In this document: one piece after another, positions 1 through 64,000 of the stretch
Numbering within the stretch: position 1 is the stretch's first letter
How the letters are laid out: every line of letters starts with the position of its first letter
The notes under the pieces: generated by a model
What the model was told of the DNA's origin: nothing
What the model saw: only the letters and a program-made list of their open reading frames with translations
Databases searched by the model: none
Assembly: GCF_000412185.1 (NCBI RefSeq)
Contig: NZ_ASJA01000008.1
Span: forward strand, 1 to 64,000
Reading direction: 5' to 3'
Origin: Euryhalocaulis caribicus
GTDB taxonomy: Bacteria; Pseudomonadota; Alphaproteobacteria; Caulobacterales; Maricaulaceae
Length of the DNA: 64,000 nucleotides
Position numbers and translations under genes: made by a program

Positions 1-414
1 CCGCCGCCGCCTCCGCCGGCTCCGCCCCCGCCGCCTCCGCCGCCGCCGGCTGCGCCGTCGTGCGAGGACGTTGCCTTCGTCGTCTACTTCGAATGGGACA
101 AGTCGTTCCTGACGGATCAGGCGAAGAGCATCATCTCCGAAGCGGCTGATCGCGCGGAAGAGTGTGGCGTTGCGAACGTTCGCATCGAAGGTCACGCTGA
201 CCGTTCGGGCGCTGCGTCCTACAACGTGGGCCTGTCCCAGCGTCGTGCGGACGCCGTGAAGCAGCAGCTGATCACCCAGGGTGTGGCTGCCTCTTCGATC
301 ACCACCGAAGCGTTTGGCGAAAGCCAGCCGGCTGTCGATACGCCTGATGGCGTTCGCGAGCCGCTGAACCGCCGCTCCGAGGTTGTGATCCGCGTCTCCG
401 GCGCGACGAGCTAA
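1..414 (+). CDS. OmpA family outer membrane protein, C-terminal part (5' end off window)
   Basis: The frame is open from base 1 to a TAA at 412-414, so only the C-terminal 137 residues are present. A proline/alanine-rich linker of about 20 residues leads into an OmpA-like peptidoglycan-binding domain (VYFEWDKSFLT, then IEGHADRSG, and NRRSEVVIRV at the end). The GHADRSG and LSQRRADAV segments are the usual diaminopimelate-contacting region. The missing N-terminus is probably a beta-barrel, as in OmpA-type porins that join barrel and domain through a Pro-rich hinge. A strong terminator follows directly. Confidence 0.85.
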   Translation, partial: PPPPPPAPPPPPPPPPAAPSCEDVAFVVYFEWDKSFLTDQAKSIISEAADRAEECGVANVRIEGHADRSGAASYNVGLSQRRADAVKQQLITQGVAASSITTEAFGESQPAVDTPDGVREPLNRRSEVVIRVSGATS

Positions 415-438
415 GCTCGATACAACCTGACTTGAAGG

Positions 439-473
439 AATGGCCCGGCGTCTCGCCGGGCCATTTCTTTTTG
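439..473 (+). terminator. Rho-independent terminator after the OmpA gene
   Basis: A perfect 12-bp stem (AATGGCCCGGCG / CGCCGGGCCATT) with a 3-base loop is followed by CTTTTT. It sits 25 bases after the OmpA stop codon. Confidence 0.9.
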
Positions 474-645
474 CGCGCGCCGCAGTGCGCATGAGCCGCG
501 CTTGACGGCGCGGCGCGGGGGCCGATAGCTAGTCGGCAATATTCTTCACACGCCGTAACGCCGCGTCCCTTGCGCACGGCGCGCCCGCTTTTCAGACCGG
601 GCTGCGGGGCGCGGACGAAAACAGACAAAGGGCCTCGACACGACC

Positions 646-1899
646 ATGCCGGACTCGACCAGCCTGACCGCCGATGAAGCGCGCATCCTCGATGACGTGC
701 AGGATCGCGCAGACCTGATGATCGCGCGGGTGAAGGAATGGAGCGCGATCAATTCGGGCAGCCGCAATGCGGACGGTCTGGAGGCGATGCGGGATAAGCT
801 GACCGAGGCCTTTGGCGAGCTGGACGCGGAGATCAGCGCGGTGAAGCTGGACCCCGCCGAGGTGGTGCGGCCGGACGGCGAAATCGAGCATCAGGAATTC
901 ACCCCCGCCTTTCAGGCGCGCAAGCGCCCCGACGCTCCGGTGCAGATTGTCCTGACCGGCCATCACGACACGGTGTTTCCCGCCGATAGCGGCTTTCAGA
1001 ACTGGGAGCTGTGGGACGAGGACACGATCAACGGTCCGGGCGTCGCCGACATGAAGGGCGGCCTGATCGTGATGAGCGAGGCGCTGCGCGCGCTGGAGCA
1101 AAGCCCGAACCGGGATCAGGTCGGCTATACGGTTCTGGTCAGTCCGGACGAGGAAATCGGCTCCCCCGGCTCGCGTCCTGTATTGATGGAGCTGGGCGCG
1201 AAAGCGCATATCGGGATGACCTATGAGCCCGCGCTCGCCAATGGCGACCTGGCCGGGGCGCGCAAGGGCAGCGGGAACTTCACGCTGGTGGTGCGCGGCC
1301 GCGCCGCCCATGCCGGGCGCGAGCACCATCTGGGCCGCAACGCGCTGGTCGCCGCCAGCCGCTTTGCCACGCAGCTGGATGCGCTGAACGGCGAGCGCGA
1401 GGGCGTGACCTTCAATATTGGCAAGATGGATGGCGGCGGACCGGTGAATATCGTGCCGGACCTGGCCGTGGTGCGCTTCAATGTGCGTATGCCCACGCCT
1501 GACGACATGGACTGGTCGAAGGCGCAGATCGAACGCCTGGCCGATGAAACCGGGAAGGCTGACGGGATCGGCGCGGTGCTGCATGGCGGCTTCACGCGCC
1601 CGCCCAAGCCGATGGCGCCGCCCGTGGCGCGAATGTTCGATTTCACGCGCCGCGCCGGTCAGGCCATCGGGCTGGATATCAACTGGAACGATACGGGCGG
1701 GGTCTGCGAGGGGAATAATCTCTGGGCGGCGGGCTGTCCCAATGTCGATACGCTGGGCGTGCGCGGGGGCGATATTCACAGCGCCAAGGAGTTCGCCAAA
1801 CTGGACAGTTTCGGTGAGCGGGCGCGGCTTTCGGCGGTGATGCTGATGAAGTTCGCGAGCGGGGAATTCGACGCCCGCGCCGCGCGGGAGGCCCGCTAG
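646..1899 (+). CDS. M20 family metallopeptidase / hydrolase heading the ast operon
   Basis: A 417-residue M20/ArgE/DapE-type zinc hydrolase. Visible metal and catalytic motifs are TGHHDTVFP (about residue 106), GPGVADMKGG (bridging Asp about 135), SPDEEIGSPG (Glu pair about 169) and the late GGDIHSAKE histidine (about 377). The dimerisation-domain region VVRGRAAHAGREHH lies between them. It is the first gene of a tight four-gene cluster with astA, astD and astB. Its stop is one base before the astA start, so it is probably cotranscribed. No AstE-type desuccinylase is present, so I infer that it removes succinate from N-succinylglutamate or a related intermediate. Substrate specificity cannot be read from the sequence. 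Confidence 0.88.
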   Translation: MPDSTSLTADEARILDDVQDRADLMIARVKEWSAINSGSRNADGLEAMRDKLTEAFGELDAEISAVKLDPAEVVRPDGEIEHQEFTPAFQARKRPDAPVQIVLTGHHDTVFPADSGFQNWELWDEDTINGPGVADMKGGLIVMSEALRALEQSPNRDQVGYTVLVSPDEEIGSPGSRPVLMELGAKAHIGMTYEPALANGDLAGARKGSGNFTLVVRGRAAHAGREHHLGRNALVAASRFATQLDALNGEREGVTFNIGKMDGGGPVNIVPDLAVVRFNVRMPTPDDMDWSKAQIERLADETGKADGIGAVLHGGFTRPPKPMAPPVARMFDFTRRAGQAIGLDINWNDTGGVCEGNNLWAAGCPNVDTLGVRGGDIHSAKEFAKLDSFGERARLSAVMLMKFASGEFDARAAREAR

Positions 1900-1900
1900 A

Positions 1901-2923
1901 ATGGCGGTGCGCGTTGTCCGCGCGGGCGGCCCGGGAGATCTGGGCGCGCTGGTCGAGCTGGCGGGAATGGCCGGGCCGGGCTTCACCAGCCTGCAATCGG
2001 GCGAGGAGGCGCTGGCTGCGCGGCTGGAAAAGTCGCAGGCCAGCTTCGCCGCCGACAGCGGCGGCCAGGGCGATGAAGTCTTCTGCCTGATGTTGCAGGA
2101 AATCGGCGATGACGCGGTTCTGGGCACTTCGGCGGTGAAGTCGCAGATCGGCGTTTCCCAGCCTTACGTGAATTTCCGGGTGACCACGGCGGCGCAATTT
2201 TCTGATGTCGTGGACCGGCGCTTTGACATGAAGCTGCTGATGCTGGTGACCGAATGCGCCGGCGCGACAGAGGTCGGCACGCTGTTCCTGCGGCAGGAAG
2301 CGCGCGGCGGCGGCATGGGGGCGCTGATCTCGCTCTCCCGCTACATGCTGATTGCCGCGGCGCGCGAACGCTTCGGCGCCCGCATCGTGTCGGAGCTGCG
2401 CGGCTGCATCGACGAGAAGGGACGCTCGCCTTTCTGGGACGGGCTGGGGCGGCATTTCTTCCGGATGGATTTTCACGAGGCGGACAAATTGTCGGCCTCG
2501 CTGGGCAACCAGTTCCTTTGGGACCTGCTGCCCAAGCACCCGATCCATATCGACCTGCTGCCCGATGCGGCGATCGAGGTGATCGGCAAGACGCACGTGG
2601 ATGGCGGCGGCGCGCGGCGGCTGCTGGAAAGCCAGGGATTCGAGTTTGGCGGCCTGGTCGACGTGTTTGACGGCGGGCCGCTGCTCTCGGTGAAGCGCGA
2701 CCGGCTGAAATGCCTGCGCGAGAGCCGCGTGATGACCGTGGCGGCGGGCGATCCGGGCGAGGGCGCGAAGCGGGCGATGATTTCCAATGACCGGATCGCC
2801 GATTTCCGCTGCGCGCTGGGCCGCGTCAGCATTGATGGCGATTCCGCGTCCATCCCGGCGGACGTGGCGGACGCCTTGAACATAGAAAGCGGAGACAAAG
2901 CGCGAGTATGGGTGACGGAATGA
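1901..2923 (+). CDS. astA: Arginine N-succinyltransferase
   Basis: A 340-residue GNAT-fold enzyme of the AstA family. It transfers succinyl from succinyl-CoA to the alpha-amino group of arginine, the first step of the AST catabolic route. Recognisable segments are the N-terminal VRVVRAGGPGDLGAL, the central GTLFLRQEARGGGMGALIS and the GCIDEKGRSPFWDGLGRHFF block typical of the family. The length matches AstA proteins. It starts one base after the M20 stop, and its TGA overlaps the astD ATG. Confidence 0.95.
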   Translation: MAVRVVRAGGPGDLGALVELAGMAGPGFTSLQSGEEALAARLEKSQASFAADSGGQGDEVFCLMLQEIGDDAVLGTSAVKSQIGVSQPYVNFRVTTAAQFSDVVDRRFDMKLLMLVTECAGATEVGTLFLRQEARGGGMGALISLSRYMLIAAARERFGARIVSELRGCIDEKGRSPFWDGLGRHFFRMDFHEADKLSASLGNQFLWDLLPKHPIHIDLLPDAAIEVIGKTHVDGGGARRLLESQGFEFGGLVDVFDGGPLLSVKRDRLKCLRESRVMTVAAGDPGEGAKRAMISNDRIADFRCALGRVSIDGDSASIPADVADALNIESGDKARVWVTE

Positions 2924-4386
2924 GCCAGTCAAAAGGTCAGTTTATCGGCGGCGCATGGGCGGCGGGAAGCGGTGAGACGTTCGAGTCCCGCGACCCGGCG
3001 CGCGGCCGGACGCTATGGTCGGGCGCGGCGGCGAGCCCTGACGATGTCACGGCGGCGTTCAAGGCCGCGCGCGCCGCGTTCGCCGGCTGGTCGCGCACCC
3101 CGTTTGAAAAACGCGCCGACGCCGCGCGGGCCTATAAGGGCGTGCTGGAGCAGCGCAAGGATGAGCTGGGCGCGCTGATCGCGAAGGAGACGGGCAAGCC
3201 GCTCTGGGAGGCGCTGGGCGAGGCGGGCGCCATGATCGGCAAGATCGATATTTCCATCGCCGCCTATGAGGAACGCACCGGCGCCAAGGAAAGCGAGACC
3301 GCGTTCGGCCATGCCCGGATGCGGCACAAGGCGAACGGGGTGATGGCCGCGTTCGGGCCGTATAATTTCCCGGGCCATTTGCCCAACGGCCATATCGTGC
3401 CGGCCGTGTTGGCCGGGGACACGGTGGTGTTCAAACCCTCGGAGCTGACCCCGGCGGTGGGCGAATTCATGGTCGCTTGCTGGGAAGAGTCAGGGCTGCC
3501 CAAGGGCGTGGTGAATTTGGTGCAGGGCGCGCGGGAGACCGGCGCGGCGATGCTGGACAGTGATGAGCTGAACGGCGTGCTGTTCACCGGCTCGGCGGAG
3601 ACCGGGACCTTCTTCCACAAAAAATTCGGCGGCCGGCCGGATATCATTCTGGCGCTGGAGATGGGCGGCAATAATCCGCTGGTCGTCTGGGACGTCAGTG
3701 ATGTGCGGGCCGCAGCCTCGATCATCGTTCAATCCGCCTTTATTACCGCCGGGCAGCGCTGCTCCTGCGCGCGCCGGCTGATCGTGCCGGAAGGCGGGGC
3801 GGGCGATGCGATTGTCGAAGCCGTGGCGGAGCTGATCGGCAAGATCACGCTGGGCGAATGGGACGCCGACCCGGAACCCTTCATGGGATCGCTGATATCC
3901 GAACAGGCGGCCGGAGCGGTGATCTCGGCCCAGGACAAGCTGATCTCCATGGGCGCGAAGGCGGTTGTCGAGGCGCGGCGCCCCGAGGGACTGTCCAAAG
4001 CCTTCGTGACGCCGGGCCTGGTCGAGCTGGGCGACACGGAGCCGGAAGACAAGGAAGTCTTCGGGCCGCTGCTGAGCGTCTATCGCGCAAAGGATTTCGT
4101 CAGCGCCATCGAGCGGGCGAACGATACGAAATTCGGTCTGTCCGCCGGGCTGGTCAGCGACAGCGCCGACCTGTGGGCGGAGTTCGAGGAAGGCATCCGC
4201 GCCGGGATCGTCAACTGGAACCGCCCGACAACCGGCGCGGCCAGCAATATGCCGTTCGGCGGGCCGGGCTTCTCCGGCAATCACCGGCCGAGCGCCTATT
4301 ACGCGGCTGATTACTGCGCCTATCCGGTGGCGCGGCAGGAGTCGGACAAGGTCGAATTCCTTCCGGCCAAGGGCCTGAACGCGTGA
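2920..4386 (+). CDS. astD: Succinylglutamate-semialdehyde dehydrogenase
   Basis: An aldehyde dehydrogenase superfamily protein of about 488 residues that oxidises N-succinylglutamate semialdehyde with NAD+. The general-base Glu lies in LEMGGNNP (about residue 247) and the catalytic Cys in AGQRCSCARR (about 281); the cofactor-loop segment FTGSAETG is also seen. I chose the ATG at 2920 because it forms an ATGA overlap with the astA stop. An in-frame ATG at 2908 would add four residues. It is coupled to astB through a GTGA overlap. Confidence 0.95.
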   Translation: MSQSKGQFIGGAWAAGSGETFESRDPARGRTLWSGAAASPDDVTAAFKAARAAFAGWSRTPFEKRADAARAYKGVLEQRKDELGALIAKETGKPLWEALGEAGAMIGKIDISIAAYEERTGAKESETAFGHARMRHKANGVMAAFGPYNFPGHLPNGHIVPAVLAGDTVVFKPSELTPAVGEFMVACWEESGLPKGVVNLVQGARETGAAMLDSDELNGVLFTGSAETGTFFHKKFGGRPDIILALEMGGNNPLVVWDVSDVRAAASIIVQSAFITAGQRCSCARRLIVPEGGAGDAIVEAVAELIGKITLGEWDADPEPFMGSLISEQAAGAVISAQDKLISMGAKAVVEARRPEGLSKAFVTPGLVELGDTEPEDKEVFGPLLSVYRAKDFVSAIERANDTKFGLSAGLVSDSADLWAEFEEGIRAGIVNWNRPTTGAASNMPFGGPGFSGNHRPSAYYAADYCAYPVARQESDKVEFLPAKGLNA

Positions 4387-5726
4387 ACGCAGTCGAAGCC
4401 AATTATGACGGCCTGATCGGCCCCACGCATAATTACGGGGGTTTGAGCGTCGGCAATGTCGCCAGCGCCGCCAATCGCGGCGCGGTCAGCCATCCGCGCG
4501 AGGCGGCGCTGCAGGGGCTGGAGAAAATGAAGCTGCTGCAATCGGCCGGGCGCATTCAGGGCGTCCTGCCGCCGCATGAGCGGCCCGCCATCTGGCGGCT
4601 GCGGCAGCTTGGCTTTACCGGCAGCGACGAGCAGGTTCTGGAGAAGGCGTGGAAAGAAGCGCCGGCGCTGGTGCGCCGCGCCTCCTCGGCCAGCGCCATG
4701 TGGACGGCTAATGCGGCGACGGTTTCGCCCTCCGCCGATACGTATGACGGCCGGCTCCACATGAGCGTGGCAAATCTCGTCTCCATGCCGCACCGGGCGC
4801 TGGAGGCCGAGCAGACGGCGCGGTCTCTGCGGGCCGCCTTTCCGGGCGATGAGCATTTCGCCATCCATGATGCGCTGCCGATGCAGGGCGATTTCGCGGA
4901 CGAAGGCGCGGCCAATCATGTGCGGCTCTGCGCCGAGCAGGGCGCGCCGGGCGTGGAGATTTTCGTTTATGGGCGGTCTGCCTTTGACGAAGCGCCGCGC
5001 GCCAAATTCCCGGCGCGTCAGACGCTGGAAGCCTGTCAGGCGATTGCCCGGCGCGCGGGTCTGGATCCGGCGCGCACGGTCTATATCCGCCAGTCGCACG
5101 AGGCGATTGACGCCGGGGCGTTCCATAATGACGTGGTCTGCGTCGGCATGGAGCGGTGTCTGTTTTTCCACGAAAAGGCCTTCGACGACAAAGAGAAGGC
5201 CATGGCCGATATCCGCCGCGCGGCGGAGGGCCTGTTCGAGCCGGAATTCATCGAGGCGCCGGAAGCCGAAATTCCCATTGGCGACGCGATCTCATCGTAT
5301 CTGTTCAATTCTCAATTGCTGCGCTGGCCCAATGAATCGCGCCTGTTCCTGCTGACTCCCGCGGAAACCGAAGAGACGCCGGCCACCTATAAATATGTCG
5401 ATCAGCTGCTGAAGCGGAATACCGCGATCGGGCGCTGGACGGTGGTGGATGTGCGCCAGTCCATGCGCAATGGCGGCGGACCGGCCTGCCTGCGCTTGCG
5501 CGTGGTTCTGAACGAGGATGAGCAGGCCGCGGCGAACCCGTCCATGATTCTGGATCATGCGCGTTATGACGTCCTGCGGCGCTGGATCGAAAAACATTAC
5601 CGCGAAGACCTGGCCGATAACGAACTGGGCGATCCGGCCCTTCTGAATGAGAGTCGGACCGCCCTGGACGAACTGACCGGGATTTTAGGGCTGGGCGCGG
5701 ACTTCTATCCGTTCCAGCGCGGTTGA
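4383..5726 (+). CDS. astB: N-succinylarginine dihydrolase
   Basis: A 447-residue AstB of the guanidine-modifying superfamily. It hydrolyses N2-succinylarginine to N2-succinylornithine, ammonia and CO2. The N-terminal YDGLIGPTHNYGGLSVGN motif is diagnostic. The catalytic His of GAFHNDVV falls at about 248 and the nucleophilic Cys of GGGPACLRLRV at about 368, as in characterised AstB. It starts at a GTG overlapping the astD stop (GTGA) and ends four bases before the convergent crystallin gene stop, with no room for a separate terminator. Confidence 0.96.
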   Translation: MNAVEANYDGLIGPTHNYGGLSVGNVASAANRGAVSHPREAALQGLEKMKLLQSAGRIQGVLPPHERPAIWRLRQLGFTGSDEQVLEKAWKEAPALVRRASSASAMWTANAATVSPSADTYDGRLHMSVANLVSMPHRALEAEQTARSLRAAFPGDEHFAIHDALPMQGDFADEGAANHVRLCAEQGAPGVEIFVYGRSAFDEAPRAKFPARQTLEACQAIARRAGLDPARTVYIRQSHEAIDAGAFHNDVVCVGMERCLFFHEKAFDDKEKAMADIRRAAEGLFEPEFIEAPEAEIPIGDAISSYLFNSQLLRWPNESRLFLLTPAETEETPATYKYVDQLLKRNTAIGRWTVVDVRQSMRNGGGPACLRLRVVLNEDEQAAANPSMILDHARYDVLRRWIEKHYREDLADNELGDPALLNESRTALDELTGILGLGADFYPFQRG

Positions 5727-5730
5727 TCCC

Positions 5731-6765
5731 CTAGTCCCGAACACAGAGCACGTCGCGAATATCGCGGCGCGCGACGTCCCGCGTGTACCAGGCGGCTTCG
5801 CGATAGCCGACGCCCTGGCAGAACTCGTCCGAGAAGTCCTCGCAGGCCTGACGCGAACCGCGCAGGCACTGGTCGGCGGCGTAGCCGGAAGAGGGCGGGT
5901 TCGGGAAGAAGCCGGCCTTGTAGCCCTCCAGACGCTCGCGCGAGCCATAGGGATTGTCATACGGGTCGCGGTCGTAATTGGCGCGCGGCCGGCCGTCATA
6001 GATCAGCTCCACCGAGGATATGCGCTCTGACAGGCCCAGCGCGTCCAGATCGGGCACGTCGCGGGTGACAACCGCGCAGCGGCCCCGGAAATCTTCATCC
6101 TCACAGATGCGCCACTCGCCGCCCTGAACCCGCAGGGAGCGCGCCTCATTGTCATAACGATAGCGATCCAGCTCCCGGGCGCTGCCGTCCAACTCCGCCC
6201 GGGCGCCTTCAAAACGCTCGAACTGATAGAGCGTCAGGGACGCATCCTGACGGTAATCGGGATCATTGCCCGGATAGGTCGGATAATTGGGGTATTCCTG
6301 CGGATTGCCGGGATAGATGGGCGAGCGGTCATCGCCGTACCGGTCATCGCCGTACCGGTCATCGTCATAGCGATCATCGTCATACCGGTCGTCGTCGTAA
6401 GGATCGTTGTAATCGTCATCCTCGCGATAATTGAGCCCGACCGGGCGGAGCGAGGAAAGCTGGTTATTGAGGTCCAGAGTTTCCATGTCCCAGACATCGC
6501 TTTCCACGACCTTGCAGACGCCGGTGTAGCCGGTTCCGCTGCACACTTCCCAGCGCCCGCTGACAATGCGCAGGGATGTGGTCTTGTCGTTGAAATTATT
6601 GCGGGTCAGGTCCGGGATTTCGCCGCGGGCGTCAACGCCGGAGCCTTGAAAATTGGGAAAGTCGTAGAGATAGGCCTGGGCGGGACCGCCTTCCAGCGAC
6701 TGGGCGAAAGCGGGCGCGGCGCCCAGGGCAAGCACGGCCGAAAGGCCAGCCAGACGAATAGTCAT
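5731..6765 (-). CDS. Secreted beta/gamma-crystallin family protein with Asp-rich repeat linker
   Basis: The start at 6765 is preceded by GGAGG and opens a clear signal peptide (MTIRLAGLSAVLALGAAPAFAQ), giving about 344 residues. Two regions resemble beta/gamma-crystallin double Greek keys: LYDFPNFQGSGVDARGEIPDL with a following SLRIVSGRWEVC, and LTLYQFERFEGARAELDG with SLRVQGGEWRIC. Between them is a degenerate tandem array of DDDRY/GDDRY units. The C-terminal 80 residues are Cys-containing and unlike the rest. Family members often bind calcium; the acidic linker would suit that, but this is inference. Confidence 0.8.
   Translation of the reverse strand: MTIRLAGLSAVLALGAAPAFAQSLEGGPAQAYLYDFPNFQGSGVDARGEIPDLTRNNFNDKTTSLRIVSGRWEVCSGTGYTGVCKVVESDVWDMETLDLNNQLSSLRPVGLNYREDDDYNDPYDDDRYDDDRYDDDRYGDDRYGDDRSPIYPGNPQEYPNYPTYPGNDPDYRQDASLTLYQFERFEGARAELDGSARELDRYRYDNEARSLRVQGGEWRICEDEDFRGRCAVVTRDVPDLDALGLSERISSVELIYDGRPRANYDRDPYDNPYGSRERLEGYKAGFFPNPPSSGYAADQCLRGSRQACEDFSDEFCQGVGYREAAWYTRDVARRDIRDVLCVRD
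6325..6412 (-). repeat. Short tandem repeat encoding D-D-D-R-Y units
   Basis: About five 15-base units of GTCATCGTCATACCG type occur in a row within the crystallin gene. They encode repeated (D/G)DDRY in the linker between its two crystallin domains. Copy number could vary by slippage without breaking the frame. Confidence 0.75.
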
Positions 6766-6872
6766 CGAAACCTCCAACGGTTCAGGCATCAATCCAGTTT
6801 CCCCGCGAGGGGAGAAATGCCTGACCGTTAAAACAGTTTCAAAGTGAACCGGCACTGAAGCGCGCGTTGTGC

Positions 6873-7616
6873 CTAGTTTTCGAGACTATAGGTGATGGTC
6901 GAGACCACGCGGACCGTCTTGAAGATTTGCGCCTGTTCGGACGAACCCGGCACATCGTCGCGCGGCAGGATCACGAACACGCCCTGATTGGCGTCGCGGA
7001 TCCCGCCCAGCTCGGCCGCGGCGTCCTCTGCAAACTGGTTGGCCGCTTCGCGGGCGGAAGCCGTGGCTTCGGCCAGCATGTCCGGCTTGATCTCGTTCAG
7101 GCGCGTGAAGACATAGGTCGGCCCCGTGGCGTTCCAGTCCTGTTGCAGGACAATGCCCTGCGCCACCAGCTCGCCCAGACGGCGGCTGACGCCCTCGACC
7201 TGATCGACTTTTTCGGAACGGACAAGAACAGACTGGCTGACGCCGTAGCGTTCTTCCGGCCGGTTGCCGCCATAGCCCGCGCCGAAGTCCTGGATTTGAA
7301 GGGACTGGCGCTGGATTTCTTCTTCGGTGAAGCCGGAATCGCGGAGGAATTGCTGGACGGTTTGCAGGTCGGTTTCGATGCGCGCCTGAATCTGGGCCAG
7401 ATCGTTACCGGTGACCTGAAACTTGATCGGCCACAGGGCGAGATCCGCTTTCACATCGCGCTCGGCAAGGCCTTTGACCTGAACGTGGCTGTCCGCCTTG
7501 CGGCCCTCGATGATGCCTTCACCGACCAGCCAGCCCGCGCCGACCAGCCCCAGCGCCACCAGGAGCGCGGAGAAGAAACCTGCTGCGACGCCAACGCCTC
7601 TGTCCATATAAGCCAT
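6873..7616 (-). CDS. SIMPL (DUF541) domain-containing protein
   Basis: About 247 residues with a single N-terminal membrane or signal segment (GVGVAAGFFSALLVALGLVGAGWLVG), then a SIMPL/DUF541 domain: VKGLAERDVKADLALWPIKF, VQQFLRDSGFTEEEIQ and a C-terminal VRVVSTITYSLEN. The family includes periplasmic proteins linked to oxidative stress defence (YggE-like). A second ATG at 7607 has better spacing to GAGG and may be the true start. Confidence 0.85.
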   Translation of the reverse strand: MAYMDRGVGVAAGFFSALLVALGLVGAGWLVGEGIIEGRKADSHVQVKGLAERDVKADLALWPIKFQVTGNDLAQIQARIETDLQTVQQFLRDSGFTEEEIQRQSLQIQDFGAGYGGNRPEERYGVSQSVLVRSEKVDQVEGVSRRLGELVAQGIVLQQDWNATGPTYVFTRLNEIKPDMLAEATASAREAANQFAEDAAAELGGIRDANQGVFVILPRDDVPGSSEQAQIFKTVRVVSTITYSLEN

Positions 7617-7755
7617 GCCTCGTGTTCAATCCCGCCTGATTGCCAAAAGCTGTAAGGATAACGGCGTTCTAACGCCCGCCGCCCGCGGACGCCAGTCAAT
7701 TCCCGCGCCGCGCCTTATGAAACTAGACGGTCTTCATGACCGATTTGCGGCTGGA

Positions 7756-8172
7756 TCAGCCGTCTTTCCGTTTCCAGCTGCGGGCTTCCTCGATGGCGGC
7801 GCGGAATTTCATGGGGGCGGCGATCGTGGGAAGATCGATACAGCCTTCGCCCGTTCCGGTGATGCGCAGCCAGCCAAAGCCGAACAGTTTTCCAAAGAAG
7901 CCCTGGAACAGGCTGACTTCTTCCACGGCCTGCACCGGCAATTCCTCTGTCCGGCGGGTCAGCCAGCCGGTCTTCAGGACGATGCGGTGATTGGTGGCGG
8001 CGATTTCGGTGGTGGCGAAGCGGATTTCGCGGCGCAGGAAGATGATGATCCCGACAATCACAATTCCCAGAACAATCAGCGCCAGCCACGAGGCAAGGTG
8101 CTGGAAGAAATGGAAACGCGCCTTCAGGACGACCACTTCGTCAGAGGAAAGCGTCTGCTCGACATAGCCCAT
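7756..8172 (-). CDS. PH domain-containing membrane protein
   Basis: A 138-residue protein with one membrane helix pair at about residues 25 to 48, followed by a bacterial PH (bPH_2) domain. The domain begins at FATTEIAATNHRIVLKTGWLTRRTEELP and ends in GWLRITGTGEGCIDLPTIAAP, the usual pattern of this family. Function is unknown. It is transcribed toward the SIMPL gene but separated by 140 bases that hold no visible gene. Confidence 0.85.
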   Translation of the reverse strand: MGYVEQTLSSDEVVVLKARFHFFQHLASWLALIVLGIVIVGIIIFLRREIRFATTEIAATNHRIVLKTGWLTRRTEELPVQAVEEVSLFQGFFGKLFGFGWLRITGTGEGCIDLPTIAAPMKFRAAIEEARSWKRKDG

Positions 8173-8333
8173 AGGGATTCTCCGTCCGAGCGCGCCCCTC
8201 GCGCCGCGAGTATATTATCGTTAAAGGTTTGTGCCTGAACGGGGTAAAGCGCAATATTGTTTCCCCCGCAGGAAACCTTGGCCTGTTCGTGCGTTTAGCG
8301 GGTCATACGTTTCAAAAACCGTCCAAGGGGAAA

Positions 8334-9107
8334 ATGATGAAAATCGCGAAATCTGCGACACGCCTGGCCGCCGTGGCCGCCGCCTCCACCGCGCTGGCGG
8401 GGCTGAGCGCCTGTTCCACCAATCCCTATACGGGCCAGAGCCAGTTCATCCTGGTCGATCAGGCGCAGCTGGCGCAGGCCGCCGCCGCGTCCTGGCAGGA
8501 CATCAAGGCGGAAGAGCGGATTTCCAATGACGCGGCCCTGAACCGCCGCGCCCGCACGGTCGCCGGCCGGGTCATCCAGGCCGCCGGGCTGCAGGAGCAG
8601 AACTGGGAAATCGTGGTTTTCGATTCCGATGAACGCAACGCCTTCGCCCTGCCGGGCGGACGCATCGGCGTCTATCGCGGCATGATGGAGTTCGCCTCCA
8701 GCGATGCGGAGCTGGCGACCGTGATCAGCCATGAGGTTGCTCACGTGGTCGCGCGTCACGCGGCGGAACGCTACAGCCAGCAGGTTGGCACGGCGGTCGG
8801 CGCGCAGGTGGTCGGCGGCGCGCTGGGCGGCGCGGAGAACGCGGACCAGTACGCCAAGGTCTTCGGCGTCGGCGCGCAGCTGGGCCTGTTGCTCCCCTAT
8901 TCGCGCGCGCATGAGCGTCAGGCGGACCTTCTGGGCGTCGATTACATGACGCAGGCGGGCTATGATCCGTACGCCGCAGTCCGCCTGTGGGAGAAGATGG
9001 CGCAGTCCGGCGGTTCGGCCGGTCCGGGTTTCCTTTCCACGCACCCTGATCCGGGGGCGCGGGCGCGCGACATCGAAGCCTATATCCAGCAGAAGAATTA
9101 TAGCTGA
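8334..9107 (+). CDS. M48 family metalloprotease lipoprotein
   Basis: I chose the ATG at 8334, preceded by AAGGGG. It yields a lipoprotein signal ending in LAGLSAC. The 257-residue product carries the zinc-protease motif HEVAHVVARH (about residue 137), the third zinc ligand region ERQADLLGVDYM, and a PYTGQSQF segment after the lipobox, as in LoiP/YcaL-like M48 proteases. It probably acts in outer-membrane or periplasmic quality control. A gene for tRNA-His follows. Confidence 0.9.
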   Translation: MMKIAKSATRLAAVAAASTALAGLSACSTNPYTGQSQFILVDQAQLAQAAAASWQDIKAEERISNDAALNRRARTVAGRVIQAAGLQEQNWEIVVFDSDERNAFALPGGRIGVYRGMMEFASSDAELATVISHEVAHVVARHAAERYSQQVGTAVGAQVVGGALGGAENADQYAKVFGVGAQLGLLLPYSRAHERQADLLGVDYMTQAGYDPYAAVRLWEKMAQSGGSAGPGFLSTHPDPGARARDIEAYIQQKNYS

Positions 9108-9159
9108 AGCAGCGCTTGTCTGGCGCGCGATTTCCGGTATAGGGTCCGCGCCCTTCGAG

Positions 9160-9236
9160 GCCGCGGTAGCTCAGTTGGTTAGAGCGCTAGATTGTGGATC
9201 TAGAGGTCCCTGGTTCGATTCCAGGCCGCGGTACCA
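9160..9236 (+). tRNA. tRNA-His (GTG)
   Basis: A complete cloverleaf: acceptor GCCGCGG/CCGCGGT, D stem GCTC/GAGC, anticodon stem CTAGA/TCTAG with loop TTGTGGA, T stem CCTGG/CCAGG, and encoded CCA at 9234-9236. The discriminator base is A73, and the first acceptor pair is G1:U72. The base before the acceptor is G, but it has no C73 to pair with. Confidence 0.97.
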
Positions 9237-9362
9237 TCTCTAAATCGCCCAGAAATGGTTCGATTTTTGCTGCCTTGGCGCTGCACAAGGCCGTCACTGG
9301 ACTGAAAACGCATTCTGGGACAGTGTTCGGCACTGCTCAAAAAAGAGCCTCGGGGGATTCTC

Positions 9363-9611
9363 GTGAAGGATGTTCTGGTTGTCGTGCCCGTTCGCAACGG
9401 CGAAGAGGACGAATTGTTTGGCGAAACCGTCAATCAGTTTGTCGAACAGAATCAGGATAACGCCGAGGACGCGCCCTTCATGATGGTGAAGAGCGAGTAT
9501 CGCTCAGGCGAGCTGTTCAAGACCGTCATTTTCGAAGATTCCCGCCCGGCCAGCCAGTTTCAGTCCCTGTGGCGCCGGCAGCGCCGCAAGCTGGCGGCCA
9601 GCGGCCACTAG
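9363..9611 (+). CDS. Conserved hypothetical protein, 82 aa
   Basis: An 82-residue soluble acidic protein starting at GTG. It has no signal, membrane segment or recognised domain. The sequence (MKDVLVVVPVRNGEEDELFG, ending in LWRRQRRKLAASGH) looks like a genuine compact protein with a basic C-terminal tail. It lies alone between tRNA-His and thiO. Confidence 0.6.
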   Translation: MKDVLVVVPVRNGEEDELFGETVNQFVEQNQDNAEDAPFMMVKSEYRSGELFKTVIFEDSRPASQFQSLWRRQRRKLAASGH

Positions 9612-9674
9612 ACCTATAAGAACGGACTTCTCGCGCCGCTTGCCGGCGCGGCGGTTCCAGCGGCGTTCTCAATT

Positions 9675-10814
9675 ATGAAACCTGTCACAGACGCGCCCCG
9701 CGTCGCCATTGCGGGCGGCGGCATTATCGGCCTGTCCTGCGCCTTTGCGCTGGCGCAGGCCGGCGCGCGCGTAAGCCTGTTTGAACGCGGGGAATTTGGC
9801 GGCGCGGCCAGCGGCGCGGCCGCCGGCATGCTGGCCCCCAACGCCGAAGCGGTGCAGGACGGCGCGGAAGCGGCGGTCGCCGCATTCTGCCGCCACAGCC
9901 TGACCCTGTGGCCGGACTTTGCCGCCCGGATTGAAAAACTGAGCGGCGAATCGCTGCCGCTGAGCTGGAGCGGATCGCTGATCGTCACCGACACGGCGGA
10001 AGAAGCGGCGGACATGGCCGAAGCCGCCAGGGCCGGCGGCGGAAAGGCCGAGGCGCTGGACCGCGAGGGGCTGCTGGCCAGGCAGGCCGGGCTGGGCGAA
10101 GAGGCCGGTCACGGCGTCTGGCTGCCGGAAGAGGGGCATGTCGATCCCCGCGCCGCGGTCTCCGCCCTTGTGGCCGCGCTGCGGGCCATGGATGTGGAGA
10201 TTGTCGAGAATGCCTCCGTGCGCGGCGTCGAAACGCGGCGCGGCGCGCTGCGGGCGTTGCGCGTGGAGCATGACGGCGCGACGCGCAGCGTGGCCTGTGA
10301 CGCCGCGGTGATCGCCAGCGGGATCGAGCCGGCGCTGGCCGGGTCGTGTCCCGCGCTGCGTCTCCTCTACCCCGTAAAGGGCCAGATGCTGGCGCTGGAC
10401 GGGGCGGGCGTGGCGCTGAGCCGCGTGGTGCGAGGGGGCGCTTATCTGATCCCGCGTGCGGACGGTGAGATCTGGGTGGGCGCCAGCTCCGAACACGGGG
10501 CGGCGGACATGAAGCTTCAGGATTCGGTGATCCGCCGCCTGCGGCGGGCGGCGGAGCGCCTGGTGCCGGCGCTGGCGGACGCCGCCGAACTGCGCCGCTG
10601 GGCGGGGCTGCGCCCCGGCACGCGGGACAGCCTGCCGCTGATCGGCGCGGACGGGCCGGAAGGGGTTTTTCTGGCCGCCGGGCATTACCGCAACGGCGTG
10701 CTGGCCGCCCCGGCCACGGCCGAAGCCATCACGGCGATGATCCTCGAAGGCGAGACCCCGGAACTGGCGGCGCCTTTCGCGCCGGCGCGGACCTCAGCGT
10801 TAACGCGGGTTTAA
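9675..10814 (+). CDS. thiO: Glycine oxidase ThiO / FAD-dependent oxidoreductase
   Basis: A 379-residue DAO-fold flavoenzyme. The N-terminal VAIAGGGIIGLSCAFALA is the FAD dinucleotide-binding motif. LPEEGHVDPRAAV and the C-terminal AGLRPGTRDSLPLIG and AGHYRNGVLAAPATAE are typical of ThiO rather than of D-amino-acid dehydrogenase. ThiO makes the iminoacetate used for the thiamine thiazole ring. No thiS, thiG or thiE lies beside it here, so the thiamine role is inferred from family alone. Confidence 0.85.
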   Translation: MKPVTDAPRVAIAGGGIIGLSCAFALAQAGARVSLFERGEFGGAASGAAAGMLAPNAEAVQDGAEAAVAAFCRHSLTLWPDFAARIEKLSGESLPLSWSGSLIVTDTAEEAADMAEAARAGGGKAEALDREGLLARQAGLGEEAGHGVWLPEEGHVDPRAAVSALVAALRAMDVEIVENASVRGVETRRGALRALRVEHDGATRSVACDAAVIASGIEPALAGSCPALRLLYPVKGQMLALDGAGVALSRVVRGGAYLIPRADGEIWVGASSEHGAADMKLQDSVIRRLRRAAERLVPALADAAELRRWAGLRPGTRDSLPLIGADGPEGVFLAAGHYRNGVLAAPATAEAITAMILEGETPELAAPFAPARTSALTRV

Positions 10815-10872
10815 TTGCATCTGCGCGAGTTTAGCGGCTCGAATGATTTGAGTCGCAGAGCGAGCCGTTCAA

Positions 10873-11694
10873 GTGACCGTAAACGCGCCCGGCGCGAGCC
10901 AGGATCTGACCCAGCTGATTTCACGCGCGGCGCAGAAGACCGGCGCGGATTTCGACTATCTGCTGAACACGGCCGCGCGCGAAAGCGGGTTCGACCCGCG
11001 CGCCAAGGCCCCGACCTCCAGCGCATCCGGCCTGTTCCAGTTCATCGATCAGACCTGGCTGGGCATGGTGAAGCAGCATGGCGCCAAGCACGGCATGGCC
11101 GCCGAGGCCGCGAAGATCGAGGTCAGCGCCAATGGCCGCTACCGCGTGACCGATCCGGCGGCGCGCGACGATATTCTGGACATGCGTTTCGACCCGGAGA
11201 AGGCCGCCGTCATGGCCGGCGAATACGCCGGGGACGCGGCCAATGCGTTGCGCAACAAGCTGGGCCGCGAACCGGATGCGGGCGAGCTATACATGGCGCA
11301 TTTCCTCGGCCCCAAGGGGGCGGGGGACCTGATACTGGCCGCCGAGTCCAATCCGGACAGCCGCGCCGACTCCCTGTTCCCGGCCGCCGCGCGCGCCAAT
11401 CGCCGGCTATTTACGGAAAATGGCCGCCCGGCGAGCGTAGCCGAGCTTCGCAACACCCTGATGCATATTGGCGGCGCCGAAGGCGCGCCGCGCGCGCCGT
11501 CCGCGCCGCCGCCGGATGCGGCGTTCCGAAGCGCTGACGTCCGGCGCGAAGCCGACTGGACCGCGCCGCCTTCGCGCAATCTGACGCGCCTTGCCTCCGT
11601 GCCGTCCGCGGGGCCGGGCCGGGTGCTCAGCCCCGGAACGATCGAGGCGCTGGCCGAGCTTGACGCCCCGCAACGCGCCAAGCGCAAGGCCTGA
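10873..11694 (+). CDS. Transglycosylase SLT domain-containing protein
   Basis: A 273-residue protein starting at GTG. The lysozyme-like region contains LLNTAARESGFDPRAKAPTS, whose ES Glu is the probable catalytic acid, then ASGLFQFIDQTWL and YMAHFLGPKGAGDL, the usual SLT/goose-lysozyme-like arrangement. The C-terminal 80 residues are Pro/Ala-rich and probably disordered. No signal peptide is obvious, so export would need another route. It precedes a DUF2336 gene by 20 bases, probably in one operon. Confidence 0.8.
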   Translation: MTVNAPGASQDLTQLISRAAQKTGADFDYLLNTAARESGFDPRAKAPTSSASGLFQFIDQTWLGMVKQHGAKHGMAAEAAKIEVSANGRYRVTDPAARDDILDMRFDPEKAAVMAGEYAGDAANALRNKLGREPDAGELYMAHFLGPKGAGDLILAAESNPDSRADSLFPAAARANRRLFTENGRPASVAELRNTLMHIGGAEGAPRAPSAPPPDAAFRSADVRREADWTAPPSRNLTRLASVPSAGPGRVLSPGTIEALAELDAPQRAKRKA

Positions 11695-11714
11695 CCGAAG
11701 GAGCCGCCCGGACC

Positions 11715-12869
11715 ATGACCGTCGAAGCGATGCGCGCGCAGTTGCAGGAAGATGACATTCGCCGGCTGATCAAGGCGCCCACCGAAGAGGAGCGGGCGCT
11801 TTCGGCTTACAAGATCTGCCGCCGCATTGCCGCTGACGGCCTGTCCGGGGACGAACGCCAGGCCGCCAACCAGATTCTCCAGCTGATGGCGCAGGACGCC
11901 GCCGAGCTGGTGCGCCGGGCGCTGGCGGTGACGCTGAAATCCTCGCCGCACCTGCCGCGCGAAATCGCGCTGAAGCTGGCGAAGGATATCGACACGATCG
12001 CCGTGCCGATCCTGGCCTTTTCCCCGTCTTTCACGGACGAGGACTTGCTGCGCGTCCTCGACGCGACCAGCGAGATCAAACATATCGCCATCGCCCAGCG
12101 GGACGAGGTCTCCGCCGCGGTCAGCGCCAAGATCGTGCAGACCTGCAGCGAGCGGCCGGTGGCGACGCTGGCGCGCAATGACGGGGCGAATATCGCCTCA
12201 GACAGCTTCCGCCTGATGCTCAAGCGCTTCTCCGGGTCCGAAAAAGTCGCCGACGCGCTGATCGACCGCAGCGCGCTGCCAATCGAGGTGACCGAGAAGA
12301 TGGTCTCCATGATCAGCGACGAGGCGCTGCGCCGCCTGTCGCAACGCCATGCGCTGCCGCCGCAGCTGGCGGTGGAACTGGCCGAGGGCGCGCGGGAGCG
12401 CGCGACCATCGACCTGATCGATCAGGCCGACTGTACGCAGGACATGCAGCGTTTCGTGCAGCAACTAAATCTGAATGGCCGCCTGACGCCTTCCTTGATC
12501 GTGCGCGCGGCGGCCTGCGGATCCATATCGTTCGTTGAATGGGCGCTGGCCGAGCTGGCCGGGGTGCCGCACCCCAAGGCGTGGCTGCTGGTGCATGACG
12601 CCGGGGCTCTGGGCCTCAGGGCCCTGTTCGAGCGCACCGGCATTCCGGGGCGGCACCTGACCGTGCTCCGCCTTGCCATAGACCTGTATCATGAGACGGA
12701 CATGGCGGCGGCCAGGGACCGGAAGGCTTTCCGACAGACCATGATCCAGCGCGTGCTGACGCGCCATCAGGGCTTTGCCGAAGACGATCTGGAATATCTC
12801 ATGGGGCGTCTGGATGCGCCGCTTCACGACGAAGACGCCGGTCAGGCGGAAGCGGCCGCGGCGGCCTGA
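11715..12869 (+). CDS. DUF2336 domain-containing protein (copy 1)
   Basis: A 384-residue all-helical protein of the alphaproteobacterial DUF2336 family. Helical repeats show as LKSSPHLPREIALKLAKD, VPILAFSPSFTDEDLL and the ALPIEVTEKMVSMISDEAL block. Its stop codon abuts the convergent EAL gene within an 18-bp palindrome. A second paralog starts at 16349 on the other strand; the two bracket an EAL, an Hpt and an NAD kinase gene. The biochemical role of DUF2336 is unknown to me. Confidence 0.85.
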   Translation: MTVEAMRAQLQEDDIRRLIKAPTEEERALSAYKICRRIAADGLSGDERQAANQILQLMAQDAAELVRRALAVTLKSSPHLPREIALKLAKDIDTIAVPILAFSPSFTDEDLLRVLDATSEIKHIAIAQRDEVSAAVSAKIVQTCSERPVATLARNDGANIASDSFRLMLKRFSGSEKVADALIDRSALPIEVTEKMVSMISDEALRRLSQRHALPPQLAVELAEGARERATIDLIDQADCTQDMQRFVQQLNLNGRLTPSLIVRAAACGSISFVEWALAELAGVPHPKAWLLVHDAGALGLRALFERTGIPGRHLTVLRLAIDLYHETDMAAARDRKAFRQTMIQRVLTRHQGFAEDDLEYLMGRLDAPLHDEDAGQAEAAAAA

Positions 12870-12878
12870 TCAGGCCGC
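12861..12878. terminator. 18-bp palindrome over two abutting convergent stop codons
   Basis: GCGGCCTGATCAGGCCGC is a perfect palindrome. It contains the TGA of the DUF2336 gene and, immediately next to it, the TGA of the EAL gene on the other strand. It could form a hairpin at both mRNA ends, though no T-run follows. Confidence 0.5.
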
Positions 12879-13787
12879 TTCGATTTCCGCTTCGCCGGCT
12901 TCGTTATCCGCCTGGTCCATGCGGGTGCGGCGGGCTTCCCGGATCAGATTTTCATATTGCAGGGATTCTTCCGAAACCGGCGCGGCCTTGCGTTTCGGCG
13001 CGGCGTCGGGTTTCGGGGCGCGCGCCAGAATATCGCGCAGCGGCGCCGCCGGGGCGAGGGCGTGACCCTGAGCCTGTTCAAAGCCCATTTCGCCCAGCGC
13101 CTTCAGCACCATCTCATTTTCCGCGCCCACCGCGACGGCGGGCAGCCCGCCGCTTTGCGCGGCGCGCAGGCGCGCCCCCACAAGGCCGCCGCCCGTGCGC
13201 AGCTGGACCGCGCCCATGCGCAGCAGCGTCGGCCCGGAAAGCTTGAATTCGGTGAACGGGCCGCCGGCGATCAGGCCGTCGGGCATGACGGCCGCGCCGC
13301 GGGCTTCCACGGCGAGTCCGAAATTGGCGCGGCGGAGGTTTTCCGCGCCGCGCAAGGCGACCTTGCCGCCCTTGTGAAAATCGTTTTCCGGGACCTCGAA
13401 CGTCACCTTGTCGGGAACCATGCCCACCGCGTCCAGCTCGGCCTCGGCCAGCAGGGCGAAGCTGGGCTCTGACAGGTCGCTGGCCGCGATATTGAGGTTC
13501 AGCCGCCAGTAATGCCCTTCGCTGTTCCAGCGCGCCTGGGCCTTGCCGCCCAGCGCCACGACGCAACGCGTGAATTCGGGCATCAGGCCGTGATGACGCA
13601 CCGCGCCCAGAAACAGCCCCGGCGGCAGCAGGCCCAGAACCGGATGACGCCAGCGCGCCATGCCCTCACAGGCCGCGATCGTGCGGCTCTGCAGGTCGTA
13701 TTGCGGTTGAAACCAGAGCTCGAACTGCCGGTCTTCGAGCGCGTGCTCGATATCCGAAGCGGTGAATGCCTGATCCTGCTCTGACAT
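12870..13787 (-). CDS. Degenerate EAL domain protein
   Basis: The start at 13787 (MSEQDQAFTASDIEHAL) is preferred; an upstream ATG at 13835 is less likely. The fold is recognisable from FELWFQPQYDLQSRTIAACEG and ARWRHPVLGLLPPGLFL. The signature EAL is replaced by EGM, and the metal-binding DDFG-type motif is missing (NFGLAVEARG instead). It is therefore probably not a cyclic di-GMP phosphodiesterase but a binding or scaffold protein. It neighbours an Hpt protein and two DUF2336 proteins. Confidence 0.82.
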   Translation of the reverse strand: MSEQDQAFTASDIEHALEDRQFELWFQPQYDLQSRTIAACEGMARWRHPVLGLLPPGLFLGAVRHHGLMPEFTRCVVALGGKAQARWNSEGHYWRLNLNIAASDLSEPSFALLAEAELDAVGMVPDKVTFEVPENDFHKGGKVALRGAENLRRANFGLAVEARGAAVMPDGLIAGGPFTEFKLSGPTLLRMGAVQLRTGGGLVGARLRAAQSGGLPAVAVGAENEMVLKALGEMGFEQAQGHALAPAAPLRDILARAPKPDAAPKRKAAPVSEESLQYENLIREARRTRMDQADNEAGEAEIEAA

Positions 13788-13890
13788 GGTCTTGCGCCGT
13801 CCTTGCTGAGGGTTCTCGTCCCTGACGAAAACCATAATCGGGCGGCGTTAATTCGGCGCTCAGCCGATTGCTAAAATTGCGCGGGGTTTG

Positions 13891-14382
13891 TTAGGCCGCG
13901 TCGGAAGGGAAAATCGCCTCGACGCGGGATTCCAGCTCCGCGACCAGCGCCGCGCCAACCGGATGGTCCACGTCCTTCACGCCGTCGCGCACGGCGGCCT
14001 TGATGGCGTCCACATGCGCCTCGACCAGAGGCAGGGGCACGATATTGCGCAGTTCGCGCGTTTCGATCAGGCGCGAGAGTGAGGCCCCCATGCGCGTCAC
14101 GATCGGGAAATCATAGGTCGTGCCCAGGCCCTTCAGATCGTGCGCGCGGGCGTATAGCGCCTCGCCGGCCTCCCCCGTCAGGCCTTCGGCGCGGGCGGCC
14201 TGCCGGCACGCCTCCAGAGACGTAATCTCCTGCTGCAGCCATTCGGAAAACTGGCCGCTCATGGAATTCAGGGCCGCTTCAGCCCGCTCGATGGCTTTGC
14301 TGTCGAATCCCACGCGTCCTCCTACTTTCACACGCAACATGTTCGGCGGCGTGATGACTTCCAAAGGCTTCTGCTTGCCCAT
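13891..14382 (-). CDS. Hpt domain-containing protein
   Basis: The ATG at 14382 is preceded by GGGGAG. The 163-residue product has an N-terminal extension, then a histidine phosphotransfer domain with ARAHDLKGLGTTYDF, whose His in H-x-LKG is the predicted phosphorylation site, and MGASLSRLIETRE. It could relay phosphate between a hybrid kinase and a regulator, but no kinase or receiver lies within this cluster. Confidence 0.85.
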   Translation of the reverse strand: MGKQKPLEVITPPNMLRVKVGGRVGFDSKAIERAEAALNSMSGQFSEWLQQEITSLEACRQAARAEGLTGEAGEALYARAHDLKGLGTTYDFPIVTRMGASLSRLIETRELRNIVPLPLVEAHVDAIKAAVRDGVKDVDHPVGAALVAELESRVEAIFPSDAA

Positions 14383-14453
14383 GCTGTTCCGCTCCCCGGA
14401 ATGACAGGGGCGAAGCATAGAGATGGCGGTTTAACACCGCGTGAAGGCGGGGA

Positions 14454-15230
14454 TCAGTTGAGGAATTGCTCGCTGAGTATGCGCTCGGCCAGCGTATAGC
14501 CGGGGTCGAACAGCATGGTCAGGTTCAGTTCCGGCGCCTCGCGCACCTCCACCGACTCGACGTCGCGGAATTCCTTGTTGTCGGCCACGGCCGAGACGGG
14601 GCGGTGGCTGGCCTCCATCACCTCGAACCGTACCGAGGCCCCGTGGGGCAGCAGCGCGCCGCGCCAGCGACGGGGGCGGAAGGCGCTGATCGGGGTGAGA
14701 GCCAGCACATTGGAGTCGATGGGGATAATCGGACCGTGGGCGGACAGATTATAGGCGGTGGAGCCGGCGGGCGTGGCCACCATCACGCCGTCCGCCACCA
14801 GTTCGGGAAGACGCTCCCGGTCGTCGATTGAAATGCGGATTTTCGCGGTCTGCCGCGTCTCCCGGAACATTGAGACTTCATTGATCGCCAGCGCCTCGAA
14901 CTTCTCTCCATTGACGCGCTTGCCGGACATGGAGAGGGGATGGATGCAGGCCGGCTCGGCGGCCTCCAGACGCTCGATCAGGCCGTCTTCGCGATATTCG
15001 TTCATCAGGAAGCCGACTGAGCCGAAATTCATGCCGAAGACAGGCCGGTCCTCGCCCATATGGGCGTGCAGCATTTCCAGCATGAAACCGTCGCCGCCCA
15101 TCGCCACGATCACGTCGGCGTCCGACGCCTTGCAGCCGTCATAGCGTTCGCGCAGACGCTCGCACGCCTCCTGGGCGCCGGGCTTCTCGCCGGCTTCAAA
15201 AGCGATCTTTTTGTATTTTCGTTCGCTCAA
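14454..15230 (-). CDS. nadK: NAD kinase
   Basis: An inorganic polyphosphate/ATP-NAD kinase of about 258 residues that makes NADP+. Key motifs are [16 protein letters not shown] (GGDG), [14 protein letters not shown], the NE of [10 protein letters not shown], and [20 protein letters not shown] chose the TTG at 15230 because AGGAG lies six bases upstream and the protein then begins just before KKIAFEAG, where family members start. A GTG at 15260 directly after the upstream stop would add ten residues. Confidence 0.93.
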
Positions 15231-15260
15231 CGCTGTCTCCTGCTCGAAAAGGAGAGCCAC

Positions 15261-16349
15261 TCAAGCGTTCGCGCCCATCTGGCGCAAGGCCGCGGATGCG
15301 GCTTCCGGCGAAAGGTCGCGGAAAACCTCGGCGCATTCATTCAGGACGCCGCCTTCCAGAGCATCGCTCAGGCGGCGGCGTTCAAGGAAGCTGGCGTGGA
15401 TGGACGGAAAGACGGAGCGGTCGATTCCCGCGGCCCGGCAGGCCAGCGCAAGGCCCTTCGCTTGCCGGCGCTCTATGGCGGATTGCACCACGACCGATGA
15501 CGCGCCGGCCAGCCGCGCGATGGCGTGTTCGAACAGGTCCAGCTTGCCTTGCCGCAGGCTCTTGATGGCAAAGCCGGGCGTCAGCCGGCCCGAGGCTTCC
15601 AGTTTTTCGACCAGGCGCGCGGCGATGGGCCGCAAGGCGTCGGTTTCCTGCGCCTCTTCATAGGCGGCGCAGGAGGCCGCTTCCTCTATGGCGTCGTCCA
15701 GCGCGTCAGGCGCGTCCGAGAAACGATCCCGCAATTCCGATTTCAGGGAGTCGCCGACAGCCTGATAGGCAATCCCGGCGATGGGCAGGGGCAGATCCTT
15801 GCGCCAGACCAGCGGCGTCCAGAGCGGCCGGTGCCGCTGCGCCGCGCTGACGCACCGGCGCAGCACGCTTTCCGTGATCTCCGCCGTCTCGTTTTCCAGC
15901 AGGACGGGCAGAACGCGGATTTCAGCGTGCTCGGCGATGGCTTCGCACACCGGCCCGGTGATGCCGGGACGGCGGGCGATGCAGCGCTGATGCGCCTCGC
16001 CCAGCTTCTGCACGATGTCGATCAGGTCTTCTTCGGTCAGGACGGGGCTGCCGGTCAGCACCGGCTCCGCCGCCTCGATATCGTCATAGGCCAGGAACAC
16101 GATCAGGTCGTGCGGGGCCCAGGGCACTTCGGCCAGACGCTCGGCCAGCTGCGCACGGATACGCAACTCTGCGCGGCGTGTAAGCGTTATAAGAACATCA
16201 GCCGCAGTTTCACCGGTTTCGCCTTGACCAAACGGACGCAACGCGCACAGTTCCGCCAGCCCCAGAAGCAGGCGGTCATGGCAACCGGCCTCTCTGGATT
16301 CAGCGAGCTTAAGGAGCTCCCTAGTGTCGACGGGCAGGCGCTCGGACAT
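15261..16349 (-). CDS. DUF2336 domain-containing protein (copy 2)
   Basis: A 362-residue paralog of the protein at 11715-12869, with the same helical architecture: RIRAQLAERLAEVPWAPHDL, LTGSPVLTEEDLIDIVQKLG and EAIAEHAEIRVLPVLLENET. It starts at ATG 16349 with AAGG upstream. It is immediately upstream of nadK on the same strand and probably cotranscribed with it. Confidence 0.82.
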   Translation of the reverse strand: MSERLPVDTRELLKLAESREAGCHDRLLLGLAELCALRPFGQGETGETAADVLITLTRRAELRIRAQLAERLAEVPWAPHDLIVFLAYDDIEAAEPVLTGSPVLTEEDLIDIVQKLGEAHQRCIARRPGITGPVCEAIAEHAEIRVLPVLLENETAEITESVLRRCVSAAQRHRPLWTPLVWRKDLPLPIAGIAYQAVGDSLKSELRDRFSDAPDALDDAIEEAASCAAYEEAQETDALRPIAARLVEKLEASGRLTPGFAIKSLRQGKLDLFEHAIARLAGASSVVVQSAIERRQAKGLALACRAAGIDRSVFPSIHASFLERRRLSDALEGGVLNECAEVFRDLSPEAASAALRQMGANA

Positions 16350-16447
16350 CAAATACCTTCACAGCGAACTGATTCGCGAGGTCAGGCTGCGCCCGATATG
16401 GTTGCCCGACCGTAAAGACTGCGAAAGCCATAGCAGGAAATGATTCC

Positions 16448-17719
16448 ATGAGCTTAGCGGAACAATACGATCCCGACTCGGAGCGTGCGCGCATAACGGG
16501 CGAATTGGGCCGGACCCGCGCCGCAACGCTGGCGATTGCGCAACCGCTGTCGCCCGAGGACCAGCTGGTGCAATCCATGACGGACGCCAGCCCGACCAAG
16601 TGGCATCTGGCGCATACGACCTGGTTCTGGGAGACGTTCCTGCTGGGACCCCACGCCGCCGGATATACGGTCTTCGACGGCGATTTCGATTTCCTGTTCA
16701 ATTCCTATTACGAACAGGTCGGCGAGCGTCTGGCGCGCGACAAGCGCGGCATGATCAGCCGTCCGGCGCTGGACCGGGTGCGCGACTATCGCCGCCACGT
16801 CGATGACGCGCTGGACCGTTACCTGTCCCGCGCGTCCGGCGCCGATTTCGCCAAGGTGGCCGGGATTATCGAGCTGGGCATGGCGCATGAACAGCAGCAT
16901 CAGGAATTGATGCTGATGGATATAAAGCACGTCCTCTCCCGCAATCCGCTGGCCCCGGCGGCCTATCCGAAGAAGCTCGCCGCGGCGGGCGAGGCGGGGC
17001 CGATGGGCTGGATCGGACATGAGGGCGGCCTGATCGAATCCGGCGCCGGCGCCAGCGGGTTTTCCTTCGACAATGAACAGCCCCGCCACAAGGAATGGCT
17101 GGAGCCGTTCGAAATGGCCGACCGTCCGGTCACCAACGCCGACTTCGCCGAATTCATCGCCGATGGCGGCTACGACACCGCAACTCTCTGGCTGGCCGAT
17201 GGCTGGGCCTGGGTGAACGAGACCGGGGCAAAGGCGCCCATGTACTGGCGGGAAGACGGCGTCTTTACCCTGCACGGGCTGGAGACGCAGGACCCGGACG
17301 CGCCGGTCTGCCACCTGACCTATTTCGAGGCCGAAGCCTATGCCGAATGGGCGGGCGCCAACCTGCCGACCGAGGCGCAGTGGGAAGCCGCGGCCGAAGG
17401 CTTCGATCCCGCGAACGGCGATTACATGACGCCGGGCCAGTCCGCCCATCCCCGCCCGGTGGAAGCGGGGCAGGGCCTGCGCGCGCTATCCGGCGGGGTG
17501 TGGGAATGGACCCGCAGCGCCTATTCCGCCTATCCCGGCTTCGAACCGTTCGAGGGCGCGGCAGGCGAGTACAACGGCAAGTTCATGTGCGGGCAGTACG
17601 TGATGCGCGGCGGCTGCTGCGCCACGCCGGCCGGCCATGCGCGGCGCACCTATCGTAACTTCTTCTATCCCCACATGTCGTGGCAGTTCGGGGGGCTTCG
17701 TCTGGCGCGTTACGTTTGA
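16448..17719 (+). CDS. egtB: Ergothioneine biosynthesis protein EgtB (sulfoxide synthase)
   Basis: A 423-residue protein with an N-terminal DinB-like helical domain and a C-terminal formylglycine-generating-enzyme-like domain. Iron-ligand regions are KWHLAHTTWFWE and MAHEQQHQELMLMDIKH (H-x3-H-x-E pattern). The C-terminal domain contains NLPTEAQWEAAAEG, SGGVWEWTRSAY and RRTYRNFFYPHMSWQFGGLR. EgtB joins hercynine to a thiol with oxygen. No egtD methyltransferase is adjacent. Confidence 0.92.
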   Translation: MSLAEQYDPDSERARITGELGRTRAATLAIAQPLSPEDQLVQSMTDASPTKWHLAHTTWFWETFLLGPHAAGYTVFDGDFDFLFNSYYEQVGERLARDKRGMISRPALDRVRDYRRHVDDALDRYLSRASGADFAKVAGIIELGMAHEQQHQELMLMDIKHVLSRNPLAPAAYPKKLAAAGEAGPMGWIGHEGGLIESGAGASGFSFDNEQPRHKEWLEPFEMADRPVTNADFAEFIADGGYDTATLWLADGWAWVNETGAKAPMYWREDGVFTLHGLETQDPDAPVCHLTYFEAEAYAEWAGANLPTEAQWEAAAEGFDPANGDYMTPGQSAHPRPVEAGQGLRALSGGVWEWTRSAYSAYPGFEPFEGAAGEYNGKFMCGQYVMRGGCCATPAGHARRTYRNFFYPHMSWQFGGLRLARYV

Positions 17720-17779
17720 CGGCCCGCGTCCCGGCGCGCATTCTTGGCGCAAGTCCTAGAAGGGATAGGGAGATGAGAG

Positions 17780-18559
17780 ATGGCGCTCGCCGCTGAGAAC
17801 GACGAAACACCGGTACGCGAACAGGTCAGCGAAGAGGAATGGAAGGCGCGGGTGGACCTCGCCGCCCTTTACCGGCTGGTGCGGATGCATGGCTGGGACG
17901 ATCTGTTCTTCACCCATATTTCCATGCGCGTGCCGGGACCGGAGGAGCATTTCCTCCTCAACCCGTTCGGCCTGCTTTATGAGGACGTGACGGCCTCCAA
18001 CCTCGTGAAGGTGGATCTGGAGGGCAATGTCCTGCCGCCCTCGAAATACGGCATCAACCCCGCCGGCTTCACCATCCACTCTGCGATCCATGCGGCGCGC
18101 GAGGACGTGCATGTCGCCCTGCATTTGCACAGCGATGCGGGCGTGGCCGTGGCCGCGCAGAAGGACGGCCTTCTGCCGATTTCCCAGCTCGCCATGAACA
18201 TCATGAGCGATGTCAGCTACCACGATTACGAGGGGCTGGCGCTGGTCGAGGACGAGAAGGCGCGTCTGGTGGCCGATCTGGGCGAAAAGAACACCATGAT
18301 CCTGCGCAATCACGGCACGCTGTCGGTCGGCTCGCACCCGTTCCAGGCGTATTTGCGCATCTACATCCTGGAGCGCGCTTGCAAGATCCAGACGATGGCC
18401 CAGTCCGGCGGGGCCGAGCTGGTCCAGTGGGACAAGGGGATGCAGGACAAGGTCTTTAAACAGGGCGAGGAAGGCATCCTCAACGAGTTCTTCCTGGAGA
18501 TCGCTTGGGCGGCGCTTCTGGACCGCGTGAGGCGCGAATCTCCGGGCTTCGACGTCTAG
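17780..18559 (+). CDS. Class II aldolase/adducin family protein
   Basis: A 259-residue protein with the class II aldolase fold: LYRLVRMHGWDDLFFTHISM, the HLHSDAGVAVAAQ zinc-binding pair, and ILRNHGTLSVG supplying a third His. The start has GGGAG upstream. Such proteins act on sugar phosphates or related hydroxy-aldehydes; the specific substrate is unclear. Its 3' end overlaps the next gene by about 55 bases. Confidence 0.9.
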   Translation: MALAAENDETPVREQVSEEEWKARVDLAALYRLVRMHGWDDLFFTHISMRVPGPEEHFLLNPFGLLYEDVTASNLVKVDLEGNVLPPSKYGINPAGFTIHSAIHAAREDVHVALHLHSDAGVAVAAQKDGLLPISQLAMNIMSDVSYHDYEGLALVEDEKARLVADLGEKNTMILRNHGTLSVGSHPFQAYLRIYILERACKIQTMAQSGGAELVQWDKGMQDKVFKQGEEGILNEFFLEIAWAALLDRVRRESPGFDV

Positions 18560-19344
18560 CCCCTGCGCTTGCGGGACTGGCTCTGATTGCGGCGGCTCCG
18601 GCCGCCGCAAACGCGTCGGCGTGGAATTTCAAGAAGGGCGAGGACCAGCTGATTCTGACCCAGCTCTATGATTACGCCGACCGCTCCTTCGACCCGGACG
18701 GCGACGCGGTCTATCCGGTCGATTTTGAAAAACACGAGCTTTCGCTGTTCGGCGAATATGGTCTGACCGACACCCTGACCGCGGTGACGCGGCTGGCGCT
18801 GCAGGACGTCTATCTGGAAATCGAAAGCGGGCGGGATACGGCGCGCGGTCTGGCGGCCAGCGAAGTGGGCCTGCGCCATGCGTTGTGGCGGAACGACCAG
18901 ACCGTGGTTTCAGCACAAGCGACTGTCATCCTGCCGGGCGCGGGCGAGAACGTCACGGACATCTTTTTCGGCGAAGGCGAAACCGACTACGAGGCGCGGC
19001 TTCTGGCCGGCCATTCGTTCAAGTGGCGAGGCCGTGACGGCTTCATAGACGCTCAGGCCGGTTATCGCTGGCGCGGCGGCGATTTCGGGAACGAGCAGCG
19101 GCTGGATCTGACGCTGGGCTACAAGGTCACGGACAGGCTCACCGCGATGGGGCAGGGCTTCTTCCTGGCCAGTGACAAGTCGAAGGGCCTCAACCGCGAC
19201 TATATGAGCGCCCGCGGCCAGCTCAGCGCCGTCTACTGGCTCACAGACCGCCGCGCGGTCCAACTCGGCGGGCTGGCGACGCTCGCGGGCGAAAACATCA
19301 TCCGCGAGCGCGCCATCTTCGCCGCCTACTGGATCCGGTTTTGA
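18505..19344 (+). CDS. Secreted hypothetical protein, probable outer-membrane beta-barrel
   Basis: Only a TTG at 18505 is available as a start in this frame. A signal-like segment follows (LAPALAGLALIAAAPAAANASA). The mature part has alternating beta strands (DQLILTQLYDYADRSFD, ELSLFGEYGLTDTLTAVTRL, QAGYRWRGGDFGNEQRLDL) and ends in an aromatic residue (FAAYWIRF), as outer-membrane barrels do. The long overlap with the aldolase gene suggests translational coupling. Function unknown. Confidence 0.65.
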   Translation: MGGASGPREARISGLRRLAPALAGLALIAAAPAAANASAWNFKKGEDQLILTQLYDYADRSFDPDGDAVYPVDFEKHELSLFGEYGLTDTLTAVTRLALQDVYLEIESGRDTARGLAASEVGLRHALWRNDQTVVSAQATVILPGAGENVTDIFFGEGETDYEARLLAGHSFKWRGRDGFIDAQAGYRWRGGDFGNEQRLDLTLGYKVTDRLTAMGQGFFLASDKSKGLNRDYMSARGQLSAVYWLTDRRAVQLGGLATLAGENIIRERAIFAAYWIRF

Positions 19345-19355
19345 GGTAAGGGAAA

Positions 19356-19431
19356 TGGTGCCGGCTGCAGGAATCGAACCCGCGACCTTCGGTTTACAAA
19401 ACCGCTGCTCTACCATCTGAGCTAAGCCGGC
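19356..19431 (-). tRNA. tRNA-Thr (TGT)
   Basis: On the minus strand the acceptor GCCGGCT pairs with AGCCGGC, followed by A and encoded CCA (TGG at 19356-19358). The anticodon loop is TTTGTAA, giving TGT (Thr, ACA codons). The T arm GCGGG-TTCGATT-CCTGC is intact. Confidence 0.97.
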
Positions 19432-19526
19432 CCCTAGTGGGCGATCCGCATGGAAAGCGGAGCACGCCACCCCCTATATCGGCAAGACAGCGCGACAAAA
19501 AGAGACAAGGGCTGCCTTCAAATGAA

Positions 19527-19555
19527 AAAGGCGCGGCGATGACCGCCGCGCCTTT
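19527..19555 (-). terminator. Rho-independent terminator of the OmpA lipoprotein gene
   Basis: A perfect 12-bp stem (AAAGGCGCGGCG / CGCCGCGCCTTT) with a 5-base loop. Read on the minus strand it ends in a run of T, 23 bases after the OmpA lipoprotein stop. Confidence 0.88.
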
Positions 19556-19578
19556 CCCGTGCCGGTCTTTACGCCGTT

Positions 19579-20247
19579 TTACGACGTGGTGATCGGACGA
19601 AGGACGACTTCGACGCGGCGGTTGCGCGCGCGGCCTTCCTCGGTCTCGTTGGAGGCGACGGGCTGGGTCTCGCCCTGTCCCTCGATATAGATGCGCTCGG
19701 CCATCACGTTCTGGCGGACGAGATAAGCGGCGACGGATTCGGCGCGGCGCTCGGACAGGCCCTGATTATAGGAGTCCGAACCCACCGAGTCGGTGTGACC
19801 GACAACGCCGATGGTCGTCTGCGGATACTGGTCCAGCGTGCGCGAAAGGTCGTTCAGAACCGGATAGAATTGCGGTTCGATTTCCGCCTTGTCGAAGGCG
19901 AACGTGATGTCGCCCGGCATGTTCAGGACGATATCGTCGCCGCGGCGGTCAACCTCGACCCCCGTGCCGGCGAGCTCACGCTCCAGCTGGGCCTGCTGGC
20001 GGTCCATGTAATTGCCGACCGCCGCGCCGGCCAGCGCGCCAACGCCCGCGCCGATGGCCGCGTTGGTCGCGCCTTCGGAGCTGTCATTGGTGTTGGTCAG
20101 ATAACCCAGAACCGCGCCAATGCCCGCGCCGGCGAGAGCGCCGGTGGCGGTGTTGTTGCGCGTCTGTTGGCCCGTATACGGGCTGGTCGTGGTGCAGGCG
20201 GCGGTCAGGACCGCGGCGGAGCCAAGAGCGAGTAGCTTGAATTTCAC
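19579..20247 (-). CDS. OmpA family lipoprotein with glycine-zipper region
   Basis: The GTG at 20247 is preceded by AAGGAGG seven bases away and opens a lipoprotein signal ending in LTAAC. After the Cys come a glycine-zipper segment (GALAGAGIGAVLGYL and AAIGAGVGALAGAAVGNYM) and a C-terminal OmpA domain with VVGHTDSVGSDSYNQGLSER and ARNRRVEVVL. It should anchor the outer membrane to peptidoglycan. An EcfG-type promoter 54 bases upstream of the start suggests stress induction. The region upstream of 20247 in this frame is not coding. Confidence 0.92.
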   Translation of the reverse strand: MKFKLLALGSAAVLTAACTTTSPYTGQQTRNNTATGALAGAGIGAVLGYLTNTNDSSEGATNAAIGAGVGALAGAAVGNYMDRQQAQLERELAGTGVEVDRRGDDIVLNMPGDITFAFDKAEIEPQFYPVLNDLSRTLDQYPQTTIGVVGHTDSVGSDSYNQGLSERRAESVAAYLVRQNVMAERIYIEGQGETQPVASNETEEGRARNRRVEVVLRPITTS

Positions 20248-20300
20248 AGCAAACCTCCTTGAAGGATTATTCGGGTTGGGCGTTTGTCCCCTGCGCCTTG

Positions 20301-20325
20301 AACGAATGGATCGCGCGCCGGTTCC
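20301..20325 (-). promoter_or_regulatory. EcfG-type promoter for the OmpA lipoprotein gene
   Basis: Minus strand GGAAC (20325-20321), 16-base spacer, CGTT (20304-20301). This is a perfect match to the general stress sigma factor consensus and points at the gene starting at 20247. Confidence 0.8.
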
Positions 20326-20338
20326 TTGAACAAATCGA

Positions 20339-21037
20339 TCACCGGCAAAAGTCGTACGGACCCATGTCGAGATGAAAATGGTCCTCATGGGCCTTGTTAT
20401 AGTCCGGGCTGATGACGCCCTGGAAAAGATCGCATGACCCTTTTCTGATCTCGCGCAGGAATGCAGCGTCGTCATCTTCGCCGGTCCAGTCTGAACGCAG
20501 GCTGACTGTGCGCCCGTCCTCAAGGCGGAATTCGGCGACATCAATGGCGTTGGCGCTGGCGTGTTCGCTGATCGACCCGTTGGGACGGCCATAGACCCGG
20601 CGGCAGGCATAGGTCCCGTAATGTCCGATGCGGGAAACTTTCTGGCCGTATATTTCCTGCGCGGCCGCCTGAACCACGTCGCGCTCCCACAGGAAAAGCG
20701 TGGCGGCCAGCGGGCAGCGCGCGACCACGGCGGCGGAATAGGGCGTGATCGATTTCTCGATTTCGACGCCGTCGTCATAGCCGCAGAAATCGCCGCTTTC
20801 GACCGGGGGCAGGGGTGAAAATTCCATGCCGGCGTCTTCCAGAAGCGCGTAACAGGCGTCCGGGTTGCGGGAGAGGGCGTCCAGCTTCATTTCCGTAAAT
20901 GCGCCGACGGGATCGTTCAGATCCAGCTTGGTCCACGGCAGATCTTCATCCGGCAGCGTCACGACGAAGCCGACGGCGAGCACGAACCCGCAGGCAAGCG
21001 CCAGGAGCGCCACGGTTATTCTGACATATCGCATCAT
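20339..21037 (-). CDS. Extensin family protein
   Basis: A 232-residue protein with an N-terminal membrane anchor or signal (VRITVALLALACGFVLAVGF) and an extensin-like C-terminal domain: YGTYACRRVYGRPNGSISEH, ASANAIDVAEFRLEDG and AHEDHFHLDMGPYDFCR. The His/Asp arrangement resembles metal-dependent peptidoglycan peptidases of the M15 type. It probably sits in the periplasm. A second in-frame ATG follows the first. Confidence 0.87.
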   Translation of the reverse strand: MMRYVRITVALLALACGFVLAVGFVVTLPDEDLPWTKLDLNDPVGAFTEMKLDALSRNPDACYALLEDAGMEFSPLPPVESGDFCGYDDGVEIEKSITPYSAAVVARCPLAATLFLWERDVVQAAAQEIYGQKVSRIGHYGTYACRRVYGRPNGSISEHASANAIDVAEFRLEDGRTVSLRSDWTGEDDDAAFLREIRKGSCDLFQGVISPDYNKAHEDHFHLDMGPYDFCR

Positions 21038-21046
21038 GAAGGCAGG

Positions 21047-21071
21047 GGAACTCCTTTAGTATGCGCGCGTT
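21047..21071 (+). promoter_or_regulatory. EcfG-type promoter upstream of the lipid kinase gene
   Basis: GGAAC at 21047-21051, a 16-base spacer, and CGTT at 21068-21071: a perfect match. It would start a transcript near 21078 that reads into the diacylglycerol-kinase-like gene. Confidence 0.65.
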
Positions 21072-21178
21072 CCGGATTTCCGACCGCGCAGCCCGTTCAA
21101 GGCCGCCTGAAAAACCGGCCGGATACGCTATATAGGTAGCGACCCGCCTTGTTTTCGCCTCAGAAAGGAAAGACCGCC

Positions 21179-22108
21179 CTGACCCGATCAGAAACAGTGA
21201 CAGCCCCGGACGCGGGCAAGACGCAGTTTGCCGCCGTGGTGAACCGCGCGTCCGGCTATGTCGGCGAAAAAAGCCCCGCCCATGTTCAGGCGATGCTGGA
21301 AAACGCGGCCCATTCCCGGCTTTGCGATCTCAAATTTCTTGACCCGGACGATATTCTCGAAGGCCTGAAGGACGCGTTCGAAGGTCCGTGCGGGGGCGTC
21401 ATCGTTCTGGGCGGCGACGGTACGGCGCGCTGCGCCGCCGAATTTGCGATGAAGCACGACAAGCCCCTGATCCCGTTGCCGGGGGGCACGATGAACCTGC
21501 TTCCGCGCAAGCTGTACGGCGAACGCGGACCGGCGGACGCGTTGCGCGCCGCGCTGGGTGGCCAGCGCGCGCTGATCGACGCCGGGCAGGCGGATGACCG
21601 GCTGTTCTTCCTGTCCGCCGCTTTCGGTTTCGCGCCTGACATGACCCGCGCGCGAGAGGCGTTTCGCGGGCAGACGGGGCTGGACGCCTTGCCGCGCGTG
21701 CTGTCCTTCGCGCGCCGCGCCCTGGCGGACGCCTTTCATATGAATGTGTTGTTCGGCGTCGATGGTGAAGAACCCGGCCGGGAGGCCGAGCTTCTTGTCG
21801 TGGCGCTGGGCGGCCTGTCCCACCTGATGGAGTTGAAGGTGGATGAGGATGTCGGCCGCAAATTCGAATGTATCGCGTCCGACGTGCATGATCTGGGCGA
21901 GGCGGCGCGGCTGGGCTTCAACGCCCTGACCCAGCGTTGGCGGGAAGACCCGGGCGTTGCGATCGACTGCACCGAGCAGGTGCGCGTAAAACTGAAGGAA
22001 GAGGATCCCTATGGCGTTCTGGATGGCGAGCCGATGAAGCTGAAATGCGAATTCGACGTGCGCTATCTGAAGGACGCGATCCCGGTTCTGGCGCCGGCGG
22101 AAGCCTGA
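21179..22108 (+). CDS. Diacylglycerol kinase family lipid kinase
   Basis: A DagK catalytic-domain protein of about 310 residues. GGVIVLGGDGTARCAAEFAM holds the GGDGT nucleotide-binding motif; LIPLPGGTMNLLPRKLYG is the second conserved loop. The start is uncertain: the CTG at 21179 has AGGA nine bases upstream, a TTG at 21149 lacks a ribosome site, and a GTG at 21197 is also possible. It is followed within three bases by the metallophosphoesterase gene, so the two form an operon. Confidence 0.85.
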   Translation: MTRSETVTAPDAGKTQFAAVVNRASGYVGEKSPAHVQAMLENAAHSRLCDLKFLDPDDILEGLKDAFEGPCGGVIVLGGDGTARCAAEFAMKHDKPLIPLPGGTMNLLPRKLYGERGPADALRAALGGQRALIDAGQADDRLFFLSAAFGFAPDMTRAREAFRGQTGLDALPRVLSFARRALADAFHMNVLFGVDGEEPGREAELLVVALGGLSHLMELKVDEDVGRKFECIASDVHDLGEAARLGFNALTQRWREDPGVAIDCTEQVRVKLKEEDPYGVLDGEPMKLKCEFDVRYLKDAIPVLAPAEA

Positions 22109-22110
22109 TC

Positions 22111-22896
22111 ATGGCGACCATCGTACAGATATCTGACCTGCATTTCGGTTCTGAAGACCCGGCGCTTGTCGAGGCGTTGAGCGAGAGCATCGCCGAAATT
22201 TCACCGGACGCGGTGGCGGTATGCGGCGACCTGACCCAGAAGGGCAAGCGCCGCGAATTCCTGGCCGCGGCGGAGTTCCTGGCCGCCCTCGACGCGCCGG
22301 TGGTCATTGCCGAGGGCAATCACGACACGCCGTTCTGGAATATGTTTGCCCGCATGACCGCGCCATTCGCGCGCTTTCGCAAGCGGCTGGCGCGGGCGCG
22401 CACCGAAGCCTTCCTTGATGACCGGCTGGTCATGCACACGCTGAACACCGCGCGCGGCGTTCAGGCGCGTCCGGACTGGTCGCTGGGTTCGGTGCGGCTG
22501 CGCGAGGCGCAGGAGGTCATCGACCAGCTCAATCAGGGGCACAAGGACGCCGCCAAGGCGGTGGTCTGTCACCATCCCCTGATCACCCCGCGCAATGCGC
22601 CGTTTCCGGCCCGCACCCGGCGGGGCGAGGCGGCGGCCCGGATACTGGCGGAGGGCGGGGTCGACCTGGTCCTGACCGGCCACCTGCATGTGGAGTTCGC
22701 GGAGCGGTTTCCGTTTCATGACATGACCAGCTGGGCGGTTGGCGCGGGCACGGCGCTGTCCACCCGCACGCGCGGCGTTCCCGCCGGTTTCAACGCCATT
22801 CGCGTAACGCCCGAAGCCTTTGAGCTGACCGTCTATCATTCGGTCGGCGCGGCCTTCGAGGCGGTGCGTGACGAAAAATTGGCGCGGCGCCCCTAA
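22111..22896 (+). CDS. Metallophosphoesterase
   Basis: A 261-residue calcineurin-like phosphoesterase starting at ATG 22111. Metal-binding motifs in order are ISDLHFG (D-x-H), VCGDLTQKG (GD), IAEGNHDTPF (GNHD), VVCHHPLI and LTGHLHVEF (GH-x-H). It resembles CpdA-like phosphodiesterases, but the substrate (cyclic nucleotide or phospholipid) is not evident. Coupling to a lipid kinase gene hints at lipid phosphate metabolism; that is inference. Confidence 0.9.
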   Translation: MATIVQISDLHFGSEDPALVEALSESIAEISPDAVAVCGDLTQKGKRREFLAAAEFLAALDAPVVIAEGNHDTPFWNMFARMTAPFARFRKRLARARTEAFLDDRLVMHTLNTARGVQARPDWSLGSVRLREAQEVIDQLNQGHKDAAKAVVCHHPLITPRNAPFPARTRRGEAAARILAEGGVDLVLTGHLHVEFAERFPFHDMTSWAVGAGTALSTRTRGVPAGFNAIRVTPEAFELTVYHSVGAAFEAVRDEKLARRP

Positions 22897-22897
22897 A

Positions 22898-22922
22898 GGA
22901 ACACATTTCGTGATCCCGCGTT
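22898..22922 (+). promoter_or_regulatory. EcfG-type promoter for the PRC-barrel gene
   Basis: GGAAC at 22898-22902, a 16-base spacer, and CGTT at 22919-22922: a perfect match, 43 bases upstream of the start codon at 22965. Confidence 0.85.
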
Positions 22923-22964
22923 GATAGAGCGAGCATACAAGTCGCTAATTCGCTGGGGCACACA

Positions 22965-23657
22965 ATGAAATACAAGTATATAGCCTTGGCTGGCGCCGCC
23001 GCGCTGATAGCCGCCGGCGCGCCCGCTCACATCAACCAGACTTCTACTGACGCGATCGCCGATCATACCTTCGATTTCTCATCCGCGCGCTTTGCGCCGG
23101 CCGCACAGATTGAAGTTTCGCGGCTCCTGAGCGCCGACGTTACGTCCTCGGACAGTTTCGGCCATGGCCGGATTCATCATCTCAGCTTTGATGACCGCGG
23201 CACGCCCGAATGGGTCTGGCTGGAATTTGGCGACTATCTGAGCAACTGGACCGTGCGCGCGCCGGTTTCGGACCTTTATTACGACCGCCAGACGGGCGAG
23301 GTTATCACCCGTCCCGAGCTGTCAGACCTGAAAGAGCGCGCCCGGATGGACCGCGAGGCCAAGCCCGAAACGGCGACCCGCCTGTCCGCCGAATTCATGC
23401 CGCCCGCGCGTCTGATGGGCGTTCGCGTGCTGAATGCGCAAGGCGACGCCTATGGCCGGGTTCACAGCGTGGAAGTGGCGGAAGACGGCGCTGTGGAAAG
23501 CATCCGGATCGAGAGCGGATTTGGCCTGCTGGGACTGAAGCAGCACGTGGTGAGCGTTCCGGCGGACAAGATCAATTACCTGCCGATCATGGAAAAGGCC
23601 GTGATCGAAGGCCCGGCGGCGCCGCAATTTGCCGCCGCCATTCCTGACACGGCCTGA
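22965..23657 (+). CDS. Secreted PRC-barrel-like protein
   Basis: A 230-residue exported protein with a signal peptide (MKYKYIALAGAAALIAAGAP). Two PRC-barrel-like repeats follow: the first around LLSADVTSSDSFGHGRIHHL and the second around LMGVRVLNAQGDAYGRVHSV, each with a V-x-VPADK or V-x-APVSDL type ending. Such domains occur in stress proteins. A perfect EcfG promoter precedes it and a strong terminator follows it. The molecular role is unknown. Confidence 0.75.
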   Translation: MKYKYIALAGAAALIAAGAPAHINQTSTDAIADHTFDFSSARFAPAAQIEVSRLLSADVTSSDSFGHGRIHHLSFDDRGTPEWVWLEFGDYLSNWTVRAPVSDLYYDRQTGEVITRPELSDLKERARMDREAKPETATRLSAEFMPPARLMGVRVLNAQGDAYGRVHSVEVAEDGAVESIRIESGFGLLGLKQHVVSVPADKINYLPIMEKAVIEGPAAPQFAAAIPDTA

Positions 23658-23677
23658 TCGCCACTGCAGTCACGTAT

Positions 23678-23711
23678 AAAAAAGCCCGGGGCGTTTGCCC
23701 CGGGCTTTTTC
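23678..23711. terminator. Bidirectional terminator between PRC-barrel and entericidin genes
   Basis: Stem AAAGCCCGGGGC / GCCCCGGGCTTT with a 4-base loop, with A-run on the left and T-run on the right. It can end transcripts of both convergent genes. Confidence 0.9.
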
Positions 23712-23730
23712 ATGAGATTGAGCGGTGATC

Positions 23731-23871
23731 TTACTTGGAAGATTCCGCAGCATCCTCGACGGAGTCGCCAGCGGACTCGACGTCTTCGCCAGCGCCGGCG
23801 ATCGTGTTGCAAGCGGAAATGCCGGCGACCATCAGAAGCGCGGCAAAGGCGGTGATAAAGCGTTTATACAT
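23731..23871 (-). CDS. Entericidin A/B family lipoprotein
   Basis: A 46-residue small lipoprotein. AAAGGA precedes the ATG at 23871. The signal ends in the lipobox VAGISAC; after the Cys comes NTIAGAGEDVESAGDSVEDA, the hallmark of entericidins (A/B toxin-antidote lipoproteins). It is a single-copy gene here with no paired partner. It lies next to the EcfG locus, and entericidins in other bacteria are stationary-phase or stress genes. Confidence 0.9.
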   Translation of the reverse strand: MYKRFITAFAALLMVAGISACNTIAGAGEDVESAGDSVEDAAESSK

Positions 23872-23923
23872 CGGAGAGTCCTTTCGTTACTCGATGCGGC
23901 TTGGTGATACGGGCAGTAAATGC

Positions 23924-24583
23924 TCAGGCGGACTTTTTGTTCGCCGAAGTTCCAGATTTTTTTCCGCGCCGCGCCAAAGTATCGGCTTCTGAAAGAATGC
24001 TGCTCATCGCATCCGAGGCCCCGCTTGACTTCTCACCCTTGCGGGCCGCGCCGGAGCGGTCGTTCATCATCTCTTCCAGAGCTTTGCGCGCGCGATTCAC
24101 CCGGCTCTTGATCGTGCCGACGGCGCAGTCGCAAATCTCGGCCGCTTCCTCGTAGGCGAACCCGCCGGCGCCGACCAGAACCAGCGCCTCGCGCTGTTCT
24201 TCGGGCAGGTGGTTCATGGCGCGGCGCAGATCTTCAAGATCCAGAACCGTGTCCTGGCCGGCGGGGGAGGTGAGGGTGCGTTCGGCCTTTTCCTCGTCCC
24301 AGGCGGCCTGGCGCCAGGCGCGGCGTTTTTCGGAATAGAAGTGATTGCGCAGGATCATGAAGGTCCAGGCCTTCATGTTCGTGCCGGGCTCATAACTGGA
24401 CCGGGCGTTCCAGGCTTTGACCAGGGCTTCCTGCGCCAGATCGTCGGCCGCCTCGCGGTTGCCGGTCAGGCTTCGGCCGAAGGCCCGCAGATGCGGAATC
24501 TGCTGAACCAGCTCGTCCTTGAAGGCCGAGTCATCCATCGCGCCTTTCTCGGCGCGGGGTTTCTTGTCTGGTTTCTGACCCAT
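23924..24583 (-). CDS. ecfG: EcfG-type RNA polymerase sigma factor (general stress response)
   Basis: A 219-residue ECF sigma factor. Sigma2 is seen in HLRAFGRSLTGNREAADDLA and VKAWNARSSYEPGTNMKAW, and sigma4 in LPEEQREALVLVGAGGFAYE and GTIKSRVNRARKALEEMM. The start at 24583 lies one base after the nepR stop. The C-terminal tail of about 45 residues is basic and probably disordered. The arrangement with nepR upstream and phyR divergent identifies it as the alphaproteobacterial general stress sigma factor. Confidence 0.93.
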   Translation of the reverse strand: MGQKPDKKPRAEKGAMDDSAFKDELVQQIPHLRAFGRSLTGNREAADDLAQEALVKAWNARSSYEPGTNMKAWTFMILRNHFYSEKRRAWRQAAWDEEKAERTLTSPAGQDTVLDLEDLRRAMNHLPEEQREALVLVGAGGFAYEEAAEICDCAVGTIKSRVNRARKALEEMMNDRSGAARKGEKSSGASDAMSSILSEADTLARRGKKSGTSANKKSA

Positions 24584-24584
24584 T

Positions 24585-24788
24585 TTATGACTTGGACGCT
24601 GTTTTACGGTCGTCGATCTGTTCCAGGAGCGAGCGGAAGTCGTCCGGGACATCTTCATCGAGAACGTCATCATACATCTGACGCAAACGGCGGCCGATCC
24701 CGCGCTGGCGGGACCGGGCTTCATTCGCAGAGACGTCGTGGTGTTCCGTGTCCGGCCCTTTGTCAGGATCAGTCATCAAATCGGTCAT
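24585..24788 (-). CDS. nepR: NepR family anti-sigma factor
   Basis: A short helical protein (about 67 residues from ATG 24788; upstream ATGs at 24833 and 24881 are in frame). The diagnostic segment is GRRLRQMYDDVLDEDVPDDF followed by RSLLEQID, which contacts both EcfG and the sigma-like domain of PhyR. It is co-transcribed with ecfG with a one-base gap. A weak EcfG-type box (GGAAC-N16-CATT, minus strand, 24869 to 24845) upstream would allow autoregulation. Confidence 0.9.
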   Translation of the reverse strand: MTDLMTDPDKGPDTEHHDVSANEARSRQRGIGRRLRQMYDDVLDEDVPDDFRSLLEQIDDRKTASKS

Positions 24789-24844
24789 ATCGCTTTTGCT
24801 TGCGCCGCCATCGCCATGGCGAGCAGGGTTCATTCGGCGGTTAA

Positions 24845-24869
24845 AATGCGTGACTTGCCTAACAGTTCC
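24845..24869 (-). promoter_or_regulatory. Possible EcfG-type promoter of nepR-ecfG (imperfect -10)
   Basis: Minus-strand GGAAC (24869-24865), a 16-base spacer, then CATT instead of CGTT. Autoregulation of nepR-ecfG is known in relatives, which favours it despite the mismatch. Confidence 0.45.
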
Positions 24870-24990
24870 GTCGAGTTGCAATAAAAATTGAACTTATTGC
24901 ACCCTCGCGCATTGTGTGGTGCGACGATCATCGCGCGGCGCCGGCGACGGCGCGGCGCTTTCAAGCTTTTCTCAGGGGAGAATGCCAATC

Positions 24991-25782
24991 ATGAGCATGG
25001 CCGAAAGCCTCGGACCGCACCTGCCATATCTGCGCCGCTACGCCCGCGCGCTGACCGGATCTCAAAAGAGCGGGGACGCCTATGTGCGGGCCTCGCTGGA
25101 AGCGCTTGTCGAAGGCGATCAGTCGCTGGAACAGGACCTGCCACCCCGCGTGGCCCTGTACCGCCTGTTCCACGCCATCTGGATCAGCGCCAATGACGAC
25201 AGCCAGCCGACCCCGTCCGAACTGGAGGAATCCCCGGAAGACCGGCTGATGAGCCTTGCCCCGCGCAGCCGTCAGGCGCTGCTGCTGACCTCGATGGAGG
25301 GCTTCACCACGCGGGAGACCGCGCGGATCCTCGATGTCGAGGAAGCCGAGGTGGACCGCATGATCGCCAAGGCGCAGGCCGAGATCGAGGCCGAGCTGGC
25401 CACCAATGTCCTGATTATCGAGGACGAGCCGGTCATCGCCATGGACATTGAGGGTCTGGTCAGCGAACTGGGCCACAATATCACCGCCATTACCACGACG
25501 CGGGACGAGGCGGTTCAGGCCGCCAAGGACAACCCGCCGGGTCTGGTGCTGGCCGATATCCAGCTGGCGGACGGCTCCTCCGGCGTCGACGCCGTGAAAG
25601 CGATCCTGGGCGACATGGACGTGCCGGTGATCTTCATCACCGCTTATCCGGAACGCCTGCTGACGGGCGAGCGGCCGGAACCGGCTTTCCTGATCACCAA
25701 GCCGTTCCTGCCCCAGACGGTGAAAGCCGCCATTGGCCAGGCGCTGTTCTTCCATCCGCGCCGGCGCGACAAGGCCGCCTGA
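24991..25782 (+). CDS. phyR: General stress response regulator PhyR
   Basis: A 263-residue protein of N-terminal sigma-like domain and C-terminal receiver. The sigma-like part holds GPHLPYLRRYARALTGSQKS and APRSRQALLLTSMEGFTTRE; the receiver has NVLIIEDEPVIAMDIE, the phospho-acceptor Asp in GLVLADIQLADG, VIFITAYPE and LITKPF. Phosphorylated PhyR binds NepR and frees EcfG. ATG 24991 is ten bases after AGGGGAG; ATGs at 24982 and 24997 are alternatives. It is divergent from nepR-ecfG. Confidence 0.95.
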   Translation: MSMAESLGPHLPYLRRYARALTGSQKSGDAYVRASLEALVEGDQSLEQDLPPRVALYRLFHAIWISANDDSQPTPSELEESPEDRLMSLAPRSRQALLLTSMEGFTTRETARILDVEEAEVDRMIAKAQAEIEAELATNVLIIEDEPVIAMDIEGLVSELGHNITAITTTRDEAVQAAKDNPPGLVLADIQLADGSSGVDAVKAILGDMDVPVIFITAYPERLLTGERPEPAFLITKPFLPQTVKAAIGQALFFHPRRRDKAA

Positions 25783-25798
25783 TTTCTTTCCATTTCTT

Positions 25799-25824
25799 GG
25801 AACGGAAGCGCGCTTTCGCGGGTT
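25799..25824 (+). promoter_or_regulatory. Near-consensus EcfG-type promoter for the DUF883 operon
   Basis: GGAAC at 25799-25803, a 17-base spacer, then GGTT at 25821-25824. It lies 56 bases upstream of the DUF883 start. One mismatch to CGTT. Confidence 0.6.
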
Positions 25825-25879
25825 ATTCGCGTAAGCGCGCTTAACGGCGCGGATTTTTCACTCGAAGAGGTTTTTTTCA

Positions 25880-26164
25880 ATGGCAACGACCACCAAACAG
25901 ACCGACGACAAATACGCGCTGAAGGAAGATATCGACGCCCTGCGCGGCGATCTCAGCCAGCTGATGAAGGACGTGAAAACCTTGGCCGAGCATGAAAGCA
26001 AGGAAGTTTCAAAGAAGGTCGGCGCCTGGAGCGAGGCGGCGCAGGACGAAGTCGCCGCGCGCCGTCAGGATCTGGAAAGCCAGGTCCGGGAAAATCCGCT
26101 GGGCGCTCTGGCGACCGCAGCGGGCGTGGGCTTTCTGATGGCGCTCATTCTGGGTCGCAAGTGA
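25880..26164 (+). CDS. DUF883 (ElaB/YqjD-like) family protein
   Basis: A 94-residue protein: an amphipathic coiled-coil (LKEDIDALRGDLSQLMKDVK) followed by a C-terminal membrane helix with the ENPLGALATAAGVGFLMALIL signature of YqjD/ElaB proteins. In other bacteria these are inner-membrane, ribosome-binding stationary-phase proteins. AGAGG precedes the ATG. It overlaps the next gene by GTGA. Confidence 0.9.
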   Translation: MATTTKQTDDKYALKEDIDALRGDLSQLMKDVKTLAEHESKEVSKKVGAWSEAAQDEVAARRQDLESQVRENPLGALATAAGVGFLMALILGRK

Positions 26165-26535
26165 ACGCATTTATTCGCGTAGCGGCGGCCTATGTAATCG
26201 CCCTGATCTTTCTGGTTGGCGCGCTGGGATTTGCCGGCGCGTCCGCGACCATCTGGATCGGCGGCGAAATCGGTTATGGCTGGGCGTCCTTGATTGTCGC
26301 GGGCGGCTTTCTGGCCGCTTGCGGGATCGCGGCCGCCTATGCCGCCTGGATGCGGGACCACAAGCCCGCAAAGACCAATCCGGTGGGCGGCACCGCGCTG
26401 GCGCTGTTCGAAAAACATCCGTTCGGCGTCATCGCCGGGGCCGGTTTGCTGGCTTTCCTGATCGCGCGGCGTCCCTCGCTGCTGCTGCGCAGCGCCACGC
26501 TGGGCGCGACTTTGGCGCGATTGCTCAAGGATTAG
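26161..26535 (+). CDS. Small multi-pass membrane protein (YqjE/holin-like)
   Basis: A 124-residue protein with four hydrophobic segments (AAAYVIALIFLVGALGFAGA, ASLIVAGGFLAACGIAAAYA, and two shorter near the C-terminus around GVIAGAGLLAFLIA). It starts at GTG overlapping the DUF883 stop. The pairing with a YqjD-like gene mirrors yqjD-yqjE; database labels may call it phage holin-like. No lytic role is implied. Confidence 0.7.
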   Translation: MNAFIRVAAAYVIALIFLVGALGFAGASATIWIGGEIGYGWASLIVAGGFLAACGIAAAYAAWMRDHKPAKTNPVGGTALALFEKHPFGVIAGAGLLAFLIARRPSLLLRSATLGATLARLLKD

Positions 26536-26603
26536 ACTTTTACCGCTCTAGTCGCCATGTCTTTCATGGCCGTAACGCGACCGCTACGCCGCACCCTTTT
26601 TCT

Positions 26604-26628
26604 GGAACGCGGCGAAGCGGCCCGCGTT
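26604..26628 (+). promoter_or_regulatory. EcfG-type promoter for superoxide dismutase
   Basis: GGAAC at 26604-26608, a 16-base spacer, and CGTT at 26625-26628: a perfect match, 77 bases upstream of the sodB start. Confidence 0.85.
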
Positions 26629-26704
26629 ATGTCAGAGACCGCCGCGCAGCCCGCCCAAAACCGGTTCACGCGGCACGAATACGAACCGACGGAGATTATC
26701 TCTT

Positions 26705-27340
26705 ATGGCTTTTTCACTCCCGCCATTGCCCTTTGAAAAAACAGCGCTGGAGCCGGCGATTTCGGCCAACACGCTGAATTATCACTACGACAAGCATCAC
26801 AACGCCTACATCACCAAAACCAATGACGCGATCAGCGGCACGGGCCTGGAAGGCAAGCCGCTGGAAGAGGTCGTGCGGACCGCGCGCCAGGAAGGCAAGC
26901 AGGGGCTGATCAACAATGCCTCGCAGGCCTGGAACCACACCTTCTACTGGAATTCCCTGACCGGCGGCTCCCCGCAGCCCTCCGACGCGCTGAAGAGCGC
27001 GATCGATTCCGCGTTTGGCGGCATGGACGGCTTCAAGGAGAAGTTCAAATCAACCGGCGCGGGGCACTTTGCCTCTGGCTGGGTGTGGCTGGTCGCCAAT
27101 CGCGACGGCGGTCTGGAAATCCGCGACACCCATGATGAGGGCGCGATCCTGCCGCAGGACGACTCGGTGCTTCCGATGCTGCTCTGCGATGTCTGGGAAC
27201 ACGCCTATTATCTCGACCGCCAGAATGATCGCGGCGCGTATCTGGACGCCGTGGTCAACCAGCTTCTCAACTGGGATCTGGCCAACAGCCAGTTCGAAGC
27301 CGCGCGCACCGGCGGCGAAGGCTGGAAACACCCGGAATAG
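26705..27340 (+). CDS. sodB: Superoxide dismutase (Fe/Mn family)
   Basis: A 211-residue iron/manganese SOD. Metal ligands are visible in LNYHYDKHHNAYI, NNASQAWNHTFYW, and the late CDVWEHAYYLD (Asp and His). AGHFASGWVWLV is the family core. QAWNH and the Gly-rich loops favour the iron type. No signal peptide, so it is cytoplasmic. An EcfG promoter precedes it and a rho-independent terminator ends it. Confidence 0.96.
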   Translation: MAFSLPPLPFEKTALEPAISANTLNYHYDKHHNAYITKTNDAISGTGLEGKPLEEVVRTARQEGKQGLINNASQAWNHTFYWNSLTGGSPQPSDALKSAIDSAFGGMDGFKEKFKSTGAGHFASGWVWLVANRDGGLEIRDTHDEGAILPQDDSVLPMLLCDVWEHAYYLDRQNDRGAYLDAVVNQLLNWDLANSQFEAARTGGEGWKHPE

Positions 27341-27353
27341 AACCGGAATGAAG

Positions 27354-27390
27354 AAAGGGACGCGGCACGCCGCGTCCCTTTTTCTTTTTT
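27354..27390 (+). terminator. Rho-independent terminator after sodB
   Basis: Stem AAAGGGACGCG / CGCGTCCCTTT, loop of about six bases, then a long T-rich run (TTTCTTTTTT). Confidence 0.92.
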
Positions 27391-27405
27391 GGAAAGGAAA
27401 ACAAA

Positions 27406-27579
27406 ATGCTTGGTTGGGCTCTTCTGTTTCTCATTCTGGCGGTTGTCGCCGGTTATTTCGGCTTCTTCGCGGTCGCCGGCGCCGGTTTCATGATCGCCAA
27501 GATCCTCTTCTTTGTGTTCCTGATCCTTCTGGTGGTCAGCGGCATCGCCAGCGCGATCCGCGGGCGTCCGCCGGTCTAG
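27406..27579 (+). CDS. DUF1328 domain-containing small membrane protein
   Basis: A 57-residue protein with two membrane helices ([20 protein letters not shown] and [15 protein letters not shown]) and the conserved [13 protein letters not shown] turn, as in the YtjA/DUF1328 family. AAAGGA lies seven bases before the ATG. These proteins are common in stress regulons. Its stop overlaps that of the convergent gene. Confidence 0.9.
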
Positions 27580-27800
27580 CTTCCCTGACCCCCGGTCGGG
27601 TCAACCGGTTCCGGATCGGTCTCGATGCTGGACGGGGCTGGCTGGTTCTGCGGCTCGTCGGCATCGCCGCCGGCCCAGATCGAATACAGCCCCCACAGCG
27701 CGGCTGAGGCCAGCAGGGTGGAGACCACCAGGATAATGAAAATGTGGTCGCCTCTATGGCCTTGCCGGGCCGGCTGAGGGTCTTTTTCGAGATGGGGCAT
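27576..27800 (-). CDS. Small single-TM hypothetical protein
   Basis: A 74-residue protein with a charged N-terminus ([18 protein letters not shown]), one membrane helix ([20 protein letters not shown]) and a Pro/Asp-rich tail. It is probably an inner-membrane protein with the tail outside. A perfect EcfG promoter on the minus strand lies 71 bases upstream, inside the opposing small ORF. Unknown function. Confidence 0.6.
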
Positions 27801-27867
27801 GAAATCCTCGCTTCAGGCAGCTTGAATAAAAACAGCGATATAGCGCCAAAATGAAAGGCGACGACCG

Positions 27868-28056
27868 ATGAACGAAGACAACAAAGATTCTGTTCCGGGA
27901 AGGCCCGCCGGGCCGCGGACATTCCGCCTGATCGGCCTTGTCGTGCTGGCTGCGATGATCATCGTTCTTGGTATTTTTTACGGCACCGCCCCCCGCGAAG
28001 CGCCGCCGCAACAGGACGGGTCCGATACGCCGGCTGCAGAAACTTCGGAACCGTGA
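27868..28056 (+). CDS. Small single-TM hypothetical protein
   Basis: A 62-residue protein with one membrane helix (LIGLVVLAAMIIVLGIFYG) between a basic N-terminus and an acidic Pro-rich tail, like the divergent protein at 27576-27800. The 5' end of the frame carries the minus-strand EcfG promoter of that neighbour. No promoter of its own is obvious. Unknown function. Confidence 0.55.
   Translation: MNEDNKDSVPGRPAGPRTFRLIGLVVLAAMIIVLGIFYGTAPREAPPQQDGSDTPAAETSEP
27871..27896 (-). promoter_or_regulatory. EcfG-type promoter for the 27576-27800 gene
   Basis: Minus strand GGAAC (27896-27892), a 17-base spacer, CGTT (27874-27871). It lies within the first codons of the divergent ORF. Confidence 0.75.
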
Positions 28057-28066
28057 TATTTTTTCA

Positions 28067-28091
28067 GGAACCAAACCTGACAACCGGCGTT
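28067..28091 (+). promoter_or_regulatory. EcfG-type promoter of the putative small RNA
   Basis: GGAAC at 28067-28071, a 16-base spacer, and CGTT at 28088-28091: a perfect match with no protein gene downstream on this strand before a terminator. Confidence 0.85.
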
Positions 28092-28097
28092 TTGTAG

Positions 28098-28213
28098 TTG
28101 TGATTGCACGCAGGGCGGACCGTCGTCCCTCCCCCTACCCCTGTCGGTTCGTCCACAGGCGTGCAATTACTGGCAAACAGATCGGCCGCCGCGCTCCCCC
28201 GCGGCGGCCTTTC
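28098..28213 (+). ncRNA. Putative general-stress small RNA, GsrN-like
   Basis: About 116 bases from the expected start of an EcfG promoter to a strong terminator, with no usable ORF. The 5' part folds into a stem: ATTGCACGC (28103-28111) pairs with GCGTGCAAT (28159-28167). Inside it GGACCG (28117-28122) pairs with CGGTTC (28145-28150). The 22-base apical loop is C-rich (28123-28144, with CCCTCCCCCTACCCC). A sigma-dependent RNA with a C-rich 5' loop and terminator is the architecture of Caulobacter GsrN. Assignment to that family is inference from structure. Confidence 0.72.
28184..28213 (+). terminator. Rho-independent terminator of the small RNA
   Basis: A perfect 10-bp stem GGCCGCCGCG / CGCGGCGGCC with loop CTCCCC, then TTTC. 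It ends six bases before the convergent mscS-like stop codon. Confidence 0.88.
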
Positions 28214-28218
28214 ACTGT

Positions 28219-29163
28219 CTAGCCCTCTTCGATCTTTCTCAGATTGTCCGGCGTATCCAGCGCCATGGGTTCGCGCTGCGACAGCGTGACCTGCGGGAAG
28301 GGGATTCCGATATCGGCCGCATCCAGTTCGCGCTTCACCGCAAACGCCACCTCGTCGAAGGAGGCGCGCTGATCCTTGTTGGACGATCCGGCCCACCACA
28401 GCAGCTTGAAGTCGATGGAAGAGCCGCCAAAGGCGATGCATTTCACTTCCGTGCCTTCGCTTTTCGAAATGCTCTCGCAGCTCTCCAGCGCCTTGTTCAG
28501 GGCGTCGGCGGCGGCGGGCAGGGAGGCGTCGTAATCCACGCCCACCACCAGTTCTGCGCGCCGGGTCTTGCGGTCGGTGCGCACCCAGACGGGATTAGTG
28601 AACAGCATGGCGTTGGGAACGATGACCAGCTGCCCGTCCGGCTGGCGGATATGGGTCTCCCGAATCGTGACCGATTCAACCTTGCCCAGGACATCCTCGC
28701 ACTCGATGAAATCGCCGATCCGCATTTCCTTGCGGAACAGGATCAGGATACCGGCCAGGAAATTCTCGAACACGTCCTTGAACGCAAACCCGACCGCCAG
28801 AGAGCCAAGACCCAGCGCGGCGACCATCTGGCCCGGCGTAACGCTGGGGAAGACGATGACGATGGCGATGGCGATGCCCGCCACCCAGACAAAAATGCCC
28901 GTCAAATTTTTGAACAGGGTGACCAGCGCGGGCCGCAGCCGGGCTTTTTCCAGTCCCGCCCCGGCCGCGCGCCCGATCAGACCCGACACGATGGCGGTTA
29001 TGATGAGGACCAGGATCGCCAGTCCGATCTGGGGCAGGCGTTCGATGAAACCGGCCGCCATGCCGGTCAGCGTGTCGGTCAGCAATTGTACGGGATCCAG
29101 TCCGCCGCTTAGTTCCGCGCCGCGTTCAGCCGCGCTCTCCGCCGCCGTATCATCCTGAATCAT
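28219..29163 (-). CDS. Mechanosensitive ion channel family protein (MscS type)
   Basis: A 314-residue small-conductance channel. Three membrane segments occur: IGLAILVLIITAIVSGLIG, LTGIFVWVAGIAIAIVIVF, and the pore helix AALGLGSLAVGFAFKDVFEN with its Gly/Ala face. The beta domain GDFIECEDVLGKVESVTIRE and VIVPNAMLFTNPV follow, as in MscS. It releases solutes on hypo-osmotic shock. The end converges on the small RNA gene. Confidence 0.93.
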   Translation of the reverse strand: MIQDDTAAESAAERGAELSGGLDPVQLLTDTLTGMAAGFIERLPQIGLAILVLIITAIVSGLIGRAAGAGLEKARLRPALVTLFKNLTGIFVWVAGIAIAIVIVFPSVTPGQMVAALGLGSLAVGFAFKDVFENFLAGILILFRKEMRIGDFIECEDVLGKVESVTIRETHIRQPDGQLVIVPNAMLFTNPVWVRTDRKTRRAELVVGVDYDASLPAAADALNKALESCESISKSEGTEVKCIAFGGSSIDFKLLWWAGSSNKDQRASFDEVAFAVKRELDAADIGIPFPQVTLSQREPMALDTPDNLRKIEEG

Positions 29164-29267
29164 TTGATTTTCCCGTTATCTGCTTTTGTCCATGAAAGCG
29201 GCCGCGGGCGCCGCCCGCAAGTTACGCCCTCTTTCCAGCGGGCGCGGCCCGCGGTTAGAACAGAATC

Positions 29268-29717
29268 ATGCCTGCGCTCCTGAATGTTCTCGAACTGATC
29301 TATCTCGTCTCCGCCGCATTTCTAGCCGGGGGCGGCGGAATCCTGTTGTTCCTGACATTGGCCTCGGACCGGTCGCCCGATCCCTGGCTCGCCGCCAAGC
29401 CGATGTTCTCGGCCGCGCGCTGGGTCTGGACGCCCATGGCGTTGATCGCGGTGATCAGCGGCGGCGTGCTGGCCTATTATGCGCCGCAGACCGCATCAAA
29501 GCTGTGGGTCGTGCTGGGCGAGCTGGCCTGGATTCTGGGCGCCGCGGCGCTGGGGACCGGGTTCCATCTGGCCATACGCGCCGCGCGGGAAGGGCGTCCG
29601 CCCGCATCCATCATCGCGGGCCGGCGGCATCGCGCCCGGCGCAACTGGATGTTCTGGATTGGCGGCGCGCTGACCGCCTTCGCCTATGGCGTCATGGCGA
29701 TCCGCCTGACCTTTTAG
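29268..29717 (+). CDS. Four-helix membrane protein, DUF2269-like
   Basis: A 149-residue protein with four hydrophobic helices (LNVLELIYLVSAAFLAGGGG, VWTPMALIAVISGGVLAYYA, VVLGELAWILGAAALGTGFH and the C-terminal WMFWIGGALTAFAYGVMAI). The pattern resembles DUF2269 integral membrane proteins. Function unknown. A terminator follows. Confidence 0.7.
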   Translation: MPALLNVLELIYLVSAAFLAGGGGILLFLTLASDRSPDPWLAAKPMFSAARWVWTPMALIAVISGGVLAYYAPQTASKLWVVLGELAWILGAAALGTGFHLAIRAAREGRPPASIIAGRRHRARRNWMFWIGGALTAFAYGVMAIRLTF

Positions 29718-29728
29718 CGCCGGATATG

Positions 29729-29760
29729 AAAAAGGGCGGCCCGGATGGACCGCCCTTTGA
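29729..29760. terminator. Terminator between DUF2269-like and sodC genes
   Basis: Stem AAAGGGCGG / CCGCCCTTT with a 10-base loop and flanking A and T residues. It can serve both convergent genes. Confidence 0.75.
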
Positions 29761-29788
29761 CAAGGCATAATCGGCGACAAAACCGCGC

Positions 29789-30511
29789 TTATTGCGCGTC
29801 AGTTTCCGCCGCGCCGGTGCGCACCGGCTTGCCGCGGATATTCACTGCCCCGTCGATGCCCTCAATGACGCCGCACGCGATTCGCGCGCCGGCACCGCCA
29901 ATGGGCTGAGTCATGTGATCGTCGGGCGCTTCGTGAATGACCACGGCGGAGCCGTCCGCATCCAGCAGCTTGGGCCGCTTGCCCATGTCGCCCTGTAACA
30001 GGACGCGCGTATTCAGCGTCTGGTCGGCCGTGCCGTCCGGGGCGACCATCAGATTGTGCAGGTCGCCGGCTTCCGGGCCCTCCGGGTTATCCATCCCGTG
30101 CTGGGCGGACTCCTTGCCGATATGACCGCCCGCGCTGGTGAAGTCAGCGGCGGAGCAATCGCCGGTTTCGTGCAGATGAATGCCGTGTTCGCCAGCGGGC
30201 AGACCGGCGGCGACCACGCGCATGGTCAGGCGGCGGTCATCCCAGAAAAACTCGGCCTGGCCGGATGCGTCCGGCAGATCGCCGATGAACTGCAAATCCG
30301 CGCGCGCCACGGCCATGTCGCCCGCCAGCGCGGCTTCCTTGTTCGAGGCCCCACTGGACCCCGCGTCACTGCCGCCCGGCGTGACGCCTTGTTCCTGTTG
30401 CCCGTCGGAGGCGTTTAGGTCCCCGTCGGACGTGTTGTCCTGCTGGTCCTGGCAGGCGGTAAGGGCGATTGCCGCGATGCCAGCTGAAAGAAGAAGAATT
30501 GAACGGCGCAT
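29789..30511 (-). CDS. sodC: Cu/Zn superoxide dismutase family lipoprotein
   Basis: The ATG at 30511 is preceded by CAGGAG and opens a lipoprotein signal ending in ALTAC. After a low-complexity linker rich in Asp, Ser and Gly, the SOD domain has GEHGIHLHETGDC (copper His pair and disulfide Cys), AGGHIGK, the zinc-loop DLHNLMVAPDG, VVIHEAPDDHMTQPIGGAG and RIACGVIE. About 240 residues, likely envelope-anchored. A perfect EcfG promoter (N17) precedes it. Confidence 0.93.
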   Translation of the reverse strand: MRRSILLLSAGIAAIALTACQDQQDNTSDGDLNASDGQQEQGVTPGGSDAGSSGASNKEAALAGDMAVARADLQFIGDLPDASGQAEFFWDDRRLTMRVVAAGLPAGEHGIHLHETGDCSAADFTSAGGHIGKESAQHGMDNPEGPEAGDLHNLMVAPDGTADQTLNTRVLLQGDMGKRPKLLDADGSAVVIHEAPDDHMTQPIGGAGARIACGVIEGIDGAVNIRGKPVRTGAAETDAQ

Positions 30512-30564
30512 ATGAACTCCTGAAGTCCTGTGTTGAGCGGCCACAAAGCTTTGCGACCCCCTAT

Positions 30565-30590
30565 AACGGATGCTACCTTGCCGATGTTCC
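30565..30590 (-). promoter_or_regulatory. EcfG-type promoter for sodC
   Basis: Minus strand GGAAC (30590-30586), a 17-base spacer, CGTT (30568-30565), 54 bases upstream of the sodC start. Confidence 0.85.
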
Positions 30591-30639
30591 CGCTGAAAAT
30601 GATTCCAGCAATTCCCGTCCAATCGACTAACGGACCGAC

Positions 30640-33410
<2,771 letters not shown>

Positions 33411-33411
<1 letters not shown>

Positions 33412-33908
33412 TGAGCGGCAAGCCCCGCGTCGGTCTCTATCCCGGCACGTTTGACCCCTTCACCATGGGCCATGTCGATATTGTCGGCCGGGCGGTGAAG
33501 CTGGTGGACAAGCTGATCATCGGCATAGCCACCAATGAGGAAAAGCGCCCGCTGTTCAGCATGGACGAGCGGGTGGAGATCGCGCAGTCGGAGGTCGCGG
33601 CCTGTTGCGGCGACGCCGATATCGAGGTCCGCCCCTTTCGCGGCCTGCTGATGCACTATGCCGAAGAGATTGACGCCTCTGTCATCATCCGCGGCCTGCG
33701 CGCCGTGTCGGACTTCGAATACGAATTCCAGATGACGGCGATGAACCAGCGCCTCAATGACGACATCGAAACCGTGTTCCTTATGGCCGATCCCCGTCAT
33801 CAGGCCGTGGCATCGCGTCTGGTGAAGGAGATTGCGCGTCTGGGCGGGGATGTCTCGCCCTTTGTCTCGCCTTCGGTCGAAAAACGCCTGTTGGAGAAAT
33901 ATTCGTGA
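33411..33908 (+). CDS. coaD: Phosphopantetheine adenylyltransferase
   Basis: A 165-residue nucleotidyltransferase. YPGTFDPFTMGHVDI carries the T/H-x-G-H motif (here TMGH), RPLFSMDERVEIAQ and IRGLRAVSDFEYE are CoaD signatures. It makes dephospho-CoA from 4'-phosphopantetheine. It overlaps gyrA by one base and the downstream cyclophilin by GTGA, so all belong to one operon. Confidence 0.97.
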
Positions 33909-34804
33909 TTGCTTCCCTCTTCGCCGCCGCGGCCCTGACCGCCTCCGCCCAGCCGATCGATGCGCCCGATGACGCCTGGCGCACGCCGGACCAGGACAAT
34001 CTTCTCTACATCACTGTGGCGCAAAAGGCGGGGAGCGGCATGGAATCGCTGCTGGCCGAGCCCAAGACCGGCCTGGTGATCGTGGAGCTTCATCCCGATC
34101 TGGCCCCGCAGCACGCCGCGCGGATGAAAGAGCTGGCCTCTGAGAATTTCTATGACGGCCGCATCTTCCATCGCGTCATCGGCGACTTCATGGCGCAGGG
34201 CGGCGGGCTGACGAACAATCCCGGCGGCGGGCTTTCCGGAAAGCCGGACCTGCCGGCCGAATTCACGGCCCGCCTTGGCCCGGAGGTTACCCCGGTCAAG
34301 GTGCAGGACGAGCGCATGGTCAATGAGCGCAAGCCCGCCATGGGCCGCGCGCCGGCGGGCGTGTATCACGGCGCGCCGGTCGGCTATCAGCCCGCGGCGC
34401 AAGCTATGGTCGCGGCCGATGGCAAGCGCGATGTCTGGATGTTGCATTGCAAGGGCACGGCCTCCATGGCGCGCACCAATAATCCCGATAGCGGCAATTT
34501 CCAGTTTTACCTGATGCGCGGCGAAGCGCCCTGGCTGGACGCGCAATACACCGCCTGGGGCCGCGTGGTGCACGGTCAGGACGTGGTCCAGAACATCACC
34601 GCGGGAGAAGGCGATAGCGACATGCCGGAAAACCCCGACACCATTCAGTCGATGCGCGTCGGTTCCAGCCTGCCGGAAGACCAGCAGGTCGCGGTTCAGG
34701 TGATCCGGCCCGAAAGCGACGCTTTCAAAGCCTATGTTGAAGAACAGGACGTGGAAAATGTCTGCGACCTGACCATCCCCACACGCGTTAAAGAGGACAG
34801 CTAG
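33905..34804 (+). CDS. Exported cyclophilin-type peptidyl-prolyl isomerase
   Basis: A 299-residue cyclophilin with an N-terminal signal (MIASLFAAAALTASAQ). Core motifs are FYDGRIFHRVIGDFMAQGG, the active-site region GTASMARTNNPDSGNFQFYL, and DAQYTAWGRVVHGQDVV. An insertion of about 70 residues separates the first and second parts, which is longer than in standard cyclophilins. It probably folds periplasmic proteins. It starts at GTG overlapping coaD. Confidence 0.92.
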   Translation: MIASLFAAAALTASAQPIDAPDDAWRTPDQDNLLYITVAQKAGSGMESLLAEPKTGLVIVELHPDLAPQHAARMKELASENFYDGRIFHRVIGDFMAQGGGLTNNPGGGLSGKPDLPAEFTARLGPEVTPVKVQDERMVNERKPAMGRAPAGVYHGAPVGYQPAAQAMVAADGKRDVWMLHCKGTASMARTNNPDSGNFQFYLMRGEAPWLDAQYTAWGRVVHGQDVVQNITAGEGDSDMPENPDTIQSMRVGSSLPEDQQVAVQVIRPESDAFKAYVEEQDVENVCDLTIPTRVKEDS

Positions 34805-35266
34805 ATGGCCGACGCCGAAAACACACTCGTCATGGAACTGGAAGACGGCGAAGTGGAAATCGCCCTGTTTCCGGACAAGGCGCCCAAGCATGTGGCCCGC
34901 ATCAAGGAACTGGTGCGCGAAGGCTTCTATGACGGCCTGAACTTCCACCGTGTGATCGACGGTTTCGTGGCGCAGGGCGGTTGCCCGCAAGGCTCCGGCA
35001 TGGGCGGCTCCGGCCAGAATATCGAGGCCGAATTCAACGACGTCAAACATGTGCGCGGCACCATGTCGATGGCCCGCGCGGCGGACCCCAACAGCGCCGA
35101 TTCCCAGTTCTTCATCTGCCTGGACGCGGTGCCCTATCTGGATAACCAGTACACCGCCTGGGGCGAGGTCACGTCCGGGATGGAACATGTGGACGCCATC
35201 CCGAAAGGCGAACCGCCCGCCAATCCCGGCGTCATCAAATCGGTCAAGGTGAAGGCGGACGCCTAA
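34805..35266 (+). CDS. ppiB: Cytoplasmic peptidyl-prolyl cis-trans isomerase B
   Basis: A 153-residue compact cyclophilin without a signal: FYDGLNFHRVIDGFVAQGGC, GTMSMARAADPNSADSQFF and NQYTAWGEVTSGMEHVDAI. It follows the exported cyclophilin directly, and the pair looks like an ancient duplication with different destinations. Confidence 0.94.
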   Translation: MADAENTLVMELEDGEVEIALFPDKAPKHVARIKELVREGFYDGLNFHRVIDGFVAQGGCPQGSGMGGSGQNIEAEFNDVKHVRGTMSMARAADPNSADSQFFICLDAVPYLDNQYTAWGEVTSGMEHVDAIPKGEPPANPGVIKSVKVKADA

Positions 35267-35267
35267 T

Positions 35268-36035
35268 TTAAATTAGCTCTGCAATTTGCTTGAGTGACTT
35301 ATCTGAAAAGTTTCTTCTAATAAAGTCATCAGCGAGTTGTGGGTCAGGGGTCTGAAATAGCGCTTTAACATGGATTTCCCAACATTCTTTGTCGTCAGGT
35401 TTTATTGATTCGATCAGACCTATGCCAATTCTCTCGCATTCGTTTTTTAGGGACTCTAGGTCTTCTTTATTCCAAGAGGATATTTCGTCATTTATAATAA
35501 GATATGAGTAATTGACATACCTTAGGTGCGCAGCGGCCTCATAAACACCAGTCATGTCAAAATTGTTAGCTGTTTTTACTTCAAAGGAAATTATATCTAA
35601 ATATTTTCCGGGCACTAAATATTGAAAAGAGCGGTAGCCTGCTGCAATTAGATCTGGTTGTGACCAGCGCCCGTAGCCTTTGTGGCGCTTATTTCCGCAC
35701 ACTTCAGAGATGAAATTCCGCTCAGAATATCCAATTTCATTTCTAAGCCAGCTGTTTAATATCCCTAACATCGGCTTGTAGAGGTCAGTTTCTCTTACAG
35801 ATTTTTTCTTTTTCGACGGTAGCTCGGATAATTCAGAAGAGAGTCGAACGGCACCACCTCGCCCACGTGCCTTACTAATCATGCCTTTTTCGATTAGTGA
35901 TGTTTTTACCTCGTCATAGCGCTCGTCGCTCCAGCGAAGTTCTTTTTGAATGTTTGTGTTTACAGAATAACCTTCAAATTTCTTCAGTGCGCTTACAAAG
36001 AGGTTTTCATCTTCGCTCAGGTTGGATGCTGCCAT
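35268..36035 (-). CDS. Winged-helix plus PD-(D/E)XK nuclease-like protein (horizontally acquired)
   Basis: A 255-residue protein encoded in markedly AT-rich DNA unlike both neighbours. The N-terminal 70 residues look like a winged helix (LFVSALKKFEGYSVNTNIQ, then IEKGMISKARGRGGAVRL). The C-terminal half contains GRWSQPDLIAAGYRSFQYL followed by DIISFEVKTANNFDMTGVYE, a good PD-(D/E)XK nuclease core (D ... E-x-K) with a downstream helix. No methyltransferase accompanies it. It could be an orphan restriction-type or defence nuclease; this is inference. Confidence 0.7.
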   Translation of the reverse strand: MAASNLSEDENLFVSALKKFEGYSVNTNIQKELRWSDERYDEVKTSLIEKGMISKARGRGGAVRLSSELSELPSKKKKSVRETDLYKPMLGILNSWLRNEIGYSERNFISEVCGNKRHKGYGRWSQPDLIAAGYRSFQYLVPGKYLDIISFEVKTANNFDMTGVYEAAAHLRYVNYSYLIINDEISSWNKEDLESLKNECERIGIGLIESIKPDDKECWEIHVKALFQTPDPQLADDFIRRNFSDKSLKQIAELI

Positions 36036-36174
36036 CGATCACGCCTCACTTTCAAAAAAGGATAAGCTTAAATCGCACTCACAAACTTTAATAGTAATTA
36101 TGTTTTTTTCTCCTTTCGAACAAAAAGCGCCCATTAGCGTTCCCTTGTCTGGGGGCGTTTGAAAGAGCGTCATT

Positions 36175-37974
36175 TTGAAAGCGCAATACTGGGTTTTGAC
36201 GATCATCGCCGCCGCCGCGCTCCTCGCGGCGGCTGGCTTGATATTACTGACCATGCCGCGGTTTGCGACGCCGCTCAGCGCATGGGCGATTGAAACCGCG
36301 ACGGGCCGCGACACCACGCTGGATCACGCCCGTCTCAAGATTTTTCCCATTGGCTATGAAATGCGCGCCCTGGAAATCCAGGGCGATATCGCGCCCTACA
36401 GGCTGGGCGCGATGGATCTGCGATTCAGTCCGCTGGGCATCCTTCCGGGCCGCGCCCTCATTGCGCGCGCCAGCGTTACGGACGGTCAGGCCGGCATCCG
36501 CCTGAAGGGCGAGGACCGGGGAGAGGGCGGCGATTTCCTCAAGAATCTGGACGAGATCGCCCGTGCGGAGATCGAGAATTTCGTCTTCGTGGTCAGCCGG
36601 GACGGCGACACGCAAGAATTCACCATCACCACAGCTTCCGGCCGGCCCGCCGGCGGCGATGTCGAGGCGGTCGGCTCCGGCGCCGGAACGACGGTCTTCT
36701 TTAATGGCCGCATCGCCGGGCCACAGGTGGACGGCCTGCGCGGCGCGCTGACCGTGCGTGGCGAAAACTTCGCCGATTTCGCAGACCTTCTGGGTCTCGC
36801 CGCTCCGGATACGCCGCCCTATGAGCTGAATGGCGAACTCTCCGCCGGCGAGGATGTCTGGCGGCTGCAAGGCATTGACGGCATCGTGGGCGACAGCGAC
36901 TTGGGCGGTGATTTCGAGGTCCGGCTGGGCCGTGACCGGCCGCTGATTATCGCTGACCTGCAGTCCACGAATCTGGAACTGGACGATCTGGGCATCATCA
37001 TCGGCGCGCCCAGCCGCGTCAGCGGAGAGACGAACGCGCTGCAGGAAGAAATCAATTCCAGCTACGCCGCCAGCGACCGCCTGATCCCGGATTCCACGCT
37101 GGACCTCACCCGTATTCGCGCCGTCGACGCCCGGGTCGATTTCCGCGCCGACAGCGTTCAGGCGGGTCCGCTTCCCCTGCAGGCGCTGCGGCTGGACATG
37201 AATCTGGAAGACGGCGTCATGCGCTTCGCCCCCATCGCGTTCGAGGCGGAAGCCGGCAATCTGGAAGCCGAAGTCGTGATTGACGCTTCGGAGGAAACGC
37301 CCCGGCACGACATAGACGGCCGCCTCAGCGATGTCCGGCTGGAACAGTTCGCCGACGGGCGTTTCGCGCAAGGGGGGCTTGCGGGCCGGCTGGATATTAC
37401 CGCCTCCGGCAACGGTTTCCGTCAGGCCGCCTCCAGCGCCAATGGCGCGGTCACGCTCTATGCGCAGGACGGCCGCATACGCCAGCTGGGGTCCGAGGCG
37501 GCGGGGCTGGATCTCGGCGAGGTGCTGCTGCTGCTTCTCACCGAAGACCCGCAGGATCCTGAATTTACAGAGCTGAACTGCGCCGTCGCCCGCTTCGCGG
37601 TGGAGGACGGGCTGGCCCGCGCCGCGCCCGTGGTGTTCGACAGTCAGGACAGCCTGATCGTTCTGGACGGCACGGTGAATCTGGATGACGAGTCGCTGGA
37701 CCTGACCGTGGAAACCGACGCCAAGGATGTCAGCTGGGGCTCGCTTCTGGGCGATCCGGTGATCCGCGGCACGCTGCGCAACCCCGCCATTGGCGTCGAT
37801 GCCGGCGAGACCGCGCTTCAGGCGGGTGCGGCGGCGCTTCTGGGTTCGCTCACCGGCGGTCTGGCGGCCCTGCCGTTTGTGGAGCTGGGCGATGGTCGGG
37901 ACGCAGATTGCGAGGCTTTGCTGGCGCGCGCCCACGGCGCGGCGCAAACCCTGCCCGAACCCGCCGCGCAATAG
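36175..37974 (+). CDS. AsmA-like envelope protein
   Basis: A 599-residue protein starting at TTG, with an N-terminal membrane anchor (VLTIIAAAALLAAAGLILL) and a long periplasmic beta-rich region. The C-terminal AsmA-like part shows LAGRLDITASGNGFRQAASS, ANGAVTLYAQDGRI and VNLDDESLDLTVETDAKD, the usual pattern of AsmA/YicH proteins thought to move or control envelope lipids. The 140 bases before it are AT-rich and hold no gene. Confidence 0.85.
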   Translation: MKAQYWVLTIIAAAALLAAAGLILLTMPRFATPLSAWAIETATGRDTTLDHARLKIFPIGYEMRALEIQGDIAPYRLGAMDLRFSPLGILPGRALIARASVTDGQAGIRLKGEDRGEGGDFLKNLDEIARAEIENFVFVVSRDGDTQEFTITTASGRPAGGDVEAVGSGAGTTVFFNGRIAGPQVDGLRGALTVRGENFADFADLLGLAAPDTPPYELNGELSAGEDVWRLQGIDGIVGDSDLGGDFEVRLGRDRPLIIADLQSTNLELDDLGIIIGAPSRVSGETNALQEEINSSYAASDRLIPDSTLDLTRIRAVDARVDFRADSVQAGPLPLQALRLDMNLEDGVMRFAPIAFEAEAGNLEAEVVIDASEETPRHDIDGRLSDVRLEQFADGRFAQGGLAGRLDITASGNGFRQAASSANGAVTLYAQDGRIRQLGSEAAGLDLGEVLLLLLTEDPQDPEFTELNCAVARFAVEDGLARAAPVVFDSQDSLIVLDGTVNLDDESLDLTVETDAKDVSWGSLLGDPVIRGTLRNPAIGVDAGETALQAGAAALLGSLTGGLAALPFVELGDGRDADCEALLARAHGAAQTLPEPAAQ

Positions 37975-38808
37975 CTACCGCCCGGAATGCTTGCGGATGA
38001 AGCGCGCCGCGGCGCGTCCGGCCGGATTGCCCGGCTCTCCAAACTCGTACGCAATCCGCACGTGGTCGCTGTCGCGCACCGCGGCGGTTTCGTAATCCAC
38101 ACTTGCGGCGTCGAACGCCGCTTCCAGCGCGTGAACCTGCCGGATGCCATAGCCGCGCTGACTGACATACAGGATCAGGAAGGGCGGCGTTCCCATGTCC
38201 GGCCTGACGCGGTCGGCCGGGGTGAAAACGCTGATATCCGGCCCGAAAATATGGGCGGAGGCGTTCTCCGATCCATAGACCGATTTCAGATAATCTGCCT
38301 GCAAGGCCGCGTCATAGGCCGCACCGTCCAGCAGGATCACTCCGGCCAGGTCGCTCAAATTCAGCCCTTGCGCCTCCAGATAGAAGGGGTCGACCCCGAT
38401 CAGCGCGGCCAGATGCCCGCCCGCCGAATGGCCCATGACGAATATGCGGTCCGGGTCGCCGCCATGCGCCGCCGCATTGGCCTTCAGCCACGCCACGGCC
38501 ATGGCCACATCCTGCGCCTGGTCGGCGGCGTCGAAGTCCGGCGGCGCGCGATAATCCATCACCGCCAGCAGGATATCCTCCCGGCTCGCCATGCGCGGGA
38601 TCGACCAGGCCATGGCCTTGTCCTGATTGGCCCAGCCCCCGCCCGGAACATGCAGCAGCACGGGCGCGTCCGTCAGACCATCATCGCCATAAATATCCAG
38701 CGTCTGCCGCGGATCCTCGCCATAGGCATGGGTTTGCGGCGCCGCCTCTGCGGCGCCGGTCCACAGGACCAGCCCGATCAACGCGGCCGCAAACCGCCTG
38801 AAAGCCAT
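37975..38808 (-). CDS. Alpha/beta hydrolase (carboxylesterase-like)
   Basis: A 277-residue exported hydrolase with a signal peptide (FAAALIGLVLWTGAAEA). The oxyanion-hole motif HVPGGGWANQDK (HGGG-like) and nucleophile elbow FVMGHSAGGHLAAL mark a BD-FAE/carboxylesterase-type fold; catalytic Asp and His are likely in TPADRVRPDM and DSDHVRIA. Substrate unknown. Its stop nearly touches that of asmA-like. Confidence 0.88.
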   Translation of the reverse strand: MAFRRFAAALIGLVLWTGAAEAAPQTHAYGEDPRQTLDIYGDDGLTDAPVLLHVPGGGWANQDKAMAWSIPRMASREDILLAVMDYRAPPDFDAADQAQDVAMAVAWLKANAAAHGGDPDRIFVMGHSAGGHLAALIGVDPFYLEAQGLNLSDLAGVILLDGAAYDAALQADYLKSVYGSENASAHIFGPDISVFTPADRVRPDMGTPPFLILYVSQRGYGIRQVHALEAAFDAASVDYETAAVRDSDHVRIAYEFGEPGNPAGRAAARFIRKHSGR

Positions 38809-38908
38809 TCTGTCAGCTTATCGGCGGGGGACGGGGGCCTGAAATGAATTCCGCGTCATGTGAAATACCTCTCCCGAACCGGGGCGTTTCGGGTTAGGTC
38901 CGCACCCT

Positions 38909-39976
38909 ATGCGCGTTGACCTGTTCGATTTCGACCTGCCCGAAGACCGGATCGCCCTGCGGCCCGCCCGCCCGCGCGACTCCGCGCGCCTGCTGGTGGT
39001 GCGCCCCGGTCAGACACTGGCGGATCGCGGCGTGCTGGACCTTCCGGACCTGCTGGCGCCCGGCGATCTGCTGGTTTTCAACGATACCCGCGTCATCCCC
39101 GCCGCGCTGAACGGGACCCGCTCGGCGCGCGCAGAGGGCGGCGGCGGGGACGTCGCGATCGAGGTCAATCTCCACAAGCGGGAGGCTGAGGACGCCTGGC
39201 GCGCCTTCGTGCGCCCGGCGAAGCGCCTGCGCCCCGGCGACCGGGTCGATTTTGACGGTCTTTCCGCCGAAGTGGCCGAGAAAGCGGATGGCGGCGAGGC
39301 GCTCTTGCGCTTTGACCGTGCGGGAAAGGCGCTGGATGAGGCCATAAAAGCGGCCGGCGCGCCCCCTTTGCCGCCCTATATCGCCCGAAAACGGGCGCTG
39401 GATGAGGCGGATCTGGACGATTACCAGACCATTTTTGCCGAAAAAGAGGGCTCCGTCGCGGCCCCGACGGCGGGTCTGCACTTCACCGACAGGCTGTTTG
39501 ACGCCCTGAAATCACGCGGAATCGAGCAGACTCGCGTCACTTTGCATGTCGGCGCCGGCACCTTCCTGCCCGTAAAGGCGGACGATACCGACGCCCATGT
39601 CATGCACGCGGAGTATTACGAGATCTCGGAGGCGGCTTCCGAGGCCATCGCGGCGGCCAAAGCACGCGGAAATCGCGTCGTCCCGGTCGGCACCACGGCG
39701 CTGCGCACGCTGGAAGCGGCGGCGGACGCGGCCGGACATGTCGCCCCCGGCGCGGCGGACACCGATATTTTCATCACGCCGGGCTATGAATTTAAGGTCG
39801 CCGACGCGCTCTGGACCAATTTCCACCTGCCCAAATCGACGCTTTTCATGCTGGTCAGCGCCATGAGCGGGCTTGAAACCATGCAGTCCGCCTACGCCCA
39901 CGCCATACAAAATGGCTACCGTTTCTACTCCTATGGCGACGCCTGCCTCCTGTTTCCCGATCGAAAAGATGCGTAA
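38909..39976 (+). CDS. queA: tRNA preQ1(34) S-adenosylmethionine ribosyltransferase-isomerase
   Basis: A 355-residue Que[18 protein letters not shown] at the N-terminus, [39 protein letters not shown] and the terminal [13 protein letters not shown]. It converts preQ1 in tRNA to epoxyqueuosine. The TAA overlaps the tgt ATG by one base. The following tRNA-Lys is not a queuosine substrate, while the window's tRNA-His (GTG) is. Confidence 0.97.
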
Positions 39977-41091
39977 TGGCCGAGTTTCCGTTTGATATTT
40001 CCGCCCGCGACGGCGATGCGCGCACCGGCGTTCTGACCACCACGCGCGGCGAAATCCGCACGCCGGCCTTCATGCCGGTGGGCACGGCGGGCACGGTGAA
40101 AGCGCTTTATACCGATCAGGTGCGCGAAACCGGGGCCGATATCATCCTCGGAAACACCTATCACCTGATGCTTCGTCCGGGGGCGGAGCGCGTTTCCCGC
40201 CTCGGCGGGCTGCACAAATTCATGCGCTGGGCCGGCCCGATCCTCACCGATTCTGGCGGGTTTCAGGTCTGGTCGCTGGCGCAATTGCGCAAGCTGACCG
40301 AGGAAGGCGTGAAGTTTCAGAGCCATATTGACGGCTCTTCACACATGCTGACCCCCGAACGGGCCATCGAAATCCAGGCCGATCTGCTGGGCGCGGACAT
40401 CTCCATGCAGCTCGACGAATGTACCGATTTCCCCGCCGAGCGTCCGGCGGCGGAGGAATCCATGCAGCTTTCCCTGCGCTGGGCGAAACGCTGCAAGGCC
40501 GCTTTCGGCGACCGCGAAGGCCAGTCCCTGTTCGGAATCGTGCAGGGATCCACCTATCCCGAGCTCAGAAAAGCCTCCGCGGAGGGGCTTCTTGAGATCG
40601 GAATGGACGGTTACGCCATCGGCGGGCTGGCCGTGGGGGAGGGGTTTTCGGCCATGATGGAGGTGCTGGAGGCCACCGTTCCGCACCTTCCCGCCGCCCG
40701 TCCGCGCTATCTGATGGGCGTCGGGCGCCCCGTGGACATCATCGAGGCGGTTTCCCGCGGCGTCGACATGTTCGATTGCGTCATCCCCACGCGCTCGGGC
40801 CGCCATGGTCAGGCCTGGACGGATGCGGGGCCGGTGAACGTGAAAAACGCCCGATTCGCCGAGGATGACACGCCTCTGGACCCCGAAAGCGACTGCCCGG
40901 CCAGCCGGGATTACTCCCGCGCCTATCTGCATCACCTGTTCAAGGCGGGCGAATTGCTGGGCCCGATGCTGCTCTCCTGGCACAACGTGGCCTATTATCA
41001 GGGGCTGATGGCGCGTATCCGCGCCGCCATTGCGGACGGGACGCTGGAGTCCTTGCGCAAAAAAATATCAGCGGGCGCGGAAAAAGGCTGA
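39976..41091 (+). CDS. tgt: Queuine/preQ1 tRNA-guanine transglycosylase
   Basis: A 371-residue TGT that exchanges G34 for preQ1. Motifs are [34 protein letters not shown] (active-site Asp), [36 protein letters not shown] (nucleophile Asp) and a C-terminal [15 protein letters not shown] region. In canonical TGT this zone carries a zinc site (C-x-C-x2-C-x25-H); here [16 protein letters not shown] retains only one Cys, so the zinc site appears altered. Forms an operon with queA. Confidence 0.94.
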
Positions 41092-41165
41092 TATCACCGT
41101 CTTGCAACGACGCCCCGGGCCGTCTAACTACGCCCTCTTCAAGCGCGCGTTTCGCCGCGCCGCGT

Positions 41166-41241
41166 GAGCCGGTAGCTCAGTTGGTAGAGCAACTGACTTT
41201 TAATCAGTAGGTCCAGGGTTCGAACCCCTGCCGGCTCACCA
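41166..41241 (+). tRNA. tRNA-Lys (TTT), prophage insertion site
   Basis: Full cloverleaf: acceptor GAGCCGG/CCGGCTC, anticodon stem ACTGA/TCAGT with loop CTTTTAA (TTT), T stem CAGGG/CCCTG, discriminator A, and encoded CCA. The integrase gene begins 55 bases beyond it, so its 3' end is the likely attachment core. The second copy of the core is not in the window. Confidence 0.97.
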
Positions 41242-41266
41242 TTTTTTCAAGGACTTAGCCGACGTC

Positions 41267-41297
41267 CTTCCAACCGGCTTCCAACAGGACTTCCAAC
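41267..41297. promoter_or_regulatory. Three CTTCCAAC direct repeats, candidate integrase arm sites
   Basis: CTTCCAAC occurs at 41267, 41278 and 41290, spaced 11 and 12 bases, between the tRNA end and the integrase stop codon. One-turn spacing next to an att site is what arm-type integrase sites show. Confidence 0.5.
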
Positions 41298-42475
41298 TAT
41301 CCGTTCTTGGCGCGTTCGCGCTCCTGACGCGCCCGCCAGCCTTCCCGGCGTTTCTGCCCGAGGTTTGCGACGATGGGATCGCGGATCCGGTAGTGGCTGT
41401 CGAGGATGTTCTTGACGGACTGGGTGCTCTTCCAGCCGCCGATATCCGCGATCTGCTTTTCAGTCAGGCCCGCCTGGTCGCTCTCAATCACGCCTGAGTG
41501 CCGGAGCCATCCGAACTGGACGCCCTTCGTGCGCTCGTCGCTGTCCATGATCGCGCGGAAGCGGTCGTTAAACGCCCGGCGCCGCCACGGTTGGCCGGTC
41601 TCCTCGTTCACGACGAGATAAAGGGTGCGGCTTTTCGACAGACGCGCCCGCACCCGGCGCGAAGCATTTACCCGGACGGGCACGCCAGTCTTGTTTCGTT
41701 CGAACTGGAACTCGCCGGTCTCTGGGAGATAGTCCTGATGCCTTCGCATCCCGATAATCTGATCGGGATATTGCATCAGGTCGAAGCCGATCAGGATAGC
41801 GGTGCCCATGGACGGCGCGCCCGCCTGGTCGCAGAGATCAACGGCGCTCTGCACGAGGGCGTCTGACCAGACAACAAGAGTTCTCTGGTTCTTGTTCTTC
41901 CGGCGCGTCCGCCGATTGAGCGGTATCGGATTTTCTCGCAGCACACCCTTATCAACCGCGTGATCGAGCAGGAGCTTCAGGTAGGCGCGGACGATCCTCT
42001 TGGTGTGCGGCCGATCCGAGAAGACGTCGAGAAACTGCTTGATGAAGGGCCAGTCCAGTTGCGCGACGTGCGGGTGGGGCGGGTCAATCTTCTCGGACCA
42101 CAGAAGGATCTTCCTCGCGGCCTGGTCGTAGCTCTCCTTGGTCCGCTTTGCGAGCGCCCTGAAATCGACGTCCGGGTCTGTCTGATAGCTCGTATTGAGC
42201 CAAGGGAGCGTGCCCTCTGCAGGGCCGCGGGTGACGCCCCGGCGCGCCATGTCGCGCTCTTCGTCGAGTTTCCTGTTGAGCTTGTCGCCATCACGAATGA
42301 CGGCGAGCATCTCGGCCCGGCCGCCGACGCGCTCTTCGCTCTTGATCGGCAGGCGCACCGTCGCCGGCCAGCCCTCTGGCCGGAGCTTTTTCGGGACCTG
42401 GAAATAGTGAAGCGTTCCCGACTTCTGAGGTTTCGGGACGACGTATCTAGGAAGATTCAGCTTCACGGTAGGCAT
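41297..42475 (-). CDS. int: Tyrosine-type phage integrase
   Basis: About 392 residues from ATG 42475 (an ATG at 42514 adds 13). The core-binding helices run through VDFRALAKRTKESYDQAAR; the catalytic domain shows IIGMRRHQDY (first Arg), FGWLRHSGVIESD (H/R box), IADIGGWKSTQSV and the nucleophile Tyr in ILDSHYRIRDP. It is transcribed toward the tRNA-Lys attachment site. It overlaps the upstream excisionase-like gene by 29 bases. Confidence 0.93.
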   Translation of the reverse strand: MPTVKLNLPRYVVPKPQKSGTLHYFQVPKKLRPEGWPATVRLPIKSEERVGGRAEMLAVIRDGDKLNRKLDEERDMARRGVTRGPAEGTLPWLNTSYQTDPDVDFRALAKRTKESYDQAARKILLWSEKIDPPHPHVAQLDWPFIKQFLDVFSDRPHTKRIVRAYLKLLLDHAVDKGVLRENPIPLNRRTRRKNKNQRTLVVWSDALVQSAVDLCDQAGAPSMGTAILIGFDLMQYPDQIIGMRRHQDYLPETGEFQFERNKTGVPVRVNASRRVRARLSKSRTLYLVVNEETGQPWRRRAFNDRFRAIMDSDERTKGVQFGWLRHSGVIESDQAGLTEKQIADIGGWKSTQSVKNILDSHYRIRDPIVANLGQKRREGWRARQERERAKNG

Positions 42476-42692
42476 CCGCGTTGAATGAGAGCGCCGGGGT
42501 TTGATCATCGTCAACCAAGCCCAGGGCTTTCTCCACAGCTTTTCGGTCGAAAAGGGACTCCCGGCCCCGGTCCACCGGAGGAGGCATCTGCTTCTCGCGT
42601 ATGCGCCGCCAGAGCGTGGCTTTGCCGTAGCGAGCCAGCGCGCAGACCTCTGAGGTGGTCAGGCGGCTTACTTGCTGCGTGTTCATGGGCAT
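42447..42692 (-). CDS. AlpA/excisionase-like HTH protein
   Basis: An 81-residue MerR-like helix-turn-helix protein: RLTTSEVCALARYGKATLWR and RIREKQMPPPVDRGRESLFD, then RKAVEKAL. This is the usual AlpA/Xis architecture, and its position directly upstream of int supports a directionality role. ATG 42686 is an alternative start. Confidence 0.8.
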   Translation of the reverse strand: MPMNTQQVSRLTTSEVCALARYGKATLWRRIREKQMPPPVDRGRESLFDRKAVEKALGLVDDDQTPALSFNADAYREAESS

Positions 42693-42778
42693 GTCGGACT
42701 TCCGCCAATGCTAGGCAGAAAACGCGGGTGCTGGTACTGCGCACTGAAAGCTGACGAAAAAAATGATCGGAGATCAGC

Positions 42779-43714
42779 GTGAGCGAATGGCGACTGAACA
42801 TGGAAGCGGTTCTTGGCTGGCTTGGTGTTACGGGTGACATTGGAGCGCTCATTGCCGCAGTCGCCGCAGTCGCGGCGTTTGTTATTGCATACGGCGATCT
42901 GCGCCGATGGAGGCAGGAAGCACCCGCGCGAGCGCTCAGCAGGGAAGTCGAGAGAGCAACGCTGATACGCTCCCTCCGCGATGACCTTCAATATCGTAAA
43001 AAGACCGGCCAAGAGGTGACCGACCTCGTTGAAACGTTTTATCGGTATGCTCGAGAAGAAAGGCTGGATCTGGCGAATGCGACTATTCGAGGCGCAAGCA
43101 TTCCAGGTGTGAGTCTTCTTGGATTTCGCCTCAAAGGAAATGCCCGGCCAGCCACCTTCAGTACGTGCGACCTCACCCTCGCAAGTCTGTCTGGCGCAAA
43201 TGCGAGTTTGCATGAGACAGCAGCAGACTGTGCGCGGTTCGAGCCAATCCAGGGGGCTTGGTATTTCAATCGCTGCACTCTTCAGCAGGCATGGTTCGCG
43301 CCCAGTCGCGGCAAGCTTCAATTCATGAATTGTGATCTTACAGGGGCGACATTCGAGGATGATCTGCTCGATGGGGTTGGGAGCATTCATATCATCCGTT
43401 CTGACATAACGGATGCCGATTTTGGACAGCTCAAACCATCCGAGATGGAATTCGACGAGGTTTCGTGGGCGCCAGGACGGGAGCCGAACTGGCCGCCGGG
43501 GCTGCAGGCCGTACCGGAAAACAGCACAGGTCAGAAGCGCATCATTGCCAGACGCGTGCTTCGTGGCAGTCCGATCCACTTTGCTGCGAGCGCGGGAAAC
43601 CGTTTTCCCACAGCTGCCTTTGACCGGAGGAAGCCCCTGTCGGCCTATAAGAACCGAAGGTCGCCGAGCGGTTTGTTGACCCCAAACATTATGCCGGAGG
43701 ATTTCGGACTCTAG
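42779..43714 (+). CDS. Membrane-anchored pentapeptide-like protein (prophage moron)
   Basis: A 311-residue protein with an N-terminal membrane helix (IGALIAAVAAVAAFVIAYG), a charged helical stretch, and loosely pentapeptide-like repeats (DLANATIRGASIPGVSLLG, CDLTLASLSGANASL, CDLTGATFEDDLL, SDITDADFGQL). It is transcribed against the flanking leftward prophage operon, as morons often are. The last 60 residues, beyond WPPGLQAVPEN, look less protein-like. A long reading frame on the opposite strand competes for this region. Confidence 0.55.
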   Translation: MSEWRLNMEAVLGWLGVTGDIGALIAAVAAVAAFVIAYGDLRRWRQEAPARALSREVERATLIRSLRDDLQYRKKTGQEVTDLVETFYRYAREERLDLANATIRGASIPGVSLLGFRLKGNARPATFSTCDLTLASLSGANASLHETAADCARFEPIQGAWYFNRCTLQQAWFAPSRGKLQFMNCDLTGATFEDDLLDGVGSIHIIRSDITDADFGQLKPSEMEFDEVSWAPGREPNWPPGLQAVPENSTGQKRIIARRVLRGSPIHFAASAGNRFPTAAFDRRKPLSAYKNRRSPSGLLTPNIMPEDFGL

Positions 43715-43812
43715 CGACTGAACCCGAACGTCGATCTGTTTTGCGCCCTGCTTCAACAGGACGGCCACCTGCTGGGCGAGGGTGGGCTTGCGGCGTTTGG
43801 CGGCGTGGGCGC

Positions 43813-45384
43813 TCATGCGGCGGCTCTCTTCGCCATGGCGAACGGCGCGTTGGCGCGGGCCAGCGCTTCCGCCAGCGGCGGGCACACGCTGTTGCCCGCC
43901 ATGCGCGTCTGCGCGGTCTTGGTCAGCTTCGATCCGTCCGCACGGTGATCAATGATGTAGCTGTCGGGGAAGCCCTGCGCCCGGAACAATTCGCGCGGGG
44001 TCAGCATCCGCATCCCGATGTCGGTCAGCACCCATTCCGCGCCGCCGATTGTGACGGCGACCAAGCCGAAACGGGCCTTCGCGGTGGCCGTGTGGAGTGG
44101 ATCGGAAGGGATCTGTGCCTGGTCGGTGCCATAATATTTCGTCAGGAAGGCCGCGACCATTCCGGCGTGACCGCCGCCCGCGCAGCCCGTCGCCGCCGGG
44201 TCCGTGATCGGCCTTTCCCGGCGATCCGATCCCTTCATGTTGATCATGTGGCAAGCGACCAGCTGCTGCTGTGTGCCGCGTCCGGTGATCGTGGAGACCG
44301 GCGCGCGGGCGTCATGCCCCGTCACCCCGGTATTGTGCTGCGCCATGAAGGCGGCGACGACCAGGGCGTTCGTGTCCTTGATCGAAGCTGTCACGGTGCT
44401 GTGCGGCTCCTCGGGCGAGCGAACCGCCCCGCCTTGCTGGCCATAGGTGAACACTGGCGCGACAACCGCGTGCTGCGGGCTTTGCGTCAGCGTGCCCAGC
44501 GGATCGTCCAGCGGATATTCCCGCCGCCCGCCGCTGTCGCCGTGCGCAACCGAGACGATGAACGGTTCCGGATTGTCCAGAACGTAACGCTGGACGCCGC
44601 GCGCCACGCGGCGCTCGGTCGCCGGGGCCAGCGGCCGCTTTGCCCGGACCCCGAACTTTTCCATGATCTGCGCGCTGGTGTCGAAGATGGACGGGCAGGG
44701 CGCGGACCAGTCGATTATGTCGGCGGCGGAGCGCCACGGTTTCAGCTGGCCCGCGATCACGCGCGGATCGTCGACGGGGGCGTGCGTCGGTTCGGGCCAG
44801 ACAATCGGCTGGCCGTCGCGGCGGGCGATGATGAACAACCGCTTGCGGATCGTCGGCGCGCCATAGTCGCAAGCGCGCAGCTCCCGCCAGTCGACGCGAT
44901 AGCCCAGCTGGCGCAGCGCCTTCACCCACGCCTTGAATTCCTCGCCACGCCGCTTCGCGCACGGCACGGCCTTGCCATCCTCGGCGACCAGGACCGGTCC
45001 CCAGTCCCTGAATTCTTCGACATTCTCCAAGAGGATCACGCGAGGACGACGCTCTGGCGGACGCCGCTGAGCCCAGCGCACCACCACCCAGGCCAGCCCG
45101 CGAATGTTCTGGTTGACCGGCGTGCCGCCCTTGGCCTTGGAAAAATGCTTGCAGTCGGGCGAGGCCCAGAACAGGTCGATGGGCCGCGACCCGCAGACAT
45201 CGTCCGGGTCCACCTGCCAGATATTCTCCGTCAGGTGCAGCGTGTCCGGGTGATTGACGGCGTGCATGGCGAGCGCGTCGGCATCGTGATTGATGGCGAT
45301 GTCGGGCGAACGGCCCAGCGCCATCTCAATGCCGCAGCTCGCGCCGCCGCCGCCGGCGAAGGAGTCTACGATCAAGCCCTGCAT
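43813..45384 (-). CDS. dcm: DNA cytosine-5 methyltransferase
   Basis: A 523-residue C5 methyltransferase. Motif I is IVDSFAGGGGASCGIEMAL; the catalytic-loop Cys is in WASPDCKHFSKAKGG (PDC in place of PPC); motif VI is ILLENVEEFRDWG; motif VIII-like RKRLFIIARRD; and the C-terminal LTPRELFRAQGFPDSYI. The variable target-recognition region is long. It starts at ATG 45384, overlapping the upstream stop (ATGA). Probably protects phage DNA from host restriction. Confidence 0.93.
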   Translation of the reverse strand: MQGLIVDSFAGGGGASCGIEMALGRSPDIAINHDADALAMHAVNHPDTLHLTENIWQVDPDDVCGSRPIDLFWASPDCKHFSKAKGGTPVNQNIRGLAWVVVRWAQRRPPERRPRVILLENVEEFRDWGPVLVAEDGKAVPCAKRRGEEFKAWVKALRQLGYRVDWRELRACDYGAPTIRKRLFIIARRDGQPIVWPEPTHAPVDDPRVIAGQLKPWRSAADIIDWSAPCPSIFDTSAQIMEKFGVRAKRPLAPATERRVARGVQRYVLDNPEPFIVSVAHGDSGGRREYPLDDPLGTLTQSPQHAVVAPVFTYGQQGGAVRSPEEPHSTVTASIKDTNALVVAAFMAQHNTGVTGHDARAPVSTITGRGTQQQLVACHMINMKGSDRRERPITDPAATGCAGGGHAGMVAAFLTKYYGTDQAQIPSDPLHTATAKARFGLVAVTIGGAEWVLTDIGMRMLTPRELFRAQGFPDSYIIDHRADGSKLTKTAQTRMAGNSVCPPLAEALARANAPFAMAKRAAA

Positions 45385-45647
45385 CACGCGTCGCCCACTG
45401 CATGCAGATACAGGTCGAGGATCGACTCCTGCTCGCTGCGGTCCTGCTGGTCCATTTTCCGCAGGCGCACGACCTGGCGCATGATCTTGGTATCGAAACC
45501 CATCGACTTCGCCTCGGCATAGACCTCTTTCATATCAGCGGCGATTTCGGCCTTGTCGGCCTCCAGCCGCTCAATGCGCTGGATGAAGCTGCGGAGTCTC
45601 TCCTGTCCCGCCTGATCAAGGCTCTGCGGCTGTGTAACGTCGTCCAT
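45384..45647 (-). CDS. DUF2312 (GapR-like) protein
   Basis: An 87-residue coiled-coil protein: [40 protein letters not shown] and [20 protein letters not shown]. It matches the DUF2312 family, whose host member GapR clamps overtwisted DNA ahead of replication. AAAGGAGA precedes the ATG at 45647. Here it sits in a phage early operon among recombination genes. Confidence 0.9.
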
Positions 45648-45666
45648 GTCTCTCTCCTTTGTGAAT

Positions 45667-46332
45667 TCAGGCTGCGTCTTGTTCGCGCTCTCGCAGCTCA
45701 TTGCGCCGCTTCGAGAGGGCCATGCGCAGGGCCTCCTTCCCGTCATCGCTGACAGGCTGGCTAAAGCCGTGTTTCTGGATCCGGCGCGTGATGGCTTCTA
45801 TGAGGTCGATGCTCTGGGCCGTGCGGCCGCGCTCCATGGCGTCCCGGTAGTCGACTGGGCCGTCAGGTTCGGGGGAGTCGTTGGCGGGGCGAGCGTCGGC
45901 TTCATCAGCCCGGTCCGGCGCGCTTTCCGGGCCGGCAAATTGCCTGACCGGTTCCGACCACTCGACGCCCTGTTCGGCCCCGAACTTGAACATGATCTCG
46001 ATCACACCGCTCATCTCGCCAACGGAGAGGTCGCTTGAGCGGTGACCTAGCGGGAACGGCGCGCCGTCCATGCCGGGCATGAACCGGGTTTCGCGCTGCA
46101 GCTCGCGGACGAACAGCTCTTTCCAGTCTTCCTTGGTCCACTGGCAGCCGAACCATTCGACTTGCTTGGATATGTCCCCGAGCATCGCCCACATGCGGGC
46201 GTTCTGTTCGTCGGAGCGCTTTGCGTCCTTCATCTCCACGCGCGTCTTGTCGGGGGCTTCCTGCACCAGGCGGAGCACCTTCTGGCGGATTGGACCGCCG
46301 GGCATGTCGAGGATGAAGAGTTCGCGGCTCAT
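45667..46332 (-). CDS. ninB: NinB-like recombination protein
   Basis: A 221-residue protein. The N-terminal two thirds resemble lambda NinB/Orf ([20 protein letters not shown], then [19 protein letters not shown] and the late [20 protein letters not shown]), a single-strand-binding mediator that assists Bet. The C-terminal third ([14 protein letters not shown] region onward) is an extra charged extension. It overlaps bet by one base. Confidence 0.87.
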
Positions 46333-47276
46333 CAGGCTTCAGCAGCCTCCGGCTCGTCCGCGTCATCATTGACCGGCGCAAGCGATGTCAGCTTGGCGTC
46401 CAGAGCCTTGCGGACCTCCAGCGCATCGCCCTGTGAGTTGGCCCAGAACTCGCGGAGGCTGTGACGATTGCGTTGCTCGAAGAGCTTGAGCTCCGAGAAG
46501 GTGCCGCAGTCTTCGATGTGCGCCATGATCCGGTCAGCGACCTTGCCTACCGGAACGCGCTCGAGGTCGCCGTTCGGGTCGAACTGAAACATGATGGCGT
46601 TGGCGCCGCCCATCGCTTCCAGCCGCTCCTGTTTCTCGAAGTTCTTCACCGCCTCGGCAGCGTTGGGCTCGGTTTCGGAGCGTTCCACCTCTTCCTCGGC
46701 GTAGAGGTCGCCGAAGGCGTCGGGCCAGCCCTTGCGGAGCGCCTGTCGCTCGGCGGCGATAGCGATCATGTGGCGGGGCATGTCGCCCCATTTGCCGCCC
46801 GCCATCTTCTTGCCGGTGGGCTTGCGCTTGCCGGCCTGCTGGTCGTAGGCCCATTCGTCCACGACCGGGCAGAACTCGTCCCAGTAAGCGACGCCCGGCG
46901 TCCGGAACCAGCGCCCCTTACGGAGCTTGTTGACGTAGACCGTGCATTTCACGATCCCAAGCGGATTGGTCGGGCCTTTCAGGCTGTCGTCGTATTCGTA
47001 TTCGGGCGGCTGCTCGTCCGGCGCGTAGGTGTCCTGCCGGTCGGCAATCTTGCGGAGGCCATCGATCCCGACGACGAGCGCAACGCGGCGCTTGTCCTGA
47101 CTCTTGGCGCTGAACACGATGGCCGAGGCCTCGCCTCGGAACGGGTCCAGCCGGTTGCGCCGGCAGAGTTCGATGAAGAGCGAGAATTCATCGTCGGTGA
47201 GCCCGGCCGCCGCGGTGCGCTTGATCAGCGCAAGCTGCGAGCTCGAATATTCGGAGGGTTTGCTGAGAGCGTTCAT
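46332..47276 (-). CDS. bet: Phage recombination protein Bet (RecT/Redbeta family)
   Basis: A 314-residue single-strand annealing protein. The N-terminal GLTDDEFSLFIELCRRNRLD and PFRGEASAIVFSAKSQDKR, then RRVALVVGIDGLRKIADRQ, are the Bet core; KMAGGKWGDMPRHMIAIAAE with RQALRKGWPD is the second conserved block. It pairs with the adjacent NinB and Gp157. No exonuclease gene was found beside it. Confidence 0.92.
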   Translation of the reverse strand: MNALSKPSEYSSSQLALIKRTAAAGLTDDEFSLFIELCRRNRLDPFRGEASAIVFSAKSQDKRRVALVVGIDGLRKIADRQDTYAPDEQPPEYEYDDSLKGPTNPLGIVKCTVYVNKLRKGRWFRTPGVAYWDEFCPVVDEWAYDQQAGKRKPTGKKMAGGKWGDMPRHMIAIAAERQALRKGWPDAFGDLYAEEEVERSETEPNAAEAVKNFEKQERLEAMGGANAIMFQFDPNGDLERVPVGKVADRIMAHIEDCGTFSELKLFEQRNRHSLREFWANSQGDALEVRKALDAKLTSLAPVNDDADEPEAAEA

Positions 47277-47284
47277 CGGGCTTC

Positions 47285-47794
47285 CTATTTCTTGCGGACG
47301 ATGAGCGTGGGGGCGGCGTTGCCAAACGCGGCTCCGGGGATCGTTTCCCCGGCTTCCAGCGCAGCGCGCAGTCCGGCCTTGTCGAGGCGCGGCTTGCCCG
47401 CCTTCCAGAATTGCGTCGGGATATCGGCCTCTTCGGTGACCTTCACGTCCGGCTTGCGGGCGGACAGCGAGAGAGTGGCCAGCGGGCGCTTGAGCGTCTT
47501 GAGGTCAGCCACCGACATAGCCTGTTCGATCAGCGTCCGGATACGCGCCTTGCGGTCCTCTGCGAACTTGCGCCGCGCCTGAAGCTCTTCCTCGCGCTTC
47601 TTGATCCCGTCCACGATGACTTCGGCTTCGTCGCTGGAGACGATCAGCCTGTCGATCATCTCGAATAGGTCCGTCTCGCCCTCCAGCAGGTCGTGGAGCA
47701 TTTCCGGATCGCCTTCGACCACGGCGGCGTAATTCTTCCGGAGCATCTGCGCGGCTTCGATCTGGCGCTGCGCACGGTGTTCGACTTCGGACAT
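47285..47794 (-). CDS. Siphovirus Gp157-like protein
   Basis: A 169-residue protein from ATG 47794 (GGAG upstream). The long helical N-terminal half (LLEGETDLFEMIDRLIVSSD, DGIKKREEELQARRKFAEDR, KARIRTLIEQAMSVADLKTL) and the C-terminal PLATLSLSARKPDVKV and IPTQFWK segments fit the Gp157 family. In other phages it travels with recombination genes. Function uncertain. Confidence 0.85.
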   Translation of the reverse strand: MSEVEHRAQRQIEAAQMLRKNYAAVVEGDPEMLHDLLEGETDLFEMIDRLIVSSDEAEVIVDGIKKREEELQARRKFAEDRKARIRTLIEQAMSVADLKTLKRPLATLSLSARKPDVKVTEEADIPTQFWKAGKPRLDKAGLRAALEAGETIPGAAFGNAAPTLIVRKK

Positions 47795-47810
47795 ATCGGT
47801 CTCCAGTTCG

Positions 47811-47984
47811 TCAGTGCCGGACCACGCGCCCCTCAAGAGCGCGGAGTCCGATCACGGAAAGAGCGGTGAGGGCGGCTGACAGGGCACAGAGCGTCCCGCG
47901 CCAGCCAAAAGCGTCATGGATGGACGCGGCGATGGTCGTGGCCGTGAGAAAAAGGCCGAGGATTACGAGAGAGCGGGCGATCAT
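47811..47984 (-). CDS. Small two-TM prophage protein
   Basis: 57 residues: MIARSLVILGLFLTATTIAA, then GTLCALSAALTALSVIGLRA, two membrane helices. The ATG overlaps the stop of the upstream beta-clamp gene (ATGA), supporting translation. Unknown function. Confidence 0.6.
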   Translation of the reverse strand: MIARSLVILGLFLTATTIAASIHDAFGWRGTLCALSAALTALSVIGLRALEGRVVRH

Positions 47985-49087
47985 ATCCGCACCGGCATCA
48001 GCAGGTAGAAATGATCAGGGGCATCCGGGCAGCACAGCAGCGAACCGCTAGTCGGGCTGGACCATTTGAGGTCCGTGCGCGCGCCGCTGAGCGCAGAGAG
48101 AATTTCGCTGAGATAGCGGCCATTATACCCGACGCTCATCTCACCCGTGCTTTCCACGGCTATCTCGTCGTGGCCGGATGCGCCGAATTCGCCCTGGCCA
48201 ATGATGGTCACGGAATCCTTGCCGACATCCAGTTTCGTCAGATTGCTCTGCTCATCGACCATGATCGCGGCGCGCTGGACGGCGATGCGCAGGCCTTCCC
48301 TGTCAAAGGCGGTCGTTTCTTGGGTCTCGCGGGGGACAATCCGCTCCCAATCGACATAGGGGCCGTCATAGAGCTTCGTTGTCAGGGTCGCGCCCTTGCG
48401 CGTTGCCCGCATGACGCGCCCGTCAGAGGCGAGCGTAACCTCGCCCTCGGCGGACTTGAGAAAGCCCGAGAGAGCGGCCGCATGGTTGGTATGCAGCGAG
48501 AATGATGCGGGCGGCGCGCCCTCGATGGTTAGCGCGACATGGCCAAGGATATGGCGGTTCGTGGCGACCAGACGAAGCAGGCCAGTCTTCTCGAAATCGA
48601 AATAGACGACCGCGAGATTGTCAGAGCCCTTGCCGTGAGGCATGGCGGTAAAGCGCACGCCCTCCAAAGCCGCAGCAAGCGCCTTCGCGTCAATCCGAAG
48701 CGGCTCGGCTTCCTCCGGGCCTTTGAGCAAAGGCCAGTCGCGCGGGTCCAGACTGGGCGACTGGAAGCGCGACCGGCCAGACTTGATGTGAACGGCATTC
48801 CCGTTATCAGCAAGCTCAATCTGGACGTTGGCGCCCGGCGGAAGTGAGCGGGCGATATTGCGCAGGCGGTCAGCTGAAACAGTCGCTTGGCCGGACTGTT
48901 CAACAGCGGCTTGCGCCAGCGCGGAGGCCTCCATGTCCAGGTCCGTCCCGCTCAGCTCCACGCAGTCATTGGTCTCCGCTTTCAGCAGCACGTTCTCCAG
49001 CATCGGGATGGTTGTGCGCTTCTGGACTGCCGTGGCGACATGGTTCATCGCGGCGAGCAGCGCGTCGCGTTCGATCGTGATCTTCAT
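47981..49087 (-). CDS. dnaN: Phage-encoded DNA polymerase III beta subunit (sliding clamp)
   Basis: A 368-residue clamp with three repeats: ALLAAMNHVATAVQKRTTIP and TIPMLENVLLKAETND (domain 1), LDPRDWPLLKGPEEAEP with TAMPHGKGSDNLAVVYFD (domain 2), and SVGYNGRYLSEILSAL with the terminal FYLLMPVRI (domain 3). The MPVRI end matches the MPMRL-type clamp terminus. It lies in a phage early operon and would give the phage its own processivity factor. Confidence 0.93.
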   Translation of the reverse strand: MKITIERDALLAAMNHVATAVQKRTTIPMLENVLLKAETNDCVELSGTDLDMEASALAQAAVEQSGQATVSADRLRNIARSLPPGANVQIELADNGNAVHIKSGRSRFQSPSLDPRDWPLLKGPEEAEPLRIDAKALAAALEGVRFTAMPHGKGSDNLAVVYFDFEKTGLLRLVATNRHILGHVALTIEGAPPASFSLHTNHAAALSGFLKSAEGEVTLASDGRVMRATRKGATLTTKLYDGPYVDWERIVPRETQETTAFDREGLRIAVQRAAIMVDEQSNLTKLDVGKDSVTIIGQGEFGASGHDEIAVESTGEMSVGYNGRYLSEILSALSGARTDLKWSSPTSGSLLCCPDAPDHFYLLMPVRI

Positions 49088-49482
49088 TGATGCGTTCCGT
49101 GGGAAGGGGAGAATTTGGGCGCGGCGTCGTATGCGGCCTGAAGGTCTTCCTCCGGGCGCACGAGCATGGCGCGTTCGACAACGATCAGGGCCTGAGTGCG
49201 GTCGCCGGCGACGACAAGGCGGGTCACTTCGTCCAGCACCGACTCATCCGCGACCGGCTCGTCAGGCCCAATGTCGTCATCGTCTATCGGGGCGTCTTCC
49301 CACCAATCGGCATCGAAGCGCAGGCGCTCGATTTCACCGAAGATGATTTCTTCGCTGTGGTGGGGGATGAACCCGTATAGGTCGCTCAACACCCGGCGCT
49401 GATCGCTCTCAATCAGCGGGATCGAATAGTCGGTTGGGTCTTTCTCCGGGCGCGGCGCGCCGATTTCGTCAGTGCGAGCCAT
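49084..49482 (-). CDS. Hypothetical acidic prophage protein
   Basis: A 132-residue soluble acidic protein (MARTDEIGAPRPEKDPTDYS, DWWEDAPIDDDDIGPDEPVA). It overlaps both neighbours by a few bases (ATGA-type), so it belongs to the leftward operon. No recognised domain. Confidence 0.7.
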   Translation of the reverse strand: MARTDEIGAPRPEKDPTDYSIPLIESDQRRVLSDLYGFIPHHSEEIIFGEIERLRFDADWWEDAPIDDDDIGPDEPVADESVLDEVTRLVVAGDRTQALIVVERAMLVRPEEDLQAAYDAAPKFSPSHGTHQ

Positions 49483-49847
49483 CACGCCGCCTCCGGCCCG
49501 TCTCCGCCAAAGGGGCGGTTTGAGAACACGTCACTCACGGCCCTGTTGAACGGATCGGGTTCGTTGGAGCGGATCACGTCGCCGGTCCCGTGCAGAACGG
49601 TGAAAGGCGCGTGCTCATTGGACGCCACGACTTCCAGCTTGGGCTGGTCCGCCGTCATGCGGTCGATGACCTCGTCCATGGCGGCGAGCTGGGCGGTGAG
49701 CTGGCGCCGGAGCTTGCGCAGGTCGCGCAGCCCCGCGGAACGGCAGTCGCCAGACCACAGGTCGCCAAAGATGTCCTTGATTTCCTCGACCGTGTCGGAC
49801 GTGGCGCCGGACAGCTCCCATTCGGCTCTTGTGATGGGCTGGTTCAT
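49482..49847 (-). CDS. Hypothetical prophage protein
   Basis: 121 residues, largely helical (RDLRKLRRQLTAQLAAMDEV). It overlaps its upstream and downstream neighbours by 1-4 bases. No recognised domain. Confidence 0.68.
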   Translation of the reverse strand: MNQPITRAEWELSGATSDTVEEIKDIFGDLWSGDCRSAGLRDLRKLRRQLTAQLAAMDEVIDRMTADQPKLEVVASNEHAPFTVLHGTGDVIRSNEPDPFNRAVSDVFSNRPFGGDGPEAA

Positions 49848-49978
49848 TGCGGCAGCCCTCCGGTCGCGGCGGCTCCAGCCGTGCAGGCGAGATACAGAGA
49901 CGCCATGATGAAGATGAACAGGGCAGCCGTGGCGATGCGCTCAGCGGCTATGCCGATGGTGGGGCGGAAGCGGGTCAT
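49844..49978 (-). CDS. Small single-TM prophage protein
   Basis: 44 residues: MTRFRPTIGIAAERIATAAL, then FIFIMASLYLACTAGAAATG. The ATG overlaps the TGA of the upstream gene, and its TGA overlaps the ATG of the downstream one, which supports real translation. Confidence 0.55.
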   Translation of the reverse strand: MTRFRPTIGIAAERIATAALFIFIMASLYLACTAGAAATGGLPQ

Positions 49979-50382
49979 GATGCGCCCTCGCTTTGCTCGG
50001 TCCTCACGCCTTTGGCGCTCCGGCTATGCAGCAGCGACGTCAGGCTTTCAGGGAGAGGCTTGCGCGCTGGCTCGGCCGACCAGTCCACTTCGCCGGTAGC
50101 GGCAAGGTGGCGGAGGACGGCGGCTCCAAGGGGGGCTCCCACTTCGCCCAGATCCAGCCCTGTCCTAGACATGAAGAACAGGTGATTCTTTTGGGTGTCC
50201 GAGAGCCCGAGTATCTCTTTAGCGCTATCACCCGAACAGCATTTGCCGCCCCAGAGCGCATTCGCGTGACCAGCAATGCAGCAGGGCGCCCCGCACAAAT
50301 GGTCCAGCTCCCGCATATCGAACTGTTCAGGATGACTTTCGATATAGTCGGCAAGAAAGAGGATGCGTTCGGTGTCCATCAC
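49975..50382 (-). CDS. Hypothetical Cys-containing prophage protein
   Basis: 135 residues with a compact Cys/His cluster (DHLCGAPCCIAGHANALWGG, then KCCSGDSAKEILGLSDTQ), which might bind a metal. It overlaps the upstream gene by ATGA. ATG 50379 is the likelier start. Unknown function. Confidence 0.7.
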   Translation of the reverse strand: MMDTERILFLADYIESHPEQFDMRELDHLCGAPCCIAGHANALWGGKCCSGDSAKEILGLSDTQKNHLFFMSRTGLDLGEVGAPLGAAVLRHLAATGEVDWSAEPARKPLPESLTSLLHSRSAKGVRTEQSEGAS

Positions 50383-50954
50383 GCCGCCTCCATCTGCTTG
50401 GCCGCGACAGGGGCGGGAACGGCGCGAAGGCCGTCATCATCCGGCGCGCGCCAGAAATCGTTCCCGGCGGCATCGTCGGTGTCGTGGTATTCGTTGAGGC
50501 TGCGGACCTGCACGACCGAACCGCGTTCGGACGTGATGCCGTGCGTCGGGCGCCAGTCTTTCGGCGGCGTCTGCGGGTCGCGGTGACGAATCCCGTGGGC
50601 GTTATAGGGGGTGGACGTGCAGACCACGCAGACCTGCCCGGAATGACCCGTCGCCTGAATGAACAGGTCGCCGGGGCGGGCCTCTGACTTAGGAACCTTG
50701 CGGAAACCCTGCGCGGCGAGCGCCTTCTGCAGAGCCAGCCAGTCATGCTCGCGACCCGTTTGCGGGGCGTCGAACCCGGCGTCCTGCAGAACCTCGCGGA
50801 GCCAGTCATAGCCCCGGCGGCGCCCGAACCATTCCTCGCCCACCGTCAGGCGGGCGGCGTTCAGAATGCGGTGGCGGCCGGGCTCAGGCTGAGCTGTGCC
50901 CCGGTGGGCCGCTTCACGCTCTCGCCAGTCGCCATTTGAGCGAGGTCCGTACAT
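50379..50954 (-). CDS. Hypothetical prophage protein, 191 aa
   Basis: The ATG at 50954 follows GGAAAGGAAAA. GYDWLREVLQDAGFDAPQTG and DWLALQKALAAQGFRKVPKS precede EARPGDLFIQATGHSGQVCV, which loosely resembles the NlpC/P60 or CHAP core (GD and GH-S-G). I do not see a convincing catalytic Cys, so the enzyme call is only a suggestion. Confidence 0.65.
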   Translation of the reverse strand: MYGPRSNGDWREREAAHRGTAQPEPGRHRILNAARLTVGEEWFGRRRGYDWLREVLQDAGFDAPQTGREHDWLALQKALAAQGFRKVPKSEARPGDLFIQATGHSGQVCVVCTSTPYNAHGIRHRDPQTPPKDWRPTHGITSERGSVVQVRSLNEYHDTDDAAGNDFWRAPDDDGLRAVPAPVAAKQMEAA

Positions 50955-50993
50955 GGGTTTTCCTTTCCCGCGACTGGTCGTAACGTCGCGCTC

Positions 50994-51299
50994 ATGGGTG
51001 AAGCTGAATCGATTGGATGGACTGGCCGCGTGTGGCGCTGGGTTCAGCGCGCGGCGAAGGTTGGCGAGCTCGCCGTCCGTCTGGACGAACACGAGCGCCG
51101 AATTGCAGAGCTTGAAGCGAAGCTGGTCGAGGAAGTCGCGGATCCGCGGGAGCGGTGCCTCACATGCGGGGAAGGCCGCATGGCGCTGGTCAGCCGCGAA
51201 GGCGCGTTTTACCGCGGCAGATGGACCGCGGTTTACCGGTGCAACAATGAAAACTGCGGCCGGGAATATATTCGGGATGAAACTGACGTGGAGCATTAG
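50994..51299 (+). CDS. Hypothetical protein with coiled coil and Cys4 cluster
   Basis: 101 residues on the strand opposite to the leftward operon. A coiled coil (VRLDEHERRIAELEAKLVEE) leads to a zinc-ribbon-like region (RCLTCGEGRMALVSREGAFY, then RCNNENCGREY). Its stop overlaps the stop of the 59-aa gene on the minus strand. Confidence 0.55.
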   Translation: MGEAESIGWTGRVWRWVQRAAKVGELAVRLDEHERRIAELEAKLVEEVADPRERCLTCGEGRMALVSREGAFYRGRWTAVYRCNNENCGREYIRDETDVEH

Positions 51300-51475
51300 A
51301 GAAGCCCCGCCATCAGCGCCGCGCCGATAAACCCGCCGGCAATCAGCAGTCCGGCGAGAACAACCAGGCCAACAGTGATCGCCAGCCCGAGTTGAACGCC
51401 TTCGATGTCTGAGCGCATTTCGCGCGCTTCAGCCTTGAGGGTGTCGATGTCTTTTTGGAAATCGCCTTGCGGCAT
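51296..51475 (-). CDS. Small coiled-coil/TM prophage protein
   Basis: 59 residues: a helical charged N-terminus (MPQGDFQKDIDTLKAEAREM) and one long membrane helix (LGLAITVGLVVLAGLLIAGG). GGAG precedes the ATG within an inverted repeat. It is the first gene after the leftward promoter PL. Confidence 0.65.
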   Translation of the reverse strand: MPQGDFQKDIDTLKAEAREMRSDIEGVQLGLAITVGLVVLAGLLIAGGFIGAALMAGLL

Positions 51476-51479
51476 GTCG

Positions 51480-51502
51480 TGTCTCCATCAACGTTGGAGA
51501 CA
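51480..51502. repeat. Inverted repeat TGTCTCCA-N7-TGGAGACA over a ribosome site
   Basis: Arms 51480-51487 and 51495-51502. The ribosome binding site of the 59-aa gene is inside the left arm, so the hairpin in the mRNA could hide it. Confidence 0.5.
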
Positions 51503-51531
51503 CATTAACTGAGAGCGTAATTATTCGTCAA
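51503..51531 (-). promoter_or_regulatory. Prophage leftward promoter PL
   Basis: Minus strand TTGACG (51531-51526), a 17-base spacer, TTAATG (51508-51503). A half-operator AGCGTA at 51514-51519 lies between the boxes and a full operator lies just upstream. Confidence 0.65.
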
Positions 51532-51539
51532 GAAAGAAA

Positions 51540-51554
51540 TACGCTTAAAGCGTA
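51540..51554. promoter_or_regulatory. Repressor operator at PL
   Basis: TACGCTTAAAGCGTA is a perfect 15-bp palindrome with a 3-base centre. The same dyad occurs at the rightward promoter, 52394-52408. Confidence 0.75.
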
Positions 51555-51574
51555 ATTAAATTTTCAAGGTAATG

Positions 51575-52024
51575 CTATTCGCTTAATTCCTCTGCGGTGT
51601 GTAGGTCGTCGTAACCCTCTCGCGCGCAAAGGCGAACGGTGTAATCCTGCCGGTCCTGCGAGCCTATCATAATCGCTGCGACTATCTCGCCCTCTCGCGC
51701 AACCGTAGTGATGGAGTGCGCCTCAAAACCGGTGTAGCCGCCAAAGCTGTTTTTGGCATTGGTTAGGAAGCAGTAGGTTCCCAGCCCATCCCGCGGCACG
51801 CGGAGCGAGGTCCATTTGAAGCGGGCCGATTCTGGGTCTTTCAGCCGGTCCTTGATGGCGGAAGATATTTTCTCACGCTCGGTCGGAGATGGCATGCGAT
51901 CCAACGTCTCGCCCTTGTTGAGAACGGGCACACTTTCAAACACTTTCGCCCATTGGGATTCGCTCAAATCCTGTGCGGCTGCGCTGCTTGAGGCGAGCGC
52001 CACCGCTATGCCGAGACGTAGCAT
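51575..52024 (-). CDS. Exported protein in the rex position, 149 aa
   Basis: 149 residues with a signal peptide (MLRLGIAVALASSSAAAQ), then a soluble part with a conserved-looking AIKDRLKDPESARFKWTSLR and TYCFLTNAKNSFGGYTGFEA. It begins directly after the repressor stop (no gap), so it should be expressed together with the repressor in the lysogen, as lambda rex genes are. Likely a lysogenic conversion or superinfection exclusion factor; inference. Confidence 0.72.
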   Translation of the reverse strand: MLRLGIAVALASSSAAAQDLSESQWAKVFESVPVLNKGETLDRMPSPTEREKISSAIKDRLKDPESARFKWTSLRVPRDGLGTYCFLTNAKNSFGGYTGFEAHSITTVAREGEIVAAIMIGSQDRQDYTVRLCAREGYDDLHTAEELSE

Positions 52025-52324
52025 TTAGCCGCTCTTTTTGGTGAAGGTTTCGAGTATGTCGCGAGCCTGGCTGCGGTTGTTTGTCGGAATGCGGTCCCAG
52101 ATAGACACGATGTCTGCGCCCTGATCGGGGAGCCTTGAGATAAGGTCGGCCGGCTGCACGCCCAGCGCGTCGGCAAGCTTGACCAGCATGGGACGGGTAT
52201 AGCTTTTCTTGCCCCGTTCCAGTTCGGATATGTGAACGACCGACACGCCGACCTTTTCTGCGAGCTGACCTTGGGTCAGATCCCGGTGCTTACGCCATTC
52301 CTTCAAATAGAATGTATCCGCCAT
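52025..52324 (-). CDS. CI-like XRE family repressor
   Basis: A 99-residue protein whose N-terminal helix-turn-helix is clear: LKEWRKHRDLTQGQLAEKVG and VSVVHISELERGKKSYTRPM, then LVKLADALGVQPADLIS. No autopeptidase domain is present, so induction must not rely on RecA-stimulated self-cleavage of this protein. The divergent Cro-like gene and two 15-bp operators flank it. The start is ATG 52324 with little leader. Confidence 0.85.
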   Translation of the reverse strand: MADTFYLKEWRKHRDLTQGQLAEKVGVSVVHISELERGKKSYTRPMLVKLADALGVQPADLISRLPDQGADIVSIWDRIPTNNRSQARDILETFTKKSG

Positions 52325-52368
52325 GCGCGTATCATGCCGTGCCTTGTGAAATTCGTCGTCAAGCGGAG

Positions 52369-52412
52369 AGCGTAATTTTGGCTTGACCGCAGATACGCTT
52401 AGAGCGTAGTTA
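52369..52412 (+). promoter_or_regulatory. Rightward promoter PR with operator
   Basis: TTGACC at 52383-52388 and TAGTTA at 52407-52412 (spacer 18). The perfect palindrome TACGCTTAGAGCGTA (52394-52408) fills the spacer, and a half-site AGCGTA lies at 52369-52374. The expected transcript start falls at the Cro ATG. Confidence 0.68.
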
Positions 52413-52418
52413 GGCGTC

Positions 52419-52616
52419 ATGGACAGTTTATCGACATGGCGCAAATCCAAGGGCAATTCCTTCGTCGGCCTCGCCGGCGAGGTGGGTGTGTCGGTCTCAT
52501 ACATAAGCGATATCGCGAACGGGAGGAAAACTCCTGCGCTCCCCATCGCCATGAAGATCACTCAGATCACCGGAGTGCCGCTGGAATCCCTGATTGCGGT
52601 GAAGGACGCGGCCTAA
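52419..52616 (+). CDS. Cro-like HTH protein
   Basis: 65 residues: RKSKGNSFVGLAGEVGVSVS and YISDIANGRKTPALPIAMKI, a compact XRE helix-turn-helix. It is the first rightward gene and diverges from the repressor. The mRNA may be leaderless. Confidence 0.8.
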   Translation: MDSLSTWRKSKGNSFVGLAGEVGVSVSYISDIANGRKTPALPIAMKITQITGVPLESLIAVKDAA

Positions 52617-52618
52617 TG

Positions 52619-52837
52619 TCAGGCGCGTCGCCGCATATCGACTACCTGGTCCTGACGGGAATCGAGTTCCGTGAGGGCCCGGCTCAGCGCCTCGATGGTG
52701 CTGACGAGGGCATGGCGTGTCAGGTCCGCCTCCTCGGCGATGCTTTCGGTCGTTCCGCCAAGGCCGCGCCTGTAGAAAGCGACCTTCACTGTTTGGCCGC
52801 TGACACCCGCACTGGTTTTCCCGTCCGCAAAAAACAT
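52619..52837 (-). CDS. Hypothetical protein, 72 aa
   Basis: ATG 52837 follows AGGA at good spacing. The product (MFFADGKTSAGVSGQTVKVA, then ESIAEEADLTRHALVSTIEA) looks helical. It converges on the Cro-like gene with a 2-base gap. No recognised domain. Confidence 0.45.
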   Translation of the reverse strand: MFFADGKTSAGVSGQTVKVAFYRRGLGGTTESIAEEADLTRHALVSTIEALSRALTELDSRQDQVVDMRRRA

Positions 52838-52975
52838 AACCGTTCCTGTTTTGTTTCGAACGGGCACTATAGGACGAAATTCCTAATTGTCGAGGGCCGA
52901 GTTCTATCCGAGCCCTCTCCATCTTTTCTACGAAGAGCATTTCAAAACTCCACCACCACAGGGGAGGCCGCCTAG

Positions 52976-53164
52976 ATGACCTCTGAGGATATCGATTGGT
53001 TCGACTGTCGCTTCATTGACCTGCTCGCCGAAGGAATTCCGTCGTCGATCTGTTTTGCAGAGCTTTGTGCGCGCCAACGGATCGCAAATTTGTCGCGCGC
53101 GGACGAATTCGAAAAACCCACCATGGAGGAGGCCGATCAAGCCACCACAGGGGAGGCGGCCTGA
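52976..53164 (+). CDS. Hypothetical protein, 62 aa
   Basis: Starts at ATG with GGGGAGG upstream; MTSEDIDWFDCRFIDLLAEG and IPSSICFAELCARQRIANLS. It ends in TTGEAA, encoded by the same GGGGAGG-containing sequence that serves as ribosome site for the next gene; a near-identical stretch precedes this gene. Confidence 0.6.
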   Translation: MTSEDIDWFDCRFIDLLAEGIPSSICFAELCARQRIANLSRADEFEKPTMEEADQATTGEAA

Positions 53165-53464
53165 ATGCTGCGCGGCCTTCAAGATCGTATCGGCCGGCTC
53201 ACCCCGGGCGGCATGGCTATCCTTGCATGCAGCATCACCTACGGATCGGGCTTGGTCCATGGGCTGGCGCTGAATGTGGTTCAGATGTCGTCCGGTTCTT
53301 GGATTGCCCTTGCTTCTTCCGGGCTGATCACCGGGACATCGATCGTTTGGGGGATATCCAATATTCGCTCTGCTCGGCGCTGGCGTCGCCGTCGTCTGAC
53401 CCACGTGATCTCCAGTTCGGCAGTTCCAGGTTCGCCGACCAAAACAACTGAGGCGAACGGATGA
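53165..53464 (+). CDS. Small two-TM protein
   Basis: 99 residues with two membrane segments (GGMAILACSITYGSGLVHGL and WIALASSGLITGTSIVWGIS) followed by a very basic stretch. GGGGAGG lies upstream. The last 60 percent overlaps the minus-strand gene 53281-53853, so one of the two may be false. Confidence 0.5.
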   Translation: MLRGLQDRIGRLTPGGMAILACSITYGSGLVHGLALNVVQMSSGSWIALASSGLITGTSIVWGISNIRSARRWRRRRLTHVISSSAVPGSPTKTTEANG

Positions 53465-53853
53465 CCTTGGTGTCGAGTATAAAAACGAAGCCGTTCGTTG
53501 AGCAGCATCTTGATGCGAACCTCGGTTTGGCCGGCGAGAACACCTATCGCTTTGCCGGGGTCGAAGGGGCGAAGGCGGTCTCTCGGCTTTTCCCGAATGA
53601 CGTCTGCTTCGTCGGAGAAGCTCAAACCGCGCGATATCGCTTTGAGTTTCAGAGTATGAGGCGCGCCGCGGTCCGGCGTGTCGAAAAAAATGTGCAGCCG
53701 TCCCCCGGAAATGTGAGGATGGATCAGCTTGGAGAGGTCTTCCTCTTCTTCCTCGGCGCGATCGCTTTTCAACCAGTACCGCTGTGTCAGCACCAAGATG
53801 ACCGGCAACCCAAGCGCGGCGAACCACTGAAGGACTTCGTTCGCAATTCCCAT
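53281..53853 (-). CDS. Hypothetical membrane-anchored protein
   Basis: 190 residues from ATG 53853: a membrane helix (EVLQWFAALGLPVILVLTQR), an acidic hinge (EEEEEDLSKL), then a soluble beta-rich part (GGRLHIFFDTPDRGAPHTLK, GHPFASVVLVGEPGTAELEI). It reads like a real protein but runs against the early rightward operon and overlaps 53165-53464. Confidence 0.5.
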   Translation of the reverse strand: MGIANEVLQWFAALGLPVILVLTQRYWLKSDRAEEEEEDLSKLIHPHISGGRLHIFFDTPDRGAPHTLKLKAISRGLSFSDEADVIREKPRDRLRPFDPGKAIGVLAGQTEVRIKMLLNERLRFYTRHQGHPFASVVLVGEPGTAELEITWVRRRRRQRRAERILDIPQTIDVPVISPEEARAIQEPDDI

Positions 53854-53895
53854 GCGCCGCATCACACGGCGCCGGGCGCATATCCGCAACCCGTT

Positions 53896-54243
53896 TCATT
53901 CCTCCCCGCCCGGTTCGCCGAGAGCCGGCCGGGCTTGCGCCGGGGCAGCGCCCCCAGCCTCGGCGTAATTCCTTGTCGCGTCCCCGGCAGCCTCCGGCGC
54001 AGCCGTTCCGGTCAACGGGCGTTTACAAAAGGTCGTCATGCGAGAGGGGCCGGGGGACGGGTCCGGCGCTGCAACGCCATTCTTGGCCCCGTCAACATTT
54101 CCCTCAATGACGACAAGACCGGCCCTCATTCCCATCGCCCGGCGCAGGAACGCCGACGCGCGCGCTCTAGCGAGAGACGCCCTGTCTCCGTCCGCGGAGC
54201 GCGCACGCTCGGCCTGCGCCCGGCTCATCTTCATCCAGTCCAT
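53896..54243 (-). CDS. Possible hypothetical protein, 115 aa
   Basis: Helical Arg/Ala-rich N-terminus (MDWMKMSRAQAERARSADGD, RASAFLRRAMGMRAGLVVIE) and a Pro/Ala-rich tail. It stands upstream of the 53281-53853 gene on the same strand. The composition leaves doubt. Confidence 0.35.
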   Translation of the reverse strand: MDWMKMSRAQAERARSADGDRASLARARASAFLRRAMGMRAGLVVIEGNVDGAKNGVAAPDPSPGPSRMTTFCKRPLTGTAAPEAAGDATRNYAEAGGAAPAQARPALGEPGGEE

Positions 54244-54314
54244 AGCCCCTCACTTTCGGGAGCGAGCGTAGCGACGTTCGCGCGGGGCTTCATTCACAAT
54301 TGGGGAGGCGCTTT

Positions 54315-54779
54315 GTGAAAGTGCGCAAGCCGCGGTCTTTTGAGGACGCTCTTACGCAGGTCTGCGCGGCCCTGACATTTCAGGACGCTGCAGCGGTTAT
54401 TGGTAAGCGGAACGAGTCTTATCTCCGCAACGCCTGCGACCCGGATCACGTTCAGATCCTGCCGATCCACTACGCACTTCTTTTGGACGCCGCATATTCG
54501 GCGGAGACGGGAGAGCCTGGACCTCTGCTTTGCACCTATCAGCGGCTTTATGAAGAGCGGGCAGGCGGCCAAAAGCCCTGCGAGGACGATCCTAACATGC
54601 TGGCCGGCGATGTCTCCCGCGAAGGCGGCGAAGCGGTTGCGGCGCTCCTGAACAAATCCATCCCCTCCCGTGAGAAGCTTCGCGAGCTCGAAGAGCTGAT
54701 CGATGCAGCTGAAAAGGCGCGCCGCAACATCATTGCATTCGACGCCAGCGGCCCGCGTGAAGTGAAGGGGGCGGCGTGA
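54315..54779 (+). CDS. Phage regulatory protein, CII-like
   Basis: 154 residues from GTG 54315, which follows GGGGAGG. VCAALTFQDAAAVIGKRNES and YLRNACDPDHVQILPIHYAL form an HTH-like unit, and a C-terminal helix (KLRELEELIDAAEKARRNII) could oligomerise. Position after cro suggests a CII-type activator; sequence support is modest. Confidence 0.6.
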   Translation: MKVRKPRSFEDALTQVCAALTFQDAAAVIGKRNESYLRNACDPDHVQILPIHYALLLDAAYSAETGEPGPLLCTYQRLYEERAGGQKPCEDDPNMLAGDVSREGGEAVAALLNKSIPSREKLRELEELIDAAEKARRNIIAFDASGPREVKGAA

Positions 54780-54976
54780 TGGCTAGACCTAATCAGGTTC
54801 GATGCCGCTTGTCTGAGGATGAAATCGCCAAGCGGAAAGCTATGGCGGCTGATCCCTTATGGACACTGGAGGCAGCGGCCATGGAGCTGGGCATAGCGTT
54901 CACCGGCCTATCCCATTGGTGCCGCCGCAACGGCGTGAAGTGGGTGTCCGCCAGCAACCGCTGGAGGGGCGCATGA
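54779..54976 (+). CDS. Small HTH-like protein
   Basis: 65 residues: CRLSEDEIAKRKAMAADPLW and TLEAAAMELGIAFTGLSHWC, an HTH pattern with basic ends. The ATG overlaps the upstream TGA (TGATG). Confidence 0.6.
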   Translation: MARPNQVRCRLSEDEIAKRKAMAADPLWTLEAAAMELGIAFTGLSHWCRRNGVKWVSASNRWRGA

Positions 54977-55140
54977 GCACACTGCCCAATCCCCTGAACC
55001 CGCCCTCCAACGCCGAAGTGAACGAAGCCCGTCTCGCTTGGGAGCGCGCCCCGAAAGGCCAGCGTGAACGCCGGCGCCGGGAATACCAAAACACGGTAAA
55101 CCGTCAGCTCGCGGCCGAGATGGGGAGGGCGTGGACGTGA
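54973..55140 (+). CDS. Small basic protein, 55 aa
   Basis: MSTLPNPLNPPSNAEVNEAR and LAWERAPKGQRERRRREYQN: a short helical basic protein. Its ATGA overlaps the upstream stop and its stop overlaps the next GTG. Confidence 0.55.
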   Translation: MSTLPNPLNPPSNAEVNEARLAWERAPKGQRERRRREYQNTVNRQLAAEMGRAWT

Positions 55141-55523
55141 GCGTGTGCGCCTGTTGCCAGGAGCGTATCGACGCCCTTCAAGCCCGTATCGGTTGGCTGG
55201 AAGGCGTCTTGAGCGGCGGAGAGGAGTTCGTTTTCCCGGAAAGCTGGCGCCTGTCTTTGGAGAAGCGGGCGATCCTGACGCTTTTTCTGAAAAACCCGGT
55301 GGTCACCGTTTGGACCTGGGAGGTCTCGCGTGAAATTCGGGGTCTCGCAGAACTCGATAATCCGAACAATTCATTCAAGGCGCACCTTTGCGCCCTTCGC
55401 CGGAAGCTCAAGCCGCACGGCCTGACGATCACGAACCACTATGGCCGTGGCTATCAGCTTGAAGACCGCGAGGCTTGGCGCGCGCGGCTTACGCGGACCC
55501 TCGAAATGCCGGAGGCCGCATGA
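55137..55523 (+). CDS. Winged-helix (OmpR/PhoB-type) DNA-binding protein
   Basis: 128 residues from GTG 55137 (GTGA overlap; GTG 55131 is an alternative). An N-terminal CACCQ and short coiled coil (RIDALQARIGWLEGVL) lead to a winged-helix domain: LSLEKRAILTLFLKNPVVTV, NSFKAHLCALRRKLKPHGLT and ITNHYGRGYQLED, the PhoB recognition-helix and wing pattern. No receiver is attached. Confidence 0.75.
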   Translation: MSVCACCQERIDALQARIGWLEGVLSGGEEFVFPESWRLSLEKRAILTLFLKNPVVTVWTWEVSREIRGLAELDNPNNSFKAHLCALRRKLKPHGLTITNHYGRGYQLEDREAWRARLTRTLEMPEAA

Positions 55524-55834
55524 AGACCCGTCCTCACGAACGCGATTACAACGCTGCCCTGGCTGAGAGGGTGACCGCTTACTGGAAGGGCAGGGGGTAT
55601 GACGTCTCCTGCCAGGTGATCCAGTGCATGCGCTTTGATGGCGACGGCAATTCTCTGAACAACCCCACCACCGGCGCGGTTCATGGCGTCCGATCCGACA
55701 TGGTGAACGGCCTTCCAACGCAATGCCAGTGCATCATTCCGCGTCCGCGAAAGAGTGGCCCGGAGGTTCAGATGGTCCGCATCGGCGGCAGATGGCAGCC
55801 CCGGACGCGGAGCGGGAAGGCGGTGGTGATATGA
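55520..55834 (+). CDS. Hypothetical prophage protein
   Basis: 104 residues: ERDYNAALAERVTAYWKGRG and SLNNPTTGAVHGVRSDMVNG. It overlaps both neighbours by ATGA. No recognised domain. Confidence 0.65.
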   Translation: MKTRPHERDYNAALAERVTAYWKGRGYDVSCQVIQCMRFDGDGNSLNNPTTGAVHGVRSDMVNGLPTQCQCIIPRPRKSGPEVQMVRIGGRWQPRTRSGKAVVI

Positions 55835-56442
55835 GCCAGGCCGCAGAGAAAAACGCCCACGTCTGGGAGCGTGACGAACTCGACTGGTATGTTGAGCCGA
55901 CCGCTGCAACCGAAGCGCTGCTGACCGTGGAGTCGTTCGTCGGCTCTATCGTGGATCCATGCGCTGGACAGGGCAACATCGTGAACACGCTTCGCTCGGC
56001 CGGGCACGACGCTTGCGCCAGCGACGTGGTGAAACGGGCGGAGTTCGACCGGTGTTGGGCGGGCCACATTGATTTCCTGAGCGGCTATTCCGCCGAACTG
56101 GCGCGCTACGAGAATTTCGTGATGAACCCGCCATTCTTTCGGGCGAAAGGGGCGGAGGCTTTTATCCGTCGCGCGCTGGAGCTGGCGACCGGTAAGGTTT
56201 GTGCGTTCGTTGACATTCGTTTCATCGCCGGCGCTAAGCGCGCCAACGGGCTGTTCGCTGAACACCCGCCGCACCGGGTCTGGATTATTACGCCGCGTGT
56301 TTCGTGCCCGCCTGGCGAATATCTGAAAGCTGGCGGTGAGGCGAAAGGCGGTTCAGCGGATTGGGTTTGGCTGGTCTGGGATAAGACGGCGCCGTTTTCC
56401 GCGACTCACATGGGATGGTTGCGCCGCGAGGTGGCGGCATGA
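55831..56442 (+). CDS. N6-adenine-type DNA methyltransferase
   Basis: 203 residues. SAM-binding motif I is IVDPCAGQGNIVNTLRSAG; the catalytic motif IV is ENFVMNPPFFRAKGAEAF (NPPF). The protein is short for a DNA methyltransferase, lacking a separate target recognition domain. It lies in the middle of the rightward early operon. Confidence 0.85.
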   Translation: MSQAAEKNAHVWERDELDWYVEPTAATEALLTVESFVGSIVDPCAGQGNIVNTLRSAGHDACASDVVKRAEFDRCWAGHIDFLSGYSAELARYENFVMNPPFFRAKGAEAFIRRALELATGKVCAFVDIRFIAGAKRANGLFAEHPPHRVWIITPRVSCPPGEYLKAGGEAKGGSADWVWLVWDKTAPFSATHMGWLRREVAA

Positions 56443-56468
56443 CCCACCACCTCACAATCGCTCCAGCG

Positions 56469-56579
56469 CTAACCGCCGGCGAAGACCTCTGCGAGCGTCT
56501 TCAGAATAAGTGCGATCGTCAGAGCCGCAGGAAGCGAAATTGCGACCTCAACGCTAATATTTGCCTTAATCGTAAGCAT
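56469..56579 (-). CDS. Possible 36-aa membrane microprotein
   Basis: MLTIKANISVEVAISLPAAL and TIALILKTLAEVFAGG, one hydrophobic helix, with AGAAGG eight bases before the ATG. It is antisense to the rightward operon in an AT-richer spot where no plus-strand gene is convincing. Confidence 0.4.
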   Translation of the reverse strand: MLTIKANISVEVAISLPAALTIALILKTLAEVFAGG

Positions 56580-56763
56580 AAAAAATACCTTCTTTCAAAT
56601 GGTTATCGCCAGCTTCGCGCTCGTCGCGTCGCTTTCAACGAAGCTCTGGTAATTTCAGAGTTCACAGGTATTTATCGGCCAACGCGTCTGAACCGACAAA
56701 ATTCTCTGCGAAAATTTCTGAAAAATGTCAGTGGCCGCCGCAGGCGGGCGCGGGTGCAGGCGC

Positions 56764-57045
56764 ATGACCGTATCCCGAGACGATATCGTCCGCCGGGTGG
56801 CGGAAAGGACGGGCTGCCCGGCCGAGGTGCTTCGCCTTCGCGACCTGAACAATCGCGCGCCAGAGCATGAATATCGACAGCGGCTTGTCTTCGCTCTGCG
56901 GCAGAGCCCCAAGGCAGTGTGCGGGCCCACTTCTGCCCAGTATCGGCGCTCCTGGCCGGAGATTGCCCGCTTCATGGGCTGGTCTGATCACACCACGGCC
57001 ATGCATGCCTTTCGCCGGGAAGCAGAGAGACGGGGGCGGACGTGA
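56764..57045 (+). CDS. DnaA domain IV-like DNA-binding protein
   Basis: A 93-residue protein starting at ATG 56764. WPEIARFMGWSDHTTAMHAF corresponds to the DnaA-box-reading helix-turn-helix of replication initiator DnaA (consensus around DHTTV-x-HA). There is no ATPase domain. The N-terminal VSRDDIVRRVAERTGCPAEV supplies the flanking helix. It probably binds DnaA-box-like sites in the phage origin or in host promoters. Confidence 0.8.
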   Translation: MTVSRDDIVRRVAERTGCPAEVLRLRDLNNRAPEHEYRQRLVFALRQSPKAVCGPTSAQYRRSWPEIARFMGWSDHTTAMHAFRREAERRGRT

Positions 57046-57839
57046 GTGGATCCTTCATGGTCAGTCGCGCCCTCTGGGACGACGTCGACTTCCGCGACGG
57101 GGAAATGACCCAGCGGGAGGCCCTGCTGTGGATGTTGGCGGAGGCGAGCTGGAAGACCCGTCGCAAGCGCGTCGGATCGACCGTGCTGGACCTTCGCCGC
57201 GGCCAGCTTGCGCACAGCACCCGGTTCCTGGCCAAGCGGTTTGAATGGTCTGAGGCGCGGGTGCGTCGCTATTTAAAGATGCTCGAAAATCGACGCATTA
57301 TCGACGCAGCCACCGACGCAGGCATCACCGTCATAACCTTCTGTAATTACGACAAATATCAGGCTTCAACCAATCAGAGCGACGCACCCCCCGACGCAGA
57401 AGCGACGCAGGAGCGACGCACCAGCGACGCAAACGAGAATAAGGGTGAAATAAAGGAAGCTACTCAGCGCCCGCGGGCGCATGCGCGCGAGGCGGCCCTT
57501 GCGGTCGCCGGTCCTGGCTTGGCCGACCCCGCGAAAGAACCCGGCCTGATCCAGACATCACCTGAGATCGATCGGTGGCTGCAGGCTGGCTGCGACCTGG
57601 AGGCGGACATCTTGCCGGTCATCCAAGCCAAGACGTCCCAGCCGCGCGGCTCGCCCATCCGGTCATGGAAATTTTTCACCGATGCGGTGATTGACGCCCG
57701 CGACCGCCGTCTTGCCAGCCTCCCAGCCCCAGACACGCAGAGATTTAAAAATGAACGAACATCACGAGGGAACCGGTCAGGTTCTGACTCTCGGAGCATC
57801 TTCGAACGCCGTCGAGATGCACGAGCCGCCAACGGATGA
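57042..57839 (+). CDS. Phage replication initiation-like winged-helix protein
   Basis: 265 residues from GTG 57042 (GTGA overlap). The N-terminal wing (QREALLWMLAEASWKTRRKR, RGQLAHSTRFLAKRFEWSEA, RRYLKMLENRRIIDAATDAG) is the familiar phage replication/DnaD-type winged helix. A charged linker leads to a basic tail. The next gene begins inside its last 90 bases. Confidence 0.75.
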   Translation: MSGSFMVSRALWDDVDFRDGEMTQREALLWMLAEASWKTRRKRVGSTVLDLRRGQLAHSTRFLAKRFEWSEARVRRYLKMLENRRIIDAATDAGITVITFCNYDKYQASTNQSDAPPDAEATQERRTSDANENKGEIKEATQRPRAHAREAALAVAGPGLADPAKEPGLIQTSPEIDRWLQAGCDLEADILPVIQAKTSQPRGSPIRSWKFFTDAVIDARDRRLASLPAPDTQRFKNERTSRGNRSGSDSRSIFERRRDARAANG

Positions 57840-58188
57840 CGAGCTCGACCTCCTGTTGCTGGAAATCAAGGCGCTGTGCATGCCGCGCCGGGGCATGGAC
57901 GATGACATCGATGTGATCCTGAACGCCTTTAACCGGCGGCTGAAGGAGTATCCCCGCGGCGACGTGGTTCATGTTCTGCGGCGTTGGCCGGACCAGTCCC
58001 GCTACTGGCCGACCTGGTCGGAGCTTCGCGAAAAGCTGGAGACACGCATCGAGGCGCGCCGTCCGGTTCGCTACGACCCGCCGCCAGAACGCGAACCGCT
58101 GAGCGATGAAGAGTTGGCCGAGCGCAAGCGTCAGGCGGACAGACTGCGCGAAACGGTTCGCGGTATAGGCAAAGGCGGCGCCGCATGA
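57751..58188 (+). CDS. Hypothetical replication-associated protein
   Basis: 145 residues: DDIDVILNAFNRRLKEYPRG, DVVHVLRRWPDQSRYWPTWS and ELREKLETRIEARRPVRYDP. The W-P-TWSEL pattern is common in small phage proteins that follow replication initiators, possibly helicase loaders. It overlaps the upstream gene by 89 bases. Confidence 0.65.
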   Translation: MNEHHEGTGQVLTLGASSNAVEMHEPPTDDELDLLLLEIKALCMPRRGMDDDIDVILNAFNRRLKEYPRGDVVHVLRRWPDQSRYWPTWSELREKLETRIEARRPVRYDPPPEREPLSDEELAERKRQADRLRETVRGIGKGGAA

Positions 58189-58415
58189 CCCACGCCAATC
58201 CTCAAATCAAGCGCGTGCCGATGTGCGGGGTCTGCCGGGAGGATCTGGACGACGCCACCGCCGGACGCCACCGCTGCGGATGTGGCGCGTCTGAGGTCCA
58301 CGTCCAGCTGGGCGGCCGCGGCCAGTCCCGCCACTGGTCCGGCATGGTGATCACGCGCGGCCAGCCGGTGGGCGAGGCTGTCGAGAAATTCTGGACGCTG
58401 GAGGACGCGGCGTGA
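58185..58415 (+). CDS. Small zinc-ribbon-like protein
   Basis: 76 residues: VPMCGVCREDLDDATAGRHR followed by CGCGASEVHVQLGG; a C-x2-C ... C-x-C cluster suggests zinc. Coupled to both neighbours by ATGA-type overlaps. Confidence 0.6.
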   Translation: MTHANPQIKRVPMCGVCREDLDDATAGRHRCGCGASEVHVQLGGRGQSRHWSGMVITRGQPVGEAVEKFWTLEDAA

Positions 58416-59083
58416 CCCGTATCGACCGATCAAAACCGATCCGCCCGTTTGACCGCCGGGCCCGCCAGCTCAAGAAAAAGCGCTGGTATGTCCTGCGCGT
58501 CTCACCCCAGCGTGAGATCATCGCGGAGGCGGCGCTGCGTCTGGCGGGATTTGAAGCCTTCGCGCCGACCGAGGAGCTTTGGCGCAAAAAGAACCGCTTT
58601 GCGCGGAAGAAGACGCGCTACCTGCGCGCCATCATGCCCGGCTACGTCTTTGCGGGCCTGCCGAGCGAGGAGGGCGGCTACGGCGTCGACTGGCCGGCGC
58701 TCGCATGGCTGGACGCGGTGAGGGGACGTGAAGGGGATAACGGTCGCCGTCCCTTCGTCGCCGCCCGGGCCCAATACGAGGGCAAGGTGATCCGCGGCGT
58801 GATTTGCGAGAACGGGTTGCCAAAGGCGATCCCGTTCCGGGCGATCAAGCGCTTTGCCGCGGAGAGCGCCACGCCGGTCATCCATGCCCCGGGCGAGCAC
58901 CGCTTCATGGCGACGCACCGGGAATTCAATGTCGGGGACAAGGCCCGGATCGCTTATGGATCGCTGGAGGGCCATGAGGTTCCAATCGTGGGCTTCGAAG
59001 GCGACAAGGCCAGAATCAAACTGACACTGTTCGGAAAAGAGACAATCCAGGAGCTGCCTCTGTACCAGCTTGAGGCCGGATAG
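58412..59083 (+). CDS. NusG-like transcription termination/antitermination protein
   Basis: A 223-residue protein. The NGN domain is clear: RWYVLRVSPQREIIAEAALR, LAGFEAFAPTEELWRKKNRF, RAIMPGYVFAGLPSE. A KOW-like C-terminal domain follows: FNVGDKARIAYGSLEGHEVP and IVGFEGDKARIKLTLFGKET. It is a specialised NusG paralog as the last gene of the rightward early operon. A likely role is antitermination of late phage genes; inference. Confidence 0.85.
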   Translation: MTRIDRSKPIRPFDRRARQLKKKRWYVLRVSPQREIIAEAALRLAGFEAFAPTEELWRKKNRFARKKTRYLRAIMPGYVFAGLPSEEGGYGVDWPALAWLDAVRGREGDNGRRPFVAARAQYEGKVIRGVICENGLPKAIPFRAIKRFAAESATPVIHAPGEHRFMATHREFNVGDKARIAYGSLEGHEVPIVGFEGDKARIKLTLFGKETIQELPLYQLEAG

Positions 59084-59260
59084 GCAGGAACATGTGAAGG
59101 GTGATTCTCGTTTAGTGCGCACTCACAGGGGTTAAATTGCCGCAATATAGGCCTTAATTTCGCCTGTTAGGCGTGTTCCACTGAGAATGCACTATGTGGT
59201 TTGGTGTGCCGATAAGTCGTTGGAGAAAAGGAAAAAAGTTTCGAGGAGGGTCAAGAAATC

Positions 59261-59286
59261 GGAACAGAATCCACTTCGTCTTCGTT
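59261..59286 (+). promoter_or_regulatory. EcfG-consensus match inside the prophage
   Basis: GGAAC (59261-59265), a 17-base spacer, CGTT (59283-59286). A match of this quality is expected about once per window by chance, so its function is uncertain. Confidence 0.3.
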
Positions 59287-59566
59287 TAAATCTTGCACCC
59301 GCGAATATTGAACCTGCTTGACCACCGCTTACTTGTCTCGTACCAAACGCGGAAGCCGACAGACGGCCCTTGGCTCCTTAAGCGGATAGTAAGGCTCGTC
59401 GGACTACAAATTGCAGGGCGCGCTGGGCGTCGGTCGCGGATAAACCTCTGCGGCTGAGAAGAAAAATTTAACCTGGGGGTTACCCCTTATGGAGGAAATG
59501 ATGCGTGGAACTGAAACCATCTAATCTTCACCACCACACTAACAGCGCGGTCGCTAACCGCCATTG

Positions 59567-59595
59567 AAGGGGTAACGCTTGTGTTGCCCCTTTTT
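59567..59595 (+). terminator. Rho-independent terminator before the two-TM gene
   Basis: A 10-bp stem (AAGGGGTAAC / GTTGCCCCTT, one G:U) with loop GCTTGT, followed by TTTTT. Confidence 0.85.
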
Positions 59596-59661
59596 CAATT
59601 TTTGGTTGATGAATAATTTATAACATCTAACCTCACCCTTCCAACGTCTTGGGAGGGGCAG

Positions 59662-60639
59662 TTGTCAGGAAACGGTACCGGAAAAGTACTGCGGCGCGAG
59701 CCGCTGACAGAAGTGGTCGCTTTTGGCGCCTCAGCCATCGGGATATTTCAATTCCTCTGGCCTCCTATCGATACATTCTTAAACGGAGACAATAGCTTCC
59801 TGGAGGTCCTCTGGGAGCTGATAAAGCCGGTTAACGACATTTATCCAGGATTCATGATCGGGTGGGTGTTTTTGGCGGTGGTGAGCGTCTTCGCATTTTC
59901 CACGTTCGCAATTGCCCGACGCGTTGGAGAATACATAGAGCGGTCCAGAACGGGGATCGCTGTTCTTTCCACACACGTGAAGCTAACGATCCAGCCGGAT
60001 GGCAGCACGGCGATCAGCGAACGCACCCAGCATTTCCATGCGAACAGGCCAGGGATTGATGCCTACAGCTATGGCTCAGGCTGTCGTCAGCTTTGCGGCC
60101 GGATTGACGAGGGTTCACTCGTTCTTGAATCGACAAGAGACGAAAAGCCCATCACGGCCAAACTCGTCAAGCAGGGCAATAAGCAGTGGATCGAAGTCAA
60201 GGAGGTATTTGAAGACGAACTACCCACACATGTTATGGCCACGTATCTCCCAAATCTATGGGTCGCTACGTGCGACAGGATAGGGCTTTTCTGGATTAAT
60301 CGGGTGGTGAATGAACGCAAGGCCGAGTTGATAATTATCAACGAGTACAATGCAGAAAGATGTCAATTAGCCTTTCTAGCTGGAACCAGTCCGATCACTA
60401 ATACGATCGTTGAGATCATATTCCCGAAAGAGTTTGCGCCGTTAGAGGATAGCATCGAAGCTTTTGTGATCCACGAGACCGCCGTCGAGGAGCGACATCA
60501 TTCTTTCAAGGCGAGCGATGATGGTGAAAGCATGGTCATTCGCGCGAAGGCAAAACGCCTGGAGAACTGTACGTTCGAGGTGCAGTGGCAAAACTGCAAA
60601 GCGCTTGTAGACACCTGTCCGGAGGAGAAAGAGTGCTAG
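59662..60639 (+). CDS. Two-TM membrane protein with soluble C-terminal domain (moron)
   Basis: 325 residues from TTG 59662 (GGGAGGGG upstream). Two membrane helices (VVAFGASAIGIFQFLWPPI and GFMIGWVFLAVVSVFAFSTF) precede a mostly beta soluble part of about 230 residues (LSTHVKLTIQPDGSTAISER, ATYLPNLWVATCDRIGLFWI, CTFEVQWQNCKALV). Base composition is less GC-rich than the neighbours. It is an independent unit behind its own leader. Could be an anti-phage or lysogenic conversion gene; unknown. Confidence 0.7.
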   Translation: MSGNGTGKVLRREPLTEVVAFGASAIGIFQFLWPPIDTFLNGDNSFLEVLWELIKPVNDIYPGFMIGWVFLAVVSVFAFSTFAIARRVGEYIERSRTGIAVLSTHVKLTIQPDGSTAISERTQHFHANRPGIDAYSYGSGCRQLCGRIDEGSLVLESTRDEKPITAKLVKQGNKQWIEVKEVFEDELPTHVMATYLPNLWVATCDRIGLFWINRVVNERKAELIIINEYNAERCQLAFLAGTSPITNTIVEIIFPKEFAPLEDSIEAFVIHETAVEERHHSFKASDDGESMVIRAKAKRLENCTFEVQWQNCKALVDTCPEEKEC

Positions 60640-60694
60640 ATGCAGTGGTTGACCCCTTCCGCGAACGCCATCATATTGCGGTTCAGGTAAGACC

Positions 60695-60880
60695 TCAGTA
60701 GCTGTAACCGCCGGCCCAGTAGCGAGACGCGAAGAAGCCGGGTAGGGCGCGACAGCGAAACGGCCCGAGGATGCAGAGCCAGCGCCAGACGCGCGGACCC
60801 TGCCATCGCGATGGGCGAGCTGTATCCAGCTTACCCAGCGTTTCTGCCAAGCCGCGGCCGGATAATGTCCACATCCACAT
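60695..60880 (-). CDS. Possible small aromatic-rich protein
   Basis: 61 residues, of which WRWLCILGPFRCRALPGFFA and SRYWAGGYSY look protein-like. Its 5' half overlaps the end of the HTH gene upstream on the same strand. The start is unclear. Confidence 0.3.
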   Translation of the reverse strand: MWMWTLSGRGLAETLGKLDTARPSRWQGPRVWRWLCILGPFRCRALPGFFASRYWAGGYSY

Positions 60881-61277
60881 CGAATTGATTGGCGACCCGC
60901 CTCAGTAGCGGCTCGCTTCGCGTCTGACGGTCGATCTCGTCTTCCAGCTCTTTAATGGACGCTGAAGAGGCCCCGCACGCCTCCGCCAGGTCGTCGCGCG
61001 ACATGCCGTGAGCATTTCGGAGGGCCTTGATAGGGTTTTCGCCCTCCAGCATCGCCTTGACCGCAGAATGTGGAATGGTCGCGCGCTCCTGGCCGTTGAA
61101 CTTCCATTCGTCCATGCCGGCGCTATACGCGGCGCATGCAAGCCCGATATAGGTTGGTGCGCCTTCCTTCTTGTACTTGGCGAGCGTGTTGCGGGATCCG
61201 ATCCCAAGGATCCGCGCCGCGGTGGCGTCCATCAGCTCCTCAAACTCCAGCCAGGCTCGAAAGTCTTCCGCTTTCAT
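60831..61277 (-). CDS. XRE-type HTH regulator (second prophage repressor locus)
   Basis: 148 residues. The N-terminal half (TAARILGIGSRNTLAKYKKE) resembles a short HTH; the C-terminal half is a clear XRE domain (ALRNAHGMSRDDLAEACGAS, SASIKELEDEIDRQTRSEPL, LRRVANQFDVDVDIIRP). It lies downstream of a promoter covered by TGCTCAA operators and probably represses itself. Confidence 0.75.
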   Translation of the reverse strand: MKAEDFRAWLEFEELMDATAARILGIGSRNTLAKYKKEGAPTYIGLACAAYSAGMDEWKFNGQERATIPHSAVKAMLEGENPIKALRNAHGMSRDDLAEACGASSASIKELEDEIDRQTRSEPLLRRVANQFDVDVDIIRPRLGRNAG

Positions 61278-61344
61278 CGGTTTTCCCCTATATTGGAGAC
61301 CTAGGCGGCCAGCCCGGCCCCCTTTCGGGGACCGAGCCAGCCTG

Positions 61345-61428
61345 CTAGTCCAGAGCGGTGATGACGAGGAGTGCTAGTCCGATCATCACTTCTAGAGCTT
61401 GCAGGACGAGAGCGACTTCGTAGGCCAT
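61345..61428 (-). CDS. 27-aa membrane microprotein
   Basis: MAYEVALVLQALEVMIGLAL, then LVITALD: a single hydrophobic helix. AGGAGGAGAGA lies directly before the ATG, an unusually strong ribosome site. It is the first coding unit after the TGCTCAA-controlled promoter. Confidence 0.5.
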   Translation of the reverse strand: MAYEVALVLQALEVMIGLALLVITALD

Positions 61429-61448
61429 TCTCTCCTCCTAGGCTGCGT

Positions 61449-61469
61449 GGGGCGGGACCATCCCGCCCC
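61449..61469. repeat. Stable hairpin in the leader of the microprotein mRNA
   Basis: GGGGCGGGA (61449-61457) pairs with TCCCGCCCC (61461-61469) with a 3-base loop. It lies between the minus-strand promoter and the microprotein start. Confidence 0.6.
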
Positions 61470-61482
61470 TCAACGCCTGACT

Positions 61483-61525
61483 ATAATGCTCAAAATTGAG
61501 CAGATAGTCAAGCGGTAGTGCTCAA
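61483..61525 (-). promoter_or_regulatory. Operator-covered promoter of the second repressor locus
   Basis: Minus-strand TTGACT (61511-61506) as -35 and ATTATA/TATAGT near 61487-61481 as -10. The dyad TGCTCAAAATTGAGCA (61487-61502) fills the spacer and a half-site TGCTCAA (61519-61525) lies upstream, 32 bases apart. Confidence 0.65.
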
Positions 61526-61539
61526 AAAAGATCATTTTT

Positions 61540-62067
61540 TTAGCGTTTCAGCAGCGTCACAAGCTCCTCGACATTCATCATGCGGTCGCCAAGCCCGTCC
61601 CGAATGGGGCGGAATTGCCGATACATCGCGCGATAACGTTCCAGGCGTGCCCCGTGCGAATTCAAGGTACGGTCAGCGAATTCAGTGAAGCGACCCATCT
61701 GGTTCACCATGAAGCGAGCGGCGGCGAAGTGGTCGGTTTCATTGTTGCCGTCAAAGCCAGTGAATTGCGGATCTCCGCGGAGTTCAGCTTCGGTCCGGAC
61801 GCGCTCCTGATCTTCTTCGCTCAGCCTTGCGAAGCCCACTTCAATGATGCTCCACATGTCCAGAATGTCTGCGACCTCGCCGGGCAGCTCATCGTTGTCG
61901 GATTCCGGTCCGACGATGCCCTCATATTCCCAGTTGAACATCCAGTCATGCCCGCGAATGACGGCGGACTTAACGAGATTCGGATCGACCTCGCCACGGA
62001 CGTTGTTTGCGATCTGCAAGTCACACAGCATCGTGATAATGAGCCGTTCAGTAGGGGAAATTTCCAT
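61540..62067 (-). CDS. YfbU family protein
   Basis: 175 residues: MEISPTERLIITMLCDLQIA, WMFNWEYEGIVGPESDNDEL, EVADILDMWSIIEVGFARLS and FRPIRDGLGDRMMNVEELVT. This matches the YfbU family of unknown function. In a prophage it is probably an accessory gene. The stop is followed by AT-rich DNA and the repressor operators. Confidence 0.85.
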   Translation of the reverse strand: MEISPTERLIITMLCDLQIANNVRGEVDPNLVKSAVIRGHDWMFNWEYEGIVGPESDNDELPGEVADILDMWSIIEVGFARLSEEDQERVRTEAELRGDPQFTGFDGNNETDHFAAARFMVNQMGRFTEFADRTLNSHGARLERYRAMYRQFRPIRDGLGDRMMNVEELVTLLKR

Positions 62068-62221
62068 TGTTTGCTTCCTTTACAGTTGGTTAATGGTGGT
62101 CATTAAATGGTGGCTTAATGTCCACATCGCTGTAGCGGTGGCGCCACACCTGAGATTAGAATCGGCGCAGGAATGCAACGCCCAGTTCGCTGCGGCTTGA
62201 AAGAAATTCAAGGAATTCAAG

Positions 62222-62503
62222 ATGGCCCAGCATGGCGGCAAACGGACCGGCGCCGGCCGCAAACCCGGAAAGGTGAGCAGAGCAAAACGCCAGCTCTCCG
62301 CCATGGCGAAGGACCATGCGGAAGCTGCGCTTGAAACGCTGGTGAGCATCGCCCGCGATGGCGGCGCTCCGGCCGCCGCCCGCGTCTCCGCCTCGACCGC
62401 TATTCTCGACCGCGCCTATGGCAAGCCGGTGCAGGCGCTCAATCTGGGTGGAGAGGTAAAGGTAAAGACCCTTGCCGACTTCTACGGCCAGTCAGGGGAA
62501 TAG
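62222..62503 (+). CDS. Phage terminase small subunit-like protein
   Basis: 93 residues: MAQHGGKRTGAGRKPGKVSR and AARVSASTAILDRAYGKPVQ, the pattern of short DNA-recognition subunits found directly upstream of large terminases. It overlaps the large subunit gene by 32 bases. Confidence 0.75.
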   Translation: MAQHGGKRTGAGRKPGKVSRAKRQLSAMAKDHAEAALETLVSIARDGGAPAAARVSASTAILDRAYGKPVQALNLGGEVKVKTLADFYGQSGE

Positions 62504-63911
62504 CGAGGAGCCGACCCTCAATCCGGCTCTCAAGGATTTCTGGACGACACGGGCGCGGGAGCGCGTTCTCTATGGCGGGCGGTCCAGCTCAAAATCATGG
62601 GACGCGGCCGGGTTTGCGATCTTTCTGGCGTCCAATTACCGCGTCAAATTCCTGTGCGTCAGGCAGTTCCAGAACAAGATCGCGGAGAGCGTTTACACGC
62701 TCCTGAAAATCCAGATCGAACGCTTCGGCCTGCAGGGTGAATTCACGGTCCTGCGCGACTCCATCGTGCATAACCGCACCGGTTCGGAATTTATCTTCTA
62801 CGGCCTGTGGCGTCATATTGACGAGATCAAGTCCACTGAAGGCGTGGATGTCTGCTGGATTGAAGAGGCTCACAACCTCACGAAAGAGCAGTGGGACATT
62901 CTGGAGCCAACTCTGCGGAGCGAGGCGAGCCAGTTCTGGATCATCTTCAACCCGCGCCTGGTGACGGATTTCGTCTACCGGAAGTTCGTTGGCTCCGGCC
63001 CATCAGAACGCATCAAGGGCAAAATTTACGGTAAGATCGGCGCCACGATCCGCCGCAAGATCAATTTCGACGAGAATCCTTTCCTCTCGCAGACCATCCT
63101 CAAGGTGATCGCGCGGAAGAAGGACGAGGACGAGGACGAATACCGGCACATCTATCTTGGCGAGCCGCGCGAGGACGACGACAGCGTCATCATCAAGCGG
63201 TCCTGGATCATGGCGGCGATCGACGCACACAAGAAGCTGGGCGTCGAGCCCAGCGGACTGAAGCGAATTGGCTTCGATGTAGCCGATAGCGGCGACGATA
63301 AGAACGCCAGCGTTCTGGTTCATGGCGGCGTGGCGTTGGCCGTGGATGAATGGAAGGGCCGTGAAGACGAGCTCCTGAAATCGGCCTCCCGCGTTCATGC
63401 GCTGGCCGCCCAGCACGACGCGGAGATCGATTACGACAGCATCGGGGTAGGGGCGTTCGCTGGCGGCCACTTCAAAGCGCTCAACGAGGAAAAGGGCGCC
63501 CGGGTCGCATATCACCGCTTCAATGCCGGCGGCGAGGTGATGCACAAGGAGCGGCGCATCGACCCGGATGATCCGAAGAGTCCGAAGAACGGTGATTACT
63601 ACGCCAACCTGAAGGCCCAGACATGGTGGGAGGTCGCAAACCGCTTCCGCAAGACGTTCAACGCGGTCACCAAGGGCGAGGAAATCTGCCCTGACGACAT
63701 GATCAGCATATCCAGCGACTGCGACCATCTGGACACGCTGGTCGATGAGCTTTCGACGCCGCGCCGCGATTTCGACGCCCGCGGCAAGGTGAAGGTCGAG
63801 AGCAAGAAGGATCTGGAAAAGCGGGACATCCCGTCCCCGAACAAAGCGGACGCCTTCATTTCGGCCTTCGCGCCGCGCGCCAAGACCTACACACTTGCAG
63901 GGGTCCGTTGA
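62472..63911 (+). CDS. Phage terminase large subunit (PBSX family)
   Basis: 479 residues. The ATPase Walker A variant is VLYGGRSSSKSWDAAGFAIF; Walker B is GVDVCWIEEAHNLT with the following coupling motif FWIIFNPR. The nuclease domain shows IGFDVADSGDDKNASVLVHG, EIDYDSIGVGAFAGGHFKAL and the late NKADAFISAF, giving the expected acidic residues. It packages DNA into heads and marks the start of the late region. Confidence 0.94.
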   Translation: MPTSTASQGNSEEPTLNPALKDFWTTRARERVLYGGRSSSKSWDAAGFAIFLASNYRVKFLCVRQFQNKIAESVYTLLKIQIERFGLQGEFTVLRDSIVHNRTGSEFIFYGLWRHIDEIKSTEGVDVCWIEEAHNLTKEQWDILEPTLRSEASQFWIIFNPRLVTDFVYRKFVGSGPSERIKGKIYGKIGATIRRKINFDENPFLSQTILKVIARKKDEDEDEYRHIYLGEPREDDDSVIIKRSWIMAAIDAHKKLGVEPSGLKRIGFDVADSGDDKNASVLVHGGVALAVDEWKGREDELLKSASRVHALAAQHDAEIDYDSIGVGAFAGGHFKALNEEKGARVAYHRFNAGGEVMHKERRIDPDDPKSPKNGDYYANLKAQTWWEVANRFRKTFNAVTKGEEICPDDMISISSDCDHLDTLVDELSTPRRDFDARGKVKVESKKDLEKRDIPSPNKADAFISAFAPRAKTYTLAGVR

Positions 63912-64000
63912 TGGAAATCACGTTCGACACGCTGAAAAACCTCGTCGCAGGCCTGTTCACAGGCAAGGACAAATCCGCCGCGGACCGTTGGCATTTCGAG
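63911..64000 (+). CDS. Probable phage portal protein, N-terminus only
   Basis: The frame opens at ATG 63911, overlapping the terminase stop (TGATG), and runs off the window. The first 30 residues (MEITFDTLKNLVAGLFTGKD, then KSAADRWHFE) resemble portal proteins of the DUF1073 type, and position after the terminase supports that. Confidence 0.55.
   Translation, partial: MEITFDTLKNLVAGLFTGKDKSAADRWHFE

What the first reader, a model, noticed from the sequence alone, without database searches (positions are those of the whole stretch)
28067..28213. Stress-sigma-driven structured small RNA resembling GsrN
A perfect EcfG promoter (GGAAC-N16-CGTT) reads into about 116 bases with no ORF that end in a strong rho-independent terminator. 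The RNA would fold into a 5' stem-loop (9-bp stem 28103-28111/28159-28167, inner 6-bp stem 28117-28122/28145-28150) exposing a 22-base C-rich loop. In Caulobacter the general stress RNA GsrN has this design: EcfG-dependent, with a C-rich 5' loop pairing with G-rich leaders. The phyR ribosome site AGGGGAG and the M48 leader AAGGGG are G-rich strings that such a loop could meet.
Basis: partly seen in the sequence, partly recalled or inferred. Interest (0 to 1): 0.85.

Follow-up and report, generated by a model that had tools for sequence, protein, structure and literature searches.

The report
Stress-sigma-driven small RNA, GsrN-like
Next to the general-stress regulators of this bacterium lies a small RNA gene, apparently switched on by the stress sigma factor, whose RNA holds out a C-rich loop on a long stem; it looks and probably works like the Caulobacter stress RNA GsrN, but the standard models of that RNA family do not recognise it.

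Summary
A perfect EcfG promoter (GGAAC-N16-CGTT, 28067-28091) precedes about 116 nt that fold far better than shuffles (z -6.0) into a long 5' stem with a 22-nt C-rich loop, then a terminator hairpin. The same-genus genome G001 has the same element at the same place: promoter boxes kept while the spacer diverged (3/16 identical), loop nearly identical, inner stem rewritten with all 12 pairs kept and 4 compensatory changes. By comparative evidence it is a real, selected non-coding RNA.
It is not a detectable member of the GsrN family. A covariance model from 21 Caulobacteraceae GsrN RNAs finds held-out GsrNs at 66-89 bits but gives this locus 2.6 bits, and Rfam RF01529, which fits a Caulobacter GsrN at 88 bits, does not hit it. 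Its C-rich stretch is apical, not beside a second hairpin.
EcfG-driven C-loop hairpins recur at general-stress loci in several lineages with unrelated stems (58/323 C-loop versus 8/568 G-loop hairpins), including a covariation-supported two-loop RNA in Sphingomonas, absent from Rfam.
Best reading: a GsrN-like stress riboregulator, a new variant of a known kind. The suggested phyR target is not supported beyond chance, and no conserved target was found.

The parts
28067..28091 (+). EcfG-type promoter, GGAAC-N16-CGTT
   Evidence: sequence; boxes and spacing kept in G001 while the 16-nt spacer is 3/16 identical
28098..28213 (+). predicted small RNA; 5' end inferred from promoter spacing, 3' end from the terminator
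   Evidence: MFE -59.4, z -6.0; same element in G001, z -5.5
28100..28170 (+). outer stem 28100-28111/28159-28170 (12 bp)
   Evidence: fold; an outer stem of different sequence (4+4 bp) in G001
28113..28154 (+). inner stem 28113-28122/28145-28154 plus 28124-28125/28142-28143
   Evidence: 12 of 12 pairs form in both species, 4 with changes on both sides; slid controls pair 38-50% of cells
28123..28144 (+). 22-nt C-rich loop, putative seed UCGUCCCUCCCCCUACCCCUGU
   Evidence: nearly invariant between the two species while the stems diverge
28184..28212 (+). terminator-like hairpin (28184-28193/28200-28209) with loop CUCCCC and short U-tract
   Evidence: fold; similar hairpin followed by UUUC in G001
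24916..25782 (+). phyR (longest ORF; probable start 24979 or 24964)
   Evidence: Pfam PhyR_sigma2, PhyR_sigma-like, Response_reg
24585..24881 (-). nepR (longest ORF)
   Evidence: Pfam NepR
23924..24724 (-). ecfG-type sigma factor (longest ORF; true start probably further in)
   Evidence: Pfam Sigma70_r2, Sigma70_r4_2; next to nepR and phyR

Best explanation
The locus encodes a trans-acting small RNA of the general stress response. When PhyR sequesters NepR, EcfG is freed and transcribes the RNA from the promoter at 28067-28091. The roughly 116-nt RNA folds into a long 5' stem that presents a single-stranded C-rich loop, and ends in a terminator hairpin. The loop pairs with G-rich stretches of mRNAs, most easily at G-rich ribosome-binding sites, and changes their translation or stability, as GsrN does in Caulobacter. 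Shown here: promoter motif, fold, conservation and covariation in a second species, position at the GSR locus. Inferred: EcfG dependence, transcript ends, base-pairing function. Targets and the sign of regulation are unknown.
For: Promoter and fold. Same element, strand and distance from phyR in G001, with promoter boxes and loop kept and stem covarying. EcfG motif clustered in this window. Unique in the own genome. EcfG-driven C-loop hairpins recur at GSR loci: 58/323 v 8/568 G-loop hairpins. The window-type model's best non-self hits in 633 kb, weak ones of 19-24 bits, are the EcfG-driven RNAs of Sphingomonas, Oceanicaulis and Phenylobacterium. GsrN precedent with demonstrated C-loop pairing (PMC5869019).
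Against: No transcript data. Only two species carry the detectable type, so covariation rests on one comparison (19 of 500 shuffles reach it). Most GSR loci of the same family show no similar RNA near phyR. No target stands out. U-tract is short.
Confidence: 0.72

Rival explanations
1. A diverged true orthologue of GsrN: the same ancestral gene at the GSR locus, with stems replaced and the C-rich strand moved into an apical loop.
For: Same promoter type, same side of phyR and similar distance as in Caulobacteraceae; sister family in the same order; no canonical GsrN found in 137 genomes of this family, as if replaced.
Against: GsrN model gives 2.6 bits; RF01529 does not appear even at E 10; different architecture; position and strand vary in other lineages.
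Confidence: 0.3
2. A member or offshoot of the alpha-r14 / cuckoo RNA family, whose hairpins expose an anti-Shine-Dalgarno loop on variable stems.
For: ar14 is among the top sub-threshold Rfam matches in both species (20.4 and 22.9 bits); C-rich loops in both hairpins; that family also keeps loops and varies stems (PMC10746234).
Against: Far below the gathering score 58.8; the defining CCUCCUCCC is absent (the loop has CCCUCCCCC); the promoter is EcfG-type, whereas the member NfeR1 has a sigma-70 signature.
Confidence: 0.08
3. Not a separate gene: the 3' untranslated region and terminator of the small membrane-protein gene ending at 28057, with a chance promoter motif.
For: That ORF is on the same strand and ends 9 nt before the -35 box; the motif is at chance level genome-wide.
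Against: Both promoter boxes and their spacing are kept in G001 although the spacer is 3/16 identical; EcfG motifs are concentrated here.
Confidence: 0.12
4. A shared bidirectional terminator or an antisense RNA acting on the convergent MscS gene.
For: The hairpin ends 6 nt before the MscS stop codon.
Against: MscS is not the neighbour in G001, yet the RNA is kept; the RNA does not overlap the MscS coding region.
Confidence: 0.03

Closest known systems
GsrN of Caulobacter (PMC5869019); identified with Rfam RF01529 CC3552 by the match of a Caulobacter GSR-locus RNA, an inference
   Same: EcfG-type promoter, about 100 nt, exposed C-rich 5' loop, terminator, close to the GSR locus in most Caulobacteraceae
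   Different: No sequence or covariance-model match; C-rich stretch is apical on one long stem, not an unpaired strand beside a second small hairpin; no CCCCGACUUGA segment; katG leader of G000 is not G-rich
Putative GsrN homologues of Rhizobiaceae (PMC5869019)
   Same: EcfG site, proximity to the GSR locus, exposed C-rich loop; found by position and expression, not by sequence
   Different: Sequences not compared here
PmaR of Agrobacterium (PMC6234868)
   Same: Spoon-like shape: one long stem with a C-rich single-stranded loop
   Different: Restricted to Agrobacterium and close kin; no EcfG link in the paper; not at a GSR locus as far as the paper says
alpha-r14 / cuckoo RNAs, e.g. NfeR1 (PMC10746234; Rfam RF02344)
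   Same: Hairpins with conserved anti-Shine-Dalgarno-like C-rich loops on variable stems
   Different: Motif CCUCCUCCC absent; scores far below threshold; sigma-70 promoter in NfeR1

Membership tests
GsrN (RF01529) | EcfG-type promoter upstream | tested here: met
GsrN (RF01529) | Proximity to ecfG-nepR-phyR (usual in Caulobacteraceae) | tested here: met
   2.3 kb downstream of phyR in G000 and G001
GsrN (RF01529) | Exposed C-rich 5' loop | tested here: met
   conserved in G001
GsrN (RF01529) | Sequence/structure match to the family model | tested here: not met
   2.6 bits with own GsrN model v 66-89 for held-out GsrN; no RF01529 match up to E 10
GsrN (RF01529) | C-rich strand followed by a small hairpin inside the closing stem | tested here: not met
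   single hairpin with apical C loop v GsrN folds
GsrN (RF01529) | Pairing with G-rich targets, katG in particular | tested here: inconclusive
   katG leader not G-rich; no target excess over control
GsrN (RF01529) | Expression dependent on EcfG; processing; Hfq dependence | not testable with these tools
   needs RNA experiments
alpha-r14 / cuckoo RNA (RF02344) | CCUCCUCCC in the loops | tested here: not met
   loop reads UCCCUCCCCCUACCCC
alpha-r14 / cuckoo RNA (RF02344) | Model score over the gathering threshold | tested here: not met
   20.4 v 58.8 bits

The most novel reading that the evidence does not exclude
Alphaproteobacteria repeatedly and independently place a C-loop (anti-Shine-Dalgarno-like) hairpin RNA under the general-stress sigma factor at or near its own regulatory locus: unrelated stems, same loop chemistry, same promoter. 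GsrN would then be one of several non-homologous solutions, together with the window RNA, the Oceanicaulis RNA and a two-loop Sphingomonas RNA.
Probability: 0.35. Interest if true: 0.65.

Novelty: new variant of a known kind. Interest (0 to 1): 0.47.

Why it matters
It extends stress-sigma-driven C-loop riboregulators beyond the Caulobacteraceae and Rhizobiaceae for which they were proposed. It suggests that sequence and covariance searches miss them because little but the loop is held fixed, and gives a search recipe (EcfG promoter, hairpin with C-rich loop, GSR neighbourhood). It makes testable whether the post-transcriptional arm of the general stress response is as widespread in Alphaproteobacteria as the PhyR-NepR-EcfG switch.

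Tried and rejected
BLAST of the DNA in 40 relatives: only two short partial hits besides itself. GsrN model over 137 genomes of the family: nothing. Window-type model over 398 genomes of the order: only G000 and G001. Promoter-plus-C-run patterns over the family and the class: no clear excess over the reversed control, so the motif alone proves nothing away from the GSR locus. Targets: window-wide duplex scan no better than the reversed loop; phyR leader -13.3 kcal/mol in the window and -21.5 in G001, not exceptional against the many sites beyond -20; katG leaders of G000 and G001 without a matching G-run; uppS, attractive because its mRNA co-purified with GsrN (PMC5869019), has a perfect match only in G000 and not in G001. 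Peptide-coding reading rejected: overlapping ORFs seen in the two species are unrelated and the loop has a 1-nt length change. A first pair count used a structure mis-registered by two columns and was redone. An alignment with G013 used the wrong strand and was dropped.

Full report
What is there. Bases 28067-28091 read GGAACCAAACCTGACAACCGGCGTT, a perfect EcfG promoter with a 16-base spacer. The 116 bases from 28098 fold at -59.4 kcal/mol, 6 standard deviations below dinucleotide shuffles. The fold is a 12-bp outer stem, a 10+2-bp inner stem, a 22-nt C-rich loop (UCGUCCCUCCCCCUACCCCUGU), a short linker and a GC-rich hairpin with a short U-tract. No Rfam family reaches its threshold at this place.

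Neighbourhood. Pfam identifies nepR, the ecfG-type sigma factor and phyR at 23924-25782, then a DUF883-like protein, an unassigned ORF, Fe/Mn superoxide dismutase, a DUF1328 protein, and the convergent MscS-type gene. The strict EcfG motif is at chance level in the whole genome (52 v 52 in the control). It is concentrated here, nine copies in 64 kb (p about 3e-7), most of them just upstream of plausible stress genes such as both superoxide dismutases.

Conservation. Only one other genome of the genus was found (G001; phyR protein 73% identical). It has the same order phyR - DUF883-like - SOD - [element], a similar distance and the same strand. MscS is not the neighbour there, so the element belongs with the stress locus. 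The -35 and -10 boxes and their spacing are kept while the spacer is 3/16 identical. The loop is almost unchanged. In the inner stem all 12 pairs form in both species, four of them after changes on both sides; slid controls pair 38-50% of cells, and 19 of 500 shuffles reach the observed value. The G001 RNA folds with z -5.5. This is the pattern of a selected RNA whose loop is the working part, though it rests on two species.

Is it GsrN? GSR loci of Caulobacter, Phenylobacterium and Brevundimonas carry an EcfG-driven RNA GCGGAGGCGGCGACGCCCCCCCGACUUGAG.... Its loop complements the UCAAGUCGGGG sites listed for GsrN partners (PMC5869019), and a Caulobacter copy matches Rfam RF01529 at 88 bits. 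A model built from 21 of them finds held-out copies at 66-89 bits but gives the window RNA 2.6 bits, and finds none in 137 genomes of the window's family (that search has no positive control among those genomes). So the window RNA is not a recognisable GsrN; it shares the design, not the sequence. The window's family is in the same order as Caulobacteraceae and the Henriciella-containing family; one member (G042) is identical over 19 kb to a record named 'Hyphomonadaceae bacterium SS_bin_111'.

A wider pattern. In GSR loci of many Alphaproteobacteria, hairpins with C-rich loops have an EcfG-type promoter upstream in 58 of 323 cases, against 8 of 568 for hairpins with G-rich loops in the same DNA. 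Many of the 58 are homologous copies within Sphingomonas, so the p-value is not to be read literally, but the sequence types are several: GsrN, the window type, G013, G010, Oceanicaulis and Sphingomonas. In Sphingomonas, 26 aligned copies give an RNA with a C-rich loop in the 5' hairpin and a second in the terminator hairpin, with compensatory changes in 12 of 26 pairs, and no Rfam match. The GsrN paper reported no such gene for its outgroup Erythrobacter litoralis. The distribution is patchy: most GSR loci of the window's own family show nothing similar near phyR, although two genomes (G015, G045) have a similar RNA elsewhere. Away from the GSR locus, pattern searches show no clear excess over controls.

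How it probably works. By analogy with GsrN and the spoon-shaped PmaR, the loop should pair with G-rich mRNA segments. Its core is complementary to GGGGGAGGGAC, a string that in several genes of G000 and G001 sits immediately before a start codon, so occlusion of strong ribosome-binding sites is the simplest action; G-rich strings are expected there anyway. No target could be shown: phyR, katG and uppS were examined and none is convincing or conserved.

Verdict. By comparative evidence a real EcfG-type, GsrN-like sRNA gene; a new variant of a known kind; transcription, EcfG dependence and targets remain to be tested.

Noticed in passing
L119-L165 (26 Sphingomonas and related GSR loci), e.g. 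L122:7802-7900 (-): EcfG-driven RNA about 2 kb from phyR with C-rich loops in both the 5' hairpin and the terminator hairpin; 12 of 26 pairs show compensatory changes; no Rfam match.
   Followed up: partly
window 20301-30590: Cluster of EcfG promoter motifs facing starts of SOD, Cu/Zn SOD and other ORFs; nine in the window against about 0.84 expected.
   Followed up: partly
L171 (G015:C1:2041628) and L172 (G045:C60:342011): Two genomes of another genus share an EcfG-driven long hairpin with loop GTACCCTCCCCC; in G015 it is far from phyR.
   Followed up: partly
L127:12063 (-), L132:12115 (-), L061:7396 (+): Oceanicaulis and G010 carry EcfG-driven RNAs beside phyR with a 5' hairpin followed by a C-loop hairpin and a terminator.
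   Followed up: partly
G000:C7:87445-87455 (L193): The uppS start region holds a perfect 11-nt complement of the loop; uppS mRNA co-purified with GsrN in Caulobacter; the match is not present at uppS of G001.
   Followed up: yes
L115:7693 (-): Parvibaculum GSR locus: EcfG-type promoter before a 14-bp hairpin with loop ATTTCCCCGCCCCCCAAGCCCCA.
   Followed up: no
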